Below, piece after piece: positions 1-64,000 of a stretch of 64,000 nt of DNA (positions are counted from its first letter, which is position 1; each line of letters begins with the position of its first letter). Made by a program: the position numbers and the translations under genes. A model generated the notes under the pieces. It saw only the letters and a list, made by a program, of their open reading frames with translations, was not told the origin of the DNA and ran no database searches. The stretch is from Flavobacterium sp. 5 (GTDB lineage: Bacteria; Bacteroidota; Bacteroidia; Flavobacteriales; Flavobacteriaceae), in NCBI RefSeq assembly GCF_002813295.1, contig NZ_PHUE01000001.1:868001-932000 (forward strand), written 5' to 3'.

Positions 1-138
1 GAAATAGCTTTTAAACTAAATTATTCCAGTGTTGCTCATTTAAGTTCACAATTTAAAAACACAACTGGTATAACGCCTTCTGCCTTTCAAAGAATTATAA
101 CTAAACGAAGGGAAATTGCCACCAAAAATAAAAACTAA
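1..138 (+). CDS. AraC-family transcriptional regulator, C-terminal end (partial)
   Basis: Only the last 45 codons and the TAA stop are in the window; the gene enters from the left edge. The reading frame starting at base 1 gives EIAFKLNYSSVAHLSSQFK followed by TGITPSAFQRI. This matches the second helix-turn-helix of AraC/XylS DNA-binding domains, including the conserved 'F...TG.TP..F/YR' end. The protein should be a cytoplasmic DNA-binding regulator; its sensory N-terminus is not visible. It ends 3 bases before the response regulator at 142, so the two may be cotranscribed. Target genes cannot be inferred from this fragment. Confidence 0.8.
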   Translation, partial: EIAFKLNYSSVAHLSSQFKNTTGITPSAFQRIITKRREIATKNKN

Positions 139-141
139 CAC

Positions 142-585
142 ATGCACGATTCTATACTTATCACACTAGCAGACGACGATGAAGACGATAGATTGTTTTT
201 CACAGATGCTTTTGAAGAATTAAAAATCAATACAATTGTCAACACGGTAAATAACGGAAGAGAATTATTAAACTTTTTAAATCATCCTGAAACCATTTTA
301 CCAAACATTGTTTTTTTAGATTTAAATATGCCTATTCTAAACGGAATTGAATGCTTGAAAGAAATAAAATTAAATGACAAGTTTAATGACATTGTTATAG
401 CAATATATTCTACCTCATCATCAGATCAAGATGTGGAAGATACATTTGTTTTGGGTGCCAATATTTACATTAAAAAACCAAGTCATTTTGATGATTTAAA
501 AAAAATATTAACAAATATTGTCACTGTCAATTGGCAATATCACACTAGTGGTTTAAACAAAGATAATTTTTTACTTCGATTATAA
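142..585 (+). CDS. single-domain response regulator (CheY/Rcp1-like receiver)
   Basis: A 147-residue protein made of one receiver (REC) domain with no output domain. Visible hallmarks are the acidic cluster ADDDEDD (residues 10-16), the phospho-acceptor D60 in FLDLNMP, the switch residue T91 in IYSTSS, and K112 in the KKP motif. Stand-alone receivers of this Rcp1 type usually take phosphate from a PAS or phytochrome-like histidine kinase and act by protein-protein contact. The kinase at 691 carries the matching type of HisKA domain and lies 105 bases downstream, so it is the natural partner (inference). The ATG follows the AraC-type stop by 3 bases, which suggests one transcript. Confidence 0.9.
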   Translation: MHDSILITLADDDEDDRLFFTDAFEELKINTIVNTVNNGRELLNFLNHPETILPNIVFLDLNMPILNGIECLKEIKLNDKFNDIVIAIYSTSSSDQDVEDTFVLGANIYIKKPSHFDDLKKILTNIVTVNWQYHTSGLNKDNFLLRL

Positions 586-690
586 TCCAATTATAATTTC
601 ATGAAATGAACATGACCTAAAATTGGTCGTAAATATGAATGTAGATATGCAAATTACATATGACCAATAAAAAATAATTATTATCTACAT

Positions 691-2907
691 ATGAAATACA
701 TCAGAAATAAGTCTTCCATTTATCACAAAATTATATTTACAATAAGTCTTTTTATACTATTTTTTATTAGCGTACTTACTGTAAAACACATCAAAAATAT
801 TTCAAATTCTACAAAACTACTCATGCATACGTATGAAGTAAATCTGGAATTGGAACATTTATACTCCAATATAAAGGATTCTGAAAACGACATGAGAGGT
901 TATATAATCTCAAAAGACAATATTTATTTAATCCTTTATAAAATCGATATAAAAAATATAAACAAGTCTTTTTCAATAGTTAAAAAACTAACTAAAAACA
1001 ATGTTAATCAACAAGAAAATTTAGAATCATTATATAAAATAGTCAACAAAAGATCAGAACACATAGCCAAATATTCGAATCTAGACAAAAATATTGATTT
1101 CTTAAAAAACTATGATTTCAAAAAGAATTTCAAAGAAAGTAGTAATCTTTTAATTGACATTAGAATCAAATTAAATGACATGGTTCACAATGAACAGTCA
1201 AATTTAACTCTACAAAATTCTTTATATGACAAGCAAATATATTTTACTCCAATCATCACATTAGGAATACTTTTTACAACCCTTTTACTTCTAATTTTTA
1301 CATATTATAAAACTACAAAAGACATAGATAAAGTTCAGGCTGCAAATGTTAAATTGAATAAGTCTCAATTTTTAAGTTATCAAGCAGAAATCATTTCGGA
1401 GTTTGGTACCTGGGAATGGAATTTTAACTCTAGTGAAATAATCTATTCCGATAATTTATATCGAATATTGGGAGTTGAACCTAAATCTTTTGAAGCAAAC
1501 CAAGATAATTTCATGAAGTTTGTACATCCAGAAGATGTAGAAATAGTAAATACGATTTTCGAAAATATTATTGTAGACGAAAATTTACAACATACTCACT
1601 TTAGAATTATTAGACCCGACAACACCATTCGTATGCTTCGTTCTGTTGGAAAATTGTTTACTGACAATCTGGGAAATAAAACAATTCTAGGAGTAACAAA
1701 TGATATTACAGATGAGCATGCTAAAAATGAACTATTAAAAAGCAATTATGATGATTTACTTAAGGTTAATAACCAACTAAAAATATTTGATGAATCAAGC
1801 AAACAATCAGAAATTCTTGGAAAATATGGTAGTTGGATCCTAAACTTCAACACCTTGAAAATCAATTATTCAGACAATAGATACAGATTATTAGGTTATG
1901 AACCTCAAGAATTTGAACCATCTATAGATAATTTATTTAGCTATGTTCATCCAGAAGATAAGAAAACAGTTGACAAAGCATTTAAAAAGGCTATGATTTC
2001 AATGGAGCTCCCTTCTATAAACTACAGAGTAATTACTAAAGATGGGAGAATTAGAAATTTTAGAACTATTGCAAAATCATATATTGATTTAAGTGGCACA
2101 CAAAATATGATTGGAACCACTCGAGATGTTACCGAAGATTATAATAAAAGCTTACAATTAAAACAGCGAAATATAGAATTACAAAAACATGTAAAAGAAT
2201 TAAATGATTTCAACCAAGTAGCCAGTCACGATTTACAAGAACCTTTACGGAAAATTCAAACTTTTATTTCTCGAATTAATGAGAAAGAAAAAGAAAACAT
2301 CACTGATATTGGTAAAGAATATTTATCAAGAATGGAAATAGCTTCCGAAAGAATGCGCGTATTAATCAATGATTTACTACAATATTCTAAAGCAAACAGA
2401 TCTGAAAACAATCTTGTAAAAACAAATTTAAATGAAACATTAAGAGATAGTTTAGCCGAATTATCTCAAAATATAGAAGATAAAAAAGCTGTAATTAATT
2501 ATACTGAGCTACCTACAATTAATGCTATTCCTTTTCAAATGCAACAGCTTTTCTCTAACTTATTGAGTAATTCATTAAAATATTCAAAAACAAATACAGT
2601 CCCAATAATTAGTATTGATTACTCTGAAATTACAGCAAAAACAGAAGTTGTTTTAAACGATAAAAGCACTAAAAAATATTATAAAATAAATTTCACAGAC
2701 AATGGGATAGGTTTTGAGCAAGAATTTTCTAAAAAAATATTCCTACTGTTCAACCGTCTTCATGGCAAGACTGAATACCATGGAACTGGTGTAGGACTGG
2801 CCATTTGCGAAAAAATAGTAGAAAACCATAAAGGTTTAATTTTTGCAAATAGTAAACCAAATGAAGGAGCAATATTTACTATTTATTTTCCTGTTCCTAT
2901 TTCATAG
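691..2907 (+). CDS. membrane sensor histidine kinase with CHASE3-like and two PAS domains
   Basis: A 738-residue inner-membrane sensor kinase. Order by eye: membrane segment ~12-30; a periplasmic helical CHASE3-like sensor ~35-180 containing DSENDMRGYIISKD; second membrane segment ~186-208; two PAS/PAC domains (~232-345 and ~370-480); a HisKA domain with phospho-accepting H513 in ASHDLQEPLRKI; and a HATPase domain with N-box N623/N627, G1 box DNGIGF (670-675) and G2 box GTGVGL (698-703). All catalytic motifs are present, so the kinase should be active. The ASHDLQEPLRKI type of HisKA is common in phytochrome-like kinases that signal to CheY-like receivers such as the one at 142. The signal sensed is unknown. 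No Shine-Dalgarno site is apparent. Confidence 0.93.
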   Translation: MKYIRNKSSIYHKIIFTISLFILFFISVLTVKHIKNISNSTKLLMHTYEVNLELEHLYSNIKDSENDMRGYIISKDNIYLILYKIDIKNINKSFSIVKKLTKNNVNQQENLESLYKIVNKRSEHIAKYSNLDKNIDFLKNYDFKKNFKESSNLLIDIRIKLNDMVHNEQSNLTLQNSLYDKQIYFTPIITLGILFTTLLLLIFTYYKTTKDIDKVQAANVKLNKSQFLSYQAEIISEFGTWEWNFNSSEIIYSDNLYRILGVEPKSFEANQDNFMKFVHPEDVEIVNTIFENIIVDENLQHTHFRIIRPDNTIRMLRSVGKLFTDNLGNKTILGVTNDITDEHAKNELLKSNYDDLLKVNNQLKIFDESSKQSEILGKYGSWILNFNTLKINYSDNRYRLLGYEPQEFEPSIDNLFSYVHPEDKKTVDKAFKKAMISMELPSINYRVITKDGRIRNFRTIAKSYIDLSGTQNMIGTTRDVTEDYNKSLQLKQRNIELQKHVKELNDFNQVASHDLQEPLRKIQTFISRINEKEKENITDIGKEYLSRMEIASERMRVLINDLLQYSKANRSENNLVKTNLNETLRDSLAELSQNIEDKKAVINYTELPTINAIPFQMQQLFSNLLSNSLKYSKTNTVPIISIDYSEITAKTEVVLNDKSTKKYYKINFTDNGIGFEQEFSKKIFLLFNRLHGKTEYHGTGVGLAICEKIVENHKGLIFANSKPNEGAIFTIYFPVPIS

Positions 2908-3010
2908 GAATAGGAAAATAAATTTTATGTGGAAATGATATAAGACTGAATATAAATTATATAATACTTTTTTACTTATTCATGTAGAACTTTGTAACAA
3001 AACAAAGGCG

Positions 3011-3562
3011 ATGAAAAAGCTAATAATCCCACAATACATTTTCTACAATTTACTCTTACTTATCACAATCATTTGTATACTATCTTGTACCTATCAAGAA
3101 AAACAATACACCGATTCTATTTATAAAATGGAATCACCAAAAGAAGATCCTATAATTGATTTTAACACCATAGATCGTTTGAATGAATCAAATCAAAAAA
3201 TCATTGAGCTTTCGAGCATATCATTAAGATCAACTAAGAATTTAAAAGCACTACATCTACTTTTAAAAATAAAAATAGACAATCAAAAGATTAATTCTGA
3301 TTTTAAAAAATTAACAAGCGATAATTTAATAATCATTCCTAAACTTAGTTATCAAATTGATATACATGATGACTCTATAAATAATAAAAGCTCTGGCTTA
3401 TACATTATAAAAAAATTAGAAACTGAAATTAAAAATCAAATTATCGCATTTGATTGTATCGAAAAAAACACTCAAAATATTGATTTTAAAATATTTTCGA
3501 TACAATCAAAGAGAAAATTGTACGCCAACAATGATGCATTAAAAACACTTTTAAGTAATTAA
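3011..3562 (+). CDS. putative lipoprotein, possibly divergent DUF4142
   Basis: A 183-residue protein with a lipoprotein signal: positive start, hydrophobic stretch, and a lipobox ending LSC near residue 26. It should be lipid-anchored in the cell envelope. The mature part is helical and rich in K, I, N and S. The stretch KALHLLLKIKIDNQKINSDF followed by KKLTSDNLIIIPK faintly resembles the DUF4142 (ferritin-like) pattern of D-H-x-K-A-N...L...A...P, but the match is weak and only a suggestion. The stop is one base before the YihY start codon, so the two are almost certainly cotranscribed. No function can be assigned. Confidence 0.7.
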   Translation: MKKLIIPQYIFYNLLLLITIICILSCTYQEKQYTDSIYKMESPKEDPIIDFNTIDRLNESNQKIIELSSISLRSTKNLKALHLLLKIKIDNQKINSDFKKLTSDNLIIIPKLSYQIDIHDDSINNKSSGLYIIKKLETEIKNQIIAFDCIEKNTQNIDFKIFSIQSKRKLYANNDALKTLLSN

Positions 3563-3563
3563 A

Positions 3564-4535
3564 ATGAAATATTACAAACAATATATTATTTCATTATTTA
3601 AGGTCGTGAAAAATGCTTTCAACGGTTTCTCTGAACATAAAGTCATGAAGATGAGCGCTGCTTTGTCCTATACTACAATGTTTTCAATGGGACCATTACT
3701 CTTGGTTATTTTATTTTTATCAGATTTTTTTTGGGGAAGAGAAGCAACAGAAGGAACAATTTATAATCAAATTAAAAACTTTGTAGGTCCATCAAGTGCT
3801 GCACAGATTCAAACAATAATTGAAAATTTAGCCATATCTGACAAAGGTAATATGGCTGGATTAATAGGCGTCATAACATTATTGATAGGTGCAACATCCG
3901 TTTTTGCAGAAATTCAAGATTCAATTAACACAATATGGGGTATTAAACCTAAAAAGCAATCAGGATTTTGGCTATACATCAAAGCACGCTTACTATCATT
4001 TGGCGTAATAGGTAGCTTCGGATTTATATTATTGGTTTCATTAGGAATTTCGACGATAATGGACACATTGAGTAATCGTTTTTTTTCTCAATTTTCAAAC
4101 TCCTTGTTTTATATTATTTACATCATCAATAACGCAATGACATTTACTGTTATTTCATTATTATTTGGAGCCATTTTTACTATCCTACCAGATGCTGAAA
4201 TAAAATGGAGGCAAGTTCAATTAGCTTCTTTCACAACTGCTATATTATTTATGGCAGGTAAATTTTTAATTTCATTTTATATTTCGAACTCTAATATTCA
4301 AAATGTTTACGGAACAGCAGGTTCATTTGTGGTATTAATGATTTGGGTTTACTATTCCTCTGTTATACTTTATTTTGGTGCTGAGTTTGCGAAGAGTTAT
4401 GCACTACAATTTTCCAGCGATATTATTCCATCAAAATTTGCAGATTTAGTTCATTTTGTAGAAATCGTTTCGGATGAGCCAACACTTCAAAAAGCAGAAA
4501 AAGAGTTCAAGGTGATTAAAGAGCAGAATCTCTAA
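3564..4535 (+). CDS. YihY/virulence factor BrkB family membrane protein
   Basis: A 323-residue polytopic inner-membrane protein of the YihY (UPF0761/BrkB) family. It shows about six hydrophobic segments, the conserved N-terminal KMSAALSYTTMFSMGPLLL (roughly residues 29-47), and the family pattern GATSVFAEIQDSINTIW in the middle. Despite old labels as 'RNase BN' the function is unknown; family members are treated as membrane proteins of unclear role. It starts one base after the preceding lipoprotein gene and is followed by a strong intrinsic terminator at 4565, so it closes a two-gene transcript. Confidence 0.9.
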   Translation: MKYYKQYIISLFKVVKNAFNGFSEHKVMKMSAALSYTTMFSMGPLLLVILFLSDFFWGREATEGTIYNQIKNFVGPSSAAQIQTIIENLAISDKGNMAGLIGVITLLIGATSVFAEIQDSINTIWGIKPKKQSGFWLYIKARLLSFGVIGSFGFILLVSLGISTIMDTLSNRFFSQFSNSLFYIIYIINNAMTFTVISLLFGAIFTILPDAEIKWRQVQLASFTTAILFMAGKFLISFYISNSNIQNVYGTAGSFVVLMIWVYYSSVILYFGAEFAKSYALQFSSDIIPSKFADLVHFVEIVSDEPTLQKAEKEFKVIKEQNL

Positions 4536-4564
4536 TAAAAATCGAATTTGTGATGAATAGTATT

Positions 4565-4594
4565 AAACTTCCTTAATTAAGGAAGTTTTTTTTT
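4565..4594 (+). terminator. intrinsic terminator after the yihY-type gene
   Basis: A perfect 10-bp stem (AAACTTCCTT, 4565-4574, with AAGGAAGTTT, 4579-4588), loop AATT, and a T run to 4594. It ends the unit that starts at 3011. Confidence 0.9.
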
Positions 4595-4715
4595 ATTTCA
4601 TTTCTTACAATTTTTTATAATGGTAATTATATAAAACATCAAAAATATAATGTAACATAAAACAAGGTCTTCGGTTGCAACTTTGTAATATAGAACTTAA
4701 CAAAAAATAAAAAGT

Positions 4716-5366
4716 ATGAAAAACCAAATCAAATATTTAGCCGCTATTGCTTTTACTGGGTTATCATTAGCCAATATTCAGGCACAAACAAATTCTTCAA
4801 ATGAACCACAATTTGGGATAAAAGGAGGAGTTAATTTTTCTAATATATATTCTACAGAAGTTGATGACAATAATGTCCTTACTAGTTTTAATGCTGGTGT
4901 TTATGCTTCATTCCCTGTTGGTGATATCCTTTCAATACAGCCCGAAGTTTTATATAGTAGAAAAGGTGGTGAATTGACTTATGACAATGCAATCACATCA
5001 GGAAAAACACAATTTAAATTGAATTATATAGAAGTTCCTATCCTACTAAAAGTAAATATAACTGACAATTTGAATGTTCAAGCGGGTCCTTATTTTGCTT
5101 ATTTAATTGATTCAAAAGTAAGTAATGATGCCAATGGAGATGCATTAGATTTTGAAGACTCCTATAGTAATGATGATTTCAACAAATTCGACGTTGGAAT
5201 CTCAGGTGCTATTGGATTCGATTTTAATTCAATAGGAATTGGAGCTCGTTATAATTATGGATTTACAACTATAGGAAAAGAAAGAAACATTGCTGGCACA
5301 ACATACACTATACCTGATGGAAAAAACAGTAGTTTAAGTCTGTATCTATCTTATAAATTAAATTAA
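4716..5366 (+). CDS. outer-membrane beta-barrel protein (porin family, PorT-like fold)
   Basis: A 216-residue secreted protein. Residues 1-23 form a signal peptide with an A-Q-A cleavage zone. The mature part has alternating hydrophobic/polar strands and the FGIKGGVNFSNI pattern at its start, typical of the OMP_b-brl_2 small-barrel families of Bacteroidota. LSIQPEVLYSRKGG and the terminal LYLSYKLN strand fit an eight-stranded barrel. Its role is unknown; such proteins often appear near envelope-stress genes. An AACTTTGTAA box at 4679-4688, shared with the region before 3011, may be part of its promoter. The small membrane protein at 5392 starts 25 bases downstream and may share the transcript. 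Confidence 0.85.
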   Translation: MKNQIKYLAAIAFTGLSLANIQAQTNSSNEPQFGIKGGVNFSNIYSTEVDDNNVLTSFNAGVYASFPVGDILSIQPEVLYSRKGGELTYDNAITSGKTQFKLNYIEVPILLKVNITDNLNVQAGPYFAYLIDSKVSNDANGDALDFEDSYSNDDFNKFDVGISGAIGFDFNSIGIGARYNYGFTTIGKERNIAGTTYTIPDGKNSSLSLYLSYKLN

Positions 5367-5391
5367 TCACTAATCTTTAAAAATAGAAATC

Positions 5392-5551
5392 ATGTCAAAT
5401 TTATTATACTTAATAGCAGTTGTATTGGTAATATCCTGGGCATTAGGCTTTTTTGTTTACAGTGCAGGATCTATAATACAATATTTTATTAGTAATTGCA
5501 ATAATCGCAATCTTACTAAGAATAATAGACGGAAGAGGAATTTCAAAATAA
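5392..5551 (+). pseudogene. lmo0937-family small membrane protein, frameshifted by one extra base
   Basis: The first 30 or so codons read MSNLLYLIAVVLVISWALGF and continue FVYSAGSII, the usual start of the lmo0937-type membrane peptide (~50 residues). After that the same frame becomes a basic, unrelated tail that ends only at 5580. Removing one A at about 5480-5481 restores HILLVIAIIAILLRII and a stop at 5549-5551, giving a 52-residue protein of normal family length with two hydrophobic segments. The break is seen directly; whether it is a real mutation or a base-calling error is unknown. If the unshifted frame is translated it makes a 62-residue protein that runs into the start of the YtxH gene (5570). 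Confidence 0.75.
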
Positions 5552-5569
5552 TATATAAAAAACAAAACT

Positions 5570-5818
5570 ATGAGAGCTGACAAAACAATAATTGGAATTT
5601 TAGGAGGAGTTGCAGTAGGTGCATTATTAGGAGTATTATTTGCACCTGATAAAGGCCAAAATACAAGAAAAAAAATCGCAAAAAAAGGCAACGCTGTAAC
5701 AGATGATTTAAAAGAGAAACTAGACAGTATAACTAATTCTTTCTCTGAAAAATACAATTCTATAGTAAGCAAAAGCGAAGAATTTATCCAAAACGAAAAG
5801 GACAAAGCTAAAGTTTAG
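5570..5818 (+). CDS. YtxH domain-containing protein
   Basis: An 82-residue protein with one N-terminal hydrophobic segment containing GGVAVGALLGVLFAPDKG, followed by TRKKIAKKG and an amphipathic helical tail. This is the YtxH pattern (glycine-rich membrane helix, then LFAP.KG...R). YtxH proteins are small membrane-anchored stress proteins of unknown mechanism. Pairing with an lmo0937-type peptide, a YihY protein and lipoproteins fits a general-stress cluster. It overlaps the read-through tail of the frameshifted gene upstream, but not that gene's repaired frame. Confidence 0.88.
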   Translation: MRADKTIIGILGGVAVGALLGVLFAPDKGQNTRKKIAKKGNAVTDDLKEKLDSITNSFSEKYNSIVSKSEEFIQNEKDKAKV

Positions 5819-5884
5819 TACTTAGAGTCTTTTCTGGTACAGAAAAAAGCATGCAAAATAATTTAACTATTAAAATATACAAAA

Positions 5885-6547
5885 ATGAAAAATTTAAAAA
5901 TAACATTCGCCTTAGTTGCAACCGTAATAGCTTTTGCATCTTGTAAAGATGAAAAACAGGAAAAAGCACAAAAGTCATTGGAAGCTTACAGTAACTATAT
6001 AGATTCTGTAAGCAATATTCAACAAGAAAAAGCCATAGAAAACTGGGCTTTAATTGAAAGTGATTACTCTAGATTAAAATCGGAGGCAGAAATTTCATTA
6101 TCAACGGCAACTGATAAAACAAAACTACAGGACAGCTTAAACACTGCATCTATCAAATACGAAGAATTTAAAACTAACATTTTATCTGAAAAAGAAAAAT
6201 TGGATGCAACTGATTCAAAAACGGTTATTTATAAAACCTTATTTGGACCAAGTTATGTTAGTGATGATATGAAGTTTAATTGGGTAAATAAAGACAACAT
6301 TTTAAGTGTCTATGATAACTTCGTAACAACAGTTCAAAAAAACAAAGATTCTTATTCTCGTGAAGATTGGGATGAAATCAAATTGGTTTATGAAGCCTTA
6401 GATTCAAGAAAAAACACTGTTGAAAAAGAAGGTTTAACGAGTCATGACAATAATAAAATTGCATTACTAAAACTTAAATTTGCACCAATGTACACCGTTA
6501 ATAGAATGGGAGCAAAATCAGAAGAAAATGCTGAGGCAAAAAAATAA
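5885..6547 (+). CDS. putative lipoprotein with helical domain (unknown function)
   Basis: A 220-residue lipoprotein: signal MKNLKITFALVATVIAFASC with the lipid-accepting Cys at residue 20, then a charged helical region with likely coiled-coil content (many K, E, S, L). I do not recognise a catalytic motif; it resembles the DUF6565-type lipoproteins of Flavobacterium from memory only. The C-terminus is rich in E, A and K. It sits at the end of the stress-like cluster and is closed by the bidirectional terminator at 6606. A short hairpin at about 5829-5849 separates it from the YtxH gene. Confidence 0.7.
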   Translation: MKNLKITFALVATVIAFASCKDEKQEKAQKSLEAYSNYIDSVSNIQQEKAIENWALIESDYSRLKSEAEISLSTATDKTKLQDSLNTASIKYEEFKTNILSEKEKLDATDSKTVIYKTLFGPSYVSDDMKFNWVNKDNILSVYDNFVTTVQKNKDSYSREDWDEIKLVYEALDSRKNTVEKEGLTSHDNNKIALLKLKFAPMYTVNRMGAKSEENAEAKK

Positions 6548-6605
6548 TTCAGAGTTTCCCTCATGAATACCAAGTAATTTTATTACTTACAACCTGAGTA
6601 CTATT

Positions 6606-6644
6606 AAAAAAAAAAAAATGAGGTCTTCGCAGACCTCATTTTTT
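6606..6644. terminator. bidirectional terminator between convergent genes
   Basis: The stem ATGAGGTCT (6618-6626) pairs with AGACCTCAT (6631-6639) around the loop TCGC. It is flanked by a run of 13 A on the left and 6 T on the right, so it works in both directions. It lies between the lipoprotein gene (plus) and the OmpA-type gene (minus). Confidence 0.9.
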
Positions 6645-6662
6645 AGTATATAAAAAACAATA

Positions 6663-8873
6663 TTATAATTTTCCTTCGTAAACAGTTCCAACATGAATAA
6701 CTTCTGTTCTTCTGTTTTGAGCTCTACCGGCAGCTGTTTTATTACTAGCAACTGGTTTTGTAGATCCAAATCCTTTATACGCTAAATTTTCAGGATTAAC
6801 ACCTTTAGCAATTAAGGCATCCATTACTACTTTAGCTCTCGCTTCAGAAAGTTTTTGATTTGCTTTTGGATTTCCTACGTTATCAGTATGACCTTCGATA
6901 GAAAATTTAGCATTTGGGTAATTTTTGATAATTTCTTTAATAGCGTCCAATCTTCCATCAGTTTGACCTTTATCAGCACTTTGTAAAACTGCTTTTCCTG
7001 TTACAAAGAAAACAGCTCTCGCCTGAACTTTAAGTTCTTTTAATGCTTCAGCAGTTACTTCAGGACAACCTTTATTACTTGCCGGACCAGGAACAGTAGG
7101 ACAAGCATCTTCTTTATCCGTTACACCGTCTTTATCTGCATCAAGTTCAGGACAACCAGCATTGGCAACCAATCCTTTTTCATTAGGACATTTATCATCT
7201 TTATCAAGTACTGAATCTCCATCAGTATCTGGCCATGGACAACCTTTGTTTTCAACAGGGCCAGCAATAGTAGCACAAGCATCAACATTATCTAGAACAG
7301 TATCTTTATCAGCATCTCCCCAAGGGCATCCTTTATTTTCAACTGGTCCTGCAACAGTAGGACAAGCGTCATCTTTATCTACAACAGAATCAGAATCAGT
7401 GTCTGGCCAAGGGCAACCCTTGTTTTCAACAGGACCTTCAACAGTAGGACACTTATCATCTCTATCCAAAACCTCATCTCTATCTGTATCTTTAAATTTC
7501 TTTTCATATACTGGAACTTTGAAACCAAAATATACATCTGCACCTCTTGATTCTTTAGAAAATGCATTTGTAAGCAATGAACTCGAACCAACAAATAGTG
7601 GCCCAAAACGCAATCCTGTTCCTACTTGCATTCCACTATATTCCATATAATTTATTGGTAACGAAAAAGTAAACCATCTTGTTTCATAACGAGGAGTCAA
7701 CATCCATGTATTTTGTGAATGTGTTTTATTTAAAGATTGTTTATCTACTAAACTTAGATTTCCAGTCATATTTAAATAAAACTTCTTGTACATATTCCAA
7801 TCAGCATCTACATGTAACATGGTAGGCAAATTGGTTTTAGAATCTTTATAAGTAGTAACTGGAGCACCATAATGTTCTTCTAAAAAATCTCCTAAATTAT
7901 CAAAATCAGAATCCTTAATATCCTGTGCCGAAACTGCACCATTAACATTATATACATCATATCTCATGTTCTTGTAATTGATATAACCAATATCTGTAAC
8001 AGACACACCAAAACGCAATTTGTATTTATTCAAATCTCTAAAATTATTATCACTCGCTTTAGCTCTGCTCAAATCATAAGATTCATAATCTGGTCTCCAC
8101 TCATATACCAAACCTAAGTCTGCTCCAATTCCTTTGGAATCAGGATTGAATTTCACATCCTCATTCCCTACAATAAAATCTGGTGTACTTCCTATAGTTA
8201 TTGTCCCTGTTGTTACTAAAGGACTTGTTACAGGATCACCACTTTGAAAAAAACCAGCCGAAACATTATCTCCATCAACAAAAGAATTAACACCACCTAT
8301 TAAATATTTAGCTGTTAAACCTCCTTTAAGGAAATGTTGTTTACTTTGCCACAAAACGGCAGCATACGAAGCTCCTATTTCACCCCATGAATGTCCAACG
8401 GCTTGTGGATTTCCTAAATCAATTGGAGCAAAACTATCCGCACCATCAAAACCGTCTGAAAATCGGTTAATTAATTCTCCATTTATATTATCCACGTTTA
8501 CAATTGCTCTCGCTCTTGTATAAATAGCAATAGTGTGTTTTGGAGCTATATTAAACATAAATGAAGGCCCCATAATATCCGAATAGATGATTCCACCATT
8601 ATTTTTGGTAGGAGTCTTGACACCGTCCTTGTCAAAATCATAAGAACTACTTGTCAAATCAAACAAACTGGCACCGTAGTAATCATTGTTTAATGAACTA
8701 CTTGTAGAAAATATATTAATATCTGTTTTGAAACGAGAATCTGCAATCGAAGCTGGATTAAAAATAACTCCCTGAATTCCAGCATAGTTATCTGGAATAT
8801 ACCCCATATAGGATTGAGCATTTGCTTTTGCAGCTAAAACTAAAAATATCAAAAGAAGTATTTTTTTGTTCAT
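6663..8873 (-). CDS. OmpA-family outer-membrane protein with DUF5723-like barrel and thrombospondin type 3 repeats
   Basis: A 736-residue envelope protein. A signal peptide (1-20, ending ANAQ) is followed by a DUF5723-like beta-rich region (about 25-455). Then come five calcium-binding thrombospondin type 3-like repeats (about 461-604; pattern DxDxDxVxDxxDxCP...GPVxNKGCP) and an OmpA peptidoglycan-binding domain (about 625-735) with IEGHTDNVG, LSEARAKVV and NRRTEV. It should tie the outer membrane to peptidoglycan. I place the start at 8873 because the signal peptide begins there; an in-frame upstream start at 8945 would lie inside the candidate promoter at 8924-8953. The Asp-rich repeats differ slightly: the third reads ACATIAGP instead of ACPTVAGP. 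Confidence 0.92.
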   Translation of the reverse strand: MNKKILLLIFLVLAAKANAQSYMGYIPDNYAGIQGVIFNPASIADSRFKTDINIFSTSSSLNNDYYGASLFDLTSSSYDFDKDGVKTPTKNNGGIIYSDIMGPSFMFNIAPKHTIAIYTRARAIVNVDNINGELINRFSDGFDGADSFAPIDLGNPQAVGHSWGEIGASYAAVLWQSKQHFLKGGLTAKYLIGGVNSFVDGDNVSAGFFQSGDPVTSPLVTTGTITIGSTPDFIVGNEDVKFNPDSKGIGADLGLVYEWRPDYESYDLSRAKASDNNFRDLNKYKLRFGVSVTDIGYINYKNMRYDVYNVNGAVSAQDIKDSDFDNLGDFLEEHYGAPVTTYKDSKTNLPTMLHVDADWNMYKKFYLNMTGNLSLVDKQSLNKTHSQNTWMLTPRYETRWFTFSLPINYMEYSGMQVGTGLRFGPLFVGSSSLLTNAFSKESRGADVYFGFKVPVYEKKFKDTDRDEVLDRDDKCPTVEGPVENKGCPWPDTDSDSVVDKDDACPTVAGPVENKGCPWGDADKDTVLDNVDACATIAGPVENKGCPWPDTDGDSVLDKDDKCPNEKGLVANAGCPELDADKDGVTDKEDACPTVPGPASNKGCPEVTAEALKELKVQARAVFFVTGKAVLQSADKGQTDGRLDAIKEIIKNYPNAKFSIEGHTDNVGNPKANQKLSEARAKVVMDALIAKGVNPENLAYKGFGSTKPVASNKTAAGRAQNRRTEVIHVGTVYEGKL

Positions 8874-8923
8874 AAACATTGATTTTAAATTTAAGATAAA
8901 ATATTGGCTTTTATTTTTTAAGA

Positions 8924-8953
8924 CAAAATTAACAAAAAAAAGCACTTAACAAA
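8924..8953 (-). promoter_or_regulatory. candidate promoter of the OmpA-type gene
   Basis: On the minus strand: TTTG (8953-8950), 18 bases, TAATTTTG (8931-8924). This fits the Bacteroidota consensus TTTG-N19-TAnnTTTG and would give a leader of about 45 bases before the start at 8873. Confidence 0.6.
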
Positions 8954-8975
8954 GACTAATCTTTAATTAAGTGCT
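8933..8975 (-). terminator. intrinsic terminator after prfA
   Basis: AGCACTTAA (8941-8949) pairs with TTAAGTGCT (8967-8975). An inner stem AAAGA/TCTTT (8951-8955/8960-8964) closes a CTAA loop. The A run at 8933-8940 is the U tract for minus-strand transcription, so it terminates prfA. It overlaps the promoter of the next gene. Confidence 0.8.
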
Positions 8976-8998
8976 ACTCCTTTTTGGGTATTTTTTAT

Positions 8999-10075
8999 TT
9001 AGAAAACCTCACTAGCTTCTTTTAGCTTCTCCATGTTGTTAACTAACGCTAACTCATCTACAATTTTCTGAATATCACCATTCATGATATTTCCTAAATC
9101 ATATAGAGTCAAACCAACACGGTGATCAGTAACACGTCCTTGAGCATAATTGTAAGTACGAATCTTAGCAGAACGGTCACCCGAACTTACTTGTGATGTA
9201 CGTTTTGTAGCATCTTCGGCTTGTTTTTTGGCCAATTCCTGTTCGTACAAACGGGAACGTAAAACACCGAATGCTTTATCTTTATTTTTATGTTGTGATT
9301 TCTGATCTTGACATTGCGCTACCAATCCTGTTGGAATATGCGTCAAACGTACTGCCGATTTCGTAGTATTTACCGATTGTCCTCCAGGCCCTGACGAACA
9401 GAAGAAATCCACACGAACATCATTCATATCAATTTGAACATCAAATTCCTCTGCTTCTGGAAGCACCATAACTGTCGCTGCCGATGTATGCACACGCCCT
9501 TGAGTTTCTGTTTGAGGCACACGTTGTACACGGTGTACACCCGCTTCAAACTTCAAAGTTCCGTAAACATCTTCTCCTGTAACTTCAAAAATAACCTCTT
9601 TGAAACCACCAGAAGTCCCTTCGTTCATATCCACAACCGAAGTTCTCCAGCCTTGACCTTCACAATATTTAGTATACATTCTGAATAAATCTCCTGCAAA
9701 AATACTTGCTTCATCTCCACCCGTACCTGCACGAATCTCTACCATCACGTTTTTAGCATCTTCTGGATCTTTTGGAATCAACATGAATTTGATTTCATCC
9801 TCTAATACTGGAAGACGTTCTTTGGCTTCATCCAATTGCATTTTTGCCATTTCCGTCATATCGGCATCACTACCGTCAGCAATAATTTCGTTGGCTTCCT
9901 CTATATTAGCCAAAACCAAAATATATTCTTCACGCTTCTCTACCAAGTTTTTAATACTCTTGTATTCTTGGTTCAGAAGCACATATCTTTTTTGATCTGC
10001 GATTACATCCGGTTGAATAATCAAATCCGAAATCTCGTCAAAACGCTGTTTTACATATTGAAGTCTATCTAACAT
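8999..10075 (-). CDS. prfA: peptide chain release factor 1
   Basis: A 358-residue class I release factor that reads UAA and UAG stops and triggers peptidyl-tRNA hydrolysis on the ribosome. The PxT anticodon motif of RF1 is PQT at residues 187-189 (in [14 protein letters not shown]), which separates it from RF2 (SPF). The catalytic GGQ is at 231-233 in [12 protein letters not shown], followed by the conserved [11 protein letters not shown]. Length matches the family. The ATG start is supported by the canonical MLDRL N-terminus. It is preceded by a candidate promoter at 10176-10208 and closed by the terminator at 8933-8975, so it is probably monocistronic. Confidence 0.98.
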
Positions 10076-10175
10076 CTGTATATTTCTTTATTTCTTCTCT
10101 ATTTATTTATCAAAAGACAAACGAATCTTTAAAACGATTTTTTTTATTCAAAAATTATTCCTTTGATTCGGAGTG

Positions 10176-10208
10176 CAAAAGTACGACATTTTTGTTGAAA
10201 GTTTCAAA
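10176..10208 (-). promoter_or_regulatory. candidate promoter of prfA
   Basis: On the minus strand: TTTG (10208-10205), 21 bases, TACTTTTG (10183-10176), close to the Bacteroidota consensus. It predicts a leader of about 95 bases before prfA. Confidence 0.5.
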
Positions 10209-10229
10209 TTTGGGGTTTCAAGTTTTTTT

Positions 10230-10312
10230 GGAGCTGTTTCCTGCTATCCGCTGTATCTTTTTATTCGCAAAAAAGCGAATAAAAAGGATGTCGCTTCTAT
10301 CAGGGCTAGGGG
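10230..10312 (+). repeat. dispersed ~85-bp hairpin repeat, copy 1
   Basis: The core is a perfect 12-bp stem, CTTTTTATTCGC (10257-10268) with GCGAATAAAAAG (10275-10286), loop AAAAAA. Flanks such as TCCTGCTATCCG and ATCAGGGCTAGGG can pair further out. A second copy lies at 40029-40117 in the opposite orientation. The open frames across this stretch show no homology and are not called as genes. Confidence 0.8.
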
Positions 10313-10530
10313 ATTTTCGTTTCGAAAGAAAACTAGTGCTAATTTTTAGCAAAATTATTATTTTAAAAGAAGTTAGTTTAGAAGAATATCTAAAACTAAG
10401 ATTCATTACATCAGTATTTTCGGCATTAATATATATATTTGAAAGCAACTAAATTCTGATATTTATCAATATAAATCAGGATGTATATGTACTGAATTAC
10501 TCAGACAAAAAAAAACAGTTACCCCGCTCT

Positions 10531-10550
10531 ACGAAGTCTCCCGACTTCGT
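10531..10550. repeat. short perfect hairpin in the repeat-rich gap
   Basis: ACGAAGTC (10531-10538) pairs with GACTTCGT (10543-10550) around TCCC. No T run follows, so it is not a clear terminator. It is one of several inverted repeats clustered between prfA and the TPR lipoprotein gene. Confidence 0.6.
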
Positions 10551-10588
10551 CACACAAGCCAAACAAACAATACAAATCCACAATCAAA

Positions 10589-10687
10589 GTCATTGCGAGG
10601 AACGAAGCAACCACACTATCAAAAGCAAATCCAACAAATCATTGGAACGGATATAGCAAATGAGATTGCTTCGTTCCTCGCAATGAC
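10589..10687. repeat. 22-bp perfect inverted repeat around a 55-base loop
   Basis: The left arm (10589-10610) starts GTCATTGCGAGGAACGAAGC. The right arm (10666-10687) is its exact reverse complement over all 22 bases. The 55 bases between are AT-rich and non-coding. Similar CATTGCGAG...CGAAGCAAT palindromes are widespread intergenic repeats in many bacteria (from memory), so this is probably a REP or MITE-type element. A small GCTA-ACGA-TAGC hairpin follows at 10700-10711. Confidence 0.85.
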
Positions 10688-10813
10688 AAATACACCCTCG
10701 CTAACGATAGCTTGCCGCTCTTGAACAAAATTTAAATCCTAATTATAATTAAAACTATCTCGCAAAAACCCATCCGAAGAAGACAATAACTTCTCCTAAG
10801 CTTATAATTGAGA

Positions 10814-10981
10814 GTCAGAAGATGGTTTGAGGCTGTCCGAAGACCATTTGATGCGTTCCGAAGCTCGTTTGAAGGAGTCCGAAGCATGTATCAGGCTGTC
10901 CGAAGACCATTTGATGCATTCCGAAGCTCGTTTGAAGGAGTCCGAAGTATGCAACAGGCAGTCCGAAGTTCGTATCAGGGC
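10814..10981. repeat. 21-bp minisatellite, eight units
   Basis: The heptamer TCCGAAG recurs exactly every 21 bases at 10836, 10857, 10878, 10899, 10920, 10941 and 10962, with a degenerate TCAGAAG at 10815. Units form a higher-order 63-bp repeat: 10835-10897 and 10898-10960 differ at only about five positions. Because 21 is a multiple of three, all frames repeat every seven residues (for example LSEDHLM, RSEARLK, ESEACIR). No promoter, ribosome site or homology supports a real protein here. Confidence 0.9.
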
Positions 10982-11032
10982 ATTATTTTTTCTTCGGAAG
11001 CCTTATTTTATTTAACAATCATATAAAAGTAT

Positions 11033-12754
11033 CTACTTAATCCTAGAAGTAGTAATTTTTACATCAGCATACGCCCAACTTTTTGCAATCAAAGCAGCTG
11101 TTTCTTTTGCTTTAGCTTGATTATTCTGTTTTTCATACGCTAATTTCAATCCTTGTTGTGCCCAACCATTATTCGGAAACTTTTTCAAGTCCTCTTGGTA
11201 GGTTTTTATGGCATCATTGTATTTTCCTGCTTCAATCTGAACAGCACCTAAATGATGTCGTACAGAGAAAAACCAATCTGGTGGTTCGTTATAATTCAAC
11301 TTATCTTCTATAGCTATTGCTTCTTTAAGCAAAGAAATACTTTGGGCAAAGTTTTCTTCTGAAGCTAAAATTTCGCCCTTCAATACTTTACTGCCGATGT
11401 GCAAAATATTATCTACCGAATTGATGTTCCAAATAGTTATTTTTTTCATGTTTGGATCATTAGCAATAATTTCAAGCGCAGCTAATTCTGTTTTTGCTCT
11501 TGTGATGTCTTTTTTACCTAAATAGGCCATTCCTTTAGCATAATGAGCTACTCCAACAGGATATTTTATGGTATCTGACACTAATTTCATTTTTAAAATA
11601 GCATCCCATTTACCAAATTTAATAGCAACAAAATAAGGGATAACATAATAATGCTGAAGACCTTCCCAGCCAGGCGTTATCATTGTTTTTGGATGCACCA
11701 ATTTCGAAGTTTCATTTGCAGCGAGTATTGCCCATTTATAATTCCCTTCCAAAGTGGCACAAGCGGCCATAAAATGATAGTTATGCGGGTAATACCCTAG
11801 CGGATATGCACCTTGCGCGTGACACATCGTTACATAAGTACTATCTTTTTTGACTGCATTACTATTCGCTACTGTTCCTTTATGATATTCGCCTGTTCTA
11901 ATATAAATATGGGAAGACATATGAACCAAATGTCCTGAATTTGGAGCCAGCCCTTTATCAAAAAGGTCAGCCGAAGCATTTCCTCTCTGTGGAGTATTTG
12001 AAGCTTCTACTGCATGAATATAAAAATGATTGGCACCAATATGTTTTGGCTCTCGCTTTAATACATTTTCTAAGATTGACTCAATTTCAGGAGTCCATTT
12101 TTTTGCAACTCCATTTTTATCATATAAATCCCAAGGATGCAAATTCATAATAGATTCAGCATACAGTGTTGCAATAGTAGTATCATCAGGGAATTTTTCA
12201 GCAACCCCCTTCATCGCTTTTGAATACGCAATATCTAATGAATGTCTGTCTTCAACTGGTTTTTCGACATATCTTTTTGATAGTGCGTCAATCAACGCTT
12301 TTTCCTTAGCTGAAGCATTTCCAGATAATTTAATGGCTTGCTGAATAGCTTTATAGGCTCTTTGATAATTATCACTATCCATTCCTGCATTGTAATTGGG
12401 TCCCAAAACATAGGCATAACCCCAAAAACACATGGCAGATTGAGAATCTAATTTTGTGGCATAATAGAAAGAACGAGCTGCTTCGGCATGATTAAAACCG
12501 AAAGCAAAAGCCAATCCTTGATTAAAATATTTTTGAGCTTCTGGATTTTTTGTACGTATCGGATAATCAATAATGTCCATACCTTTAAAAAGAGGTGCTT
12601 TAGTATCTGTTTCAAACCATTTAGTATCTGTAGTTGCTGGAGCACAGCTGTAACTGCTTTTTCCGACTAATACTTTCTTTTTCGGTTCAGGTTCTTTTTT
12701 ACAAGAGACCAATACAACACAAACAATTACGATTAATTTTAAGATCTTGTACAT
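11033..12754 (-). CDS. TPR-containing lipoprotein
   Basis: A 573-residue lipoprotein: the signal MYKILKLIVIVCVVLVSC places the lipidated Cys at residue 18, followed by a KKEPEPKKK linker. The mature protein is built of helical tetratricopeptide-like repeats. Clear ones are near the N-terminus (AQKYFNQGLAFAFGFNHAEA, then RSFYYATKLD) and the C-terminus (YNDAIKTYQEDLKKFPNNGW). Cys, His and Trp residues between the repeats (CFWGYAYVLGPNYNAGM) are typical of a Bacteroidota TPR family of unknown function. It probably scaffolds protein contacts at the envelope. It is divergent from topB, with 220 bases between the start codons; a -7-like box in the minus orientation (TAAATTTG) lies at 12776-12783. 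Confidence 0.85.
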   Translation of the reverse strand: MYKILKLIVIVCVVLVSCKKEPEPKKKVLVGKSSYSCAPATTDTKWFETDTKAPLFKGMDIIDYPIRTKNPEAQKYFNQGLAFAFGFNHAEAARSFYYATKLDSQSAMCFWGYAYVLGPNYNAGMDSDNYQRAYKAIQQAIKLSGNASAKEKALIDALSKRYVEKPVEDRHSLDIAYSKAMKGVAEKFPDDTTIATLYAESIMNLHPWDLYDKNGVAKKWTPEIESILENVLKREPKHIGANHFYIHAVEASNTPQRGNASADLFDKGLAPNSGHLVHMSSHIYIRTGEYHKGTVANSNAVKKDSTYVTMCHAQGAYPLGYYPHNYHFMAACATLEGNYKWAILAANETSKLVHPKTMITPGWEGLQHYYVIPYFVAIKFGKWDAILKMKLVSDTIKYPVGVAHYAKGMAYLGKKDITRAKTELAALEIIANDPNMKKITIWNINSVDNILHIGSKVLKGEILASEENFAQSISLLKEAIAIEDKLNYNEPPDWFFSVRHHLGAVQIEAGKYNDAIKTYQEDLKKFPNNGWAQQGLKLAYEKQNNQAKAKETAALIAKSWAYADVKITTSRIK

Positions 12755-12974
12755 GAGTATCTATTTTTAGTACATCAAATTTAACAATTATCATAAAACA
12801 TTAAAAATAAAACAGTTATGATTTTATCATCCCTTTTTAGAATTTAAACTTGGTATAACAAATGAAATATCGCTTATTCATCGCCATGACTAACTTTTGT
12901 AGAACTCTATTAAATTTCATTTCAATACCAATTTCTAAATTCCTAATTTGCGCCTTCAAATTAGAAGGAAAAAA

Positions 12975-15266
12975 ATGAAGGTCTGTATTGCCGAAAAACC
13001 AAGTGTAGCACGTGAAATCGCATCCGTTTTGGGTGCCAATACCAAACATGATGGCTATTTTGAAGGCAACGGTTATGCAGTAACCTATACCTTTGGGCAT
13101 TTATGTACCTTAAAAGAACCCAATGATTACAAACCCAATTGGAAAAGTTGGGACTTGAATAATCTACCGATGCTTCCCGAAAAATTTGAAATCAAGGTGG
13201 TGCAGAATTCAGGTATTCAAAAACAATTTAGAATTATAAAAAGTCTGTTTGACAAAGCCGAGTTGGTCATCAACTGCGGGGATGCTGGTCAAGAAGGAGA
13301 ACTCATTCAGCGATGGGTTATGAATGAAGCCCAATATAAAGGCGAAGTGCAACGCTTATGGATATCCTCCTTAACCACCGAAGCCATAAAAGAAGGTTTT
13401 CAAAACCTAAAACCATCAGCCAACTACGATAATTTATTCTACGCGGGTTTTTCTAGAGCTATTGGAGACTGGTTACTCGGTATGAATGCCACCCGTTTGT
13501 ACACTGTAAAACACGGAGGATACAAACAAGTGTTGTCTATTGGAAGGGTTCAAACCCCTACTCTAGCAATGGTTGTGGATCGCTTTAAAGAAATTGAGAA
13601 TTTCAAACCTCAACCGTATTGGGAGTTGCAGACTTTATATAGAGAAACACTTTTTAGTTATGAAGAAGGTCGCTTTTTGAATAAAGAAGACGGGGAAATT
13701 TTAGCCAATAAAGTCAAAGAAAGTGAATTTGAAATTGTTTCTGTCGAAAAAAAGAACGGCAACGAGTTTGCTCCTAAACTATTTGACTTAACCGGTTTAC
13801 AAGTATATTGCAATACAAAATTTGGTTTTTCGGCAGATGAAACGCTTAAAATTGTTCAGACTTTGTACGAGCAAAAAGTAGTTACTTATCCGAGAGTTGA
13901 TACTACGTTTTTACCAAATGATATTTATCCAAAAGTTCCGGGCATTCTAAAAAACTTGACTAATTACGCCACGTTGACGCAACCCCTTTTGGAAAAGAAG
14001 ATTAAAAAATCTCCGAAGGTTTTCAATGATAAAAAAGTAACAGATCACCATGCTATTATTCCAACAGGGATACAAAGCAATTTACAATACAATCAGCAAC
14101 AAGTATATGACATTATTGTAAAGCGTTTTATTGCTGTGTTTTATGACGATTGTTTGGTGGCTAATACTACAGTAGTTGGAAAAGCAGCCGATGTATTATT
14201 CAAAACCACAGGAAAAGAAATCTTAAAAAAAGGATTTCGAGTGGTATTTGAAGACCCAAATGCAAAAGAAAAAGAAGCCGATATATTACCCAGTTTTATT
14301 GTAGGCGAAAAAGGACCACATGAACCTTCGTTTTTAGAAAAAGAAACGAAACCACCCAATCAATTTACGGAAGCAACTTTACTGCGTGCCATGGAAACCG
14401 CAGGTAAACAGATTGACGATGAAGATTTACGCGAATTGATGAAAGAAAATGGTATCGGGCGTCCATCTACGCGAGCCAATATTATAGAAACTCTGTTTAG
14501 GCGCCAATATATCGTTCGAAACAAAAAACAGGTTTTGCCAACACCAACAGGTATTCAACTGATTGATACCATTCAAAATGAATTGATAAAATCAGCTGAA
14601 CTTACGGGCTCTTGGGAAAAGCAGTTGAAAGATATTGAAAAAGGAACCTTTACAGCTGGAGCATTTATCAAGAACATGAAACAGATGGTTGAAGCCTTGG
14701 TCTATGAAGTCCGAAGCGAAACCAGACGAGCTAATATTTCGCATGAAGGAAGTATACAAAAACAAGAAGCTGTCGTTGAGAAAAAGAAAGCGGCAGGAAT
14801 TTTGGCTGAAGTATGTCCGAAATGTAAAAAAGGAAATCTTATAAAAGGAAAATCCGCTTATGGATGCAGTGAATATAAAGCGGACTGTACTTTTGTATTA
14901 CCTTATACTTTTGCCGATAAAAAAATATCCGAAAACCAATACCAAAGATTACTTCAAAAAGGATCGACTGTAAATATAAAAGGCTTTAAAACTGATACTG
15001 GTGCCTTAGAAGGTTTGCTTCGTTTTGATGAAAATTTCAAACTTGTATTAGAAGCTAAAAAAACTACTTCAAAAACAGCTCCCGATGAATTAACTTGTCC
15101 CAAATGTAAAAAAGGAATAATCATGAAAGGAAAAACTGCTTATGGTTGTGGGGATTATAAATTGGGTTGTGATTTTAAAGTAACTTTTGATGTGGTTCGA
15201 GCGAAACTAAAAGATCAGAAACCAACCAAAGAATTGGTACATTCTATTTTGAAGGAGAGTATTTAG
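12975..15266 (+). CDS. topB: DNA topoisomerase III (type IA)
   Basis: A 763-residue type IA topoisomerase that relaxes and decatenates DNA by single-strand passage. It begins with the TOPRIM domain (MKVCIAEKPSVAREI, and NCGDAGQEGELI with the acidic metal site). The active-site Tyr is Y305 in TYPRVDT, and SIGRVQTPTLAMV is the usual topo III core motif. The C-terminus has two Cys-rich repeats (CPKCKKGNLIKGKSAYGC and CPKCKKGIIMKGKTAYGC), typical of topoisomerase C-terminal zinc-ribbon modules. I chose the ATG at 12975, which puts MKV at the N-terminus and has AGAAGG 6 bases upstream; the in-frame ATG at 12948 adds nine non-conserved residues. It stands alone between a divergent TPR gene and a DUF6265 gene. 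Confidence 0.95.
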   Translation: MKVCIAEKPSVAREIASVLGANTKHDGYFEGNGYAVTYTFGHLCTLKEPNDYKPNWKSWDLNNLPMLPEKFEIKVVQNSGIQKQFRIIKSLFDKAELVINCGDAGQEGELIQRWVMNEAQYKGEVQRLWISSLTTEAIKEGFQNLKPSANYDNLFYAGFSRAIGDWLLGMNATRLYTVKHGGYKQVLSIGRVQTPTLAMVVDRFKEIENFKPQPYWELQTLYRETLFSYEEGRFLNKEDGEILANKVKESEFEIVSVEKKNGNEFAPKLFDLTGLQVYCNTKFGFSADETLKIVQTLYEQKVVTYPRVDTTFLPNDIYPKVPGILKNLTNYATLTQPLLEKKIKKSPKVFNDKKVTDHHAIIPTGIQSNLQYNQQQVYDIIVKRFIAVFYDDCLVANTTVVGKAADVLFKTTGKEILKKGFRVVFEDPNAKEKEADILPSFIVGEKGPHEPSFLEKETKPPNQFTEATLLRAMETAGKQIDDEDLRELMKENGIGRPSTRANIIETLFRRQYIVRNKKQVLPTPTGIQLIDTIQNELIKSAELTGSWEKQLKDIEKGTFTAGAFIKNMKQMVEALVYEVRSETRRANISHEGSIQKQEAVVEKKKAAGILAEVCPKCKKGNLIKGKSAYGCSEYKADCTFVLPYTFADKKISENQYQRLLQKGSTVNIKGFKTDTGALEGLLRFDENFKLVLEAKKTTSKTAPDELTCPKCKKGIIMKGKTAYGCGDYKLGCDFKVTFDVVRAKLKDQKPTKELVHSILKESI

Positions 15267-15382
15267 CTTTTTGCCACAGATAAAAATGATTTACACAATT
15301 TTTTTTGCCTCTGATTTCAGGAGTTTCTACTAATTATTTTTCATAATTTAGCGTTTCAAAATAATTTTTAATAACAGCATAT

Positions 15383-15862
15383 ATGTTTCAAAAAACAACT
15401 CTTATACTGATTTTGTTAGCCATTGTTTCCTGTAAAAATACTGAAGCTACCGAAAAAGACAAAATAAAAACAGCTAATTGGTTACTAGGAAAATGGGACA
15501 CCAAAATTGACGATGGTAATCTTTCTGAAAACTGGAAACAAATTAATGACAGTACTTTTCAAGGAGAATCTTTTTTTATCAAAGGCAAAGACACTTTACA
15601 TTATGAGTCTATAGTATTACAACAAAAAGGGGAAGAACTTTTTTATAATGCCAAAGTAAAAGGACAAAATGAAGACAAAGCAGTTCCTTTTAAACTGACT
15701 TTAGGAAATGAAAAACAATTGGTTTTTGAAAACCCAAAACACGATTATCCTCAAAAAATAATTTACTCTTTAATCAAAAAGGATAGTTTGACTGCAACCA
15801 TTTCTGGAGTTCAACTTGGCAAAACCAGCTCGGAAAAGTTTGGCATGAAAAATTCCGAATAA
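15383..15862 (+). CDS. DUF6265-family lipoprotein
   Basis: A 159-residue lipoprotein with lipobox ...LAIVSC (Cys 17). The mature part has the pattern WLLGKWDTK, ENWKQINDSTFQG and VFENPKHDYPQKIIY, which I recognise as the DUF6265 beta-barrel-like family ('WL.G.W...E.W', 'FENP.HDFP..I.Y'). Its function is unknown; the fold is thought to bind a small ligand, but nothing in the sequence shows which. It is monocistronic, with a terminator at 15886-15922. Confidence 0.8.
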   Translation: MFQKTTLILILLAIVSCKNTEATEKDKIKTANWLLGKWDTKIDDGNLSENWKQINDSTFQGESFFIKGKDTLHYESIVLQQKGEELFYNAKVKGQNEDKAVPFKLTLGNEKQLVFENPKHDYPQKIIYSLIKKDSLTATISGVQLGKTSSEKFGMKNSE

Positions 15863-15885
15863 CAAAATAACAATTTTCATCTTAC

Positions 15886-15922
15886 AAAAAAAGCATTGCT
15901 CAATATAGGCAATGCTTTTTTT
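15886..15922 (+). terminator. intrinsic terminator after the DUF6265 gene
   Basis: AAAAAGCATTGC pairs with GCAATGCTTTTTT (core 15893-15899 with 15909-15915), with a 9-base loop and a T run. The A run on the left also allows function in the opposite direction. Confidence 0.85.
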
Positions 15923-15960
15923 GTTGCTATAAATGTCTGACTCACAATTGTTAAAATATT

Positions 15961-16044
15961 TTATTTTTATTTAATCTAAATAAGCTTTGCTGATATAGAA
16001 TTACTGTTTACATTTGCGGCGTTATTTTTAATAAATCTAAATAA
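15961..16044 (+). promoter_or_regulatory. iron-type promoter with duplicated 23-bp operator (receptor at 16046)
   Basis: Upstream operator TTATTT-N11-AAATAA at 15961-15983; -33 box TTTG at 15986-15989; 19 bases; -7 box TACATTTG at 16009-16016; downstream operator TTATTT-N11-AAATAA at 16022-16044. The second operator covers the likely start of transcription and ends one base before the ATG. The same layout occurs at three more promoters here. Fur is the inferred regulator because of the genes controlled. Confidence 0.8.
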
Positions 16045-16045
16045 A

Positions 16046-18178
16046 ATGAAGAACGTAATTTTACTATCCTCAGTTATCTTGTTATCGGTAGCTAGTTTTG
16101 CACAAGAAATAAAAAAAGATACAGTTAGTAACTTAAAAGAAGTACAAGTCACTAACAAGTACAAATACAAAAGAGAAAAAAGTACCACCGTATCCAAAAT
16201 GCCACTTAAGGATATTGAAAACCCACAAGTTTATAATACAGTAACAAGTGAATTATTAAAAGAACAAGTTGTTACTAATTTAAATGACGCCCTTAAAAAC
16301 GCAACAGGTATAACACGTCTTTGGGAATCTACAGGTCGTGGAACTGATGGAGCTGAATATTTTAGTATGAGAGGTTTCGCTGTTCAACCAACAATGACGA
16401 ATGGTTTACCTGCTGTTGCAAACACTACAATTGATCCAATTAATGTTGATAATATTGAAGTTATTAAAGGACCTTCTGGAACATTATTCGGTAGTAGCTT
16501 AATTTCTTACGGAGGTCTAATCAATATTGTAACTAAAAAACCATATAATTTTTTTGGTGGAGAAATAGGATATACTTCTGGAACTTATGGGATGGACAGA
16601 GTTACTGCAGATATTAATATCCCACTAAACAAAGATGTTTCTATCCGAATGAATTCAGCTTACCAAAATGAAAACTCATTCCAAGATTCAGGTTTTTCAA
16701 AATCATTTTTCTTTGCTCCTTCAATAAGCTATAAAGTAAATGACAAATTATCATTTTTAGTAAATACAGAATTTACAAGTAGAAACTCAGCGATTGCTCC
16801 AATGGTTTTCTTGAGCAGATACACTCCTCTAACTTTTCACTCAATGGATTTGTTTGAACAAAATTACAAAAAATCATATAATTCAAATGATTTGGTAATG
16901 AGCAACCCTTCTTTCAATATGCAAACACAGATGTTTTATAAAATATCTGAACAATGGACCTCTCAAACAGTTTTATCAAGAAGTAATACCAAGTCTTTTG
17001 GTTACTACTCATACCTTTATGATTCAGGAAATGGTGACGAATTTACAAGATCTATTAATAAAGCAAACGGTCAAACGAATACAACGGACATTCAACAAAA
17101 CTTTATTGGTGATTTTAAAATTGCTGGTTTAAGAAACCGATTAGTAGTAGGTGTAGATTATTATAATTCAAACATCCAAAGCGGAAGTTCTGGATGGGCA
17201 GCTAATGGAGTCATTTCATTAGTAAATCAAAGCGATACAGGAGATTTAACTCAAGCTGGAGTAGATGATTTATTGAAAGGGACATTTACAGGAAATACAA
17301 CAGCCAAAACTCAAGTTCTTAGTACATATGTATCAGATGTTTTTAACATTACAGATCGCCTTTCGGCAATGGCAAGTTTAAGAATTGATAATTTTAAATC
17401 TACTGACGCTGATGAATCACATGATCAAACTGCATTGTCTCCAAAATTTGGTATAGTATACCAGATAATAGAAGATAAAGTTTCTGTATTTGGTAACTAC
17501 ATGAATGGTTTTACTAATGTATTACCAAAACAAGTTCAAATTGGTACTACTACCAGTACAAAATCTTTCGATCCAGAGCATGCAAATCAATTTGAATTTG
17601 GATTAAAAACTAACTTATACAAAGACATCGTTTCTGCAACAATCAGTTATTATGATATTGATGTAAAAGATAAAGTAATAACAGATCCTGTTACCTTTAC
17701 TAATTATATCCAAGGAGGATCAGTATATAGCAAAGGTATTGAAGTAAGTCTTACTGCTAACCCAACTAAAGGTTTAAACTTAATTGCAGGTTTTAGTAAC
17801 AATAAAAGCAAAACAACAAATGAAGTTTTTGCAGGTTCAGGTTATTTAGACATGAGACCAGAAGAGGCAGGTCCAGAAACTTTAGTTAACTTTTGGGCTA
17901 ACTATGCTTTCCAAGAAGGTAACTTAAAAGGATTTGCATTAGGATTTGGAGGAAACTATGCTAGTGAAAACAAAACATTAAACCGTTCTACTATTGGTAC
18001 ATTCGCATTACCAAGTTATACAGTATTGAACTCTGTACTTTCATACAATACTAGTAAATTTGGTATCTCTTTAAAAGCGAACAACCTTTTAAATGAAAAA
18101 TATTATTCAGGATGGTCAACTGTAACACCTCAACGTTTAAGAAGTGTATATGCTGGTCTAACTTACAAGTTTCAATAA
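16046..18178 (+). CDS. TonB-dependent siderophore receptor
   Basis: A 710-residue outer-membrane receptor that should import a ferric siderophore with TonB energy. The signal peptide ends SFAQ (residue 20). It has no N-terminal carboxypeptidase-like domain. The plug domain (about 55-165) contains the SMRGF motif and VIKGPSGTLFGSSLISYGG, and then INIVTKKP leads into the 22-strand barrel ending LTYKFQ. These motifs are of the siderophore receptor subfamily. Its promoter carries two copies of the 23-bp iron-type operator, and a PepSY membrane protein follows at 18251. A hairpin at 18210 lies between the two genes and may reduce read-through. The ligand cannot be told from sequence. Confidence 0.92.
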   Translation: MKNVILLSSVILLSVASFAQEIKKDTVSNLKEVQVTNKYKYKREKSTTVSKMPLKDIENPQVYNTVTSELLKEQVVTNLNDALKNATGITRLWESTGRGTDGAEYFSMRGFAVQPTMTNGLPAVANTTIDPINVDNIEVIKGPSGTLFGSSLISYGGLINIVTKKPYNFFGGEIGYTSGTYGMDRVTADINIPLNKDVSIRMNSAYQNENSFQDSGFSKSFFFAPSISYKVNDKLSFLVNTEFTSRNSAIAPMVFLSRYTPLTFHSMDLFEQNYKKSYNSNDLVMSNPSFNMQTQMFYKISEQWTSQTVLSRSNTKSFGYYSYLYDSGNGDEFTRSINKANGQTNTTDIQQNFIGDFKIAGLRNRLVVGVDYYNSNIQSGSSGWAANGVISLVNQSDTGDLTQAGVDDLLKGTFTGNTTAKTQVLSTYVSDVFNITDRLSAMASLRIDNFKSTDADESHDQTALSPKFGIVYQIIEDKVSVFGNYMNGFTNVLPKQVQIGTTTSTKSFDPEHANQFEFGLKTNLYKDIVSATISYYDIDVKDKVITDPVTFTNYIQGGSVYSKGIEVSLTANPTKGLNLIAGFSNNKSKTTNEVFAGSGYLDMRPEEAGPETLVNFWANYAFQEGNLKGFALGFGGNYASENKTLNRSTIGTFALPSYTVLNSVLSYNTSKFGISLKANNLLNEKYYSGWSTVTPQRLRSVYAGLTYKFQ

Positions 18179-18209
18179 TTATAGTTAGTTAGTAATCTAC
18201 TTTTTCACA

Positions 18210-18237
18210 AAACTCCTCATCTTTTTTTGAGGAGTTT
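18210..18237 (+). terminator. hairpin between receptor and PepSY gene (weak terminator or mRNA-stability element)
   Basis: AAACTCCTCA (18210-18219) pairs with TGAGGAGTTT (18228-18237); the loop is T-rich, but only a short T run follows the stem. It may partly terminate or protect the receptor mRNA, so the PepSY gene is made at a lower level. Confidence 0.6.
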
Positions 18238-18250
18238 AATCTATTTATAA

Positions 18251-19435
18251 ATGAAGAATAATACTTTAAAAAAGGCAATTGGTAAGATACATTTATGGCT
18301 TGGACTGTCATCAGGTATTATTGTTTTTATCATTGCCATTACAGGTTGTCTATATGCTTTTCAAGAAGAAATACAGAATTATACCGAAGAATATCGCTTT
18401 GTAGAAAAACAAAACAAACCTTTTCTCTTGCCTTCTCAATTGGAACTCATAGCTAGAAAAGAACTACCTAACAAATCACTGCATGCCATCAAATATAATG
18501 GTCCAGAAAAATCAGCAGAAGCAATATTCTACCATTATCAACCTGATTATTATTTTATAGTTTATCTCAATCCTTATACAGGTAAAGTTATTGAGACTAT
18601 CAACATGGATGAAGGTTTTTTCAGATTTATCTTAGACGGACATTATTATCTTTGGTTGCCACATGAAATTGGACAAATGATTTGTGCATCGGCTACATTA
18701 ATTTTTCTTATACTCATTCTTTCAGGATTGTATCTATGGTTCCCAAGAAATAAAAATGCAATTAAACAACGGTTTTCATTCAAATGGAAAGCAACAACAA
18801 AATGGAAACGTAAAAACTATGACTTACATAATATCACAGGCTTTTATATACTTTCAATTGCGCTTATATTCGCTATTACAGGTTTAGTTTGGGGATTTCA
18901 ATGGTTTGGCTACTCCTATTACACTGTACTTGGCGGGGAAAAATCACTACTTTATGAGGACCCAGCTTCTATAAAAAGCTCCATTCATCCCATAAAACCA
19001 TTGGATAAAATTTGGATGCAAATGCAAAAAGAATACCCAAATGCAAAATCCATAGAAGTACATCCACCAGAAAATGATAGTACGTCTATTGCCGCCAATG
19101 CCAACCCAGAAGAAGGAACATTTTGGAAAACAGATTACCGTTATTTTGACCAATATTCTTTAAAGGAAATTGAAGTCAAACATTTTTACGGGAAATATAA
19201 AAATGCAGTCGTTGCTGATAAAGTAATGCGTATGAATTACGATCTTCATACAGGAGCTGTCTTGGGTTTAGCAGGAAAAATATTTGCTTTTTTAATTAGC
19301 TTGCTTATTGCTAGTCTTCCTATATCGGGTTTTTACATTTGGTGGGGACGAAATAGAAAAGAAAAAAGAAAAGTAGCTACCTACACTAATCCTATTGATG
19401 ATCTCCTTATTGAAGCAGAGAAAGTAGAACTTTAA
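18251..19435 (+). CDS. PepSY-associated membrane protein, probable ferric-siderophore reductase
   Basis: A 394-residue inner-membrane protein of the PepSY_TM family. There are four main membrane segments: ~15-35 in GKIHLWLGLSSGIIVFII, ~140-160, ~190-215 after the conserved YDLHNITGFY, and ~345-370 after MNYDLHTGAVLGL. Periplasmic PepSY-like regions lie between. The paired His residues in these motifs fit a haem- or metal-linked electron path. Characterised relatives such as FoxB and FpvG of Pseudomonas reduce ferric siderophores in the periplasm; by analogy this protein may release iron brought in by the receptor at 16046. It has no operator of its own, lies 72 bases downstream, and is closed by a strong terminator at 19514. 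Confidence 0.85.
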   Translation: MKNNTLKKAIGKIHLWLGLSSGIIVFIIAITGCLYAFQEEIQNYTEEYRFVEKQNKPFLLPSQLELIARKELPNKSLHAIKYNGPEKSAEAIFYHYQPDYYFIVYLNPYTGKVIETINMDEGFFRFILDGHYYLWLPHEIGQMICASATLIFLILILSGLYLWFPRNKNAIKQRFSFKWKATTKWKRKNYDLHNITGFYILSIALIFAITGLVWGFQWFGYSYYTVLGGEKSLLYEDPASIKSSIHPIKPLDKIWMQMQKEYPNAKSIEVHPPENDSTSIAANANPEEGTFWKTDYRYFDQYSLKEIEVKHFYGKYKNAVVADKVMRMNYDLHTGAVLGLAGKIFAFLISLLIASLPISGFYIWWGRNRKEKRKVATYTNPIDDLLIEAEKVEL

Positions 19436-19513
19436 TTTAGTTACTATTTATAATTCTGAAGATGCCTAAACTCATCATCATACATAGAAGGAGAATTTAG
19501 TCTCTAAATTTTT

Positions 19514-19572
19514 AAGAAATTGATTTTGAAACTCTTTATTCAAAATCAATTTCTTTTTTGTTATTTTTTTTT
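19514..19572 (+). terminator. strong intrinsic terminator after the PepSY gene
   Basis: A 17-bp perfect stem (19514-19530 with 19539-19555), loop ACTCTTTA, followed by TTTTGTTATTTTTTTTT. The rest of the gap to 19826 shows no convincing gene. Confidence 0.92.
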
Positions 19573-19826
19573 AGATTGTTTGAGCTTCTATTTCAATTTA
19601 TCTAATTCTGGTATTTATAACCTAAAAAAAAACGATTTAAGTGGTAAATATTCAAATATCAATCTAACTTTTACCAAAACATATCAATTTTTATTTAAAG
19701 TAAAATCAGAGCAATTTAAATCTCATTACTTTCTAATTCAATAATTATTGGCAATATTGGGCTAGTTTTCAACCCAGACAAAACACAACACTCTAACATA
19801 GAGTTAACTACAAATATTTAACAAAA

Positions 19827-19907
19827 TTATTCATAATTAATCTAAATAATATTTGTTAAAGAAGTATTAATTTATACATTTGTTTTATTTTTATTTATTC
19901 TAAATAA
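19827..19907 (+). promoter_or_regulatory. iron-type promoter with duplicated 23-bp operator (receptor at 19937)
   Basis: Upstream element TTATTC-N11-AAATAA at 19827-19849; TTTG at 19852-19855; 19 bases; TACATTTG at 19875-19882; downstream element TTATTT-N11-AAATAA at 19885-19907. Distance between the two operator starts is 58 bases. Confidence 0.8.
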
Positions 19908-19936
19908 AAATACTTTAACTTATATATACTTAAATC

Positions 19937-22420
19937 ATGAATTATTTGAATCCAAGAATAACAAAATTCTTATATGCAATTACCTTGTTCTTACTCTTAA
20001 CAACAATTGTTTCAGCCCAAAAAAAAACAGGGACCATAAAAGGAACTATAAAAAATAATCAAGGCAAAGCCGCCGAATTTGTAAACGTGGACCTAAAAGA
20101 AATAAACAAAGGAGCCGTAACTGACGAAAGTGGGGAGTATAAAATAGAGAACATAAAACAAGGAACATATACCATCATAATCTCGGGAATTGGTATAAAA
20201 AAGAAAACACAAACTATCGAAATAAAAGCGGACAAAAGTAACTATTCAATAGATTTTGAAGTAGAGGAAAATATAGGACAACTAGATGAAATAGTTGTTT
20301 CAGGATTTAGAGAACGTACTTATAGAAACGAGATGTCTGTTGCTTCATCCAAATCTACTATCCCTTTGAAAGACCTGCCACAATCTGTAGGCTACGTTAC
20401 AAAAGAACTAATTATAGACAGACAAGCTTTTCGAGTAAACGATGTTTTAAAAAACATTAGTGGGGTCAGTCTTAACAACTTTGAAAACCGCTTTTCAATA
20501 AGAGGAATTTCTGGAAATAGTTATCAATTCATAAATGGATTGAGAGTAAGCGGAAGATCTTTCAATTCATTAAATCTAAACAATCTAGAACGGGTTGAAG
20601 TAATGAAAGGTCCTGCATCTGCATTATATGGAAATACAGAACCAGGTGGCTCAATTAATAATGTAACTAAAAAAGCATTATCAGTAAATAGAAATTCAGC
20701 CAATGTAAGTGTCGGAAGCTTTCAAACAATTCGAGCTACAACTGATTTAACTGGACCATTAAACGAATCCAAAAGCATTTTATATCGTATGAATGTGGCA
20801 TATCAAAATACTGCTACATTCAGAGATTTACAAGAAAGAGAAGACGTATCAATAGCACCAACCATCTCTTTTGTACCTAGCGAAAAAACACGAATTGATG
20901 TCGATTTTGTTTATAGTATCATCAAAGGTAGAACCGAAAGAGGACAGCCAATATATGGCCCTTCTACCGATGGTGCCAGCCGTTTATTTACAACTCCTAA
21001 TTCGCAAAGTATGTCAAGGGCAAGTGATTATTTAAAAGAAAAAACCTTTTATCTATCGGCAATTATGAATCATCAATTTAACAGCAAACTGTCGTTGAAT
21101 GTATCTTATTTGAAGTATAAATTCTTTGAAGATATGGTAGAACATAGAGGTGGTAATGCATATGCACTAGACGGAACAGGAAAAGAAATCCCCTCTTTAT
21201 TATTGCAAAGCACAACAGAACGTATGCGTAATCGTTATGATGATAATCTTACCACATACCTAAATTATGATGTAAACACAGGGAAAATAGAACACAAAAT
21301 AGTATTAGGTGCCGATTATATTCAAAGCTTAGTACCAGTTGGTGGAACAAATGGTGTAGCATCTGGTTATAGAAATGCTGCCAATACAGCTTCGATAGCT
21401 ACATATAATCCAGACAAGAAGAATCTGTATTTATTAGATGCTAACGGAAATCCAGTACCTAATGTTCCTTTTTACAATTTAGCAAATCCAGATTATTCTG
21501 CAGCCGATACTGATAATTATTTTACAACTAGAACTGCTACGGCTCCTACCAAATATTTCTCGCAAAGTATTTACATACAAGACCAAATGAAATGGAATAG
21601 ATTACAACTTCTTTTGGGTTTAAGACAAGAATTCTATACAGATTATACAAATTATACAAAAGCTACAGAAGCAACAGTGAAGCAACATGCTCTAATTCCA
21701 AGAGTTGGATTAGTTTACAGTATAATTCCTCAAATTAACATTTATGGAACTTATGTAGAAGGTTTTCAGCCACAAAGTGCAGGAACTATTGGTGCTCCAG
21801 AAATTTATGGCGGGCCATTTGACCCACTTACTAGTAAAATGGTCGAGTTTGGTGCAAAAAGCGATTGGTTTGATAAAAAATTAGGCGTTAGTATTGCTGC
21901 CTACAAAATCAACCAAAATAATATTTTAGTAAATGCCAACGACCCTACAAACACACAATTATTAGAACAAAGAGGTCAAGAAACATCAAAAGGTGTTGAA
22001 GTTGATATTACTGGAAATATTTTACCTAATTTATCAATAAATGCAAATTACGCATATAACGATGCGCGCATTACAAAAACAGCAGTTGCAGCTGATGTTG
22101 ATAGATGGAAAGAAGCAGCACCACATCATCAGGGCGGATTTTGGGCAAAATATACCATTTTGCAAGGAAGTATCAAAGGCTTCGGAATTGGTTTGGGCTC
22201 AAATTTTGCTTCAAAACAAAGCACTCGATTAGCTTATTTTATTTTACCAGGTTATACACTTATAGATGCAGCTTTGTATTATCAAGTAAAACAGTTGAAA
22301 TTTTCTTTAAACCTAAACAACCTTCAAAACAAAGAATATATCGTATCACAAGCCAATGCAAATATGGTTGGTCCTGGCTCACCACGAAACTATATGTTCA
22401 ATATGGGATATACATTCTAA
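19937..22420 (+). CDS. TonB-dependent siderophore receptor with carboxypeptidase-like N-terminal domain
   Basis: An 827-residue outer-membrane receptor. A signal peptide (1-27, ending VSAQ) is followed by a CarboxypepD_reg-like domain (about 33-115) containing [20 protein letters not shown]. Then come a TonB-box-like [10 protein letters not shown], a plug (about 128-240) with [13 protein letters not shown] and [17 protein letters not shown], and a barrel ending MFNMGYTF. The plug motifs are of the siderophore-receptor class. It is preceded by the duplicated operator and followed 28 bases later by a secreted DUF4198-like protein, which probably shares its transcript. The substrate is unknown, but iron regulation is inferred from the operator. 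Confidence 0.92.
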
Positions 22421-22448
22421 ATTAATTAAAACAATTTAAAACATTAAA

Positions 22449-23162
22449 ATGAAAAATTTTACATCAAAATTACTTCTAGGATTTATTCTATTCACAACAA
22501 CAATTACAAATGCCCATAATACTTACCTACAAGTAAAAGGTTCTGGCAAGATTAACGACAAAGTAGAAATACAGATATTTAAAGCCGAATATGGTAAAGA
22601 AGCTCCCGAAAAAGGAACTAAAATAGATAATTTGAAAGCTATAAAAATCTATTTGATTGATGCCTCTGGAAGCAAAACTGAAATTACAATGACCCAAACT
22701 GAAACACATTGGCAAGGTTTCTTTGTGCCAAAAACTACTGGAAACTATCAGATAATTGGAATTAATGATCAAAATGAAGTTAAAGATATGTCCAAAAAAC
22801 ATCTTGGACTTGTGCGTAGTATTTTATATCTTAAAACTAACTATACAGTTAAAACTTCTAAAGCTATAGAGAATACTATTTTTCCTTTGGACATTACTGC
22901 TCAAAAGCAAAATACAAATTATTTATTGACTGCCTTTAAAGATAAAAAACAACAAGCCAATTTGGCAATAACTGTAATCAATCCAGATGGTTGGGTACAG
23001 ACACTAGAATCAAATGAAATAGGTCAAGCTAATTTTACTCCAAACAAAAAAGGATTATATCTCGTAAACTTGGAGTGGATCGATAATACTAAAGGTAATT
23101 TTAAAGACAAAGCTTTTGATAATACAATTAACAAAACTGTACTGTCTTTAATTATTGAATAA
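22449..23162 (+). CDS. secreted DUF4198-like protein
   Basis: A 237-residue periplasmic or surface protein. The signal peptide ends near ITNA, so the mature protein would begin HNTYLQV. An N-terminal His after cleavage is typical of the DUF4198 family, which often accompanies metal transport genes and may bind metal through that His (inference). The rest is beta-rich with two immunoglobulin-like halves (for example HWQGFFVPKTTGNYQIIG and ANFTPNKKGLYLVNLEW). It lies 28 bases after the receptor at 19937 and is closed by a terminator at 23194, so the two form one iron-regulated unit. Confidence 0.75.
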   Translation: MKNFTSKLLLGFILFTTTITNAHNTYLQVKGSGKINDKVEIQIFKAEYGKEAPEKGTKIDNLKAIKIYLIDASGSKTEITMTQTETHWQGFFVPKTTGNYQIIGINDQNEVKDMSKKHLGLVRSILYLKTNYTVKTSKAIENTIFPLDITAQKQNTNYLLTAFKDKKQQANLAITVINPDGWVQTLESNEIGQANFTPNKKGLYLVNLEWIDNTKGNFKDKAFDNTINKTVLSLIIE

Positions 23163-23193
23163 CTAAAAATTGATAAATATTTTAAACTATAAT

Positions 23194-23224
23194 AAAGCTC
23201 AGAGTATATTCTGGGCTTTATTTA
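23194..23224 (+). terminator. intrinsic terminator after the DUF4198-like gene
   Basis: AAAGCTCAGA (23194-23203) pairs with TCTGGGCTTT (23210-23219) with one G-U pair and loop GTATAT, followed by an AT-rich, T-leaning tail. Between here and the promoter at 23364 no gene is seen. Confidence 0.75.
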
Positions 23225-23363
23225 TAATAACAAATTGCATTATAAATTTCTATTTTATATAAAGAATAAGGACACAATTCAAAATAGTCAAAAATTTCAA
23301 CCCAAATTTTAAACCTTTCTTCATTTTTTTAGTCAAAGAATTTCAGACAACAGTAGTATAAAA

Positions 23364-23444
23364 AGTTTATTATAAACCATAAATAATGATTGCTATTGTA
23401 TTAATATTTTTTACATTTGCGTTATTTTTATTTATTCTAAATAG
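23364..23444 (+). promoter_or_regulatory. iron-type promoter with duplicated operator (ankyrin operon)
   Basis: Downstream element TTATTT-N11-AAATAG at 23422-23444; -7 box TACATTTG at 23412-23419; 19 bases; -33 box ATTG at 23389-23392. A degenerate upstream element with only its right half conserved (AAATAA at 23381-23386) lies at 23364-23386, in exactly the register seen at the other promoters. The leader before the ATG at 23499 is about 75 bases. Confidence 0.75.
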
Positions 23445-23498
23445 ATTTTGATGAAATTAATTATAACCACAATTACCAAATAACTTTTACTCGGTATT

Positions 23499-25010
23499 AT
23501 GAACAAAAAACTTCTCATTTCATTTGCATTGGTAACTACATTCTTTGTTAGTGCTCAACAAAAAAATACACTTTTGGAACAGTCATTTTGGAAGACAAAT
23601 CCAGATGTAACTACTGTCCAAGCTGAAATAGCAAAAGGCAATAATCCATCGGAATCTAATGACAGAGCATTTGATGCTGTAACTTTAGCCATTAATAATG
23701 ATGCCCCAAACACAACAATAAAATTTTTATTAGAACAAGCTGGAAACCCTGTTACCAAAAACACTCACGACAATCGTCGATACTTACACTGGGCGGCCAG
23801 CAAAGGAAATATTGAAATTGTAAATTACCTTATATCAAAAGGAGCAGATATTAATTATGAAGATAGTCTTGGAACAACTGCACTTGTTCTGGCAGCAAGC
23901 AGTGGTCAAAAAAACACCGCCGTATATGAAGCTTTTTTCAAAGCGGGATTAGACCCTAAGAAAAAATACAAAGACAATGTTACTTTGCTACTTATGGCGA
24001 TACCATATGACAAAGATCTTTCGTTAACCAATTATTTTATTTCTAAAGGTTTGTCTTTAAAAGACACCGATAAAGACGGAAATACTCCATTTAATTATGC
24101 AACAAAAACAGGGGATTTAAACTTTTTAAAAACATTAGTTGAAAAAGGAGTAAAATACAATGACAACGCCCTTATTATTGCAGCACAAGGGAATCGTCGT
24201 GAGTCAAATCCTATCGAAGTGTATCAATATTTAGTAGAAATATTAAAATTGAAACCAACTGTTGTTTCTACTGACGAAGAAACTATACTTCACTTTTTAG
24301 TTACAAAACCAAAACAATCTGAAATCATTAATTATTTTATCGCTAAAGGTGTTGATGTCAACAAAGTAGATAAACAAGGAAATACTGTTTTAATGAAAGC
24401 GGCATCGGCTAGAGAAAATACCGAAGCATTAGAATTGTTACTCCCTATTGTAAAAAACAGTGCTGCTCTAAATACTAAAGGCGAATCAGCTTTAACAATA
24501 GCAGTTCAGTCTGGAACTCCAAAGGCTGTCGAAATTTTATTAAACAATGGAGCTGATGTGAAAATTGTAAACAAAGAAGGTTATAATTTAGGAGTAAATT
24601 TGATACAATCCTACCGACCACAAATGAATCGTGGGCCAGAAAGTGGGAATGGTCCTAAACAAGATCCTTTTGCTACAAAAATGAAATTACTACAGGACAA
24701 AGGATTAGATTTAGCAGCTCCTCAAAAAGACGGAAGTACATTATATCACTTTGCATTATTGAAAAACGACTTAACTTTGCTAAAAAAATTAGCTGATTTA
24801 AAAATCGATGTCAATGCCAAAAACAAAGAAGGATTAACAGCCTTGCACAAAGCTGCAATGGTAGCCAAAGATGATGTTATCTTAAAATATCTAATCTCAA
24901 TTGGAGCCAAAAACGACATTAAAACCGAATTTGATGAAACGGCTTATGCTTTAGCAAAAGAAAACGAAACCTTAACCCAAAACAACGTGTCTGTTGAATT
25001 TTTAAAATAA
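23499..25010 (+). CDS. secreted ankyrin-repeat protein
   Basis: A 503-residue protein with a signal peptide (MNKKLLISFALVTTFFVSAQ) and about ten ankyrin repeats across residues 50-490. Typical units are YLHWAASKGNIEIVNYLISK, GNTVLMKAASARENTEALEL and GLTALHKAAMVAKDDVILKY. Ankyrin repeats bind other proteins and carry no catalysis. A secreted copy, under an iron-type operator, is unusual. It is translated just ahead of the flavoprotein candidate at 25015 (4-base gap), so it may scaffold the electron-transfer proteins in the periplasm (inference). Confidence 0.88.
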   Translation: MNKKLLISFALVTTFFVSAQQKNTLLEQSFWKTNPDVTTVQAEIAKGNNPSESNDRAFDAVTLAINNDAPNTTIKFLLEQAGNPVTKNTHDNRRYLHWAASKGNIEIVNYLISKGADINYEDSLGTTALVLAASSGQKNTAVYEAFFKAGLDPKKKYKDNVTLLLMAIPYDKDLSLTNYFISKGLSLKDTDKDGNTPFNYATKTGDLNFLKTLVEKGVKYNDNALIIAAQGNRRESNPIEVYQYLVEILKLKPTVVSTDEETILHFLVTKPKQSEIINYFIAKGVDVNKVDKQGNTVLMKAASARENTEALELLLPIVKNSAALNTKGESALTIAVQSGTPKAVEILLNNGADVKIVNKEGYNLGVNLIQSYRPQMNRGPESGNGPKQDPFATKMKLLQDKGLDLAAPQKDGSTLYHFALLKNDLTLLKKLADLKIDVNAKNKEGLTALHKAAMVAKDDVILKYLISIGAKNDIKTEFDETAYALAKENETLTQNNVSVEFLK

Positions 25011-25014
25011 TAAA

Positions 25015-25497
25015 ATGAAGTCAATATTTAAAACCGTTATAGCATTTATGCTATTATGCCTTATTTCTTTTCAAGGAAATGCACAAACCAGCAAATACAA
25101 ATGCATGCTACAAATGTCTAATTATGTAGGCGAAGGTGCTTATATCGTAGTATCACTTGTTAGTCCTAAAGGCGAATACGAGAAAACGCTTTATGTAATG
25201 GGAGATGATAAAAAATGGTACAAAAGTTTGAAAGAATGGCATAAATTTTATTCCAAAAAACCAACCGATATTAGCGCTACAACAGGAGCTTCTGTAACTG
25301 GAGGAGATCGTAGTATTACCACTTTTGAAATTGAAGATTCTAAAATCAACAAGGGATACAAATTACGTTTTGAATCTTCAGTTGAAGATCAAAAATATTA
25401 TACTGCCGATTTAGAACTTCCTTTAACAACAGAAGCAATGGCTGATAAAACAGAAGGAAAAGGATATATTCGCTACGTAAGATTGAATAAAATCTAG
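25015..25497 (+). CDS. secreted DUF2271 protein, probable ApbE-flavinylated electron carrier
   Basis: A 160-residue protein with a signal peptide (1-24, ending GNAQ), so it is exported. The body matches DUF2271, with NYVGEGAYIVVSLVSPKGEY followed by EKTLYVMG and DKKWYKSLKEWHKFY. Residues 85-96 read DISATTGASVTG. TGAS at 90-93 fits the [ST]GA[ST] signature where ApbE attaches FMN (as in NqrC), which makes S93 the likely flavinylated residue, with upstream D85 as part of the motif. DUF2271 proteins have been linked to ApbE systems (from memory). ApbE is encoded in the same cluster at 27807. Its start is 4 bases after the ankyrin stop, so translation is probably coupled. A hairpin at 25510 separates it from the reductase gene. 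Confidence 0.85.
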   Translation: MKSIFKTVIAFMLLCLISFQGNAQTSKYKCMLQMSNYVGEGAYIVVSLVSPKGEYEKTLYVMGDDKKWYKSLKEWHKFYSKKPTDISATTGASVTGGDRSITTFEIEDSKINKGYKLRFESSVEDQKYYTADLELPLTTEAMADKTEGKGYIRYVRLNKI

Positions 25498-25509
25498 ATT
25501 TTCACTATT

Positions 25510-25560
25510 TAACATATAAGTCATATAAATTTACTTTTTTCTTATGTGACTTATATGTTA
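25510..25560 (+). terminator. 19-bp hairpin inside the operon (attenuator-like or mRNA-stability element)
   Basis: The left arm 25510-25528 pairs with the right arm 25542-25560 over 19 positions with one G-U pair; the loop is 13 bases. The stem is AT-rich, and A rather than T follows, so it is a poor terminator. It may instead set the ratio of the upstream and downstream genes. Confidence 0.5.
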
Positions 25561-25583
25561 AAACATTTAAACATACATATTGC

Positions 25584-27770
25584 ATGACTCTTTCTTTTTG
25601 GCGTTACACACACTTAACCTTGGCGATTTTTTCTGTTACATTTTTAATTGTAGCATCTGTTACAGGTACTATACTCGCTGTAGATGCTGTACAAGAGAAG
25701 ATACCTACCTACCGAGTAGAAAATTTTAAGGAAATAACTTTACAGGAATCTTTATCAAAACTCCGAAAAATTTATCCTGAAATAACCGAATTAAGTGTAG
25801 ACCACAATCAATTTGTAACCTTACAAGCGATTGATAAAGAAGGAAACGATATCAATGCCTATATTAATCCTTTGACAGGGAAAATTATTGGCACACCACA
25901 CAAAAAAAGCGATTTTATTAAATGGATTACTTCTCTACATCGCTCTCTATTTCTTCATGAAGCAGGACGTTTATTTGTTGGAATTAATGCTTTTCTTTTA
26001 CTCTTAATTGCTATTTCAGGTTTTGCTCTAGTAATTAACAGACAAAAAGGTTTGAGGAAATTCTTTTCAAAAATAATTAAAGAATATTTTGCTCAATATT
26101 ATCATGTTTTATTTGGCCGATTGGCTTTAATTCCAATTTTGATTATTGCTCTTTCGGGAACCTATTTATCAATGGAACGTTTTCATTTATTTGAAAACAA
26201 AAAAGAAGAAAAAACTAAAATAGAATCTAATTCTACAACTGTTGCCAAAAGTAAATTTGATTTTAAAAACACGCTTCTCGCAGATGTTACTAAAATCGAA
26301 TTCCCTTTTTCTGATGATGCCGAAGACTATTATACCTTTGAATTAAATGACCGAAAAATTGAAGTCGAACAATATTCAAAAGAAATAATTACGGAAGAAC
26401 GTTTTCCAATTTCAGCTATTTTATCGGAGTTGAGTTTGGATTTACATACTGGCCGTGCCAATGCTTTTTGGGCAATTATTCTCGGATTAGCTTCATTAAA
26501 TATTCTTTTCTTTATTTATTCAGGTTTTGCGATGACATTAAAACGCAGAGCGAGTCGCATCAAAAACAAATACAAAGCTGATGAAAGTAAATTCATTTTA
26601 TTAATTGGAAGCGAAAATGGAAGTACGTTGCGTTTTGTCAATTCTATTTTAAAACAATTAAATAATCACGGAGAAAAAGCACATCTTGCCCAACTTAATG
26701 ATTATACTCATTACCCAAAAGCGGAACATTTATTAATTTTTACATCAACCTATGGTTTGGGGGATGCACCATCTAATGCGGGCAAGTTTATATCGCTTTT
26801 GGACAAACACAATCAAACACAAAAAATTAATTATTCGGTAATTGGTTTTGGCTCTACATCATATCCAGATTTTTGTGGTTATGCCAAACAAATTGATATT
26901 TTATTAGCCAATCAAAATTGGGCACACCGATTAACAGAATTACAAACTGTAAACGACAAATCGGCTGAAGAATTTGTGAGTTGGGTAAAAATATGGAATA
27001 AAAAAACAGACATTGAGCTCGCCACTACTCCATCTTTATATAATCATATTCCAAAAGGTTTAGAAAAACTGATGGTTTTAGAAAAAACAACCGTTTCAGA
27101 TACTGAAAAAACTTTTTTATTGACTTTACGCACTGGCATGCGCAGTAAATTTACTTCGGGTGATTTACTAGCCATTTATCCTGCTAACGATAATCGAGAA
27201 CGTTTGTATTCAATTGCCAAAAATAATGGAAATATTCAATTGGCTGTAAAACTACACCCTTCTGGATTGGGTTCAGAATTTTTATACAATACAAAAGTAG
27301 GAGACGTTCTCAAAGCTCGAATCATAAATAATCATGCTTTTCATTTTCCTAAAAAAGCCAAAAAAGTAGTCTTTATTTCAAACGGGACCGGTATTGCCCC
27401 ATTTCTTGGAATGATCGAACAAAACACCAAAAAAGCCGAAATTCATTTGTATAGTGGCTTCCGCCAAAAAACTGAAATCACGTCTTATTATGAAGAATTC
27501 GCTTCAAGAATGATTCAGAAACAACGTTTAATCAATTTACATTTAGCTTTTTCTAGAGAACAAGACCATCATTATGTAATGGATTTGATTAAAAGAGATG
27601 AAAACTTTTTTGCCGATTTATTAAAAAATGATGGAACAATAATGATTTGTGGAGCACTAAAAATGCAATTTGACGTAGAAAATATTTTGGATGCAATTTG
27701 CTTAGAGAAAAATAATACTACGCTTGCTCATTATATAACGAAAGGCCAAATTTTAACGGATTGCTATTAG
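25584..27770 (+). CDS. PepSY membrane protein fused to flavodoxin/NADPH-flavin reductase
   Basis: A 728-residue fusion. Residues 1-330 are a PepSY_TM module: THLTLAIFSVTFLIVASVTG at the start, membrane helices near 10-30, 135-155, 175-195 and 295-315, and SLDLHTGRANAFWAI before the last helix. Residues ~338-460 are a flavodoxin domain with the phosphate loop GSENGST (342-348). Residues ~490-728 are an FAD/NADPH ferredoxin-reductase module with RERLYS (538-543, FAD) and NGTGIAPF (600-607, NADPH). The reductase half should face the cytosol. The likely task is to carry electrons from NADPH across the membrane to the periplasm (inference from domain order). A terminal DCY tail fits a reductase end. 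The next gene encodes ApbE. Confidence 0.9.
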   Translation: MTLSFWRYTHLTLAIFSVTFLIVASVTGTILAVDAVQEKIPTYRVENFKEITLQESLSKLRKIYPEITELSVDHNQFVTLQAIDKEGNDINAYINPLTGKIIGTPHKKSDFIKWITSLHRSLFLHEAGRLFVGINAFLLLLIAISGFALVINRQKGLRKFFSKIIKEYFAQYYHVLFGRLALIPILIIALSGTYLSMERFHLFENKKEEKTKIESNSTTVAKSKFDFKNTLLADVTKIEFPFSDDAEDYYTFELNDRKIEVEQYSKEIITEERFPISAILSELSLDLHTGRANAFWAIILGLASLNILFFIYSGFAMTLKRRASRIKNKYKADESKFILLIGSENGSTLRFVNSILKQLNNHGEKAHLAQLNDYTHYPKAEHLLIFTSTYGLGDAPSNAGKFISLLDKHNQTQKINYSVIGFGSTSYPDFCGYAKQIDILLANQNWAHRLTELQTVNDKSAEEFVSWVKIWNKKTDIELATTPSLYNHIPKGLEKLMVLEKTTVSDTEKTFLLTLRTGMRSKFTSGDLLAIYPANDNRERLYSIAKNNGNIQLAVKLHPSGLGSEFLYNTKVGDVLKARIINNHAFHFPKKAKKVVFISNGTGIAPFLGMIEQNTKKAEIHLYSGFRQKTEITSYYEEFASRMIQKQRLINLHLAFSREQDHHYVMDLIKRDENFFADLLKNDGTIMICGALKMQFDVENILDAICLEKNNTTLAHYITKGQILTDCY

Positions 27771-27806
27771 TACTTATTTTAACAACTTCTAAAGCAGGAA
27801 AACAAA

Positions 27807-28811
27807 ATGAATACCAAATCAATAACAACTTTTTTTATAATTATTTTTCAGATTGTCAGCTTAAATAGCAATGCCCAAGTTTTACGTAAAAGAAACACAA
27901 TGTTGATGGGTGGTCGTTTTGATATTACTATTGTAGCCAAAGATTCGCTTTCAGCAGAACAAAGTATCGATGAAGTTATTGTCGAAATTTCGAGAATAGA
28001 ATACTTAATTTCGGATTGGAAACCTACAACGCAAATTTCGGAAGTCAATCAAAATGCAGGAATCTGTCCCGTGAAAGTAGATAAAGAAGTCTTTGAATTA
28101 ACCCAAAGAGCACTTCATTTTTCAGAAATTACCAATGGGGGTTTTGATATTAGTTTTGCCGCTATGGATAGAATTTGGAAATTTGATGGATCGATGACCG
28201 AAATGCCTTCGGCGGAAGCTATCAAAAAATCGGTAGAGAAAGTTGGTTATAAAAACATTATTTTGGATAGTATAAACTCGACCATTTTCCTAAAACTGAA
28301 AGGGATGAAAATTGGATTTGGTGCTTTGGGAGAAGGTTATGCAACCAACAAATGTAAAGAAATGATGCTTGCCAAAGGAATCGAAGCTGGAATTGTAAAC
28401 GGCACTGGAGATATGAGTACTTGGGGACAACAACCCAACGGAAAACCATGGAATATTGGCATTACCAATCCGTTTCATCCTGAAAAATTATTAGCTGTAG
28501 TTCCACTTTCTGGAGCAGTTACCACTTCAGGTTCCTATGAAAAGTTTGTAGTATTTGGTGGTAAACGTTATTCGCACATCATTAACCCTTCAACTGGCTA
28601 TCCTGTAACTGGTTTATGCAGTGTAACTGTTTTTGGACCTAATGCAGAAATAGCTAATGGCTTGAGCACTTCCTTGATGGTTTTAGGTAAAACAGCAGGA
28701 TTATCGTTACTTGAAAAATTCCCTGATTACAGCTGCATTATGATTACTGACGCTGGAAAAGTAGTAAAATCGAAAAACTTCAAAATCAAAAAATTCAAAG
28801 CCAAATTGTAA
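27807..28811 (+). CDS. apbE: FAD:protein FMN transferase
   Basis: A 334-residue exported flavin transferase: it cleaves FAD and links FMN to a Thr or Ser of the target protein, using Mg2+. A signal peptide (1-24, ending SNAQ) fits the periplasmic site of action. Family motifs are MLMGGRFDITI near the mature N-terminus, FGALGEGYATNKC, NGTGDMSTWG, TTSGSYEKF and the metal-site region HIINPSTGYP. Length is normal. It lies 36 bases after the reductase gene. The only flavinylation signature seen among its neighbours is in the DUF2271 protein at 25015, which is therefore its likely substrate. Confidence 0.94.
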   Translation: MNTKSITTFFIIIFQIVSLNSNAQVLRKRNTMLMGGRFDITIVAKDSLSAEQSIDEVIVEISRIEYLISDWKPTTQISEVNQNAGICPVKVDKEVFELTQRALHFSEITNGGFDISFAAMDRIWKFDGSMTEMPSAEAIKKSVEKVGYKNIILDSINSTIFLKLKGMKIGFGALGEGYATNKCKEMMLAKGIEAGIVNGTGDMSTWGQQPNGKPWNIGITNPFHPEKLLAVVPLSGAVTTSGSYEKFVVFGGKRYSHIINPSTGYPVTGLCSVTVFGPNAEIANGLSTSLMVLGKTAGLSLLEKFPDYSCIMITDAGKVVKSKNFKIKKFKAKL

Positions 28812-29097
28812 CTTTTGAATTAATAATCCCTTTTTAATTTAGTAAAAAAATTACGGCTCTTCCTTATTGATAAAGAAGCCAACTTTCCTTTAGAATGTAA
28901 ATAAAACTCGATGTAAATTCTTTTTAATTTTATTCTCGAAAATTAACATCAAAATTAGCATCAGCTTCCGCTTCTTAGACACAATTTCAGCAGTTTTTAA
29001 GGCTAAAACCTCTAATTTATTTCATATTATTAATAAAATTAAAGATAAACTAGTTTTTAAAATATTGTAAATCAGATAAATACACCTTGTTAAAATA

Positions 29098-29181
29098 TTA
29101 TTAATATTTATTCTAAATAAACTTTGTGAAACCAAATTGACGACCTATATTTGCAATGTTATTTTTAATTATTCCAAATAA
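29098..29181 (+). promoter_or_regulatory. iron-type promoter with duplicated 23-bp operator (receptor at 29187)
   Basis: Upstream element TTATTA-N11-AAATAA at 29098-29120; TTTG at 29123-29126; 19 bases; TATATTTG at 29146-29153; downstream element TTATTT-N11-AAATAA at 29159-29181, ending five bases before the ATG. Between the apbE stop and 29097 (about 285 bases) nothing gene-like is seen. Confidence 0.8.
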
Positions 29182-29186
29182 ACATC

Positions 29187-31532
29187 ATGAAATATATTTT
29201 ACTCCCCTTGACATTCTTAGCTCTCAGCTTAAATACTCAAGCTCAAGAAATTGCAAGCAATAGTTCACAATCTAATGATAAAGAACTTTACTATTTTTCT
29301 TCGGATACTATAAAATCAGCAAATGATACTGTTAAGAAAAGAAAAGGACAAGAATTAAAAGAAGTTATTGTTACTGGAAATAAACCACAAAAACCTGTTT
29401 CTGCATTGCGTTCTGGTTTAAAACCAATGGATATTCCCCAGAGTGTTCAAGTAATTGGTTCAGAAATCATTGAGCAACAACAAGCAATCCGCTTGAGTGA
29501 TGTAATAAAAAATGCCAACGGTGTCTATGTAGGTTCAGCTCGTGGTGGAGCTCAAGAATCATTATTCTCAAGAGGATATGATATGTCTGCCAACAATATG
29601 TTTAAAAACGGTTTCCGTTATAATGCAGGTTCAATTCCTGATGTTGCATCTTTAGAAAGAGTAGAATTTCTTAAAGGTGGTTCTGCTTTATTATTTGGAA
29701 ACGTCACTCCTGGTGGAATCCTAAATTTGGTAACAAAAACACCAAAATTTACAGAAGGGGGACAATTTACAATGCAAATGGGAAGCTATGCTTTTTACAA
29801 ACCATCTATTGACATTTATGGTCCATTAAATAAATCTATAGCTTATAGATTCAATGCATCTTACGAAAATTCAGAAAGTTTTAGAGATTATGTAAAAAAT
29901 GATCGTATATATATAAATCCATCGGTATTGTTCAAAATTTCAGACAAAACTCAGATCATAGCTCAAGGAGATTATCTAAGTGCTGACTGGATTCCTGATT
30001 TTGGAACTGGAATCGTAAATAACACTAAAACCATTTTAGACATTCCTCGCAATGTGTATTTTGGAGCCCTTTGGTCAACAGGTAACACTAAATCATCAAG
30101 TGCATCGATAGTATTTAATCACGATTTTAATGACAACTGGAAATTAGGTTTCAATTCCTCATATCAATCCTATCAAAGAACTCAAAAATCTACATCACAG
30201 CTAAGCACAGTTGAAGCCAATGGAAACTGGAAACGTGGTCTAACCCAATCTGACGCCGCCGAAAATATATTTGGTGATCAATTGAGTTTGCAAGGGACTT
30301 TCAATACGGGAAAAATCAAACACCAAATTTTTACAGGTATGGATTATGAAAGTTCAACTGCACCAAGCTATACTTTTGGTTTTTATGATCCAGCAAAACC
30401 TGCAGATCTTATAACAACAGAAGCTACACCAATAAACCTTTTTAACTACGATTATAGTACGCAAAGTCTAAATGTACCATATCCAACTAGAATAACACAA
30501 CTAGCTACTACTGATACCCAAAGATTTGGAATTTATGCACAGGATTTACTTTCGATTAACAAGTATGTAAAGGTTCTGGCAGGACTGCGTTGGTCATGGC
30601 AAGAAAGTGACGTTACTACAACAAAAGAAGAAATAAAAAAAATCGATAATATAAATACCATTACAACGACTTATGAAAATGCAATTCCTACAACAGGAGG
30701 TAAATCTATAAACAGTGCTTTTTCTCCAAAAATAGGATTGGTAATTCAGCCTAATAAAGAATTGTCTTTATTTGCGAGCTACTCAAACTCATTTACTCCA
30801 AATACAGGAACAACAGTAAATTTAGAAACATTAGACCCTTCTATAATAGACCAATACGAAGTAGGTATCAAAAAAGATTTCTGGAAAGGCCTTTTGAGCA
30901 CCAATATAACTGTATATCAAATATCTAATAATAATTTAGCACAAACAGCTCAATATCTAGCTGATGGTGTGACCCAAAACGTAACTACTACTATAAAAGA
31001 ATTAGTAGGAGCAACAAAAGGAAAAGGAATAGAAATAGACATTACTGCTAGACCTATTACAGGTTTAAATATTAATGCTGGATATAGCTTTAATGAAACC
31101 AAAGTTTCTGAGTCTTCTGGTACAAATGGTAGCTTAGTTGTAGGAGACGTTCTAGCAAGAACACCTAAAAACACAGCCAATTTAAGCTTCTTCTACACTT
31201 TGCCTAGCGGTGTATTAAAAGGACTTTCTTTTGGAGCTATCGGAAATTATATTGGAAATCGTACTGGAGGATGGAATGATGACTATTTATGGACAGAAAA
31301 AACACCTGCAACCAATCCAAAAACATATACTGTAACTATCAGAGATCGTGATATTCCATTAGAGGGATACACAACTGTTGATGCGTCTGTTGGTTATGAT
31401 TGGAAAAAAATATCAATCTTATGTAAATTATCAAATATTACAAATGAATTGAATTATACTGTACATGAAAATTATAGTGTAAACCCAATTGCACCTCGTC
31501 AGGTACTAGTAAGTTTGAAATACAAATTATAA
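29187..31532 (+). CDS. TonB-dependent siderophore receptor
   Basis: A 781-residue outer-membrane receptor with signal peptide MKYILLPLTFLALSLNTQAQ. An N-terminal extension with many D, S and N (21-57) precedes the TonB-box-like LKEVIVTGN. The plug (about 75-180) contains SGLKPMDIPQSVQVIG and ERVEFLKGGSALLFGNVTPGG, and then the barrel ends APRQVLVSLKYKL. The plug resembles ferrichrome/hydroxamate-type siderophore receptors, but the substrate is not shown. It is monocistronic, with its own duplicated operator and a terminator at 31658. Its sequence differs clearly from the receptors at 16046 and 19937, so the three probably take different siderophores. Confidence 0.92.
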   Translation: MKYILLPLTFLALSLNTQAQEIASNSSQSNDKELYYFSSDTIKSANDTVKKRKGQELKEVIVTGNKPQKPVSALRSGLKPMDIPQSVQVIGSEIIEQQQAIRLSDVIKNANGVYVGSARGGAQESLFSRGYDMSANNMFKNGFRYNAGSIPDVASLERVEFLKGGSALLFGNVTPGGILNLVTKTPKFTEGGQFTMQMGSYAFYKPSIDIYGPLNKSIAYRFNASYENSESFRDYVKNDRIYINPSVLFKISDKTQIIAQGDYLSADWIPDFGTGIVNNTKTILDIPRNVYFGALWSTGNTKSSSASIVFNHDFNDNWKLGFNSSYQSYQRTQKSTSQLSTVEANGNWKRGLTQSDAAENIFGDQLSLQGTFNTGKIKHQIFTGMDYESSTAPSYTFGFYDPAKPADLITTEATPINLFNYDYSTQSLNVPYPTRITQLATTDTQRFGIYAQDLLSINKYVKVLAGLRWSWQESDVTTTKEEIKKIDNINTITTTYENAIPTTGGKSINSAFSPKIGLVIQPNKELSLFASYSNSFTPNTGTTVNLETLDPSIIDQYEVGIKKDFWKGLLSTNITVYQISNNNLAQTAQYLADGVTQNVTTTIKELVGATKGKGIEIDITARPITGLNINAGYSFNETKVSESSGTNGSLVVGDVLARTPKNTANLSFFYTLPSGVLKGLSFGAIGNYIGNRTGGWNDDYLWTEKTPATNPKTYTVTIRDRDIPLEGYTTVDASVGYDWKKISILCKLSNITNELNYTVHENYSVNPIAPRQVLVSLKYKL

Positions 31533-31657
31533 AATATCTCAAGTTAGTTTTATTTTTTTTCAAAAGCTTTTTCGATCACTTTCATCTGTTTGAAACACCG
31601 AAAAAGTTTTTGTTTTAAGAACATGAACCATTTTAGAAAAAATACCCGAAGACTTTT

Positions 31658-31690
31658 AAAACCTCATTTAGCAATAGATGAGGTTTTTTG
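31658..31690 (+). terminator. intrinsic terminator after the third siderophore receptor
   Basis: AAAACCTCAT (31658-31667) pairs with ATGAGGTTTT (31678-31687), with a 10-base loop and a T run. Confidence 0.88.
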
Positions 31691-31754
31691 TTTTTAAAAA
31701 TGAGCACATTTTTTAATTATATTTACTCACCAACAACAATACTAAATAAATCCT

Positions 31755-33074
31755 ATGACCCATTCCAAAAAGAACCAATTGCAAAAAAGCCTTGGATTAA
31801 GTTTTAATATTGCTGTTTTAATTGGAGGAACAATTGGTGTTGGAATTCTTCGTACACCTGGAGCAATAGCAGCAATGCTTGATAATTACTGGCTCATTAT
31901 TAGTTGTTGGTTTTGTGGAGGAATATATATTTTAATTGGTGCCAATTCGTATGCAGAACTTGCTACAATGCTACCAAAAGCTGGAGGTTCTTACAATTAT
32001 ATAAAAAGAGCTTTTGGGGATTATGCAGGATTTCTTTCGGGTTGGTATGATTATATCTGCAATGCGATTCCTCCTGCATTTTATTGTATTGTTATTAGCG
32101 AATATGTGATTATTTTATTTCCTAGTTTAGAAAATCATGCTACTACAATTGCTCTTTCCTTTTTGATTACTTTTCTTTTAATTCATATCGGAGGCATAAA
32201 AAACGGAAGTGTTATTCAACAAGTGACCAGTGTGATAAAAGTAATTTGTTTTACCGCCTTAATAGTCTCTTGTTTTATATATTCCGGTGTAAAAATAGCT
32301 CCAATAGAAAAGGATACGTCAATTTTTCAAATTGGTCTTTTATTTGGTTTTTTCAAATCACTACAATTAATCATCGGCACTTATGACGGTTGGTATTCGG
32401 TTTGCTTTTTTGCCGAAGAAGACAGAAACCCAAGTCAAAACATTCCAAAATCTTTATTTAGCGGAGCTATACTTGTTATATTAATTTATGTTTTACTGAA
32501 TATGGCATTTTTTCATGTCTTACCCGTTTCAGAATTGGCTAATTCAAATTTGGCTGCAGCAGATGTTGCAAAGGTTATTTTCGGAAAAAATGGAGCAATT
32601 ATAGTAACTGTTATTGCTATTTTTTCTTTGATTAGTATATTGAATGCTTTCATGATGATTCCAACCAGAATCCTTTATGGCTTGAGTCGAGATGGTTTTT
32701 TTATTGAAAAAGGAACAAAAATCAACAAAGGCGGGACACCAATTGTTGCACTTCTAGTTTCATCTTTATTTAGTTTTGTATTGATTTGCATTGGTTCGTT
32801 TGAAGTCTTATTCTCTTTTGGAACGTTCATGTCTGTTATTGTTTGGGGATTGGCATATTGCTCACTAATAAAACTTAGAAAAAAAGAACCTAACTTACCT
32901 AGGCCATATCGTTCCATTTGGTATCCTTGGCTAACTTATTTAGCTATTGCAACTACTTTAGGACTTTTGCTTGGTTTTGTTTACAGTGATCTGAAGAATT
33001 TTATCATCATTGCTATTACGACGCTACTTTCATATCCTTTGTTTTTATTTTTAAATCGAAAGAAAAAAGCATAA
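31755..33074 (+). CDS. APC-family amino acid permease
   Basis: A 439-residue inner-membrane transporter with about 12 membrane helices. The N-terminal FNIAVLIGGTIGVGILRTPG is the unwound helix-1 motif (IG.GIF/L..PG) used by APC transporters to bind the amino-acid backbone. ELATMLPKAGGSYNYIKRAFG follows, as expected. It probably exchanges or imports an amino acid; the exact substrate is unclear. It is likely monocistronic: the receptor terminator lies before it, and a bidirectional terminator at 33088 shared with valS after it. Confidence 0.9.
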   Translation: MTHSKKNQLQKSLGLSFNIAVLIGGTIGVGILRTPGAIAAMLDNYWLIISCWFCGGIYILIGANSYAELATMLPKAGGSYNYIKRAFGDYAGFLSGWYDYICNAIPPAFYCIVISEYVIILFPSLENHATTIALSFLITFLLIHIGGIKNGSVIQQVTSVIKVICFTALIVSCFIYSGVKIAPIEKDTSIFQIGLLFGFFKSLQLIIGTYDGWYSVCFFAEEDRNPSQNIPKSLFSGAILVILIYVLLNMAFFHVLPVSELANSNLAAADVAKVIFGKNGAIIVTVIAIFSLISILNAFMMIPTRILYGLSRDGFFIEKGTKINKGGTPIVALLVSSLFSFVLICIGSFEVLFSFGTFMSVIVWGLAYCSLIKLRKKEPNLPRPYRSIWYPWLTYLAIATTLGLLLGFVYSDLKNFIIIAITTLLSYPLFLFLNRKKKA

Positions 33075-33087
33075 CTACTATTATAAA

Positions 33088-33125
33088 AAAACAAACCCGA
33101 CAAATTCAAAAATCTGTCGGGTTTT
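33088..33125. terminator. bidirectional terminator between the permease gene and valS
   Basis: AAACCCGACA (33093-33102) pairs with TGTCGGGTTT (33115-33124). An A run lies to the left and Ts to the right, so it can stop both convergent genes. Confidence 0.88.
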
Positions 33126-33150
33126 ACTATTTAAAAGCAAATTGGATTTC

Positions 33151-35784
33151 TTATTTCAATCCAGCCAAACTTTGCTCGATTGTAGCAATTTTTGCCAAAG
33201 CATCTGCCTCTTTTTGTCTTTCGTTAGCCAAAACTTTTTCTGGTACACCGTTCACAAATTTCTCGTTTGATAGTTTATTTTGAACTGATTTCAAGAAACC
33301 TTGAGTATATTCTAACTCAGTAGTTAATTTAGTAATCTCAGCTTCAACATCAATATTTCCAGTAATCGGAATAAAATATTCGTTTGATTTTACACGGAAA
33401 GATAACGCTCCATCTACTTTATCCGAAACATATTCCAATGCAGAAATATTTCCTAATTTGGTTACGATTGAATCAAAGTAGGTTGAAACCTTATCGTTAT
33501 TGATCGCTTTCAATTCGATAGCATCTTTGAATGGAATATTCTTGTCTTTACGAATCGTTCTAACTCCTGAAATCACTTCAATCGTGTTTTCAAAATCGGC
33601 AATTAAATCCGCATTAAAAGGTTTTGCTTCTGGCCAAGTCGAAACGATTAACGCTTCTTCTATTGTTCTTTCTGCAATATGTTGCCAAATTTCTTCTGTC
33701 AAGAATGGCATAAAAGGATGTAATAATTTCAAGTTATTTTCTAGCATTTCTATTGCTTTCGCAAAAGTTACGCTATCGATTGGTTGTTGGTATGCTGGTT
33801 TTATCATTTCTAAAAACCAAGAACAGAAATCATCCCAAACCAATTTATAAATCGCCATTAAAGCATCTGAAATTCTATATTTCTCAAAATTATCTTCAAT
33901 TTCTAGAAGCGTTTGTTGCAATTTAGCTTCATACCATTCGATTGCTACTTTAGAAGATTCTGGTTGTGGAATTGAATCTGAAACTTCCCAACCTTTTATC
34001 AATTTGAAAGCATTCCAAATTTTATTGGTAAACCCTTTTCCTTGGTTACATAATTCTTCATCAAACATAATATCATTTCCTGCAGAAGCGCTCAAAAGCA
34101 AACCTACACGAACTCCATCAGCTCCAAATTTTTCGATTAATTCTAAAGGTTCAGGTGAATTGCCTAAAGATTTAGACATTTTACGTCTTTGTTTATCACG
34201 AACCAATCCAGTTAAATAAACATTTGAAAATGGTTTTTCTCCTGCATATTCGTAACCAGCAATAATCATTCTCGCAACCCAGAAAAACAAAATATCTGGA
34301 CCAGTTACTAAATCATTGGTCGGATAATAGTATTTAAAATCTTCGTTTTCAGGATCCATAATTCCACCAAAAACAGACATTGGCCACAACCAAGAAGAAA
34401 ACCAAGTATCTAAAGCATCAGCATCTTGTCTTAAATCAGAAGTTGTTAGTTGCTGATTGTTTGTTCTCTCTTTAGCCAAAACTAAAGCATCTTCAATATT
34501 TTCAGCAATAACGAAATCTTCTTTTCCATCACCGTAGAAATAAGCTGGGATTTGTTGTCCCCACCACAATTGACGAGAGATATTCCAATCGCGAATATTA
34601 TTTAACCAATGCGCATACGTATTATTAAAACGTGCTGGATGTAATTTAATATCGCCATCAACCAGAACTGATTTGATTGCTGGTTTTACCAAATCTTCCA
34701 TTTTCAAGAACCATTGATCAGACAAACGAGGTTCGATTACCGCTTTTGTTCTTTCTGAAGTTCCAACTTTATTCAAATGGATTTCAGTTTTTGACAAAGC
34801 GCCACTTTCTTCAAGTTCTTTTGCAATTTCAGTACGAACCACAAAACGATCTTTCCCTTGATAATGCAATCCAAAACTATTCAAAGATGCATCTTCATTG
34901 AAAATATCGATGATTTCCAAATTGTGCTTCTCCCCTAGCGTTTTGTCATTCATGTCGTGAGCAGGAGTTACTTTCAAACAACCAGTACCGAATTCAATAT
35001 CTACATATTCATCTTCGATAATTGGAATCACACGACCACAAATTGGCACGATTGCTTTCTTTCCTTTCAAATGAGCGAAACGTTCATCATTTGGATTAAT
35101 ACAAATAGCAGTATCGCCAAAAATAGTTTCAGGACGTGTTGTAGCAACTGTCAAGAAGTCTTCACTTCCTTCGATTTTATATTTTAAGAAAAATAATTTT
35201 CCGTTTTGTTCTTCATAAATAACTTCTTCGTCAGAAAGAGTCGTTTTGGCTTCTGGATCCCAATTTACCATTCTATATCCACGATAAATCAATCCTTTGT
35301 TGTATAAATCAACGAAAGATTTAATTACAGAAGCAGACATATCTGGATCCATAGTAAATTTAGTTCTTTCCCAATCACAAGAACATCCTAGTTGTTTCAA
35401 TTGTTCTAAGATAGTTCCTCCGTATTTATCAGTCCATTCGTAAGCGTGTTTCAAAAACTCCTCTCTACTCAAATCTGATTTATTGATTCCTTCAGATTTT
35501 AATTTCGCTACAACTTTAGCCTCTGTTGCAATTGAGGCGTGATCCGTTCCTGGTACCCAACATGCATTGAAACCTTTTAAACGTGCACGACGAATTAAAA
35601 CGTCTTGAATTGTATTGTTAAGCATATGCCCCATGTGCAAAACTCCAGTTACATTAGGAGGAGGGATTACAATAGAATATGGTGTTCTATGGTCTGGTTT
35701 CGAATGAAAGTAATTATTTTCCATCCAGTAAGCATACCACTTATTTTCAATGGTTTTAGCGTCAAATTGTGCAGGAATTGTCAT
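33151..35784 (-). CDS. valS: valyl-tRNA synthetase
   Basis: An 877-residue class I aminoacyl-tRNA synthetase that charges tRNA-Val in the cytoplasm. The ATP-binding signature is present as HMGH at 50-53 in PPPNVTGVLHMGHMLNN, and the second signature as RRKMSKSLGNSPEPL. The editing domain includes TTRPETIFGDTA. The C-terminus ends in the coiled-coil arm typical of ValRS (AEITKLTTELEYTQGFLKSV). Length is as expected. Upstream on the same strand, the leader contains a long inverted repeat (35821-35879). It is convergent with the permease gene and shares a terminator with it. Confidence 0.98.
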   Translation of the reverse strand: MTIPAQFDAKTIENKWYAYWMENNYFHSKPDHRTPYSIVIPPPNVTGVLHMGHMLNNTIQDVLIRRARLKGFNACWVPGTDHASIATEAKVVAKLKSEGINKSDLSREEFLKHAYEWTDKYGGTILEQLKQLGCSCDWERTKFTMDPDMSASVIKSFVDLYNKGLIYRGYRMVNWDPEAKTTLSDEEVIYEEQNGKLFFLKYKIEGSEDFLTVATTRPETIFGDTAICINPNDERFAHLKGKKAIVPICGRVIPIIEDEYVDIEFGTGCLKVTPAHDMNDKTLGEKHNLEIIDIFNEDASLNSFGLHYQGKDRFVVRTEIAKELEESGALSKTEIHLNKVGTSERTKAVIEPRLSDQWFLKMEDLVKPAIKSVLVDGDIKLHPARFNNTYAHWLNNIRDWNISRQLWWGQQIPAYFYGDGKEDFVIAENIEDALVLAKERTNNQQLTTSDLRQDADALDTWFSSWLWPMSVFGGIMDPENEDFKYYYPTNDLVTGPDILFFWVARMIIAGYEYAGEKPFSNVYLTGLVRDKQRRKMSKSLGNSPEPLELIEKFGADGVRVGLLLSASAGNDIMFDEELCNQGKGFTNKIWNAFKLIKGWEVSDSIPQPESSKVAIEWYEAKLQQTLLEIEDNFEKYRISDALMAIYKLVWDDFCSWFLEMIKPAYQQPIDSVTFAKAIEMLENNLKLLHPFMPFLTEEIWQHIAERTIEEALIVSTWPEAKPFNADLIADFENTIEVISGVRTIRKDKNIPFKDAIELKAINNDKVSTYFDSIVTKLGNISALEYVSDKVDGALSFRVKSNEYFIPITGNIDVEAEITKLTTELEYTQGFLKSVQNKLSNEKFVNGVPEKVLANERQKEADALAKIATIEQSLAGLK

Positions 35785-35820
35785 TTTTATTGATGTATTT
35801 AATCGTTAATATGTTTAACA

Positions 35821-35887
35821 GATTAATCTTTTATTACTATTTTAAATCAAAGATCTATGAATGAAATAAAAGATTAATCGATTAATC
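35821..35887. repeat. inverted repeat with three GATTAATC palindromes in the valS leader
   Basis: A perfect 15-bp inverted repeat: 35821-35835 pairs with 35865-35879 around 29 bases. The 8-bp palindrome GATTAATC occurs at 35821, 35872 and 35880. On the minus strand it lies between valS (start 35784) and a -7-like TACTTTTG at 35943-35936, so it may form a hairpin in the valS leader or be a protein-binding site. Confidence 0.6.
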
Positions 35888-35978
35888 AAATAAACTTTTT
35901 ACTATTGGTCTAATTTTTGTAATTCTAATTAGCGACAAAAGTAAATAATTAAGCACAGTATAAAAAGCGAAATAAAAA

Positions 35979-36009
35979 ATTGTGCGTTAATTAAAAGGTA
36001 GTATATTTA
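35979..36009 (+). promoter_or_regulatory. candidate promoter of the DUF1573 gene
   Basis: ATTG (35979-35982), 19 bases, TATATTTA (36002-36009), close to the Bacteroidota consensus. Transcription would begin near 36015, after the in-frame ATG at 36012, which supports the start at 36036. Confidence 0.55.
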
Positions 36010-36035
36010 CTATGCCTCCTAAAAAACAAATAAAA

Positions 36036-36425
36036 ATGAAAAAAATAAAATATCTTATTGCATTACTATTTTTAAGCTATATAAGCTTTGCACAAAATGG
36101 TCCTAAAATTGACATTCAACAATCTGATAATACTGTTGATTATGGAAAAGTAAATAAATCATCTGATAATGGGGTTAGAAACTTTACATTTACGAATAGT
36201 GGCGATGCACCATTAAGTATTACTGGTATACAATCTACCGCCAGTTTTACTATACTATATAAGCCCAATCAACCCATTGCACCAGGAAAATCAGACAAAA
36301 TTGAAATAAAATACAATATGAATCCTGGTCCAATTCGCAAAACTATTACATTGGAAACAAATGCAACAAATTATGATGGTGGTAGAGTTCCTCTAAAAGT
36401 TAAAGGAGAAGTACTCGCAAATTAA
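36036..36425 (+). CDS. DUF1573 domain-containing secreted protein
   Basis: A 129-residue exported protein: signal peptide MKKIKYLIALLFLSYISFAQ, then one Ig-like DUF1573 domain (about 30-125) with VDYGKVNKSSDNGVRNFTFT, SGDAPLSITGIQSTASF and IAPGKSDKIEIKYN. DUF1573 proteins are common, functionally uncharacterised periplasmic proteins of Bacteroidota. I chose the ATG at 36036 because the signal peptide starts there; the upstream ATG at 36012 adds MPPKKQIK and would sit at the predicted transcription start. It ends at a bidirectional terminator. Confidence 0.85.
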   Translation: MKKIKYLIALLFLSYISFAQNGPKIDIQQSDNTVDYGKVNKSSDNGVRNFTFTNSGDAPLSITGIQSTASFTILYKPNQPIAPGKSDKIEIKYNMNPGPIRKTITLETNATNYDGGRVPLKVKGEVLAN

Positions 36426-36426
36426 T

Positions 36427-36463
36427 AATAATAAAAACGCTTTTAAAAAGCGTTTTTATTATT
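36427..36463. terminator. bidirectional terminator between the DUF1573 and protease genes
   Basis: AATAATAAAAACGCTT (36427-36442) pairs with AAGCGTTTTTATTATT (36448-36463) around a 5-base loop. The A and T runs are inside the stem, so it works in both directions; the right arm touches the stop codon of the minus-strand gene. Confidence 0.85.
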
Positions 36464-37794
36464 TACAAATCATTAATCAATTGAAAACTAAATTTCAAAA
36501 CTTTACCTTCTCTTTCTATTTCCAAATAAATCATTTTATCCTCTTCTGATTTAAACTTTTCATTCAATTTTTCTAATGAATAACGATAAACAGGTTCTTT
36601 ATTAATTGATATAATTATATCTCCTACTTTCAATCCACATTTTTCAGCAGCTGATTTTTTTCGAATATTAGCAATCTCATAAACTGGTTTAAGTTCAAAT
36701 TTGTATTTAAATTCATTTGTAATATTCCTTCCACTTTCATCAAACGTAACTCCACCAGACAAAGGAACAGTTTCCATTTTCACTGTTTCTTTTACCCATT
36801 GTATTCCATTGTGTTTTATTTCAATACCGCTTTTATTATAAGTAAATGGCTCACCAAATCTAGAGTTTTTTCTCAAATAAAGTAGTTCATTCTCATAATC
36901 AAAAATTACAGAAAAACGTTTTAAAATTTCTCCCCCAACGGATCCTGCTCTATTTTTAACCATCCGAACATTTTTTATTGAACTTGAATCTGGAAAAGCC
37001 ACAATTGGTAGTTTAAAATTATATTTATCAAATGAAAAGTTAGAAATCCTTGCTCTTTTTCCCTCAATATCACCACTAAATCCTTTTCCTAAAAAATCGT
37101 CAAAATTTTTAGAGGGAACTTTAATTTGACTGGATAAATCTTGAAAAAGCCAAACCGAATCGCTATTTCCAGAATCTAATAACATTTTTACAGGTATTTT
37201 TATTTCATCAAGATCAACTATTCCCATCAAATAAGGCTTAAGTCTCTCGATAGTGATTGCCATTTTATCGAATTTTTTTTCGATTTTTTTTCTATTAACT
37301 TCATTATTCTTATAGACAATTACTTTCTTATTGCCATAATCGATGCGAACCAAATTTTGTCTGAAAAATTGATACCCAATAATACCATTTACTGGAATAC
37401 CAATTTGCGAAGAAAGATTAAAACTCTGATCTAAAATAACATAAATAAGTTGACGATAAGCTTTGGCTCCATCCATTTCCAAAACATTATTGGTAGTCTT
37501 CAGCCCTTCAATAGCAGCTTCGCTGCCCAAACCTTTCAACCTTATTTTTTCAGAATTATAAAAATTAACATTCGGATTATCTTCCAGACTAAAAAGAATA
37601 GTTTCCTCTACACCTGTATCTAAGAGAAAATTCAACTCAACTCCATTTACTTTTATAGGAATAAAAGTCAAATTATTGATTAAGGCTATTGGTATTGTAA
37701 TTTTATCAACTCCTTTATCAAACACAAAACCTTCCTGTGCAAATACAGGTGTTATTGTCAGTAATAAAAGAAAAAAAACACATTTTTTTCTCAT
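36463..37794 (-). CDS. secreted retropepsin-like aspartic protease with C-terminal PDZ domain
   Basis: A 443-residue exported protein with signal peptide MRKKCVFFLLLLTITPVFAQ. Two DTG/DSG-type catalytic motifs are visible: NFLLDTGVEET (D58 region) and MLLDSGNSDS, each followed by hydrophobic-GG/GY flap-end patterns (NGIIGYQFF, GSVGGEILKRF). This is the layout of a bilobed, single-chain retropepsin-like aspartyl protease. A PDZ domain covers the last 90 residues (VYEIANIRKKSAAEKCGLKV then GDIIISINKEPV). Such proteins may act in envelope protein turnover, but the substrate is unknown. The gene is divergent from the aminotransferase at 37921. Confidence 0.87.
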   Translation of the reverse strand: MRKKCVFFLLLLTITPVFAQEGFVFDKGVDKITIPIALINNLTFIPIKVNGVELNFLLDTGVEETILFSLEDNPNVNFYNSEKIRLKGLGSEAAIEGLKTTNNVLEMDGAKAYRQLIYVILDQSFNLSSQIGIPVNGIIGYQFFRQNLVRIDYGNKKVIVYKNNEVNRKKIEKKFDKMAITIERLKPYLMGIVDLDEIKIPVKMLLDSGNSDSVWLFQDLSSQIKVPSKNFDDFLGKGFSGDIEGKRARISNFSFDKYNFKLPIVAFPDSSSIKNVRMVKNRAGSVGGEILKRFSVIFDYENELLYLRKNSRFGEPFTYNKSGIEIKHNGIQWVKETVKMETVPLSGGVTFDESGRNITNEFKYKFELKPVYEIANIRKKSAAEKCGLKVGDIIISINKEPVYRYSLEKLNEKFKSEEDKMIYLEIEREGKVLKFSFQLINDL

Positions 37795-37920
37795 TTAGTC
37801 ATATTTCTATATTATTACCCAATTATACGATAATAATGGGCAAAAAACAACAAAATAGACATATAGTTTACGGTGTTTTTGGAAAATAAATTGCAAATTT
37901 GCACCTCAAATTTAAGAATC

Positions 37921-39117
37921 ATGCCTGAAATTTCAATCAGAGGTCGTAGAATGCCAGAATCGCCAATTAGAAAACTAGCTCCTTTTGCAGACATTGCTAA
38001 AAAAGAAGGACGTAAGGTTTATCATTTAAACATTGGTCAACCCGATATAAAAAGCCCTGAAATTGCCATTAATGCGATTAAAAATATTGACTTAACTATT
38101 ATCGAATACGGCCCTTCTGCAGGATACGAAAGCTACCGAAAAAAACTAGCCCAATTTTACACCAAACAAGATGTAAAAGTAAGTTATGAAGATATAATGA
38201 TAACTACAGGTGGCTCTGAAGCACTTTTATTTGCTCTTGGAAGCATTATGGATCCAGGAGATGAAGTTATTATCCCTGAGCCCTTTTACGCCAATTATAG
38301 TGCTTTTTCAGAAGAGTCAAGTGCAAAGGTTGTACCTGTAATTTCTAATATTGAAAGTGGATTTACACTACCTACAATTGAAGATTTTGAAAAAGCAATT
38401 ACATCAAAGTCAAAAGCAATCTTAATTTGTAACCCTAATAATCCAACAGGTTATTTGTATTCAGAATCTGAAATTAAACAACTGGGAGAATTAGTTAAAA
38501 AACACGATTTATTTTTAATCGCAGATGAAGTGTATCGTGAATTTATATATGACGAAAGAGACAAGCACTTTTCTGTAATGAATCTACAAGGAATCGAACA
38601 AAACGTAATCATGATTGATTCGGTTTCTAAAAGATATAGTATGTGTGGCGCACGTATTGGCTGTATGGTAACAAAAAACAGAGAGGTTATTTCTGCTGCA
38701 ATGAAATTTGCGCAGGCTCGTTTATGTCCTCCAACTATCGAACAAATTGCTTGCGAAGCTGCAATTGACACTCCTCAAAGTTATTTTGACGAAGTAATAG
38801 TTGAATACAAAGAACGAAGAGATATTTTAATTAGTGAATTAAACAAAATAGAAGGCGTAGTAGTAAAGACTCCAAAAGCTGCTTTTTATTGTATTGCTCA
38901 ACTACCAATTGATAATGCAGATGTTTTTGCACAATGGCTTTTAGAAAAATACGAATTAAACGGTGAAACAGTAATGATAGCCCCAGCAGGTGGATTTTAT
39001 TCAACTCCAGGAGTTGGTCTAAATCAGGTTCGCATTGCTTACGTTTTGAAAAAAGAAGACTTAATAAGTGCTGTCAACATTTTGAAAGAAGCACTTACTG
39101 TTTATAATTCAAAATAA
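37921..39117 (+). CDS. pyridoxal-phosphate-dependent aminotransferase (class I/II, AspC-like)
   Basis: A 398-residue cytoplasmic aminotransferase. The PLP-binding Lys is K237 in DSVSKRYSMCGARIG. Other class I motifs are NIGQPDIKSP near the N-terminus, CNPNNPTGYLYSE (Asn contact) and ADEVYREF. The start ATG at 37921 gives MPEISIRGRRMPESPIRKL, the usual N-terminus of this Bacteroidota group; an in-frame ATG at 37873 adds 16 unconserved residues. The probable substrates are aspartate, or aromatic or branched amino acids, but specificity cannot be fixed by eye. A terminator at 39159 follows. Confidence 0.9.
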   Translation: MPEISIRGRRMPESPIRKLAPFADIAKKEGRKVYHLNIGQPDIKSPEIAINAIKNIDLTIIEYGPSAGYESYRKKLAQFYTKQDVKVSYEDIMITTGGSEALLFALGSIMDPGDEVIIPEPFYANYSAFSEESSAKVVPVISNIESGFTLPTIEDFEKAITSKSKAILICNPNNPTGYLYSESEIKQLGELVKKHDLFLIADEVYREFIYDERDKHFSVMNLQGIEQNVIMIDSVSKRYSMCGARIGCMVTKNREVISAAMKFAQARLCPPTIEQIACEAAIDTPQSYFDEVIVEYKERRDILISELNKIEGVVVKTPKAAFYCIAQLPIDNADVFAQWLLEKYELNGETVMIAPAGGFYSTPGVGLNQVRIAYVLKKEDLISAVNILKEALTVYNSK

Positions 39118-39158
39118 TTTTATCGGCTTTATTTTAGAAACATAGAATATAAAACATT

Positions 39159-39193
39159 AAAAGACAATAGCATTAATTGGTATTGTCTTTTTT
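39159..39193 (+). terminator. intrinsic terminator after the aminotransferase gene
   Basis: AAAAGACAATA (39159-39169) pairs with TATTGTCTTTT (39181-39191), loop of 11 bases, then Ts. Confidence 0.88.
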
Positions 39194-39327
39194 GTTTTCT
39201 CATCGAAATAATCAATATTTCTATCGATTTTATGTATAATTAAAAGCTAAAGCTATAGAAAATGTTTCCTTTTTATTAATTATCTTTACCCTCTAAAAAT
39301 AGACACTCATAATAATAGTACCTTTTA

Positions 39328-39999
39328 ATGATAAACAACGAAGAATTTCAGGACGAAATAGGAAACAATCATATTAGTACAAATGCTCAAAATCCAGTAA
39401 GAAAAGACGCTTTTGACATTACCGATGAAGAAAAGATTGAAAAAATAAAAAAAGATGTTGAAAGCATCCTACTTACACTAGGAATGGATTTGACTGATGA
39501 CAGCATGAAAGGAACTCCTAATCGTGTTGCAAAAATGTTTGTAAAAGAAATTTTTGGTGGATTAAATCCTGACAAAAAACCAAAAGCATCTACTTTTGAA
39601 AACAATTACAAATACGGTGAAATGTTAGTTGAAAAAAACATTACACTTTACTCTACCTGCGAACACCATTTGTTACCAATTATCGGAAGAGCACATGTTG
39701 CTTACATTTCGAGTGGAAGAGTTATTGGTCTTTCTAAAATGAATCGTATTGTAGAGCATTACGCCAAAAGACCACAAGTACAAGAGCGTTTAACGATGCA
39801 AATTGTTCAAGAACTACAACAAGCTCTTGGTACTGAAGATGTGGCTTGCGTTATCGATGCGAAACACCTTTGCGTTAATTCTAGAGGAATTAAAGATATT
39901 GAAAGTAGTACAGTAACTTCTGAATTTGGTGGAAAATTTAAAGACCCGCAAACAAAAAGAGAGTTTTTAGATTATATCAAATTGGAAACGAAATTTTAA
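39328..39999 (+). CDS. folE: GTP cyclohydrolase I
   Basis: A 223-residue enzyme that turns GTP into 7,8-dihydroneopterin triphosphate, the first step of folate synthesis. The zinc ligands are C111 and H114 in TCEHHLLPIIGRAHVAYI, and C182 in AKHLCVNSRGI. GLSKMNRIVEHYAKRPQVQE is the conserved substrate region. It has a 30-residue N-terminal extension rich in N and D before the core. There is no operon partner from folate synthesis nearby; cysS follows after a repeat-containing gap. Confidence 0.97.
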   Translation: MINNEEFQDEIGNNHISTNAQNPVRKDAFDITDEEKIEKIKKDVESILLTLGMDLTDDSMKGTPNRVAKMFVKEIFGGLNPDKKPKASTFENNYKYGEMLVEKNITLYSTCEHHLLPIIGRAHVAYISSGRVIGLSKMNRIVEHYAKRPQVQERLTMQIVQELQQALGTEDVACVIDAKHLCVNSRGIKDIESSTVTSEFGGKFKDPQTKREFLDYIKLETKF

Positions 40000-40028
40000 T
40001 ATTTAGAAAAATCTAATTATTACCTCAA

Positions 40029-40117
40029 AGCCCTAGCCCTGATTGCAGTGAAAATCCTTTTTTATCATTTTTTTTCAAAGCATAAAAAAGATTGAAACGG
40101 AAAGCAGGATTAGCTTC
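40029..40117 (-). repeat. dispersed ~85-bp hairpin repeat, copy 2
   Basis: Reverse-complemented, this stretch aligns with the copy at 10230-10312. Shared blocks include TCCTGCT.TCCG, ATCTTTTT, AAAAAGGAT and ATCAGGGCTAGGG at matching positions. The centre can form a hairpin (AAAGGAT side with ATCTTTTTT side), though less perfect than in copy 1. It lies between folE and cysS, just before the cysS start at 40132. Confidence 0.75.
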
Positions 40118-40131
40118 AAAAAATAAATTCT

Positions 40132-41610
40132 ATGTCCTTATATAAAAGTCAGACCTTAAAAATATACAATTCTCTTTCGGGAGAAAAAGAAACATTTACA
40201 CCAATAAATGAAGGAAATGTGGGTATGTATGTATGTGGACCGACGGTTTACAGCAATGTACATCTTGGAAATGTGAGAACTTTTATGTCTTTTGATGTAA
40301 TCTTTAGGTATTTATTGCATTTGGATTACAAAGTCCGTTACGTTCGAAACATTACTGATGTTGGGCATATTGTGGATGACGTAGATGAAGGTGAGGATAA
40401 AATTGCTAAAAAAGCTCGTCTAGAACAACTAGAACCAATGGAAGTTGTACAGCGTTATACTGTAGATTTTCATGATATTTTGAATGCTTTTAACTTTTTA
40501 CCACCAAGTATTGAACCAACTGCAACGGGACATATTATTGAGCAAATTGAAATCATTAAAACCATAATTGACAAAGGAATTGGTTATGAAGCCAATGGTT
40601 CGGTATATTTTGACGTTGTAAAATTTAACGAAACCAATCATTACGGTATTTTAAGTGGTCGTAATATTGAAGATATGCTTGCCAATACGAGAGATCTTGA
40701 TGGTCAATCTGACAAAAGAAATCCACAGGATTTTGCACTTTGGAAAAAAGCAGAACCACAACACATTATGCGTTGGCCTTCGCCTTGGAGCGATGGTTTC
40801 CCTGGTTGGCATTTAGAATGTACTGCGATGAGTACGAAATATTTGGGTAATCATTTTGATATTCATGGTGGTGGAATGGATTTAAAATTCCCACATCACG
40901 AATGTGAAATTGCTCAAAATGAAGCCTGCACAGGACATACTCCAGTAAATTACTGGATGCATGCGAATATGTTGACTTTGAATGGTAAAAAAATGGCCAA
41001 ATCTACTGGTAATAATATTTTACCTGGAGAGATTTTGACAGGTGATAATGCTTTTTTAAGCAAAGCATTTTCTGCATCTGTAGCAAGATTTTTTATGCTA
41101 CAGGCTCACTATAGAAGTATTCTTGATTTTTCTGACGAAGCTATTACTGCTGCTGAGAAAGGCTATAAAAGATTGATGGAAGCAATGGATTCTTTAAACG
41201 GAATTTCAGCAGGTGAAAATAGTACTTTAGACATCGCTAGCTGGAAACAATTGTGCTATGATGCTATGAATGACGATTTCAACTCTCCAATTCTTATCGC
41301 ACAGTTATTTGAAGGAGTTCGTTTTGCTAATTTATTAAAAGATGGAAAGGAAACTTTGAATGCCGTCGATTTGCAATTATTCACAAAAACAATGCAAGAT
41401 TTTATATTTGATGTTTTGGGATTGGAAGAAGAAAAAACGAATGGCAATACTGATAAATTAGAAGGTGTAGTTAATATGCTTATTGGGATGCGCAAACAAG
41501 CCCGTGACAATAAAGATTTTGCACTATCAGACCAAATTCGTGATCAATTAATTGCTTTAGGAATTCAATTGAAAGACGGAAAAGAAGGAACTAGTTTTAG
41601 TATTCAGTAG
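40132..41610 (+). CDS. cysS: cysteinyl-tRNA synthetase
   Basis: A 492-residue class I synthetase charging tRNA-Cys. The zinc-binding C35 lies in MYVCGPTVY. The HIGH-type signature is HLGN (44-47), and the second signature is KMAKS (287-291) in [12 protein letters not shown]. The zinc-site motif HHECEIAQ also matches. The C-terminal DALR/anticodon region ([20 protein letters not shown]) is complete and length is normal. It is followed by yidD after 55 bases, perhaps on one transcript with lgt. Confidence 0.97.
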
Positions 41611-41665
41611 CCAGATTTTACTAGGCAAATTACAGATTTTTGAACTTAAGAATTTAAATAATCAG

Positions 41666-41914
41666 ATGTTTCAAAAGATACTAATTTATCCATTTGTATT
41701 ACTCGTTCGATTTTATCAGGGAGCAATTTCACCTTTTACACCTGCAGCTTGTAGATTTGAACCTACATGTTCCTCTTATATGATTCAGGCATTACAAATT
41801 CATGGATTGTTTTATGGTGGTTATTTAGGAATAAAAAGAATTTTGAGTTGTCATCCTTGGGGAGGAAAAGGATATGATCCAGTTCCAGAAAAGAAATGCA
41901 GTCATAAACATTAA
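41666..41914 (+). CDS. yidD: membrane protein insertion efficiency factor YidD
   Basis: An 82-residue protein with the full YidD signature: [20 protein letters not shown], then [13 protein letters not shown] and [13 protein letters not shown]. It assists YidC-dependent membrane insertion at the inner membrane. Here it lies between cysS and lgt rather than in an rnpA-yidC cluster. The start ATG sits 55 bases after the cysS stop. Confidence 0.96.
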
Positions 41915-41990
41915 AAAGAGAAATTCTTACCTTTTAGTTAACACAATTACTCAATTCAAAATAGTATTTTCACAAAAAATAAAAAATTAA

Positions 41991-42923
41991 ATGACACAAT
42001 CTCTACACAACCTTATTTGGAATCCCTCTGAAGGTATCGATTTAGGTTTCTTTATAGTACGTTATTACAGCTTAATGTTTGTAATTGCTTTTGGACTAGG
42101 ATGGTACATCATGAAACATATTTTTGATAGAGAAAATATTGCTATCGACAAACTAGACTCCTTATTTGTTTGGACTGTATTAGCAACTTTAATTGGAGCG
42201 CGTTTAGGTCACGTTTTCTTTTACGATTGGGAATATTACCGCAACAATCTAGCCGAAATTGTTTTACCAGTTCGTTTTAATCCAAAATTTGAATTTACAG
42301 GATACCAAGGTTTAGCAAGTCATGGAGCAACTATTTCAATTATCATTGCGATGTACTTTTTTTCAAAAAAAGTGCTTCAAAAACCATTATTATGGATTTT
42401 AGACAGAGTAGTTATTCCTTGTGCTAGTGGCGCTATTTTTGTGAGATTAGGAAATTTCTTCAATTCTGAAATCGTTGGTAAAGAAACAACCTCTGCATTT
42501 GGAATCCGTTTTGTGAGAGATCAATTTACACCAAGAGAAGCTGTTAATGCAACTCAACTTCCAACACCAAAAGAAGCATATCATGCTATTGCAACTAATC
42601 CTCAATATGTTAATTTATTAGAACAAGTTCCAGCTAAACATCCTGCTCAATTATATGAAGCTTTTTGCTATATATTTGTTTTTGCAGTATTATTTTTCTT
42701 GTATTGGAAAACTGATGCCAGAAAAAAATCAGGATATTTATTTGGCCTATTCTTAATTCTTTTATTCACAGTACGTATTGTAGTGGAATCTGTAAAAGAA
42801 AGCCAAGGAGGTTTTGAAAACGACTTAGGAAACGTATTATCTACAGGTCAATGGTTGAGTATTCCTTTTATCATAGTGGGTCTATATTTTGCGTTTACAG
42901 CCAAGAAAGAAGTTGAAGCATAA
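41991..42923 (+). CDS. lgt: prolipoprotein diacylglyceryl transferase
   Basis: A 310-residue inner-membrane enzyme that moves a diacylglyceryl group from phosphatidylglycerol to the lipobox Cys of prolipoproteins, the first step in making the lipoproteins seen elsewhere in the window. It has seven membrane segments, GARLGHVFFYDWEYY (conserved Arg, His), GLASHGATISIIIAMY, and the Lgt signature VRLGNFFNSEIVG with the essential Arg. HPAQLYEAFCY is the catalytic-region pattern near the C-terminus. A terminator at 42949 closes the cysS-yidD-lgt set. Confidence 0.97.
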   Translation: MTQSLHNLIWNPSEGIDLGFFIVRYYSLMFVIAFGLGWYIMKHIFDRENIAIDKLDSLFVWTVLATLIGARLGHVFFYDWEYYRNNLAEIVLPVRFNPKFEFTGYQGLASHGATISIIIAMYFFSKKVLQKPLLWILDRVVIPCASGAIFVRLGNFFNSEIVGKETTSAFGIRFVRDQFTPREAVNATQLPTPKEAYHAIATNPQYVNLLEQVPAKHPAQLYEAFCYIFVFAVLFFLYWKTDARKKSGYLFGLFLILLFTVRIVVESVKESQGGFENDLGNVLSTGQWLSIPFIIVGLYFAFTAKKEVEA

Positions 42924-42948
42924 GTGTTTCAACAAACAAATAATTAAT

Positions 42949-42988
42949 AAAAAATAGCCACTAAATAATTTTAGTGGCTATTTTTTTT
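42949..42988 (+). terminator. intrinsic terminator after lgt
   Basis: AAAAAATAGCCACTAAA (42949-42965) pairs with TTTAGTGGCTATTTTTT (42970-42986) around TAAT, followed by more Ts. Confidence 0.9.
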
Positions 42989-43484
42989 AGTCCATAAACA
43001 ATTGATTTTTATATAATTTCAAATCATCAATAACACACCCATTTTTCTCAATATACGAAAATGTATACCCTCAAAAGGAGCCATTATCAATACTTATTTC
43101 TCTAAAAAACTCACTATGATTCAGAATAAACATCGAGTTTATTAAGCTAATTATTCCTAAACACTTTCGTTTATCAAATCTCTTCATCAGAACCATTCTT
43201 ATTGATAATACAAAAATATATTCAAATCCTTTCAATACCATTAAAAACAAAAATAACTTTGAAGTAATAATAATTCAGGCTGTTTTAGATTTATTAAACA
43301 ACAGTATTAAGCGAAAAACAAAGCTTCTTTGTCAAGCATACCCTTAAAAAATACATCTATTTTGCTAACAAAAAGAAAACGTTTTATACTGTGTAATTAA
43401 ACTAATAAAATGCACTTTTATTTTAAAAAAAAAAAAAATAACTTTAATCAACAATTCAAAACTTTTCTCACTAAATAAATAATC
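42989..43484. other. about 500 bases with no recognisable gene
   Basis: AT-rich DNA between the convergent lgt and secDF genes. Short open frames here show no family motif, signal peptide or promoter. No tRNA-like cloverleaf, repeat copy or attachment site was seen. Confidence 0.6.
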
Positions 43485-43524
43485 AAAAAAAAAAAAAGGA
43501 TTCAACTTTCGTTGAATCCTTTTT
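43485..43524 (-). terminator. intrinsic terminator after secDF
   Basis: AAAAAGGATTCAAC (43493-43506) pairs with GTTGAATCCTTTTT (43511-43524) around TTTC. The A run at 43485-43497 gives the U tract on the minus strand. Confidence 0.9.
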
Positions 43525-43542
43525 AATATTATGATGAGTTTA

Positions 43543-46512
43543 CTAACTTTCTTGATGTTGAACTTCAACATTTTTCTTCTCTTCTCTAGAAATTGAATCA
43601 ACCAATACTGGAGTAGCAATAAATAATGAAGAATAAGTACCAATAATAATACCAATAAGCATTGCAAAGATAAACCCTCTAATTGATTCACCACCAAAAA
43701 TAAACATTATCAACAATACAAAAATCATTGTTAAAGAAGTATTGATAGTTCTTGACATTGTAGAGTTAATAGACTTATTTACAATTTCAGAGAATGATCC
43801 TTTAGTTTTACCATCTAAGAATTCACGTACCCTATCAAATACAATAACCGTATCATTCATAGAATAACCAATAACCGTCAAAATAGCTGCTATAAAGTGT
43901 TGATCAATTTCCATACCGAAAGGCATAAATCTCCAACACAATGAATATACCCCTAATACAAAGATTACATCATGTGCTACCGCTGCAATTGCACCCAAAC
44001 TATATTGCCATTTTCTGAAACTAATAACCAAATACAATCCTACGATAATCATCGCTCCAAGTACAGCCCAATATGCATTAGTTTTAATATCCTCTGCAAC
44101 CGTCGGTCCAACTTTTGAAGCTTGTACAATACCTAATTTTTTTCCTTCATAAGTATTCACAAATTTATCGTAAGTCATTCCGGCAGCATAATGCTTTTTC
44201 AAACTTTCAAATAATTTTTTATTTACATCTTCGTCAGCAGCACTACCTGTTTCTTGAATTTTATATTTGGTTGTGATTTTTAACTGATTATCTTCTCCAA
44301 ATATTTTAACCTCTGCACTACCAAACACAACAGCCAATTCATCTTTAATTTCCTCTGGCTTCATTGATTTATCAAAACGAACCTGAAAAGTTCTTCCTCC
44401 AACAAAATCAACACCTTGATCAAAACCATTTGTTGCTATAGATGCAATACTAACAATAGTTACAACGGCAGAGAAAAGGTAAGTCCATTTTTTAATTCCT
44501 AAGAAATCAAAATGGAAATTAGTAAAGAAGTTTTTAGAAAAATTAGTTATAAAATTCAAATCATTTTTACCTGCTATATTTCTATCAATAAAAATTCTTG
44601 CAATAAATATAGAAGTAAATAATGAAGTAATAATACCAATTAATAAAGTAGTTGCAAAACCTTTAATTGGGCCTGAACCGAAGATAAACAATACCGCACC
44701 TGTTAAGATATGTGTAACGTTAGCATCAACAATAGAACGCATAGCTCCTGTCCAACTATAAGAAGCTTTTACCGCTTCATCAAGTGATTTCCCAGACCTT
44801 AATTCTTCTTTAGCTCTTTCATATATAATGATATTTGCATCTACTGCTGTACCCATTGTTAAAACGATACCAGCAATACCAGGTAATGTAAGTACAGCGC
44901 CTAAACTTGACAAAATACCAAACATAAACAATAAGTTAACCGCCAAAGCAATGTTAGCATACCAACCCGCTTTACCATAATAAACTATCATCCAAAGAGA
45001 TACCAAAAGCAATCCAATTACAGCAGAATTAGTACCATTATCGATAGCTTCCTGACCTAAGGATGGTCCTACAACTTCAGACTGAACAATTTCAGCAGCT
45101 GCCGGCAATTTACCAGCTCTTAATACATTGGCTAAATCTTTAGTTTCTGTAACATCGAAGTTTCCAGAAATTTCAGATCTACCACCAGCAATAGGTCCAC
45201 TAGAAACCCCTGGTGCAGAATATACAACATCATCAAGAACAATAGCAATATTACTCTTTTGAGTATAAGCTCTTCCTGTTAATTCTTCCCATTCTTTAGC
45301 ACCTACATTATTCATTTGCATAGAAACTGCAGGCTTACCTAATTGGTCAAATGTATCACTTGCATCAGTTACAACACCACCTCCCATTGAAGCAACATTA
45401 TCTCTATTTCCCTTTAAAGCGTATAATTCAACAGCTTCAACTTCTTTGTCTTTTTCACCTTTAATAGTAGTTGGTTTTCCCCAAACAAATTTTGCATAAC
45501 GCTGCTCACCGGCTAATAAAATTCTGATGTCAGCTCTTTTAAAATAAGAATTGATTACAGCTGTATCTTTTGGAGAGAAAAGACCAAGAACTGGTCCACC
45601 GCCTTGAGCAATAATTTTATCTAAAATAGGATTATTACCTTTTTTAGTAGTTGCAGAATCTTTTGCATCAGTCAATAAAGCACTTAAAGAATCTTTTGCA
45701 ACAGCTTTAGTTTCAACTTTTGCTATTTCAGTTTTTTTCAAAGCCTCATTAGCAGACATTAGGAAATTTCCAATTTCTTCAATTTTATAAGTTTCCCAAA
45801 ACTCTAATTGAGCTGTACTTTGTAATAACTTTTTGATTCTGTCAATATCTTTAGCACCTGGAAGTTCTACAAGAATTTGTCCAGACTCTCCTAATTTTTG
45901 AATGTTAGGCTGTGTTACACCAAATTTATCGATACGCTTTCTTAATACTCCAAAAGCACTTTCTACAGACTCATCAACTTTTCTTTTGATTACTTTTTGA
46001 ACCTGAGCATCCGTCATTTGAAAAGTAACTCCACCTTCACCTTGCAAACTTCTGTTTGCGAAAATATCAGGTGATGCTAATTTTACTGATCCTTTAGAAT
46101 TAGCTTCAAAAGCTTCATAAAATGCATCAAGATAAGATTGATTTCCTCTTTGATTTGCAGTGGCATCTGCCAAAGATTTATTAAAAACTGGATTTTTCGA
46201 ATTATTTGATAAACCTTTCAAAATGTCTTTAACTGAGATTTGAAGAGTAACGTTGATTCCTCCCTCTAAGTCAAGACCTTTATTGATCTGTTTATCTTTT
46301 ACTTCATTGAATGTAAAATCAGTAAAACCTAAGCTAAACACTTCCACTTTACCAATAGAATCCAAATATTTTACTTCTTTCTCTGGATTACCTCCAGCAA
46401 AAGTTTTTGCATCACTTTTAATCTTACTAGAGACAAAAGTGAAAGAAAGTTGGTAAATACTTACCAATGCAAATAGAATTGCGAAAAATTTAATAAGTCC
46501 TTTATTCTGCAT
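43543..46512 (-). CDS. secDF: fused protein translocase subunit SecDF
   Basis: A 989-residue inner-membrane protein with SecD and SecF in one chain, about 12 membrane helices in two six-helix halves. The SecD half has the first periplasmic domain (ILVELPGAKDIDRIKKLLQ), then GQEAIDNGTNSAVIGLLLV and TMGTAVDANIIIYERAKEEL. The SecF half has FVGGRTFQVRF, VGPTVAEDIKTNAYWA and GYSMNDTVIVFDRVRE. It couples proton flow to late steps of protein export through SecYEG. A SecDF fusion is usual in Bacteroidota and some Firmicutes. A candidate promoter at 46639-46669 gives a leader of about 120 bases. Confidence 0.97.
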   Translation of the reverse strand: MQNKGLIKFFAILFALVSIYQLSFTFVSSKIKSDAKTFAGGNPEKEVKYLDSIGKVEVFSLGFTDFTFNEVKDKQINKGLDLEGGINVTLQISVKDILKGLSNNSKNPVFNKSLADATANQRGNQSYLDAFYEAFEANSKGSVKLASPDIFANRSLQGEGGVTFQMTDAQVQKVIKRKVDESVESAFGVLRKRIDKFGVTQPNIQKLGESGQILVELPGAKDIDRIKKLLQSTAQLEFWETYKIEEIGNFLMSANEALKKTEIAKVETKAVAKDSLSALLTDAKDSATTKKGNNPILDKIIAQGGGPVLGLFSPKDTAVINSYFKRADIRILLAGEQRYAKFVWGKPTTIKGEKDKEVEAVELYALKGNRDNVASMGGGVVTDASDTFDQLGKPAVSMQMNNVGAKEWEELTGRAYTQKSNIAIVLDDVVYSAPGVSSGPIAGGRSEISGNFDVTETKDLANVLRAGKLPAAAEIVQSEVVGPSLGQEAIDNGTNSAVIGLLLVSLWMIVYYGKAGWYANIALAVNLLFMFGILSSLGAVLTLPGIAGIVLTMGTAVDANIIIYERAKEELRSGKSLDEAVKASYSWTGAMRSIVDANVTHILTGAVLFIFGSGPIKGFATTLLIGIITSLFTSIFIARIFIDRNIAGKNDLNFITNFSKNFFTNFHFDFLGIKKWTYLFSAVVTIVSIASIATNGFDQGVDFVGGRTFQVRFDKSMKPEEIKDELAVVFGSAEVKIFGEDNQLKITTKYKIQETGSAADEDVNKKLFESLKKHYAAGMTYDKFVNTYEGKKLGIVQASKVGPTVAEDIKTNAYWAVLGAMIIVGLYLVISFRKWQYSLGAIAAVAHDVIFVLGVYSLCWRFMPFGMEIDQHFIAAILTVIGYSMNDTVIVFDRVREFLDGKTKGSFSEIVNKSINSTMSRTINTSLTMIFVLLIMFIFGGESIRGFIFAMLIGIIIGTYSSLFIATPVLVDSISREEKKNVEVQHQES

Positions 46513-46638
46513 TATTACTAAAAATTAATTATTTTTATTTATTATTTTTTTGCTTTAAACCCTATAAAATAAGCCATTACGTCGATTTTGAAAAACAAAA
46601 AAGAGGTGCACGATTTATATCATTTTTTTTAAACCGAG

Positions 46639-46669
46639 CAAATATATAATTAACGGAAAGATTAACCAA
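46639..46669 (-). promoter_or_regulatory. candidate promoter of secDF
   Basis: On the minus strand: TTG (46669-46667), 20 bases, TATATTTG (46646-46639). It lies after the mdh terminator and before secDF, so secDF is probably transcribed on its own. Confidence 0.5.
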
Positions 46670-46689
46670 TTAATTTATTAATTAATATG

Positions 46690-46725
46690 AAAAAAAAGAC
46701 CGCAAAATTGCAGTCTTTTTTTTTT
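46690..46725 (-). terminator. intrinsic terminator after mdh
   Basis: GAC.GCA pairs with TGC.GTC (one mismatch) within A and T runs on either side (46690-46725). It separates mdh from secDF on the minus strand. Confidence 0.75.
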
Positions 46726-46738
46726 CCTATGAAAATTA

Positions 46739-47674
46739 TTATACTAAAACCGATTTCAAATCAGCATTCATGTTTCTTACCGCATCAGCACTTTTAGCAA
46801 AAGCAGCTTTTTCAGCATCATTTAATGCAATATCAACGATTTGTTCTACACCATTTTTACCTATAATACAAGGTACTCCAATGCAGATGTCATTTTGACC
46901 ATATTCTCCTTCAACAAAGACAGAGCATGCAATCATTTTCTTTTGATCATTTAAAATACTATCTACCAAATAAGCAACAGAAGCCCCTGGTGCATACCAA
47001 GCAGAAGTTCCTAATAAACCCGTAAGTGTTGCTCCACCGACCATGGTAGCAGCAGCAACTTTATCCAATTCTTCTTGAGATAAAAACTGAGAAACTGGAA
47101 TACCATTATAAGAAGCCAATCTTGTTAAAGGAATCATCGTAGTATCACCATGACCACCAATTACCATAGCCGAAATATCATTTGATGGCTTATTCAAGGC
47201 TTTAGACAAATAATATCTAAAACGGGAACTATCTAAAGCTCCACCCATTCCAATAATTCTGTTTTTTGGCAATCCAGTAGCTTTCAATGTCAAGTAAGTC
47301 ATCGTATCCATAGGATTTGACACTACTACTACAATACAATTTGGAGAATGTGCTAATACATTTTCTGCAACAGATTTAACAATTCCAGCATTAATACCAA
47401 TTAATTCTTCTCTTGTCATTCCAGGTTTTCTTGGAATTCCAGAAGTAATTACAACAACATCACTGTTTGCTGTTTTAGAATAATCATTGGTAACACCTGA
47501 AACATTAGTATTAAAACCAGTGTTAGTAGCGCATTGCATTATATCCATAGCTTTACCTTCGGCAAAACCTTCTCTGATATCTAATAATACTACTTCACTT
47601 GCAATTCCTCTATAAGAAATTGAATCCGCACAGGATGCTCCCACATTCCCTGCTCCTACAATGGTAACTTTCAT
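46739..47674 (-). CDS. mdh: malate dehydrogenase (LDH-like type)
   Basis: A 311-residue NAD-dependent enzyme of the TCA cycle that oxidises malate to oxaloacetate. The Rossmann motif VGAGNVGAS is at the N-terminus. R82 (SGIPRKPGMTR) is the residue that favours malate over lactate, with R89 and R151. The catalytic His is H175 in MVIGGHGDTT. Length and motifs match the [LDH-like] MDH group of Bacteroidota. It follows gyrB after 61 bases on the same strand and is closed by the terminator at 46690. Confidence 0.96.
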   Translation of the reverse strand: MKVTIVGAGNVGASCADSISYRGIASEVVLLDIREGFAEGKAMDIMQCATNTGFNTNVSGVTNDYSKTANSDVVVITSGIPRKPGMTREELIGINAGIVKSVAENVLAHSPNCIVVVVSNPMDTMTYLTLKATGLPKNRIIGMGGALDSSRFRYYLSKALNKPSNDISAMVIGGHGDTTMIPLTRLASYNGIPVSQFLSQEELDKVAAATMVGGATLTGLLGTSAWYAPGASVAYLVDSILNDQKKMIACSVFVEGEYGQNDICIGVPCIIGKNGVEQIVDIALNDAEKAAFAKSADAVRNMNADLKSVLV

Positions 47675-47735
47675 TTTTATTTTGTTTTATATTAATTTCA
47701 AATCAAAAATTAAAAAACACAGTTACTCTAAACAA

Positions 47736-50189
<2,454 letters not shown>

Positions 50190-51695
50190 ATGGAAGTCTT
50201 AAAAACATACAAATCGCAGTTATTGTTTCATCTGTATCTGAATATAATCTTCAGTATCTTCATTACATTTGCATCCTATTATCATATTCCCCTTATTTCA
50301 TTTACAGACTCTGGTTTCTATTTTGTTCACTTCATAGCCTTGCAGTTTTCAATATTTGGTTTCTTATACTTTTTAAGCATTAATAAATATGTATTTAAAA
50401 TACTTTTCCCTATTCTATACTTGTTCATTTCAGGCATTGCTTATTGGGTCTATTTTCAAGACATTACAATATCTCAGAGTATTATTCAAGTATCATTAGA
50501 AACAAAAATAGATATCGTGATTGATTTGATTAGTTTCCCATTCGTTATGTATCTTATTCTTAATATAACCGTTATAATTTTCACACTAAGACTCTATAAC
50601 AAACTAAAAAATAATTCTCTCAAATCACCCTTAACCCTTTTGGCTCTTTTAGCTATAATTAGTCATTCATTAGCTGAAAATTACCGCCCTGGCACGTTTA
50701 ATAGAAGACTTCCTTACAATATAGCAGTCTCACTTCAAGAATATTTAGAAAAAAACACTTTAATTTTAAAACCAATCAATAACAAAATTAATACACAACG
50801 CGATAAACTAACTGTTGTTTTTATTCTAGGCGAAAGTGTAAGAGCAAATCATTTACAAATTAATGGCTATACTAAAAAAACCACTCCATTACTGCAACAA
50901 AGAAAAGACATCATAAGCTTCCCAAACACGTATACGCCTTTAACTTACACAGCTATTAGTGTTCCTCAAATATTAACCGATGCAACACTTACAGATAATT
51001 ACTCTCAACCAAAACATTCTCTGATTCAGGTATTAAATCAAGCAAATATCAAAACCAATTGGATTGGAAATCAAACTCCAGAAAAAAGCTATGAAATTTT
51101 CATTAACCAATCATCTTTTCACGAAATCTTAGATCCTTTTCATTCTGATTTGAGTTTTCAAAAAGAATATGACGAAAAATTACTTCCTGTTTTTAAGAAA
51201 AATTTCAATCCCCGCATCAATCAATTCACTACTATCCATATGATTGGCAGTCATTGGTGGTATGAAACAAGGTATCCCGAACATTTCAGAGTATTTAAAC
51301 CTGTTATTAAAAGCAAATACATTCCTTCTAACACCAAAGAAGAAATGATTAATTCTTATGACAACACTATACTTTATTTAGATTATTTCATAAATGAAAC
51401 GATTAAGGAATTAGAAAAACAAAATTCGAACACCATTCTAATTTACTTATCAGATCATGGTGAAATACTTGGAGAAGAAAACTTATGGTTACATGCACAA
51501 CAAGGAAAAGCAAGTGAAAATCCAGCGATGCTTATTTGGTGCTCTTCAAAATTCAAGAAGGAATATCCAAATATAATCTCAAATTTGAAATCACATCAAA
51601 ATCTAAAAACAAATCTTGATTTTTTCTACCACAGTATTTTGAATTTATATCAAATTGAAGGCGTACCTTATGACAAGAGTAAAGTAATTTTCTAA
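50190..51695 (+). CDS. phosphoethanolamine transferase (EptA-like, sulfatase fold)
   Basis: A 501-residue inner-membrane enzyme. Five membrane helices fill the first ~165 residues, followed by a periplasmic alkaline-phosphatase-like domain. VFILGESVRANHLQINGY holds the metal-binding Glu. T252 in PLTYTAISVP aligns with the nucleophile T280 of E. coli EptA. HMIGSHWWYE and YLSDHGEILGE (Asp-His metal ligands) complete the site. The family moves phosphoethanolamine to lipid A or other cell-surface sugars and can affect resistance to cationic peptides; the acceptor here is not shown. It is likely monocistronic. Confidence 0.9.
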   Translation: MEVLKTYKSQLLFHLYLNIIFSIFITFASYYHIPLISFTDSGFYFVHFIALQFSIFGFLYFLSINKYVFKILFPILYLFISGIAYWVYFQDITISQSIIQVSLETKIDIVIDLISFPFVMYLILNITVIIFTLRLYNKLKNNSLKSPLTLLALLAIISHSLAENYRPGTFNRRLPYNIAVSLQEYLEKNTLILKPINNKINTQRDKLTVVFILGESVRANHLQINGYTKKTTPLLQQRKDIISFPNTYTPLTYTAISVPQILTDATLTDNYSQPKHSLIQVLNQANIKTNWIGNQTPEKSYEIFINQSSFHEILDPFHSDLSFQKEYDEKLLPVFKKNFNPRINQFTTIHMIGSHWWYETRYPEHFRVFKPVIKSKYIPSNTKEEMINSYDNTILYLDYFINETIKELEKQNSNTILIYLSDHGEILGEENLWLHAQQGKASENPAMLIWCSSKFKKEYPNIISNLKSHQNLKTNLDFFYHSILNLYQIEGVPYDKSKVIF

Positions 51696-51808
51696 TCCAA
51701 GTTTCAGTAGTATGATACCTATTAAGCAATTAGATTTTGTACTTCATAAATTCTTTAAACAAAATCAAAAATTCGACAGTAATAATAACAGTTTCGTATT
51801 TTTGTAGT

Positions 51809-52267
51809 ATGAATGATAATTTTATAACCGAATTTTTCGGCATAGGAATACAAAACGGTAAAACTCCTGAAAACTTAGGTGTATTATGGAGAACAGCTCA
51901 AAACTTAGGAGCCAGTTATATTTTTACCATTGGAAATCGATATGCCAAACAAGCATGCGACACTCATAATGCAGTAAAATCTCTTCCTTATTTCCATTAT
52001 GAAAACTTTGAAGAATTTTATAAAAACATACCTAAAGGCGCTCGATTAGTTGGTGTTGAATTGGATGACAGAGCAGAAAATTTAGAAACTTTTGAACACC
52101 CAAGACGTTGTGTTTATTTATTAGGCGCTGAAGACAATGGACTTTCTAAACAAGCAATTGAAAAATGTCATTTTTTAGTCAAATTCAAATCTGAAAAAAG
52201 TTTGAATGTATCTGTTGCCGGAAGTATTGTTCTTTATGACAGAGGACTTAATAAACCTAGGTCGTAA
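51809..52267 (+). CDS. SpoU/TrmH-type RNA 2'-O-methyltransferase
   Basis: A 152-residue SPOUT-fold methyltransferase. The three family motifs are visible: NLGVLWRTAQNLGA (motif 1), YLLGAEDNGLSKQAIEKC (motif 2) and SLNVSVAGSIVLYD (motif 3, knot and SAM site). It should methylate a ribose in tRNA or rRNA; the target cannot be told from sequence. It has no extra N-terminal substrate-binding domain, as in the small TrmL-like group. I chose the ATG at 51809. A TAnnTTTG box (51797-51804) ends only four bases before it, so the mRNA may be almost leaderless. An in-frame ATG at 51737 adds 24 poorly conserved residues and would lie upstream of that box. Confidence 0.88.
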   Translation: MNDNFITEFFGIGIQNGKTPENLGVLWRTAQNLGASYIFTIGNRYAKQACDTHNAVKSLPYFHYENFEEFYKNIPKGARLVGVELDDRAENLETFEHPRRCVYLLGAEDNGLSKQAIEKCHFLVKFKSEKSLNVSVAGSIVLYDRGLNKPRS

Positions 52268-52324
52268 AAATTCAACGGCAATGGCAATTTCAAAAATCAA
52301 TTAAAAACCAAACCTTTATAAAAA

Positions 52325-52370
52325 ACAAATTTTCAAAACAAGCATCTAAATGCCCACTTTGAAAATTTGT
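52325..52370. terminator. nested hairpin between convergent genes
   Basis: ACAAATTTTCAAA (52325-52337) pairs with TTTGAAAATTTGT (52358-52370), with an inner GCAT-CTAA-ATGC hairpin. There is no long T run, so the terminator is moderate and probably acts in both directions. Confidence 0.6.
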
Positions 52371-52381
52371 AACTAAAACTT

Positions 52382-52999
52382 CTATTTCTTGTTAAGCTCT
52401 TCAATTAACTGCCTTGTTTCCTCAATTGAAAAACTTTTTGAAAGACATTCAAGTTCCTTTATATTATGCTCCTTTAAAAACACATTAACATCTTCACAAT
52501 CTCTAAATATGTTCATTTCTTTCTTTTCGAAGTCAATCACCATTCCTCTTGCTTTCCCGTCTCCACCATCAAGCATCACATTATACCTCAATGCTCTTGT
52601 CCAAGTTCCAATCAAATCTTCTTCAAAATAAACAAATCGACCATAGCTTGTAGCTCTGCAAAACCTAGAATACTGACCTGGTTCATACCCTCTGTCTTTA
52701 CGATTGGTCCATTTTCTGTAAGTTTGAAAATACATTTCTCCTTTATATGAAACACCAAGGGGATAATTTACTTTTTTATTGCTATCCTTGAAATAAAAAA
52801 AAGCTTTCTCAGGCATTTTTAGTGAGTCTGTATTATTTTTAAAATACACTTCTTCATTCGAACTAGGCTTCATATTTAAAACATCTTCCAAAGTCATATA
52901 AACACCATCAGGAAAATCTCCTTTTTTTACATACTTAATTTCTTGACTATAGCTAAATTGAAACAAAAAATATAAGGCTAAAAGAATATGTTTTTTCAT
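52382..52999 (-). CDS. secreted protein of unknown function
   Basis: A 205-residue exported protein with signal peptide MKKHILLALYFLFQFSYSQE. The start of the mature part, FPDGVYMTLEDVLNMKPSS, is a pattern I have seen in secreted Flavobacterium proteins (perhaps DUF6563, unsure). The rest is aromatic and charged, with YFEEDLIGTWTRALRYNVML in the middle and a helical C-terminus. There are three Cys residues. No catalytic motif is seen. It is convergent with the RNA methyltransferase gene and lies just downstream of gatB-aspS on the same strand, 39 bases after its stop. Confidence 0.75.
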   Translation of the reverse strand: MKKHILLALYFLFQFSYSQEIKYVKKGDFPDGVYMTLEDVLNMKPSSNEEVYFKNNTDSLKMPEKAFFYFKDSNKKVNYPLGVSYKGEMYFQTYRKWTNRKDRGYEPGQYSRFCRATSYGRFVYFEEDLIGTWTRALRYNVMLDGGDGKARGMVIDFEKKEMNIFRDCEDVNVFLKEHNIKELECLSKSFSIEETRQLIEELNKK

Positions 53000-53038
53000 T
53001 GAAATTGAAATTGATTTTTGTTATTGAAATTGAAAAAT

Positions 53039-56000
53039 CTATTTTCTCAAAATTCGAACATTCATTTCTTCTACTTTTTTATCAGATAAAAGAGATGGCG
53101 CTCCAAATAATAAATCTTCACTGGTTCCTGTTTTAGGGAAAGCCATTACTTCTCTGATAGAAGCTTTTTTCTCTAAAATCATCATCAAACGGTCAATTCC
53201 CCAAGCGATTCCTCCGTGTGGTGGCGCGCCGTATTGGAACGCTTTATGCATCGTTCCCACACTTCGCATCATTTCTTCTTTATTGTAACCCATATTTCTA
53301 TAAGTCGCTTCAAGAATCTCCGATTTATGCGCACGAACCGAACCTCCACCAATTTCATAACCATTCAAAATAATGTCGTATTGTTGAGCGATAATCGTTC
53401 CGATTTTTTCATTATCACCTTCCATATGCTTTTGCAAGTCATAAATTGCTGGCATAGAGAACGGATTGTGTGTAAACGTCCATCTTCCTTCATCTGTTCT
53501 TTCAAACATTGGAAAATCAACCACCCAAGCCGGACGTAATTCTTTTGGATTAATTAAGTGTAACATTCTACCCATTTCTTGACGAACAGCATCCAAAGCC
53601 TTGTTAGCCGTTGCATAATCCGCCGCTGAAAAGAATACAATATCTCCAACTTGTGCATTGGTCGCTTTGATAATACCAGCAGCGATTTCTTCACCTAAGA
53701 ATTTAATAATTGGTGATTGTAATTCGTCTTCATTAACGATAATATAAGCCAATCCACCTAGACCGTTTTGTTGTGCAACAGCAGTAAGCGTTTCAATTTG
53801 TCCTTTAGACATACGTTTGTTTCCTTGCTCTTGAGCCGAAACTTTGATGCATTTTACAATTCCACCTTCATCGATAGGTTTACTAAACACCTGAAAAGTC
53901 GTTTCTTTTACAATTTCCGTGATGTCTTGCATTTTCAAACCATAACGCAAATCAGGTCTATCACAACCGTAAAAATCCATTGCATCTTTATAAGTAATCA
54001 CTTCAAAAGGATGCAAAATCCATTTTTTACCGTATATTTTATTAACTACTTCATTGAACATTTTAGTATTCAAATCAATAATTTGCTGCATGCTTGCGTA
54101 TGCAATTTCCATATCTAATTGCGTAAATTCAGGCTGACGATCTCCACGAGAATCTTCATCTCTAAAACAACGTGCAATTTGAAAATATTTCTCATAACCA
54201 CTAACCATCAACATTTGTTTGAACTGCTGTGGCGCTTGCGGTAATGTATAGAAGAAACCAGCTTGTTTACGTGTCGGAACAATAAATTCACGTGCTCCTT
54301 CATCAGTTCCTGCACTTAAAATTGGCGTTTCAATTTCTAAGAACTCTTCTTCATCTAAAATGTCACGCAATAATTTAATTACTTTATGACGGTTTACAAT
54401 TGCTCTACGAACCTCATCATTTCTGTGGTCCAAGAATTTGTATTGATAACGAAGTGCTTCATTTGTTTTCGCTGCTCTTTTAATTTCAAAAGGCAATGTT
54501 TTAGATAAGTTTAAAATTTCTAAAACCGAAGTTTCTAATTCAATTTTACCTGTACGCAATCCTGCATTGTAATCATCTTCATTACGTCCAACTACGATAC
54601 CTTTTACCGAAATAACTGATTCCGATTTTATCTTCACCAAATCATCAATATTAGGAAATGATTCTCTACTAATACGAACTTGGAAAATCTCATAACTTGA
54701 ATCACGCAAATCAATAAACATCAACTCACCGTGGTCACGAACACTCGCTACCCAACCAGATAGAATAACTTCTTCGCTGATGTTTGCTTCGGTTAATTGT
54801 GAAATTTTATGTGTTCTGTAAGTATCTTTTATAATAATAGGAATTTCAGGAAGCACTTCTTCTAGAGCTTCTTTATTTTCTGCAACAGTTTCTTTGGAAA
54901 CATTTTCAGTTGCTTCTTTATTTTCTAAAACAGCCGCCGCACCTAATTGATCTAAGATAATCTGACGAATTACTTTTCCATCAGCACCTTTCCCAACAAC
55001 TGCTAAAACTTTACCAACTAAAATCCCGGCTTTACCTTGATTTCCTACTTTGATATCATTGGCTACAGCCTCATTTTCTGAAAGCACTTTTGCAATTACT
55101 TCTTGGATTTTATCTTCTGAAATAGTGTTTTCTTGAAAGTACTTTTTATAATCAAAAGCATCATCTTTCAAATAACTTGCAAGGGCATTTTGAACTAAAA
55201 CCGCTGTGATTTTCTCTTCTTTAAATAATTTAAAAATCGCTATAATGTCATTAACATCATTGATTTTAGTATACTCTTCTGCCTTAATATTGTTTGACAA
55301 AGTTTTTGCAACAAACGAAGGATCAGCAATCACTTTATTGATAGCTACAAATGTTCCTGAACGCAAAGCATCAGCAGTAAAAAATTTAGCATCTTGTGGC
55401 AAAACTCCACCGTGAATCAAAATAGATTCAACAGCAAAAGGCAAAGCATCAGTATCTACTTTAATGGCTTCAATTTCCTTTTTAATATTTACAAAAGGCA
55501 AATCTGGCTCCGAAATAAAACGATAATCTGCTTCAAATTCTTTTTTACGCATTGTTTTAGTCTGCTTCAAATCAGCATCCCATAACACAGTCGTTTGATC
55601 AGGTCTAAATTCTTTATGCTCTATAAAATAATTGAACTGTTTTTCAATTTCTTCTTTCAAAGCTTCCACCATAAACTTAAACGAGTTCAAGTTTTTGATT
55701 TCAGTTCTTGGGTTTAAATCATAGCTGTGTTTTTTACGTAAAGACACAGAAACATCCGATTTAAATTCCCCTTTCTCCAAATTCGCTTCAGAAATTCCTA
55801 AATTCTGAACAATACGTTGAATGTATTGCGCGTAAGTAGAAGCGTCTTCAATATTTCTGATACAAGGCTCCGTAACGATTTCGATCAACGGAACACCTGC
55901 TTTATTAAAATCGACTAAAGAGATTTTCTTCTCGTGCATCAATTTCGCAGCATCTTCCTCAATATGAACCTGAGTCAAATTTACCGTAAATTGAGAACCG

Positions 56001-56371
56001 TCATTTCGGTAACAAGATACGTGTCCGTCAGGAATTATCGGATTGTGATATTGCGTAATTTGGATGTTTTTCGGGTTATCTGGATATTCGTAATGCTTTC
56101 TATCCCAAGATATCACTTCATTACTAAATGACGAATCTACTGCTTTCCCAAAATAAATAGCTTTTGTAATCGCTTCTTTATTGATAGCAGGCAAAACGCC
56201 CATTTGTCCCGTACAAACAGAACATATATTTTCGTTAGGTGTTTCTATTTCTTGATTTGGACAAGAACAAAACAACTTGGTTTTGGTATTCAATCGAACG
56301 TGAGTTTCCAGTCCAATTACCAATTCTAAATCGTGGGCTTTTATCGCCGCATTTAATTGCTCCAATTCCAT
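53039..56371 (-). CDS. gatB/aspS: GatB-AspRS fusion: amidotransferase subunit B joined to aspartyl-tRNA synthetase
   Basis: One 1110-residue chain with two enzymes. Residues 1-~480 are GatB, with VIGLETHVRLNTKTKLFCSC, the zinc-site CSVCTGQMGVLP, EDAAKLMHEKKISLVDFNKA and a YqeY-like tail. Residues ~482-518 are a Glu/Lys-rich linker (LENKEATENVSKETVAENKE). Residues ~519-1110 are a full bacterial AspRS: the anticodon-binding part VILSGWVASVRDHGELMFID, motif 2 FRDEDSRGDRQPEF, the GAD insertion and motif 3 GGIAWGIDRLMM. Its ATG overlaps the gatA stop by one base, so translation is coupled. The fusion would hand misacylated Asp-tRNA-Asn directly to the amidotransferase (inference). NCBI uses a 'bifunctional GatB/AspS' name for some Flavobacterium proteins (from memory), so the fusion is not unique to this strain. 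Confidence 0.95.
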   Translation of the reverse strand: MELEQLNAAIKAHDLELVIGLETHVRLNTKTKLFCSCPNQEIETPNENICSVCTGQMGVLPAINKEAITKAIYFGKAVDSSFSNEVISWDRKHYEYPDNPKNIQITQYHNPIIPDGHVSCYRNDGSQFTVNLTQVHIEEDAAKLMHEKKISLVDFNKAGVPLIEIVTEPCIRNIEDASTYAQYIQRIVQNLGISEANLEKGEFKSDVSVSLRKKHSYDLNPRTEIKNLNSFKFMVEALKEEIEKQFNYFIEHKEFRPDQTTVLWDADLKQTKTMRKKEFEADYRFISEPDLPFVNIKKEIEAIKVDTDALPFAVESILIHGGVLPQDAKFFTADALRSGTFVAINKVIADPSFVAKTLSNNIKAEEYTKINDVNDIIAIFKLFKEEKITAVLVQNALASYLKDDAFDYKKYFQENTISEDKIQEVIAKVLSENEAVANDIKVGNQGKAGILVGKVLAVVGKGADGKVIRQIILDQLGAAAVLENKEATENVSKETVAENKEALEEVLPEIPIIIKDTYRTHKISQLTEANISEEVILSGWVASVRDHGELMFIDLRDSSYEIFQVRISRESFPNIDDLVKIKSESVISVKGIVVGRNEDDYNAGLRTGKIELETSVLEILNLSKTLPFEIKRAAKTNEALRYQYKFLDHRNDEVRRAIVNRHKVIKLLRDILDEEEFLEIETPILSAGTDEGAREFIVPTRKQAGFFYTLPQAPQQFKQMLMVSGYEKYFQIARCFRDEDSRGDRQPEFTQLDMEIAYASMQQIIDLNTKMFNEVVNKIYGKKWILHPFEVITYKDAMDFYGCDRPDLRYGLKMQDITEIVKETTFQVFSKPIDEGGIVKCIKVSAQEQGNKRMSKGQIETLTAVAQQNGLGGLAYIIVNEDELQSPIIKFLGEEIAAGIIKATNAQVGDIVFFSAADYATANKALDAVRQEMGRMLHLINPKELRPAWVVDFPMFERTDEGRWTFTHNPFSMPAIYDLQKHMEGDNEKIGTIIAQQYDIILNGYEIGGGSVRAHKSEILEATYRNMGYNKEEMMRSVGTMHKAFQYGAPPHGGIAWGIDRLMMILEKKASIREVMAFPKTGTSEDLLFGAPSLLSDKKVEEMNVRILRK

Positions 56372-57768
56372 TATATCGTATCTTTTAAGAAGTTAGCAAA
56401 TTGCATCACTAATTCATCATTATTTTTTGCTGCAGTAATCTGCAATCCAGTACTTGTTCCTTGTGGCACAGTCAAAGTTGGTAATTGTCCTAAACTAAAA
56501 CCAACCGTATAAGCATCTGATAAATACATTGCCAACGGATCTTTTAAACTGTCTCCTATTTTTGGAGGTGTACTTGGCGTAACTGGCGATAAAATAATAT
56601 CAACCTCTTGAAAATCTTTACTGAAATTTTCAGAAATCTGATCTCTTAAAGCCAATCCTTTTAAATATATTTCATCTGAAAAACCTTGTGACAACACTTG
56701 GTTTCCACCAACAATTCTACGTTTTGTTTCTTCTGAAAAATTTTCAGAACGTGTTGTTGCGTAGGTATCAATTAAATTTTCTCCTTCAATACGGTTACCA
56801 TAATTTGTCCCATCTAAACGAGATAAATTCGAAGCCGTTTCCGCCATTGCCAACGTATAGTAAGTTGAAACTAAAATATCAGATTTAAAGAAATCTAATT
56901 CTTTTACAGCAATTCCTTTGGCTTTTAATTTTTCGATTGATGCTAAAAAGTCTGCTTTTATTTGCGCATCGATAGCATCACTTTCAATAAAGTTTTTAAA
57001 ATAACCAATTGTTTTTACTGTTGAAGTTGAAATTGCTTCTTCACTAATTTCAGTTGAAACGATTGAAGTTTGATCTTTTGGATCTTTTCCGCTCATAACA
57101 TTCAACACAATTCGAATGTCTTCAATTGATTTTGCCAATGGACCAACGCAATCTGTAGAAGAAGCGTAAGCCATCAATCCAAATCTAGAAATTCTTCCAT
57201 AAGTTGGTTTTAAACCGTAAATATGATTGTATCCTGCTGGCTGACGAACAGAACCTCCAGTATCTCCACCAATAGAAAACACAGTATATTCTTTGGCAAC
57301 ATTCACTGCAGAACCACCGCTTGAACCTCCCGCAACTAAAGCTGGGTCGATAGCGTTTTTTACCGCACCAAATATGGTGTTTTCACTAGAAGAACCGTGA
57401 CCAAAACTATCACAGTTTTCTTTTACCAATGGAATAGCACCCGCATCTAATAATTTTTGAATAGCAGTTGCAGTATACGAAGATTTATAGTTTTTCAACA
57501 AATCAGAACTTGCTGTAGTATAAGTTCCTTGCAACATATACACATCTTTAATTCCAAAAGGAATTCCTTCTAGTAAACCGATTGTTTCTCCGTTTGCAAT
57601 TTTAGCATCAACTTTAGAAGCTAAATCTAAAGCCAAAGTATCTAATAAAGAATTTACAGAGTTATATGTGTTTTGTTTAAGTAAGTCTAATCTTTCTTGT
57701 ACCAAAGCAGTACAAGTTATTTGTTTTGACACCAATTGTTGGTGTATCTTTTTTATTTGCGAATCCAT
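56371..57768 (-). CDS. gatA: Asp-tRNA(Asn)/Glu-tRNA(Gln) amidotransferase subunit A
   Basis: A 465-residue amidase-signature protein that releases ammonia from glutamine for tRNA amidation. The Ser-cisSer-Lys catalytic triad is carried by GIPFGIKDVY (Lys), GGSSGGSAVNVA (cis-Ser) and GGDTGGSVRQPAGY (nucleophile Ser). FGHGSSSENTIFGAVKN also matches. Length is slightly below many GatA proteins (~480). It overlaps gatB-aspS by one base and starts 3 bases after the gatC stop, so the three genes form a tight operon. Confidence 0.95.
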   Translation of the reverse strand: MDSQIKKIHQQLVSKQITCTALVQERLDLLKQNTYNSVNSLLDTLALDLASKVDAKIANGETIGLLEGIPFGIKDVYMLQGTYTTASSDLLKNYKSSYTATAIQKLLDAGAIPLVKENCDSFGHGSSSENTIFGAVKNAIDPALVAGGSSGGSAVNVAKEYTVFSIGGDTGGSVRQPAGYNHIYGLKPTYGRISRFGLMAYASSTDCVGPLAKSIEDIRIVLNVMSGKDPKDQTSIVSTEISEEAISTSTVKTIGYFKNFIESDAIDAQIKADFLASIEKLKAKGIAVKELDFFKSDILVSTYYTLAMAETASNLSRLDGTNYGNRIEGENLIDTYATTRSENFSEETKRRIVGGNQVLSQGFSDEIYLKGLALRDQISENFSKDFQEVDIILSPVTPSTPPKIGDSLKDPLAMYLSDAYTVGFSLGQLPTLTVPQGTSTGLQITAAKNNDELVMQFANFLKDTI

Positions 57769-57771
57769 TTT

Positions 57772-58041
57772 TTATCCTTCTATAACTTTAGCAACCACTA
57801 AAAAACCATTTTTCTTGTTCGGGAAGTTTTCTAAAATTATTTGTTTCTCAATAGCCGAACTCTCTATCACAACATCTTCTCTTAAATCATTTACTGACAC
57901 GCAATTATAATTGACATTATTTGAAGGATTATTATTTGAAGGATTTGCACTTTTAATCACATCAAATAATTGGTTCACGCTCTCTGAAGGCTGTGCTCCT
58001 TTAATACTCGACAAAACGTCGACCGTCATAATTTTGTTCAT
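57772..58041 (-). CDS. gatC: GatC-like amidotransferase subunit with divergent N-terminus
   Basis: An 89-residue protein next to gatA. The C-terminal half, DLREDVVIESSAIEKQIILE then NFPNKKNGFLVVAKVIEG, closely fits the GatC end pattern (LREDVV...S...E..L.N.P....GF..VPKVIE). The first ~45 residues do not show the usual GatC helices (E.V..LA.LARL.L) and include an Asn/Pro/Ser-rich direct repeat (SNNNPSNN). The role of GatC is to brace the GatA-GatB interface in the cytoplasm. The start could be 58041 (MNKIM), 58029 (MTVDV) or a TTG at 58065; 58041 is preferred. Its position and tail make the GatC call likely. Confidence 0.75.
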   Translation of the reverse strand: MNKIMTVDVLSSIKGAQPSESVNQLFDVIKSANPSNNNPSNNVNYNCVSVNDLREDVVIESSAIEKQIILENFPNKKNGFLVVAKVIEG

Positions 58042-58237
58042 AATTTTATTTAGTTTTAAAGTCAAACTTTTAAGCTCGCGAAATTACGAAAGTTTTATTT
58101 AGGGAGTGGTGTTTTTTTGATGGATTTAAGTGGATTTGACAGCAAAGAGAAAACAATAAACAAACATTTTGTTAAATATCCTTCTATTTAAAGAGTCATT
58201 TTTTGAAATAGATAAAAGAATGCAGGTAGTCAAAAAT

Positions 58238-58687
58238 TTACTCAATACCCTCAATCAAATATTTCGTTCCATTAATCTCAAAAGCAAACCCCACATGATT
58301 TCCAATTAGATGAGAACCTAAAGGTGATTGTGGTGAAAGCGCAATCACATTAATATCGTCAATAGCAATTTTAGGAAGTGCCGCACTCAAATACAAGTAA
58401 ATCCCATTGGCTTTGACCAAACTTCCAACAATTATATTTTTAGCAATTATAGTCGAATCAATTTTATCCAGAATATTTTTTTGAGCAATAACTTCTTTCA
58501 ATTTATGGTTGAGTTTTTCTTGTTCAATATGCATCATAGATAATGCTGTTTCGTGTTTATCGCCTGCCGAACCTTTGGCATCGTTTTTTGAATCCTCAGT
58601 CAAGGCTACAATCATGTCTTTGAAAACATCGATTCTATCTTGAACTAATTGTAAATAGTATTGGTGTATTTTTTGTTTGAAAGTCAT
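58238..58687 (-). CDS. GreA/GreB-like C-terminal domain protein
   Basis: A 149-residue protein with an N-terminal helical hairpin (HQYYLQLVQDRIDVFKDMIV onward; probable coiled coil over residues 1-80). The C-terminal part reads VGSLVKANGIYLYLSAALPK and LSPQSPLGSHLIGNHVG. These echo the FKBP-like C-terminal domain of Gre factors ('SP.G.AL.GK..GD'). Gre factors bind RNA polymerase and restart stalled complexes, but the acidic tip residues cannot be confirmed here. It may be a distant paralogue with another role. It is monocistronic on the minus strand, with an 8-bp repeat just upstream of its start. Confidence 0.6.
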   Translation of the reverse strand: MTFKQKIHQYYLQLVQDRIDVFKDMIVALTEDSKNDAKGSAGDKHETALSMMHIEQEKLNHKLKEVIAQKNILDKIDSTIIAKNIIVGSLVKANGIYLYLSAALPKIAIDDINVIALSPQSPLGSHLIGNHVGFAFEINGTKYLIEGIE

Positions 58688-58704
58688 TTTATTTTTTAAA
58701 GCTG

Positions 58705-58736
58705 CTAAGATACTAAGGTTCTCAGTTACTAAGAAA
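58705..58736. repeat. 8-bp tandem repeat (CTAAGnnn, four units)
   Basis: CTAAGATA, CTAAGGTT, CTCAGTTA and CTAAGAAA follow each other in exact 8-base register. It lies in the upstream region of the Gre-like gene. Confidence 0.7.
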
Positions 58737-58800
58737 AGAAAAAAATGATAATTTCAATAAAAATCAATTTACTTTCAACCTGAAATCTATCATTAAAAGA

Positions 58801-58970
58801 TGTCGCTCCGATGGAGCTTAAAACTACTAATATCTATACTTGCTATAAAGATTACACTCCTATGGAGTTCAAAAAAACTTACCTAATACTGAATTGAGCC
58901 ACAGAGTGGCAGTATATTTATAGAAATTAATAAAAGTTAAAGATATTTGACAGCTCCATAGGAGCGAAAT
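58801..58970. repeat. MITE-like element with imperfect terminal inverted repeats and four short palindromes
   Basis: The left end reads TGTCGCTCCGATGGAGCT; the reverse complement of the right end reads TTTCGCTCCTATGGAGCT, matching at 16 of 18 positions. Inside are the palindromes GCTCC-GAT-GGAGC (58805-58817), ACTCC-TAT-GGAGT (58856-58868), GCCAC-AGA-GTGGC (58898-58910) and GCTCC-ATA-GGAGC (58953-58965). No transposase or open frame is present. The element fills most of the gap between the Gre-like and DUF2911 genes. Confidence 0.65.
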
Positions 58971-59082
58971 ATAAAAACACAATAATTTAGTTAAGCCTTT
59001 CAGTTTAAAATTTAACACGTAATTGTAGAATTTTAGTAATACAATCGATAATTTTAACCTTTTAATTAACTTAACAACTATT

Positions 59083-59628
59083 ATGAAAAAAGCTACGATT
59101 ATTGCTACAATGGCATTCGCAATGACGATGGTATTTACCTCTAACGCTCATGCACAAAAATTCTCAGATTTAGACAAAAGCCCTATGGATATGGCCTCTT
59201 ATCCTAACGATTACAAAGATGCTAATAAAACTGCAAGAATCATTTACGGAAGACCTCAACTAAAAGGTCGTACATTAAGCGAATTGGCTCCTGAAGGAAA
59301 AGTTTGGAGAACAGGCGCTAATGAAGCGGTCGAAATTACTTTTTACAAAGATGTAAAGTTAGGAAACACAAAAATCAAGGCGGGTTCTTATACTTTATTC
59401 ACTATACCTGAAAAAGATTCTTATACCGTAATTATTAATAAAGATTTAAATGTTTGGGGCGCTTACACCTACAACGAGAAAAATGATGTAGCTCGTTTGA
59501 AAGTTCCTATTACTGCTGGCGATCAATCTTTAGAAGCATTTTCAATGGTTTTTACCAAAGCCGATAACGGAATTGTTTTGAATTTAGGTTGGGATAAAGT
59601 TCGTGTTGCTGTTCCTTTTACAGAGTAA
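59083..59628 (+). CDS. DUF2911 domain-containing secreted protein
   Basis: A 181-residue exported protein with a signal peptide ending SNAHAQ (residue 25). The rest is the DUF2911 pattern: IIYGRPQLKGRTLSELAPEG, KVWRTGANEAVEITFYKDVK, IKAGSYTLFTIPEKDSYTVI and LNVWGAYTYN. The family is beta-rich and uncharacterised, and is common in Bacteroidota. It is monocistronic, ending at a bidirectional terminator at 59647. I see no specific promoter beyond AT-rich DNA. Confidence 0.88.
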   Translation: MKKATIIATMAFAMTMVFTSNAHAQKFSDLDKSPMDMASYPNDYKDANKTARIIYGRPQLKGRTLSELAPEGKVWRTGANEAVEITFYKDVKLGNTKIKAGSYTLFTIPEKDSYTVIINKDLNVWGAYTYNEKNDVARLKVPITAGDQSLEAFSMVFTKADNGIVLNLGWDKVRVAVPFTE

Positions 59629-59646
59629 ATTCACTATTAGTTAAAC

Positions 59647-59677
59647 AAAAAAAGCTTCCTAAACGGAAGCTTTTTTT
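59647..59677. terminator. bidirectional terminator between the DUF2911 and barrel genes
   Basis: AAAAAAAGCTTCC (59647-59659) pairs with GGAAGCTTTTTTT (59665-59677) around TAAAC. Confidence 0.92.
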
Positions 59678-59709
59678 GTTTTCGAATAATATCTATTTCA
59701 CTATAATTT

Positions 59710-61479
59710 TTAAAAATCAAATTTATAATTTCCTCCTACCATCACTTGAAAACCTTGAACTGGATAATTCAACCATTTTTCATATCCTTTATTTAAGATG
59801 TTATTCGCTTTCAAGAATGCAGTAAATCTTTCGTTGTGTTTGTATCTCACATTTGCATTCAAATCAAAATAACTATCTAAAGTAATTGGGCCTGGAGTAG
59901 TCACATAAACGATATCTGTATTTATTTGATAGTCTTGACGTTCACCTACATAAAACATATTCATACCTGCAAACCATTTTTCGGTAATCATAAAATCAGC
60001 TTTACCATTCAATTGAAATTCAGGTAAATTCCATGCTTCTTGCTGTGTCTTCTTTGTATAACTACTCACCGTTGCATCTGCTTCAATAGTTACTCCTTTC
60101 CCTAAATCTGCTTTTATTTCTCCATAAAAACGCATTGTTGTCAAGTCATCATAAACTACTTGAAATGAGTTTCCGAAACCATAATTAGCATTCGTATTGT
60201 TTTCAGTATAGTCATTACTTCTAAACAATGCTTTATTTTCGTCATATATATAAGACGCTCTTACATCATAACTAACTGTACTTGCCAATTTTCCTTTTAA
60301 TCCTGCTTGAATATCATACAATTCATTAGTGGGTTTAATATTTAATGCAGGCGAAACAAATGGATTTTCATCTACAAAATCTTTATAGGTGTTTTGCTGT
60401 AAATTCCCAATAGCACTCGTGTAAAATATCATCAAATCCCCTACTACATTATAAGAAGCGCTAATCGATGGATAAATATAAAACTTATTGGTATCATTTT
60501 CCTTTCCCATGCTATAAACTAATCCAGCACCAACATTTATGGTCCAATCTTCTCTTTTCATTACAAAACTTGGCACTATCCCTAAATTTGTAAATCCATA
60601 ATTAATTGGTGATGTGTTGGTTCCTAAATAATTTTCCTTGAAACTGCCATCAACATAATCGACAAAAATTTTGGTTTTAATTACTTCATCCATTATATCA
60701 AACTTAAAAGTTGGCGCTGCTAAAAAATGATTCTCGGCCGAACTAAATGCATCTGAAAAATGTGTAAATTCAAGTTTCACATTATCGACAGCACTTTCTT
60801 CAAAAGTCATAGATCCACCTGCTGTAATTGTATTATAAGACTGTTGTGGATTAATCCCATAAACCAAGTTCATACTTTCTGGAAGCGTTAAAGTACTTCC
60901 AAAATCAGCAGGCAAACCATACCAATTATAAATTTGATTTTGATATCCCACTTTAACATCCCAAGCCATTTCTTGATTATTGCTTCCATATAGCAAATTG
61001 ATTTTGGTATCATAAAAGAAATTATCAAGAAGAACATCTTTTATATCACCTTGCGATGAATTGTGACGAAACATACCGCTTGCATACTCATTATTATTAA
61101 GGTTTTCGTTCACATACAATTCAGCATTCAAACTGCCATAATTACCAATCCCAAGAGTTGCATAATTCTTAAATAAACGCTCCTGCTTTCCTTTTTCTAC
61201 TCCTTGGGCGTTCCCTTTGGAAGGAGAAAATGTAGAAGCTACTGGAAAAGGTAAAATAGAATAATTTACATTTTCTTTTTTAGCATTTTCTTCATTGATA
61301 TTCACCGGAACTTCTTTTACTTTGAAAGCATCAGAAATTGTTGGCGTATATGGTTTTACCACATTTACTACTTCTGTTCCAATATTGTCTTTCTTATCTT
61401 GAGCAAATGATAACTGGGAAATTAACAAGATAAAAAATCCCGAAATAATCCTCCCAGAAGTATTGTAAGTAGAAAACAT
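59710..61479 (-). CDS. TonB-receptor-like outer-membrane beta-barrel without plug domain
   Basis: A 589-residue outer-membrane barrel. From M at 61479 the N-terminus MFSTYNTSGRIISGFFILLI ends in a cleavable SFAQ signal; an upstream start at 61521 adds 14 charged residues ahead of it. After cleavage, VVNVVKPYTPTISDAFKVKE is a motif common near the start of a Bacteroidota receptor-like family. No canonical plug domain (no ...GP...LYG...GG) is visible. Strands alternate to the terminal MVGGNYKFDF. The function is unknown. It lies next to PhzF and a long TPR protein on the same strand, in the order TPR, phzF, barrel. Confidence 0.78.
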   Translation of the reverse strand: MFSTYNTSGRIISGFFILLISQLSFAQDKKDNIGTEVVNVVKPYTPTISDAFKVKEVPVNINEENAKKENVNYSILPFPVASTFSPSKGNAQGVEKGKQERLFKNYATLGIGNYGSLNAELYVNENLNNNEYASGMFRHNSSQGDIKDVLLDNFFYDTKINLLYGSNNQEMAWDVKVGYQNQIYNWYGLPADFGSTLTLPESMNLVYGINPQQSYNTITAGGSMTFEESAVDNVKLEFTHFSDAFSSAENHFLAAPTFKFDIMDEVIKTKIFVDYVDGSFKENYLGTNTSPINYGFTNLGIVPSFVMKREDWTINVGAGLVYSMGKENDTNKFYIYPSISASYNVVGDLMIFYTSAIGNLQQNTYKDFVDENPFVSPALNIKPTNELYDIQAGLKGKLASTVSYDVRASYIYDENKALFRSNDYTENNTNANYGFGNSFQVVYDDLTTMRFYGEIKADLGKGVTIEADATVSSYTKKTQQEAWNLPEFQLNGKADFMITEKWFAGMNMFYVGERQDYQINTDIVYVTTPGPITLDSYFDLNANVRYKHNERFTAFLKANNILNKGYEKWLNYPVQGFQVMVGGNYKFDF

Positions 61480-61561
61480 TGATTGCTTTTTTATGAATAT
61501 TTTTATTTTTTTGATTATCATCTTTAGTCTTTTCTCTTTTATCTAATTTTTGTCTTCTGCT

Positions 61562-62425
61562 TTACACTTCCCATTCGCCCTTTGCGATGAATTGTGTTTT
61601 TCCTCCAATTTTTATATCAAAATTATCTCCAGCTAATTCTCCATCAAAATGAATTCGCGAAGGTCTATTCATAAAATCACCTTGATGATTTACTGATTTT
61701 ATTTCTTGCGAATGGTATTTCAAAAGAAAAGCCTGTAAACAGGTACTGGCACTTCCTGTTGCTGCATCTTCCACTAACTGATTATTTTCAACACACAGCA
61801 TTCGGCTATACAATTCTCCTTTATCAAAACAGTAAAAATATAAGGCTCTATGCGCTGTTTTACAATTTGCTATTAACCATTCATTTGTTTTAACCAAGTC
61901 GAGTTTTAAATTATCTAAAGCTTTTATTTCTTTTAACGGAACAATCACAAAAGCACTTCCTGTTGTCACTTCTTGAATTTGAAATTCGGAATCGAAATCG
62001 GTGTTCTTCAAATTACTAAAAGATAAAAAATCTTCTTTCGAGAAAACATCCCAAAATTGAGGCTGAGCTGCTTGTAGCCAAACCAAATCAATTGATTGCT
62101 GAATTGGAATTTCTCCAATTGGAACCGATAATTTAAAATTCTGAGGATTATTTTCTACAATTTTATTCATTAAAACCCATGAAGTCCCTATTATTGGATG
62201 ACCTGCAAACTGCATCTCTTTTTCGGGCGTAAAAATTCTAATTGCGGCACTATTACTTTCAGGTTGAATCTCAGTTATAAAAGTACTTTCTGCAAAATTA
62301 ATTTCGCGAGCAATTTTCTGCATTTCTTCAGTACTTAAATTCTTCGCATCTAAAAAAACTGCCAGTTGATTTCCTGCATATTTTTTCTCAGCAAAAACAT
62401 CTACTATATAAAAAGGTAATTTCAT
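61562..62425 (-). CDS. PhzF family isomerase/epimerase-like protein
   Basis: A 287-residue cytoplasmic protein of the PhzF family (diaminopimelate-epimerase fold). The catalytic Glu is E46 in REINFAESTFI. Family motifs are YAGNQLAVFLDA, MQFAGHPIIGTSWVL and EDAATGSASTCLQAFLL. Many family members are poorly characterised enzymes rather than phenazine genes, and nothing else here suggests phenazine synthesis. It lies 10 bases after the TPR gene stop, so the two are probably cotranscribed. Confidence 0.9.
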   Translation of the reverse strand: MKLPFYIVDVFAEKKYAGNQLAVFLDAKNLSTEEMQKIAREINFAESTFITEIQPESNSAAIRIFTPEKEMQFAGHPIIGTSWVLMNKIVENNPQNFKLSVPIGEIPIQQSIDLVWLQAAQPQFWDVFSKEDFLSFSNLKNTDFDSEFQIQEVTTGSAFVIVPLKEIKALDNLKLDLVKTNEWLIANCKTAHRALYFYCFDKGELYSRMLCVENNQLVEDAATGSASTCLQAFLLKYHSQEIKSVNHQGDFMNRPSRIHFDGELAGDNFDIKIGGKTQFIAKGEWEV

Positions 62426-62435
62426 TTTGTTCTTT

Positions 62436-64000
62436 TTATTTAGTTATTGATGAATTTGTTTTAGACTCTTCTGCTTTTATTTTACTCAATTCTGTTTTTG
62501 CTTCTTCAACCACATCTGAATAATCTGTGAAATTTTCGATTACATTATCCAAAACATACGTAGCCTGATAACTATCTTTTAAACCATAATAATTTTTTGC
62601 CATTAAAACCAAACCTTTGGCTCCATAATAACGATAACTCGAATAATTTTTAGCTAATTTTTGAATGGCAGTATTCGAAATTTCGAATTTCCCATCTTTG
62701 TTTTTAAAATAAGCATCATAATACAAAGCTTCGGCCGCCAGTTCTCCTTTACTAACCGTTAGTAATTTGGCATAAGCAACTTTGGCTTTAGCTTCATCAC
62801 CAGTTTGCATTGCTGAACGAGCCACAATTATTTGAGCATCACTTTTTACATTTTCTTCGGTTTTTGGATTCGCCAATACCTTATCTGCATATACTACAGA
62901 ATTTGAATAATCCTTTGTTTCATAATAGCCTTTCATCAAATTTGCTTGCGCAAAAGTTTTATTCTGAGCAAAATCGGCTTCATTTTCTAAACGGACTAAA
63001 ATAGGAATAGCTTTACCCGAATTTTTCTCTTTCAAAAATATTTGAGCCAATCGAACTAAAGATTGCTCGGTATATTCGCAACGAGGCTGAGCGATCACGT
63101 ACTCATAATGAGGAACCGATTTACTTTCAGAACCTTCAGCATAATACAATTGTGCTAGTTGAAAATTGGCTTGTAAAATATGTACTCCATTAGGAAACTT
63201 AGCCACATAATTACTGTAACCTGAAATAGCTTGTTTGTTGTTACCTTGTCCCAATTGTTTTTCCGAAGCTTCAAAACTGTCGTTATCCAATTCCAAATCA
63301 GTAACTGCTACAAAATCCAATGTGCGCACCCAAGAAGCATATTCATCAACTTTTCCATTATCAACATAAATTAATCTAGCCGTAGAAACTGCTTCGTAAG
63401 CTTCTGGAGTTTTAGGAAATTCGGAAGTCACTTTTTTAAATTTAGCAATCGCCAAATCATCCTTATCCGAATTATAATAAATCAATCCCTGACGCAAAAT
63501 AGATTTTGAAGTATAAGAACTGCTTTTATAATTTGCAATTAATTTATCATAAGCCTTTATAGCCAAGTCTTGCTTATTCTCAGCCACATAAGTATTTCCT
63601 AGTTCAAACAAAGCATCATCCTGATAATCTGATTTTGGATATAATGTTAAAAATGCATTTAGTTCTTCCAATTTCTTACTGTTTTTAGAAAGAAATCCAT
63701 AGCAAAGTGCTTTTTGAAAATAAGCATAATCAGCATCTACACTTTTGGATTCGATTACCTTAATATAAGCGTCCAATGCTACTTGATATTTGGTCGTTAC
63801 GAATCGGCAATCGGCCAATCTCAAATAAGAATCATTTAGACGAAATTTATCTGCTTTATTACTTTCAATTTGCTTTTGAAAATAATCTCCAGCTGAATCA
63901 TACTCTTTCAATTTAAAATTAGCATAAGCCATATTGTAATTGATGTTTTTGTATTCTGCAGTTTCTTTGGCTTTTGCCAAATCTAAAAACTGCTGATAAC
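62436..64000 (-). CDS. TPR-repeat protein (partial, cut by the window edge)
   Basis: At least 521 residues, open to the right edge; the frame continues past 63980 as YQQFLDLAKAKETAEYKN. The visible part is tandem tetratricopeptide or Sel1-like helical pairs. Clear units include MAYANFKLKEYDSAGDYFQK, YLRLADCRFVTTKYQVALDA and ALFELGNTYVAENKQDLAIK. Such long TPR proteins resemble Tol-Pal or cell-division scaffolds, but the N-terminus (signal peptide) is outside the window. It is followed 10 bases later by the PhzF gene and then the barrel gene. Confidence 0.88.
   Translation of the reverse strand, partial: YQQFLDLAKAKETAEYKNINYNMAYANFKLKEYDSAGDYFQKQIESNKADKFRLNDSYLRLADCRFVTTKYQVALDAYIKVIESKSVDADYAYFQKALCYGFLSKNSKKLEELNAFLTLYPKSDYQDDALFELGNTYVAENKQDLAIKAYDKLIANYKSSSYTSKSILRQGLIYYNSDKDDLAIAKFKKVTSEFPKTPEAYEAVSTARLIYVDNGKVDEYASWVRTLDFVAVTDLELDNDSFEASEKQLGQGNNKQAISGYSNYVAKFPNGVHILQANFQLAQLYYAEGSESKSVPHYEYVIAQPRCEYTEQSLVRLAQIFLKEKNSGKAIPILVRLENEADFAQNKTFAQANLMKGYYETKDYSNSVVYADKVLANPKTEENVKSDAQIIVARSAMQTGDEAKAKVAYAKLLTVSKGELAAEALYYDAYFKNKDGKFEISNTAIQKLAKNYSSYRYYGAKGLVLMAKNYYGLKDSYQATYVLDNVIENFTDYSDVVEEAKTELSKIKAEESKTNSSITK

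Follow-up and report, generated by a model that had tools for sequence, protein, structure and literature searches.

A conserved ankyrin, DUF2271 and PepSY reductase gene set in Flavobacterium sp. 5, its altered ApbE, and a candidate operator common to siderophore receptor genes

Four adjoining genes in a 64-kb window of Flavobacterium sp. 5 DNA (the whole stretch that was analysed) encode proteins of 503, 160, 728 and 334 aa, all on the plus strand, and are preceded by a 15-base operator that also occurs before two siderophore receptor genes and at an HmuY-linked locus. The reading we prefer, and to which we give a probability of about two in three, is that this operon encodes an inner-membrane iron-reduction chain with a DUF2271 protein flavinylated at S93 and an ankyrin-repeat protein that provides docking. 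To our knowledge, there is largely no settled account of how Bacteroidota release siderophore- or heme-bound iron in their periplasm; that question here gains a defined core (ankyrin, DUF2271 and PepSY reductase) and a candidate operator.

As proposed, the PepSY-flavodoxin-reductase would take electrons from NADPH via FAD and FMN and pass them across two transmembrane hemes to the DUF2271 protein; the FMN of this protein would sit on Ser93, attached there by the operon's own ApbE. The ankyrin-repeat protein may then dock this carrier near an incoming ferric siderophore or heme, and the iron, once reduced, would be released from its ligand and imported as Fe2+. Secretion, membrane topology and the direction of electron flow are predicted parts of this scheme, as are the S93 flavinylation, the iron substrate and the docking role of the ankyrin protein. 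Our search found no published experiment on the Flavobacterium locus.

Organization of the locus and known relatives

Open reading frames and Pfam domains bear out the four-gene set named in a preliminary description of this DNA (Table 1), and the motifs read there (RERLYS, NGTGIAPF and GSENGST) are all found in the translation. The DUF4198-type gene directly upstream had been overlooked. Its product has no PF10670 match of its own in a Pfam scan; precomputed annotation places PF10670 in seven of ten listed homologs, and of two homologs rescanned, one scored above the PF10670 cut-off and one just under.

Table 1. Features of the locus, in window coordinates.
Feature	Position	Strand	Basis
TonB-dependent siderophore receptor, upstream unit shared with the 18251..19435 PepSY protein	16046..18178	+	TIGR01783 233 bits (cut-off 223.5)
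PepSY_TM protein without flavin domains, FoxB-like	18251..19435	+	PF03929 E 5e-67; PDB 7abw (FoxB) E 1.6e-12
Operator, exact, before receptor 1	19894..19908	+	TACATTTG at 19875-19882, 11 nt upstream
TonB-dependent siderophore receptor 1	19937..22420	+	TIGR01783 267 bits
DUF4198-type protein, predicted secreted	22449..23162	+	Homologs carry PF10670
TACATTTG, putative -7 promoter element	23412..23419	+	Sequence
Operator, exact, before operon	23431..23445	+	Exact-match search
Ankyrin-repeat protein, predicted secreted	23499..25010	+	Pfam; signal peptide by eye; AlphaFold solenoid
DUF2271 predicted flavin carrier, predicted secreted	25015..25497	+	PF10029 E 3e-36; signal peptide by eye
Acceptor motif SATTGAS (residues 87-93), S93 predicted FMN site	25273..25293	+	Alignment
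Uninterrupted 21-pair hairpin, DUF2271-PepSY gap	25508..25562	+	z -7.7
PepSY_TM-flavodoxin-FAD/NAD(P) reductase, invariant His10, His119, His174, His288	25584..27770	+	Pfam, alignment
ApbE-family predicted FMN transferase, sole ApbE match in genome	27807..28811	+	ApbE E 3e-77
Asn284 codon, position of Vc Asp285 / FmnB Asp301 (Mg2+ ligand)	28656..28658	+	Alignments
Operator, exact, before receptor 2	29107..29121	+	Exact-match search
TonB-dependent siderophore receptor 2	29187..31532	+	TIGR01783 248 bits

The suggestion that this is a poorly described system cannot be kept, because such clusters, the flavinylation of DUF2271 (2021) and an iron role, with Fur control in Caulobacter, have already been published. 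PepSY-like flavinylation clusters were defined as flavinylation-associated clusters with a PF03929 or PF16357 protein (Meheust et al. 2021, PMC8238504), and the window reductase matches PF03929 (E 2.7e-34) and adjoins both DUF2271 and ApbE. According to the same source, 2833 of 3220 such clusters include DUF2271 and 1500 a DUF4198-type partner, an NAD-binding domain is present in 1077 of the reported PepSY_TM genes, and DUF2271 of another organism is flavinylated by its cognate ApbE at [ST]GA[ST]. The window set resembles these clusters in its PepSY_TM, DUF2271, ApbE and DUF4198-type members and its iron link. It differs in having an ankyrin core member (the word "ankyrin" does not occur in the main text of PMC8238504), in an acceptor without the motif Asp and an ApbE without the Mg2+-ligand Asp, and in the HmuY/DUF6607 setting of many relatives.

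Another relative is Caulobacter CC_3059-3063, which likewise unites DUF2271, DUF4198, ApbE and a flavoprotein reductase but has no ankyrin gene in the cluster as listed; it is reported to respond to iron and Fur, and its disruption to lower fitness under EDTA (PMC3751524, PMC12004947). For F. psychrophilum, an iron-responsive region is described that contains heme genes together with genes predicted to serve electron transfer across the membrane (PMC9331221). Among the top-ranked results of a search of the open-licence literature, supplements aside, no paper linked ankyrin with PepSY, DUF2271 or bacterial iron uptake.

The conserved core and the reductase

While the preliminary description had presented four genes as one set, family loci and ortholog counts make the ankyrin protein a core member and ApbE the variable one. 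Ankyrin, DUF2271 and PepSY reductase genes directly adjoin one another in 72 of 83 family loci and in 80/80 Flavobacterium loci, and this core, with ApbE as an optional piece, is new to us. F. johnsoniae CI04 is among the strains that carry the set. The link between the ankyrin protein and DUF2271 is near-obligate: an ankyrin ortholog occurs in 77 of 299 genomes, and DUF2271 is also found in 76 of those 77, where chance expects about 21. The ankyrin gene does not adjoin DUF2271 in seven of the 83 loci, four of which have the PepSY gene. DUF2271 itself is accessory, with a match in 37 of 101 genus genomes (35 of them strong). The ankyrin protein is predicted by AlphaFold to form a solenoid (pLDDT 87); a role for it as a redox carrier was rejected as unlikely because it has no Cys and only five His in 503 residues, and its fold matches are those of an ordinary ankyrin solenoid.

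The 728-aa protein joins PepSY_TM, Flavodoxin_1, FAD_binding_6 and NAD_binding_1 domains, and its H10, H119, H174 and H288 are invariant in 166/166 sequences. Four such residues would be in line with a two-heme PepSY core, FoxB being described with two heme sites of two conserved His each (PMC11334425). The earlier view of the set as one redox device is supported, as is that of NADPH-type diflavin domains in the fusion. By sequence and by fold, the best PDB matches are NADPH-cytochrome P450 reductases, which share the FMN flavodoxin and the FAD/NADPH module; in the window protein, however, this module is fused to a PepSY membrane domain. The predicted model is poor (pLDDT 71, pTM 0.39), and all 50 listed fold matches are reductases or reductase fusions. 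FoxB (7abw) resembles the fusion in its PepSY_TM family, and the window protein has the four conserved His, but the FoxB chain of 382 residues is shorter by the flavin part. Its profile match to the fusion is weak (E 0.039), and it lies much nearer to the neighbouring PepSY protein without flavin domains.

A shared candidate operator

The 15-base operator, TTTATTCTAAATARA, has three exact copies in the window (shuffles expect 0.01) and four in the 4.97 Mb of genome searched: two before siderophore receptors, one before the operon and one between divergent DUF6607 and receptor/HmuY genes. These lie 29-66 bp ahead of receptor or operon genes, and the fourth is also 11 bp ahead of DUF6607 on its other side. 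Before the operon as before receptor 1, the operator follows at 11 nt an octamer, TACATTTG, which we take to fit the Bacteroidota -7 consensus TAnnTTTG. In 70 of the 80 Flavobacterium loci, the operator core, TATTCTAAATA, is found in the 400 bp that precede the ankyrin gene; among 89 related operons, it lies before 45 with at most one mismatch (2-3% in shuffles) and before 80 with at most two (about 25% in shuffles). The operator is thus a candidate regulatory site common to the operon, siderophore receptors and predicted heme-uptake genes, and it may be an element bound by Fur.

It had been claimed that three siderophore receptors stand under this one operator. The window does hold three TIGR01783-class receptors, all above the cut-off, but an exact site precedes two only; the third, at 16046, follows a two-mismatch site at 15970, and the evidence from this site is weak. 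When up to two mismatches are allowed, 11 sites are found where 4.4 are expected, and the three exact copies are included in the 11. Genome-wide, sites with at most one mismatch hardly stand out from noise (36, with 28 in a reversed control), and no iron gene was evident at the 26 of 32 one-mismatch sites that were inspected, the nearest ORFs being judged by eye on their first residues.

Neighbouring receptors and the nature of the cargo

A BLAST search with four query receptors found a receptor-like gene within seven genes of the set in 61 of 83 family loci; no such gene was seen in the other 22, nor in 42 of 80 Flavobacterium loci, some loci ending at contig ends. The set lies beside one of two kinds of partner in 67 of 83 family loci: DUF6607/HmuY/heme-type receptor genes in 52, and an MxcH-like receptor with a lipoprotein in 15 more. 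The cargo could therefore be something other than the siderophore that the preliminary description had supposed. The preference outside the genus for HmuY/DUF6607 or MxcH-like receptor genes, mostly with no apbE nearby, is also new to us.

These neighbours raise an alternative that we consider rather unlikely: that the chain serves mainly heme, reducing heme iron from HmuY-type proteins, and that in Flavobacterium the set moved into its siderophore context later. Of the 83 family loci, 51 have DUF6607 on the 5' side of the set, 40 a heme-type receptor nearby and 32 HmuY, and the fourth exact operator marks the DUF6607/HmuY locus of this very genome. That locus, however, is about 2.3 Mb from the four-gene set, all three window receptors are of the siderophore class, and in 16 of the 83 loci the partners are the MxcH-like receptor and lipoprotein, with heme-type genes present in only one of the 16. 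The MxcH-linked lipoprotein, of 463 aa, has no Pfam match and no PDB relative; it may be XusB-like.

ApbE and its acceptor

In our preferred reading of a flavinylated iron-reduction chain, S93 is the acceptor. It is the last residue of TGAS (residues 90-93), as had been stated, and position 93 is Ser or Thr in 164/164 DUF2271 sequences, the window's included; the motif [ST]GA[ST] is matched by 146 of the 164. A 2025 review gives the ApbE acceptor as D-x-x-[ST]-G-A-[ST], with the upstream Asp strictly conserved. The window motif, S-A-T-T-G-A-S, has Ser for this Asp, as do all 81 window-plus-Flavobacterium rows.

The window ApbE belongs clearly to its family (PF02424 260 bits, cut-off 25.6), and its catalytic S241 and H257, as well as T288, are kept in 86/86 sequences. 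At the position of the Mg2+-ligand and triad Asp (Vc Asp285, FmnB Asp301), placed by alignment with FmnB (7esa) and TM1553, all 86 have Asn284, where 20/20 Nqr-type and 19/20 other Flavobacterium ApbEs have Asp. Asn can also ligate Mg2+. TGAS can no longer be treated as a plain ApbE target, with both the motif Asp and the ApbE Asp replaced. Flavinylation of S93 is likely, but it should not be assumed because the ApbE lacks its Mg2+-ligand Asp and the acceptor its canonical Asp. Searching the paper on Treponema Ftp by terms for its metal-site residues gave nothing.

It is conceivable, though unlikely, that the window ApbE lacks flavin transferase activity and that DUF2271, unflavinylated, either uses a bound flavin or has a binding function. 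Replacement by Ala of the Mg2+-binding residues of FmnB, Asp301 included, is reported to reduce its activity greatly or abolish it (PMC8906456), and four related loci encode fused ApbE-DUF2271 proteins with Gly at the Asp position and no [ST]GA[ST] motif. Against this stand the invariant catalytic residues, the capacity of Asn as a ligand, and an acceptor Ser that is retained wherever apbE is a neighbour (all 85 rows). Moreover, in 34 of 35 genus genomes an ApbE gene is found no more than 5 kb from DUF2271. Were the altered ApbE inactive, the annotation FAD:protein FMN transferase would be wrong for the clade.

Genome counts likewise make ApbE the variable member. Outside the genus, the set mostly has no apbE nearby, and in those genomes NqrC-type FMN_bind and apbE are found at other places. 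With FMN_bind as a proxy for Nqr (ApbE lies within 16 kb of FMN_bind in 68 of 79), a Fisher test of neighbouring apbE against FMN_bind gave [[2,79],[32,1]] and p 9e-25, a descriptive value that ignores kinship. One genus genome with split contigs was scored there as not adjacent, and two weak DUF2271 matches in the genus, both near an ApbE, were excluded. The Bacteroidota clade with its own apbE has mostly SxxTGAS rather than DxxTGAT, and the apparent pairing of a motif without Asp and an Asn-type ApbE is new to us. In a PepSY tree of 71 rows made by a quick method, all 11 Bacteroidota rows that have apbE as a neighbour (S..S 9, A..S 1, D..S 1) form one clade; repeated co-loss of the two Asp residues is therefore rejected, and the link between apbE and Asp loss counts as one evolutionary event. 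The two losses are not locked together, since a further locus of the genus combines an Asn-type ApbE with an acceptor motif that retains Asp. Both residues are present in the proteobacterial DUF2271 loci, from Paracoccus and Shinella, that have an apbE of their own. Asn284 is not quite exclusive to DUF2271 partners: another Flavobacterium ApbE has Asn too and adjoins a DUF3570 protein, in a genome where no DUF2271 was found.

It is tempting to suggest, as a doubtful extension of the iron-reduction reading, that the set forms an ankyrin-docked flavin chain across the membrane and acts as an exchangeable iron-release module for siderophore or heme receptors, which on entering Nqr-less hosts gained a private Asn-type ApbE matched to a private SxxTGAS acceptor, an orthogonal flavin-transfer pair. 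Should the altered ApbE indeed flavinylate this Ser, it would do so without the Asp that transferases needed where this was tested, and the matching tag, perhaps not used by the usual ApbE, could be useful for flavin-tagging. Finally, a function apart from iron uptake, such as periplasmic redox repair with the operator shared because repair is needed under iron limitation, would suit the 22 family loci with no receptor-like gene seen nearby but is improbable given the shared operator, the receptor adjacency, and the iron phenotypes and regulation reported in relatives.

A structured gap within the operon

The gap between the DUF2271 and PepSY genes holds a hairpin that none of 200 dinucleotide shuffles equalled in stability. 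Of the 80 Flavobacterium gaps, 56 are at least 40 nt long, and 41 of these fold at z < -3 against mononucleotide shuffles.

Operon and genetic setting

The four adjacent genes for which a single redox device had been proposed form a real, well-conserved iron-type redox operon, located, like the whole window, on one contig of a 4.97 Mb genome, with the closest named loci belonging to Flavobacterium. The operon is already known in kind, and the preliminary description of it as a poorly described system is not upheld; what is new to us is the ankyrin-containing core, the operator that the operon shares with HmuY-linked genes, and the altered pair of ApbE and acceptor. As judged by eye, apparent signal peptides occur at the N-termini of the ankyrin, DUF2271, ApbE, and DUF4198-type proteins.

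Features of the operon and its flanks
Feature	Position	Strand	Remarks
Separate siderophore receptor and FoxB-like PepSY protein	16046-19435		further upstream
Receptor 1 (siderophore-class)	19937-22420		upstream flank; exact operator copy 29 bp upstream
DUF4198-type protein	22449-23162		upstream flank
Ankyrin protein, 503 aa	23499-25010	+	first of four successive ORFs; exact operator copy 54 bp upstream
DUF2271 protein, 160 aa	25015-25497	+	second ORF; starts 4 bases after the ankyrin ORF
RNA hairpin	25508-25562		DUF2271-PepSY gap
PepSY_TM-flavodoxin-FAD/NAD(P) reductase, 728 aa	25584-27770	+	third ORF
ApbE, 334 aa	27807-28811	+	fourth ORF
Receptor 2 (second siderophore-class receptor)	29187-31532		downstream flank; exact operator copy 66 bp upstream
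Fourth exact operator copy	3.16 Mb		between a receptor/HmuY pair and a divergent DUF6607 gene

Two kinds of PepSY protein, one FoxB-like and one a reductase fusion, thus lie near each other. The predicted mature form of the DUF4198-type protein would start with His; in the window protein, as in the five homologs read, the sequence there is AHN or AHG, and this residue could possibly act as a metal ligand.

Electrons would be donated to the PepSY protein by NADPH, judging from its nearest relatives (NADPH-P450 reductase), and four invariant His residues point to a possible heme path through the protein. The ankyrin protein gave a good structural model (pLDDT 87) that resembles only an ordinary ankyrin solenoid.

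Conservation of the core

Of 299 Flavobacteriaceae genomes searched, 81 gave DUF2271 matches, which fall at 84 places when that of the window is counted. In 72 of the 83 others, DUF2271 stands immediately between the ankyrin gene on its 5′ side and the PepSY reductase gene on its 3′ side. The ankyrin gene is absent beside DUF2271 in seven of the eleven exceptions and present in the other four, where the PepSY gene does not directly follow DUF2271; a contig end truncates some of the eleven, and in one (L110) two genes intervene. A search of the same 299 genomes with the ankyrin protein (E up to 1e-60, a threshold of our choosing) was positive in 77, of which 76 carry DUF2271, and in the remaining genome the match stops at a contig end.

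Outside the family, 12 genomes among 395 searched from the phylum exceeded the DUF2271 cut-off, including one (G637) with the gene at a contig start. Six possess the ankyrin triple (ankyrin-DUF2271-PepSY reductase), with ApbE adjoining five of these and on the opposite strand in three of the five; four have ApbE-DUF2271 fusions without the triple, one lacks a match to the DUF2271 query, and one is cut. The triple also occurs on a Spirosoma plasmid. At four proteobacterial plasmid loci with DUF2271 and a PepSY gene, no ankyrin gene is annotated, in admittedly incomplete gene tables. The ankyrin protein therefore looks like something that Bacteroidota added to an already known device. Two loci without the ankyrin gene (L084 and L085) pair DUF2271 with shortened PepSY proteins of 473 and 487 aa, which keep the flavodoxin region and lack the reductase part.

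A shared candidate operator in heme and siderophore loci

The 15-base site TTTATTCTAAATARA has three exact copies in the window versus 0.01 expected, and four genome-wide. The suggestion that one operator serves the operon and siderophore receptors therefore stands for receptors 1 and 2, and the fourth copy extends the site to a receptor/HmuY-DUF6607 locus. At both receptor 1 and the ankyrin gene, TACATTTG lies 11 nt upstream of the operator and matches the Bacteroidota -7 consensus, TAnnTTTG; a repressor bound 11 nt past this putative element could stop transcription, and we infer that Fur binds there. The operator core is found upstream of the ankyrin gene in 70 of 80 Flavobacterium loci. 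Within 250 bp upstream of 89 related operons (the 83 family loci and six from outside the family), a 12-base core occurs in 80 with up to two mismatches versus about 25% of simple two-base block shuffles, and in 45 with up to one mismatch versus 2-3% of such shuffles.

Of the 83 family loci, 51 have DUF6607 upstream of the set, 40 have a heme-type receptor nearby, 32 have HmuY, and 16 have an MxcH-like receptor together with a lipoprotein. DUF6607 is itself associated with heme through gene neighbourhood. The HmuY locus of the window's own genome has the same order (DUF6686-DUF6607 divergent from receptor-HmuY), with the triple absent. These settings are most simply read as a triple that shifts between heme and siderophore loci, with one operator in control. 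A tie to heme had in part been anticipated: Zhu et al. 2022 already placed the heme genes of F. psychrophilum in a region that responds to iron and also contains genes predicted to act in transmembrane electron transfer (PMC9331221).

An uninterrupted hairpin of 21 pairs (z -7.7) occupies the DUF2271-PepSY gap, and stable folds (z below -3) are frequent there in Flavobacterium: of 80 gaps surveyed, 56 are 40 nt or longer, and 41 of these fold in this way. The hairpin may set the DUF2271:PepSY ratio; transcript processing or attenuation is perhaps its role.

ApbE and its predicted acceptor

ApbE is present in all 80 DUF2271 genomes tested (the 81 less G127), and the window's own genome has exactly one, that of the operon. 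FMN_bind (NqrC type) is present in 79 of the 80, the own genome being the sole one without it. None of the 79 genomes from other genera has an ApbE on the contig of DUF2271 and less than about 10 kb from it. Within the genus, 34 of 35 genomes with a strong DUF2271 match have ApbE within 5 kb of it, and only two of the 35 have FMN_bind; the operon therefore has its own apbE mostly where an Nqr-type apbE is not on hand, with both states tracking kinship.

At acceptor-motif positions 87 and 93 of 174 DUF2271 rows, those with a neighbouring apbE (window included) read S..S in 83, A..S in one, and D..S in one, versus D..T in 84, D..S in one, and S..S in four of those without. Among these last four, L147 and L173 come from short contigs, the apbE of L169 is more distant by a few ORFs, and L178 has apbE in one listing that is missing from later gene calls, with a 1,092-base gap at that spot. 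All 86 dedicated ApbE sequences carry Asn284, at a position occupied by Asp in 20 of 20 Nqr-type ApbEs (20 of 79 genomes sampled) and in 19 of 20 other Flavobacterium ApbEs. The equivalent Asp of FmnB binds both Mg2+ ions, as described in PMC8906456, and is listed among three conserved active-site residues in a 2025 review (PMC12052999). These paired changes are suggestive of co-adaptation, not proof of it, because the tree shows a single event in one clade. The Ser motif may still be flavinylated, since the same review reports only minor loss for motif Asp to Ala and 10-55% loss for Thr to Ser (PMC12052999).

Other variants were also seen. Both halves look changed in four ApbE-DUF2271 fusions (L205-L208), where the ApbE Mg2+-ligand position is Gly and the [ST]GA[ST] motif is wholly absent. 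Glu replaces Ala in the DUF2271 motif (x-G-E-T) at 15 loci (L036, L045, L050, L051, L057, L058, L060, L061, L067-L071, L078, and L107), 14 of which have DUF6607 upstream. Finally, another ApbE class in Flavobacterium (L290-L293) is set, by eye, with a thioredoxin-like gene and, in the two proteins scanned, with DUF3570, another published ApbE substrate.
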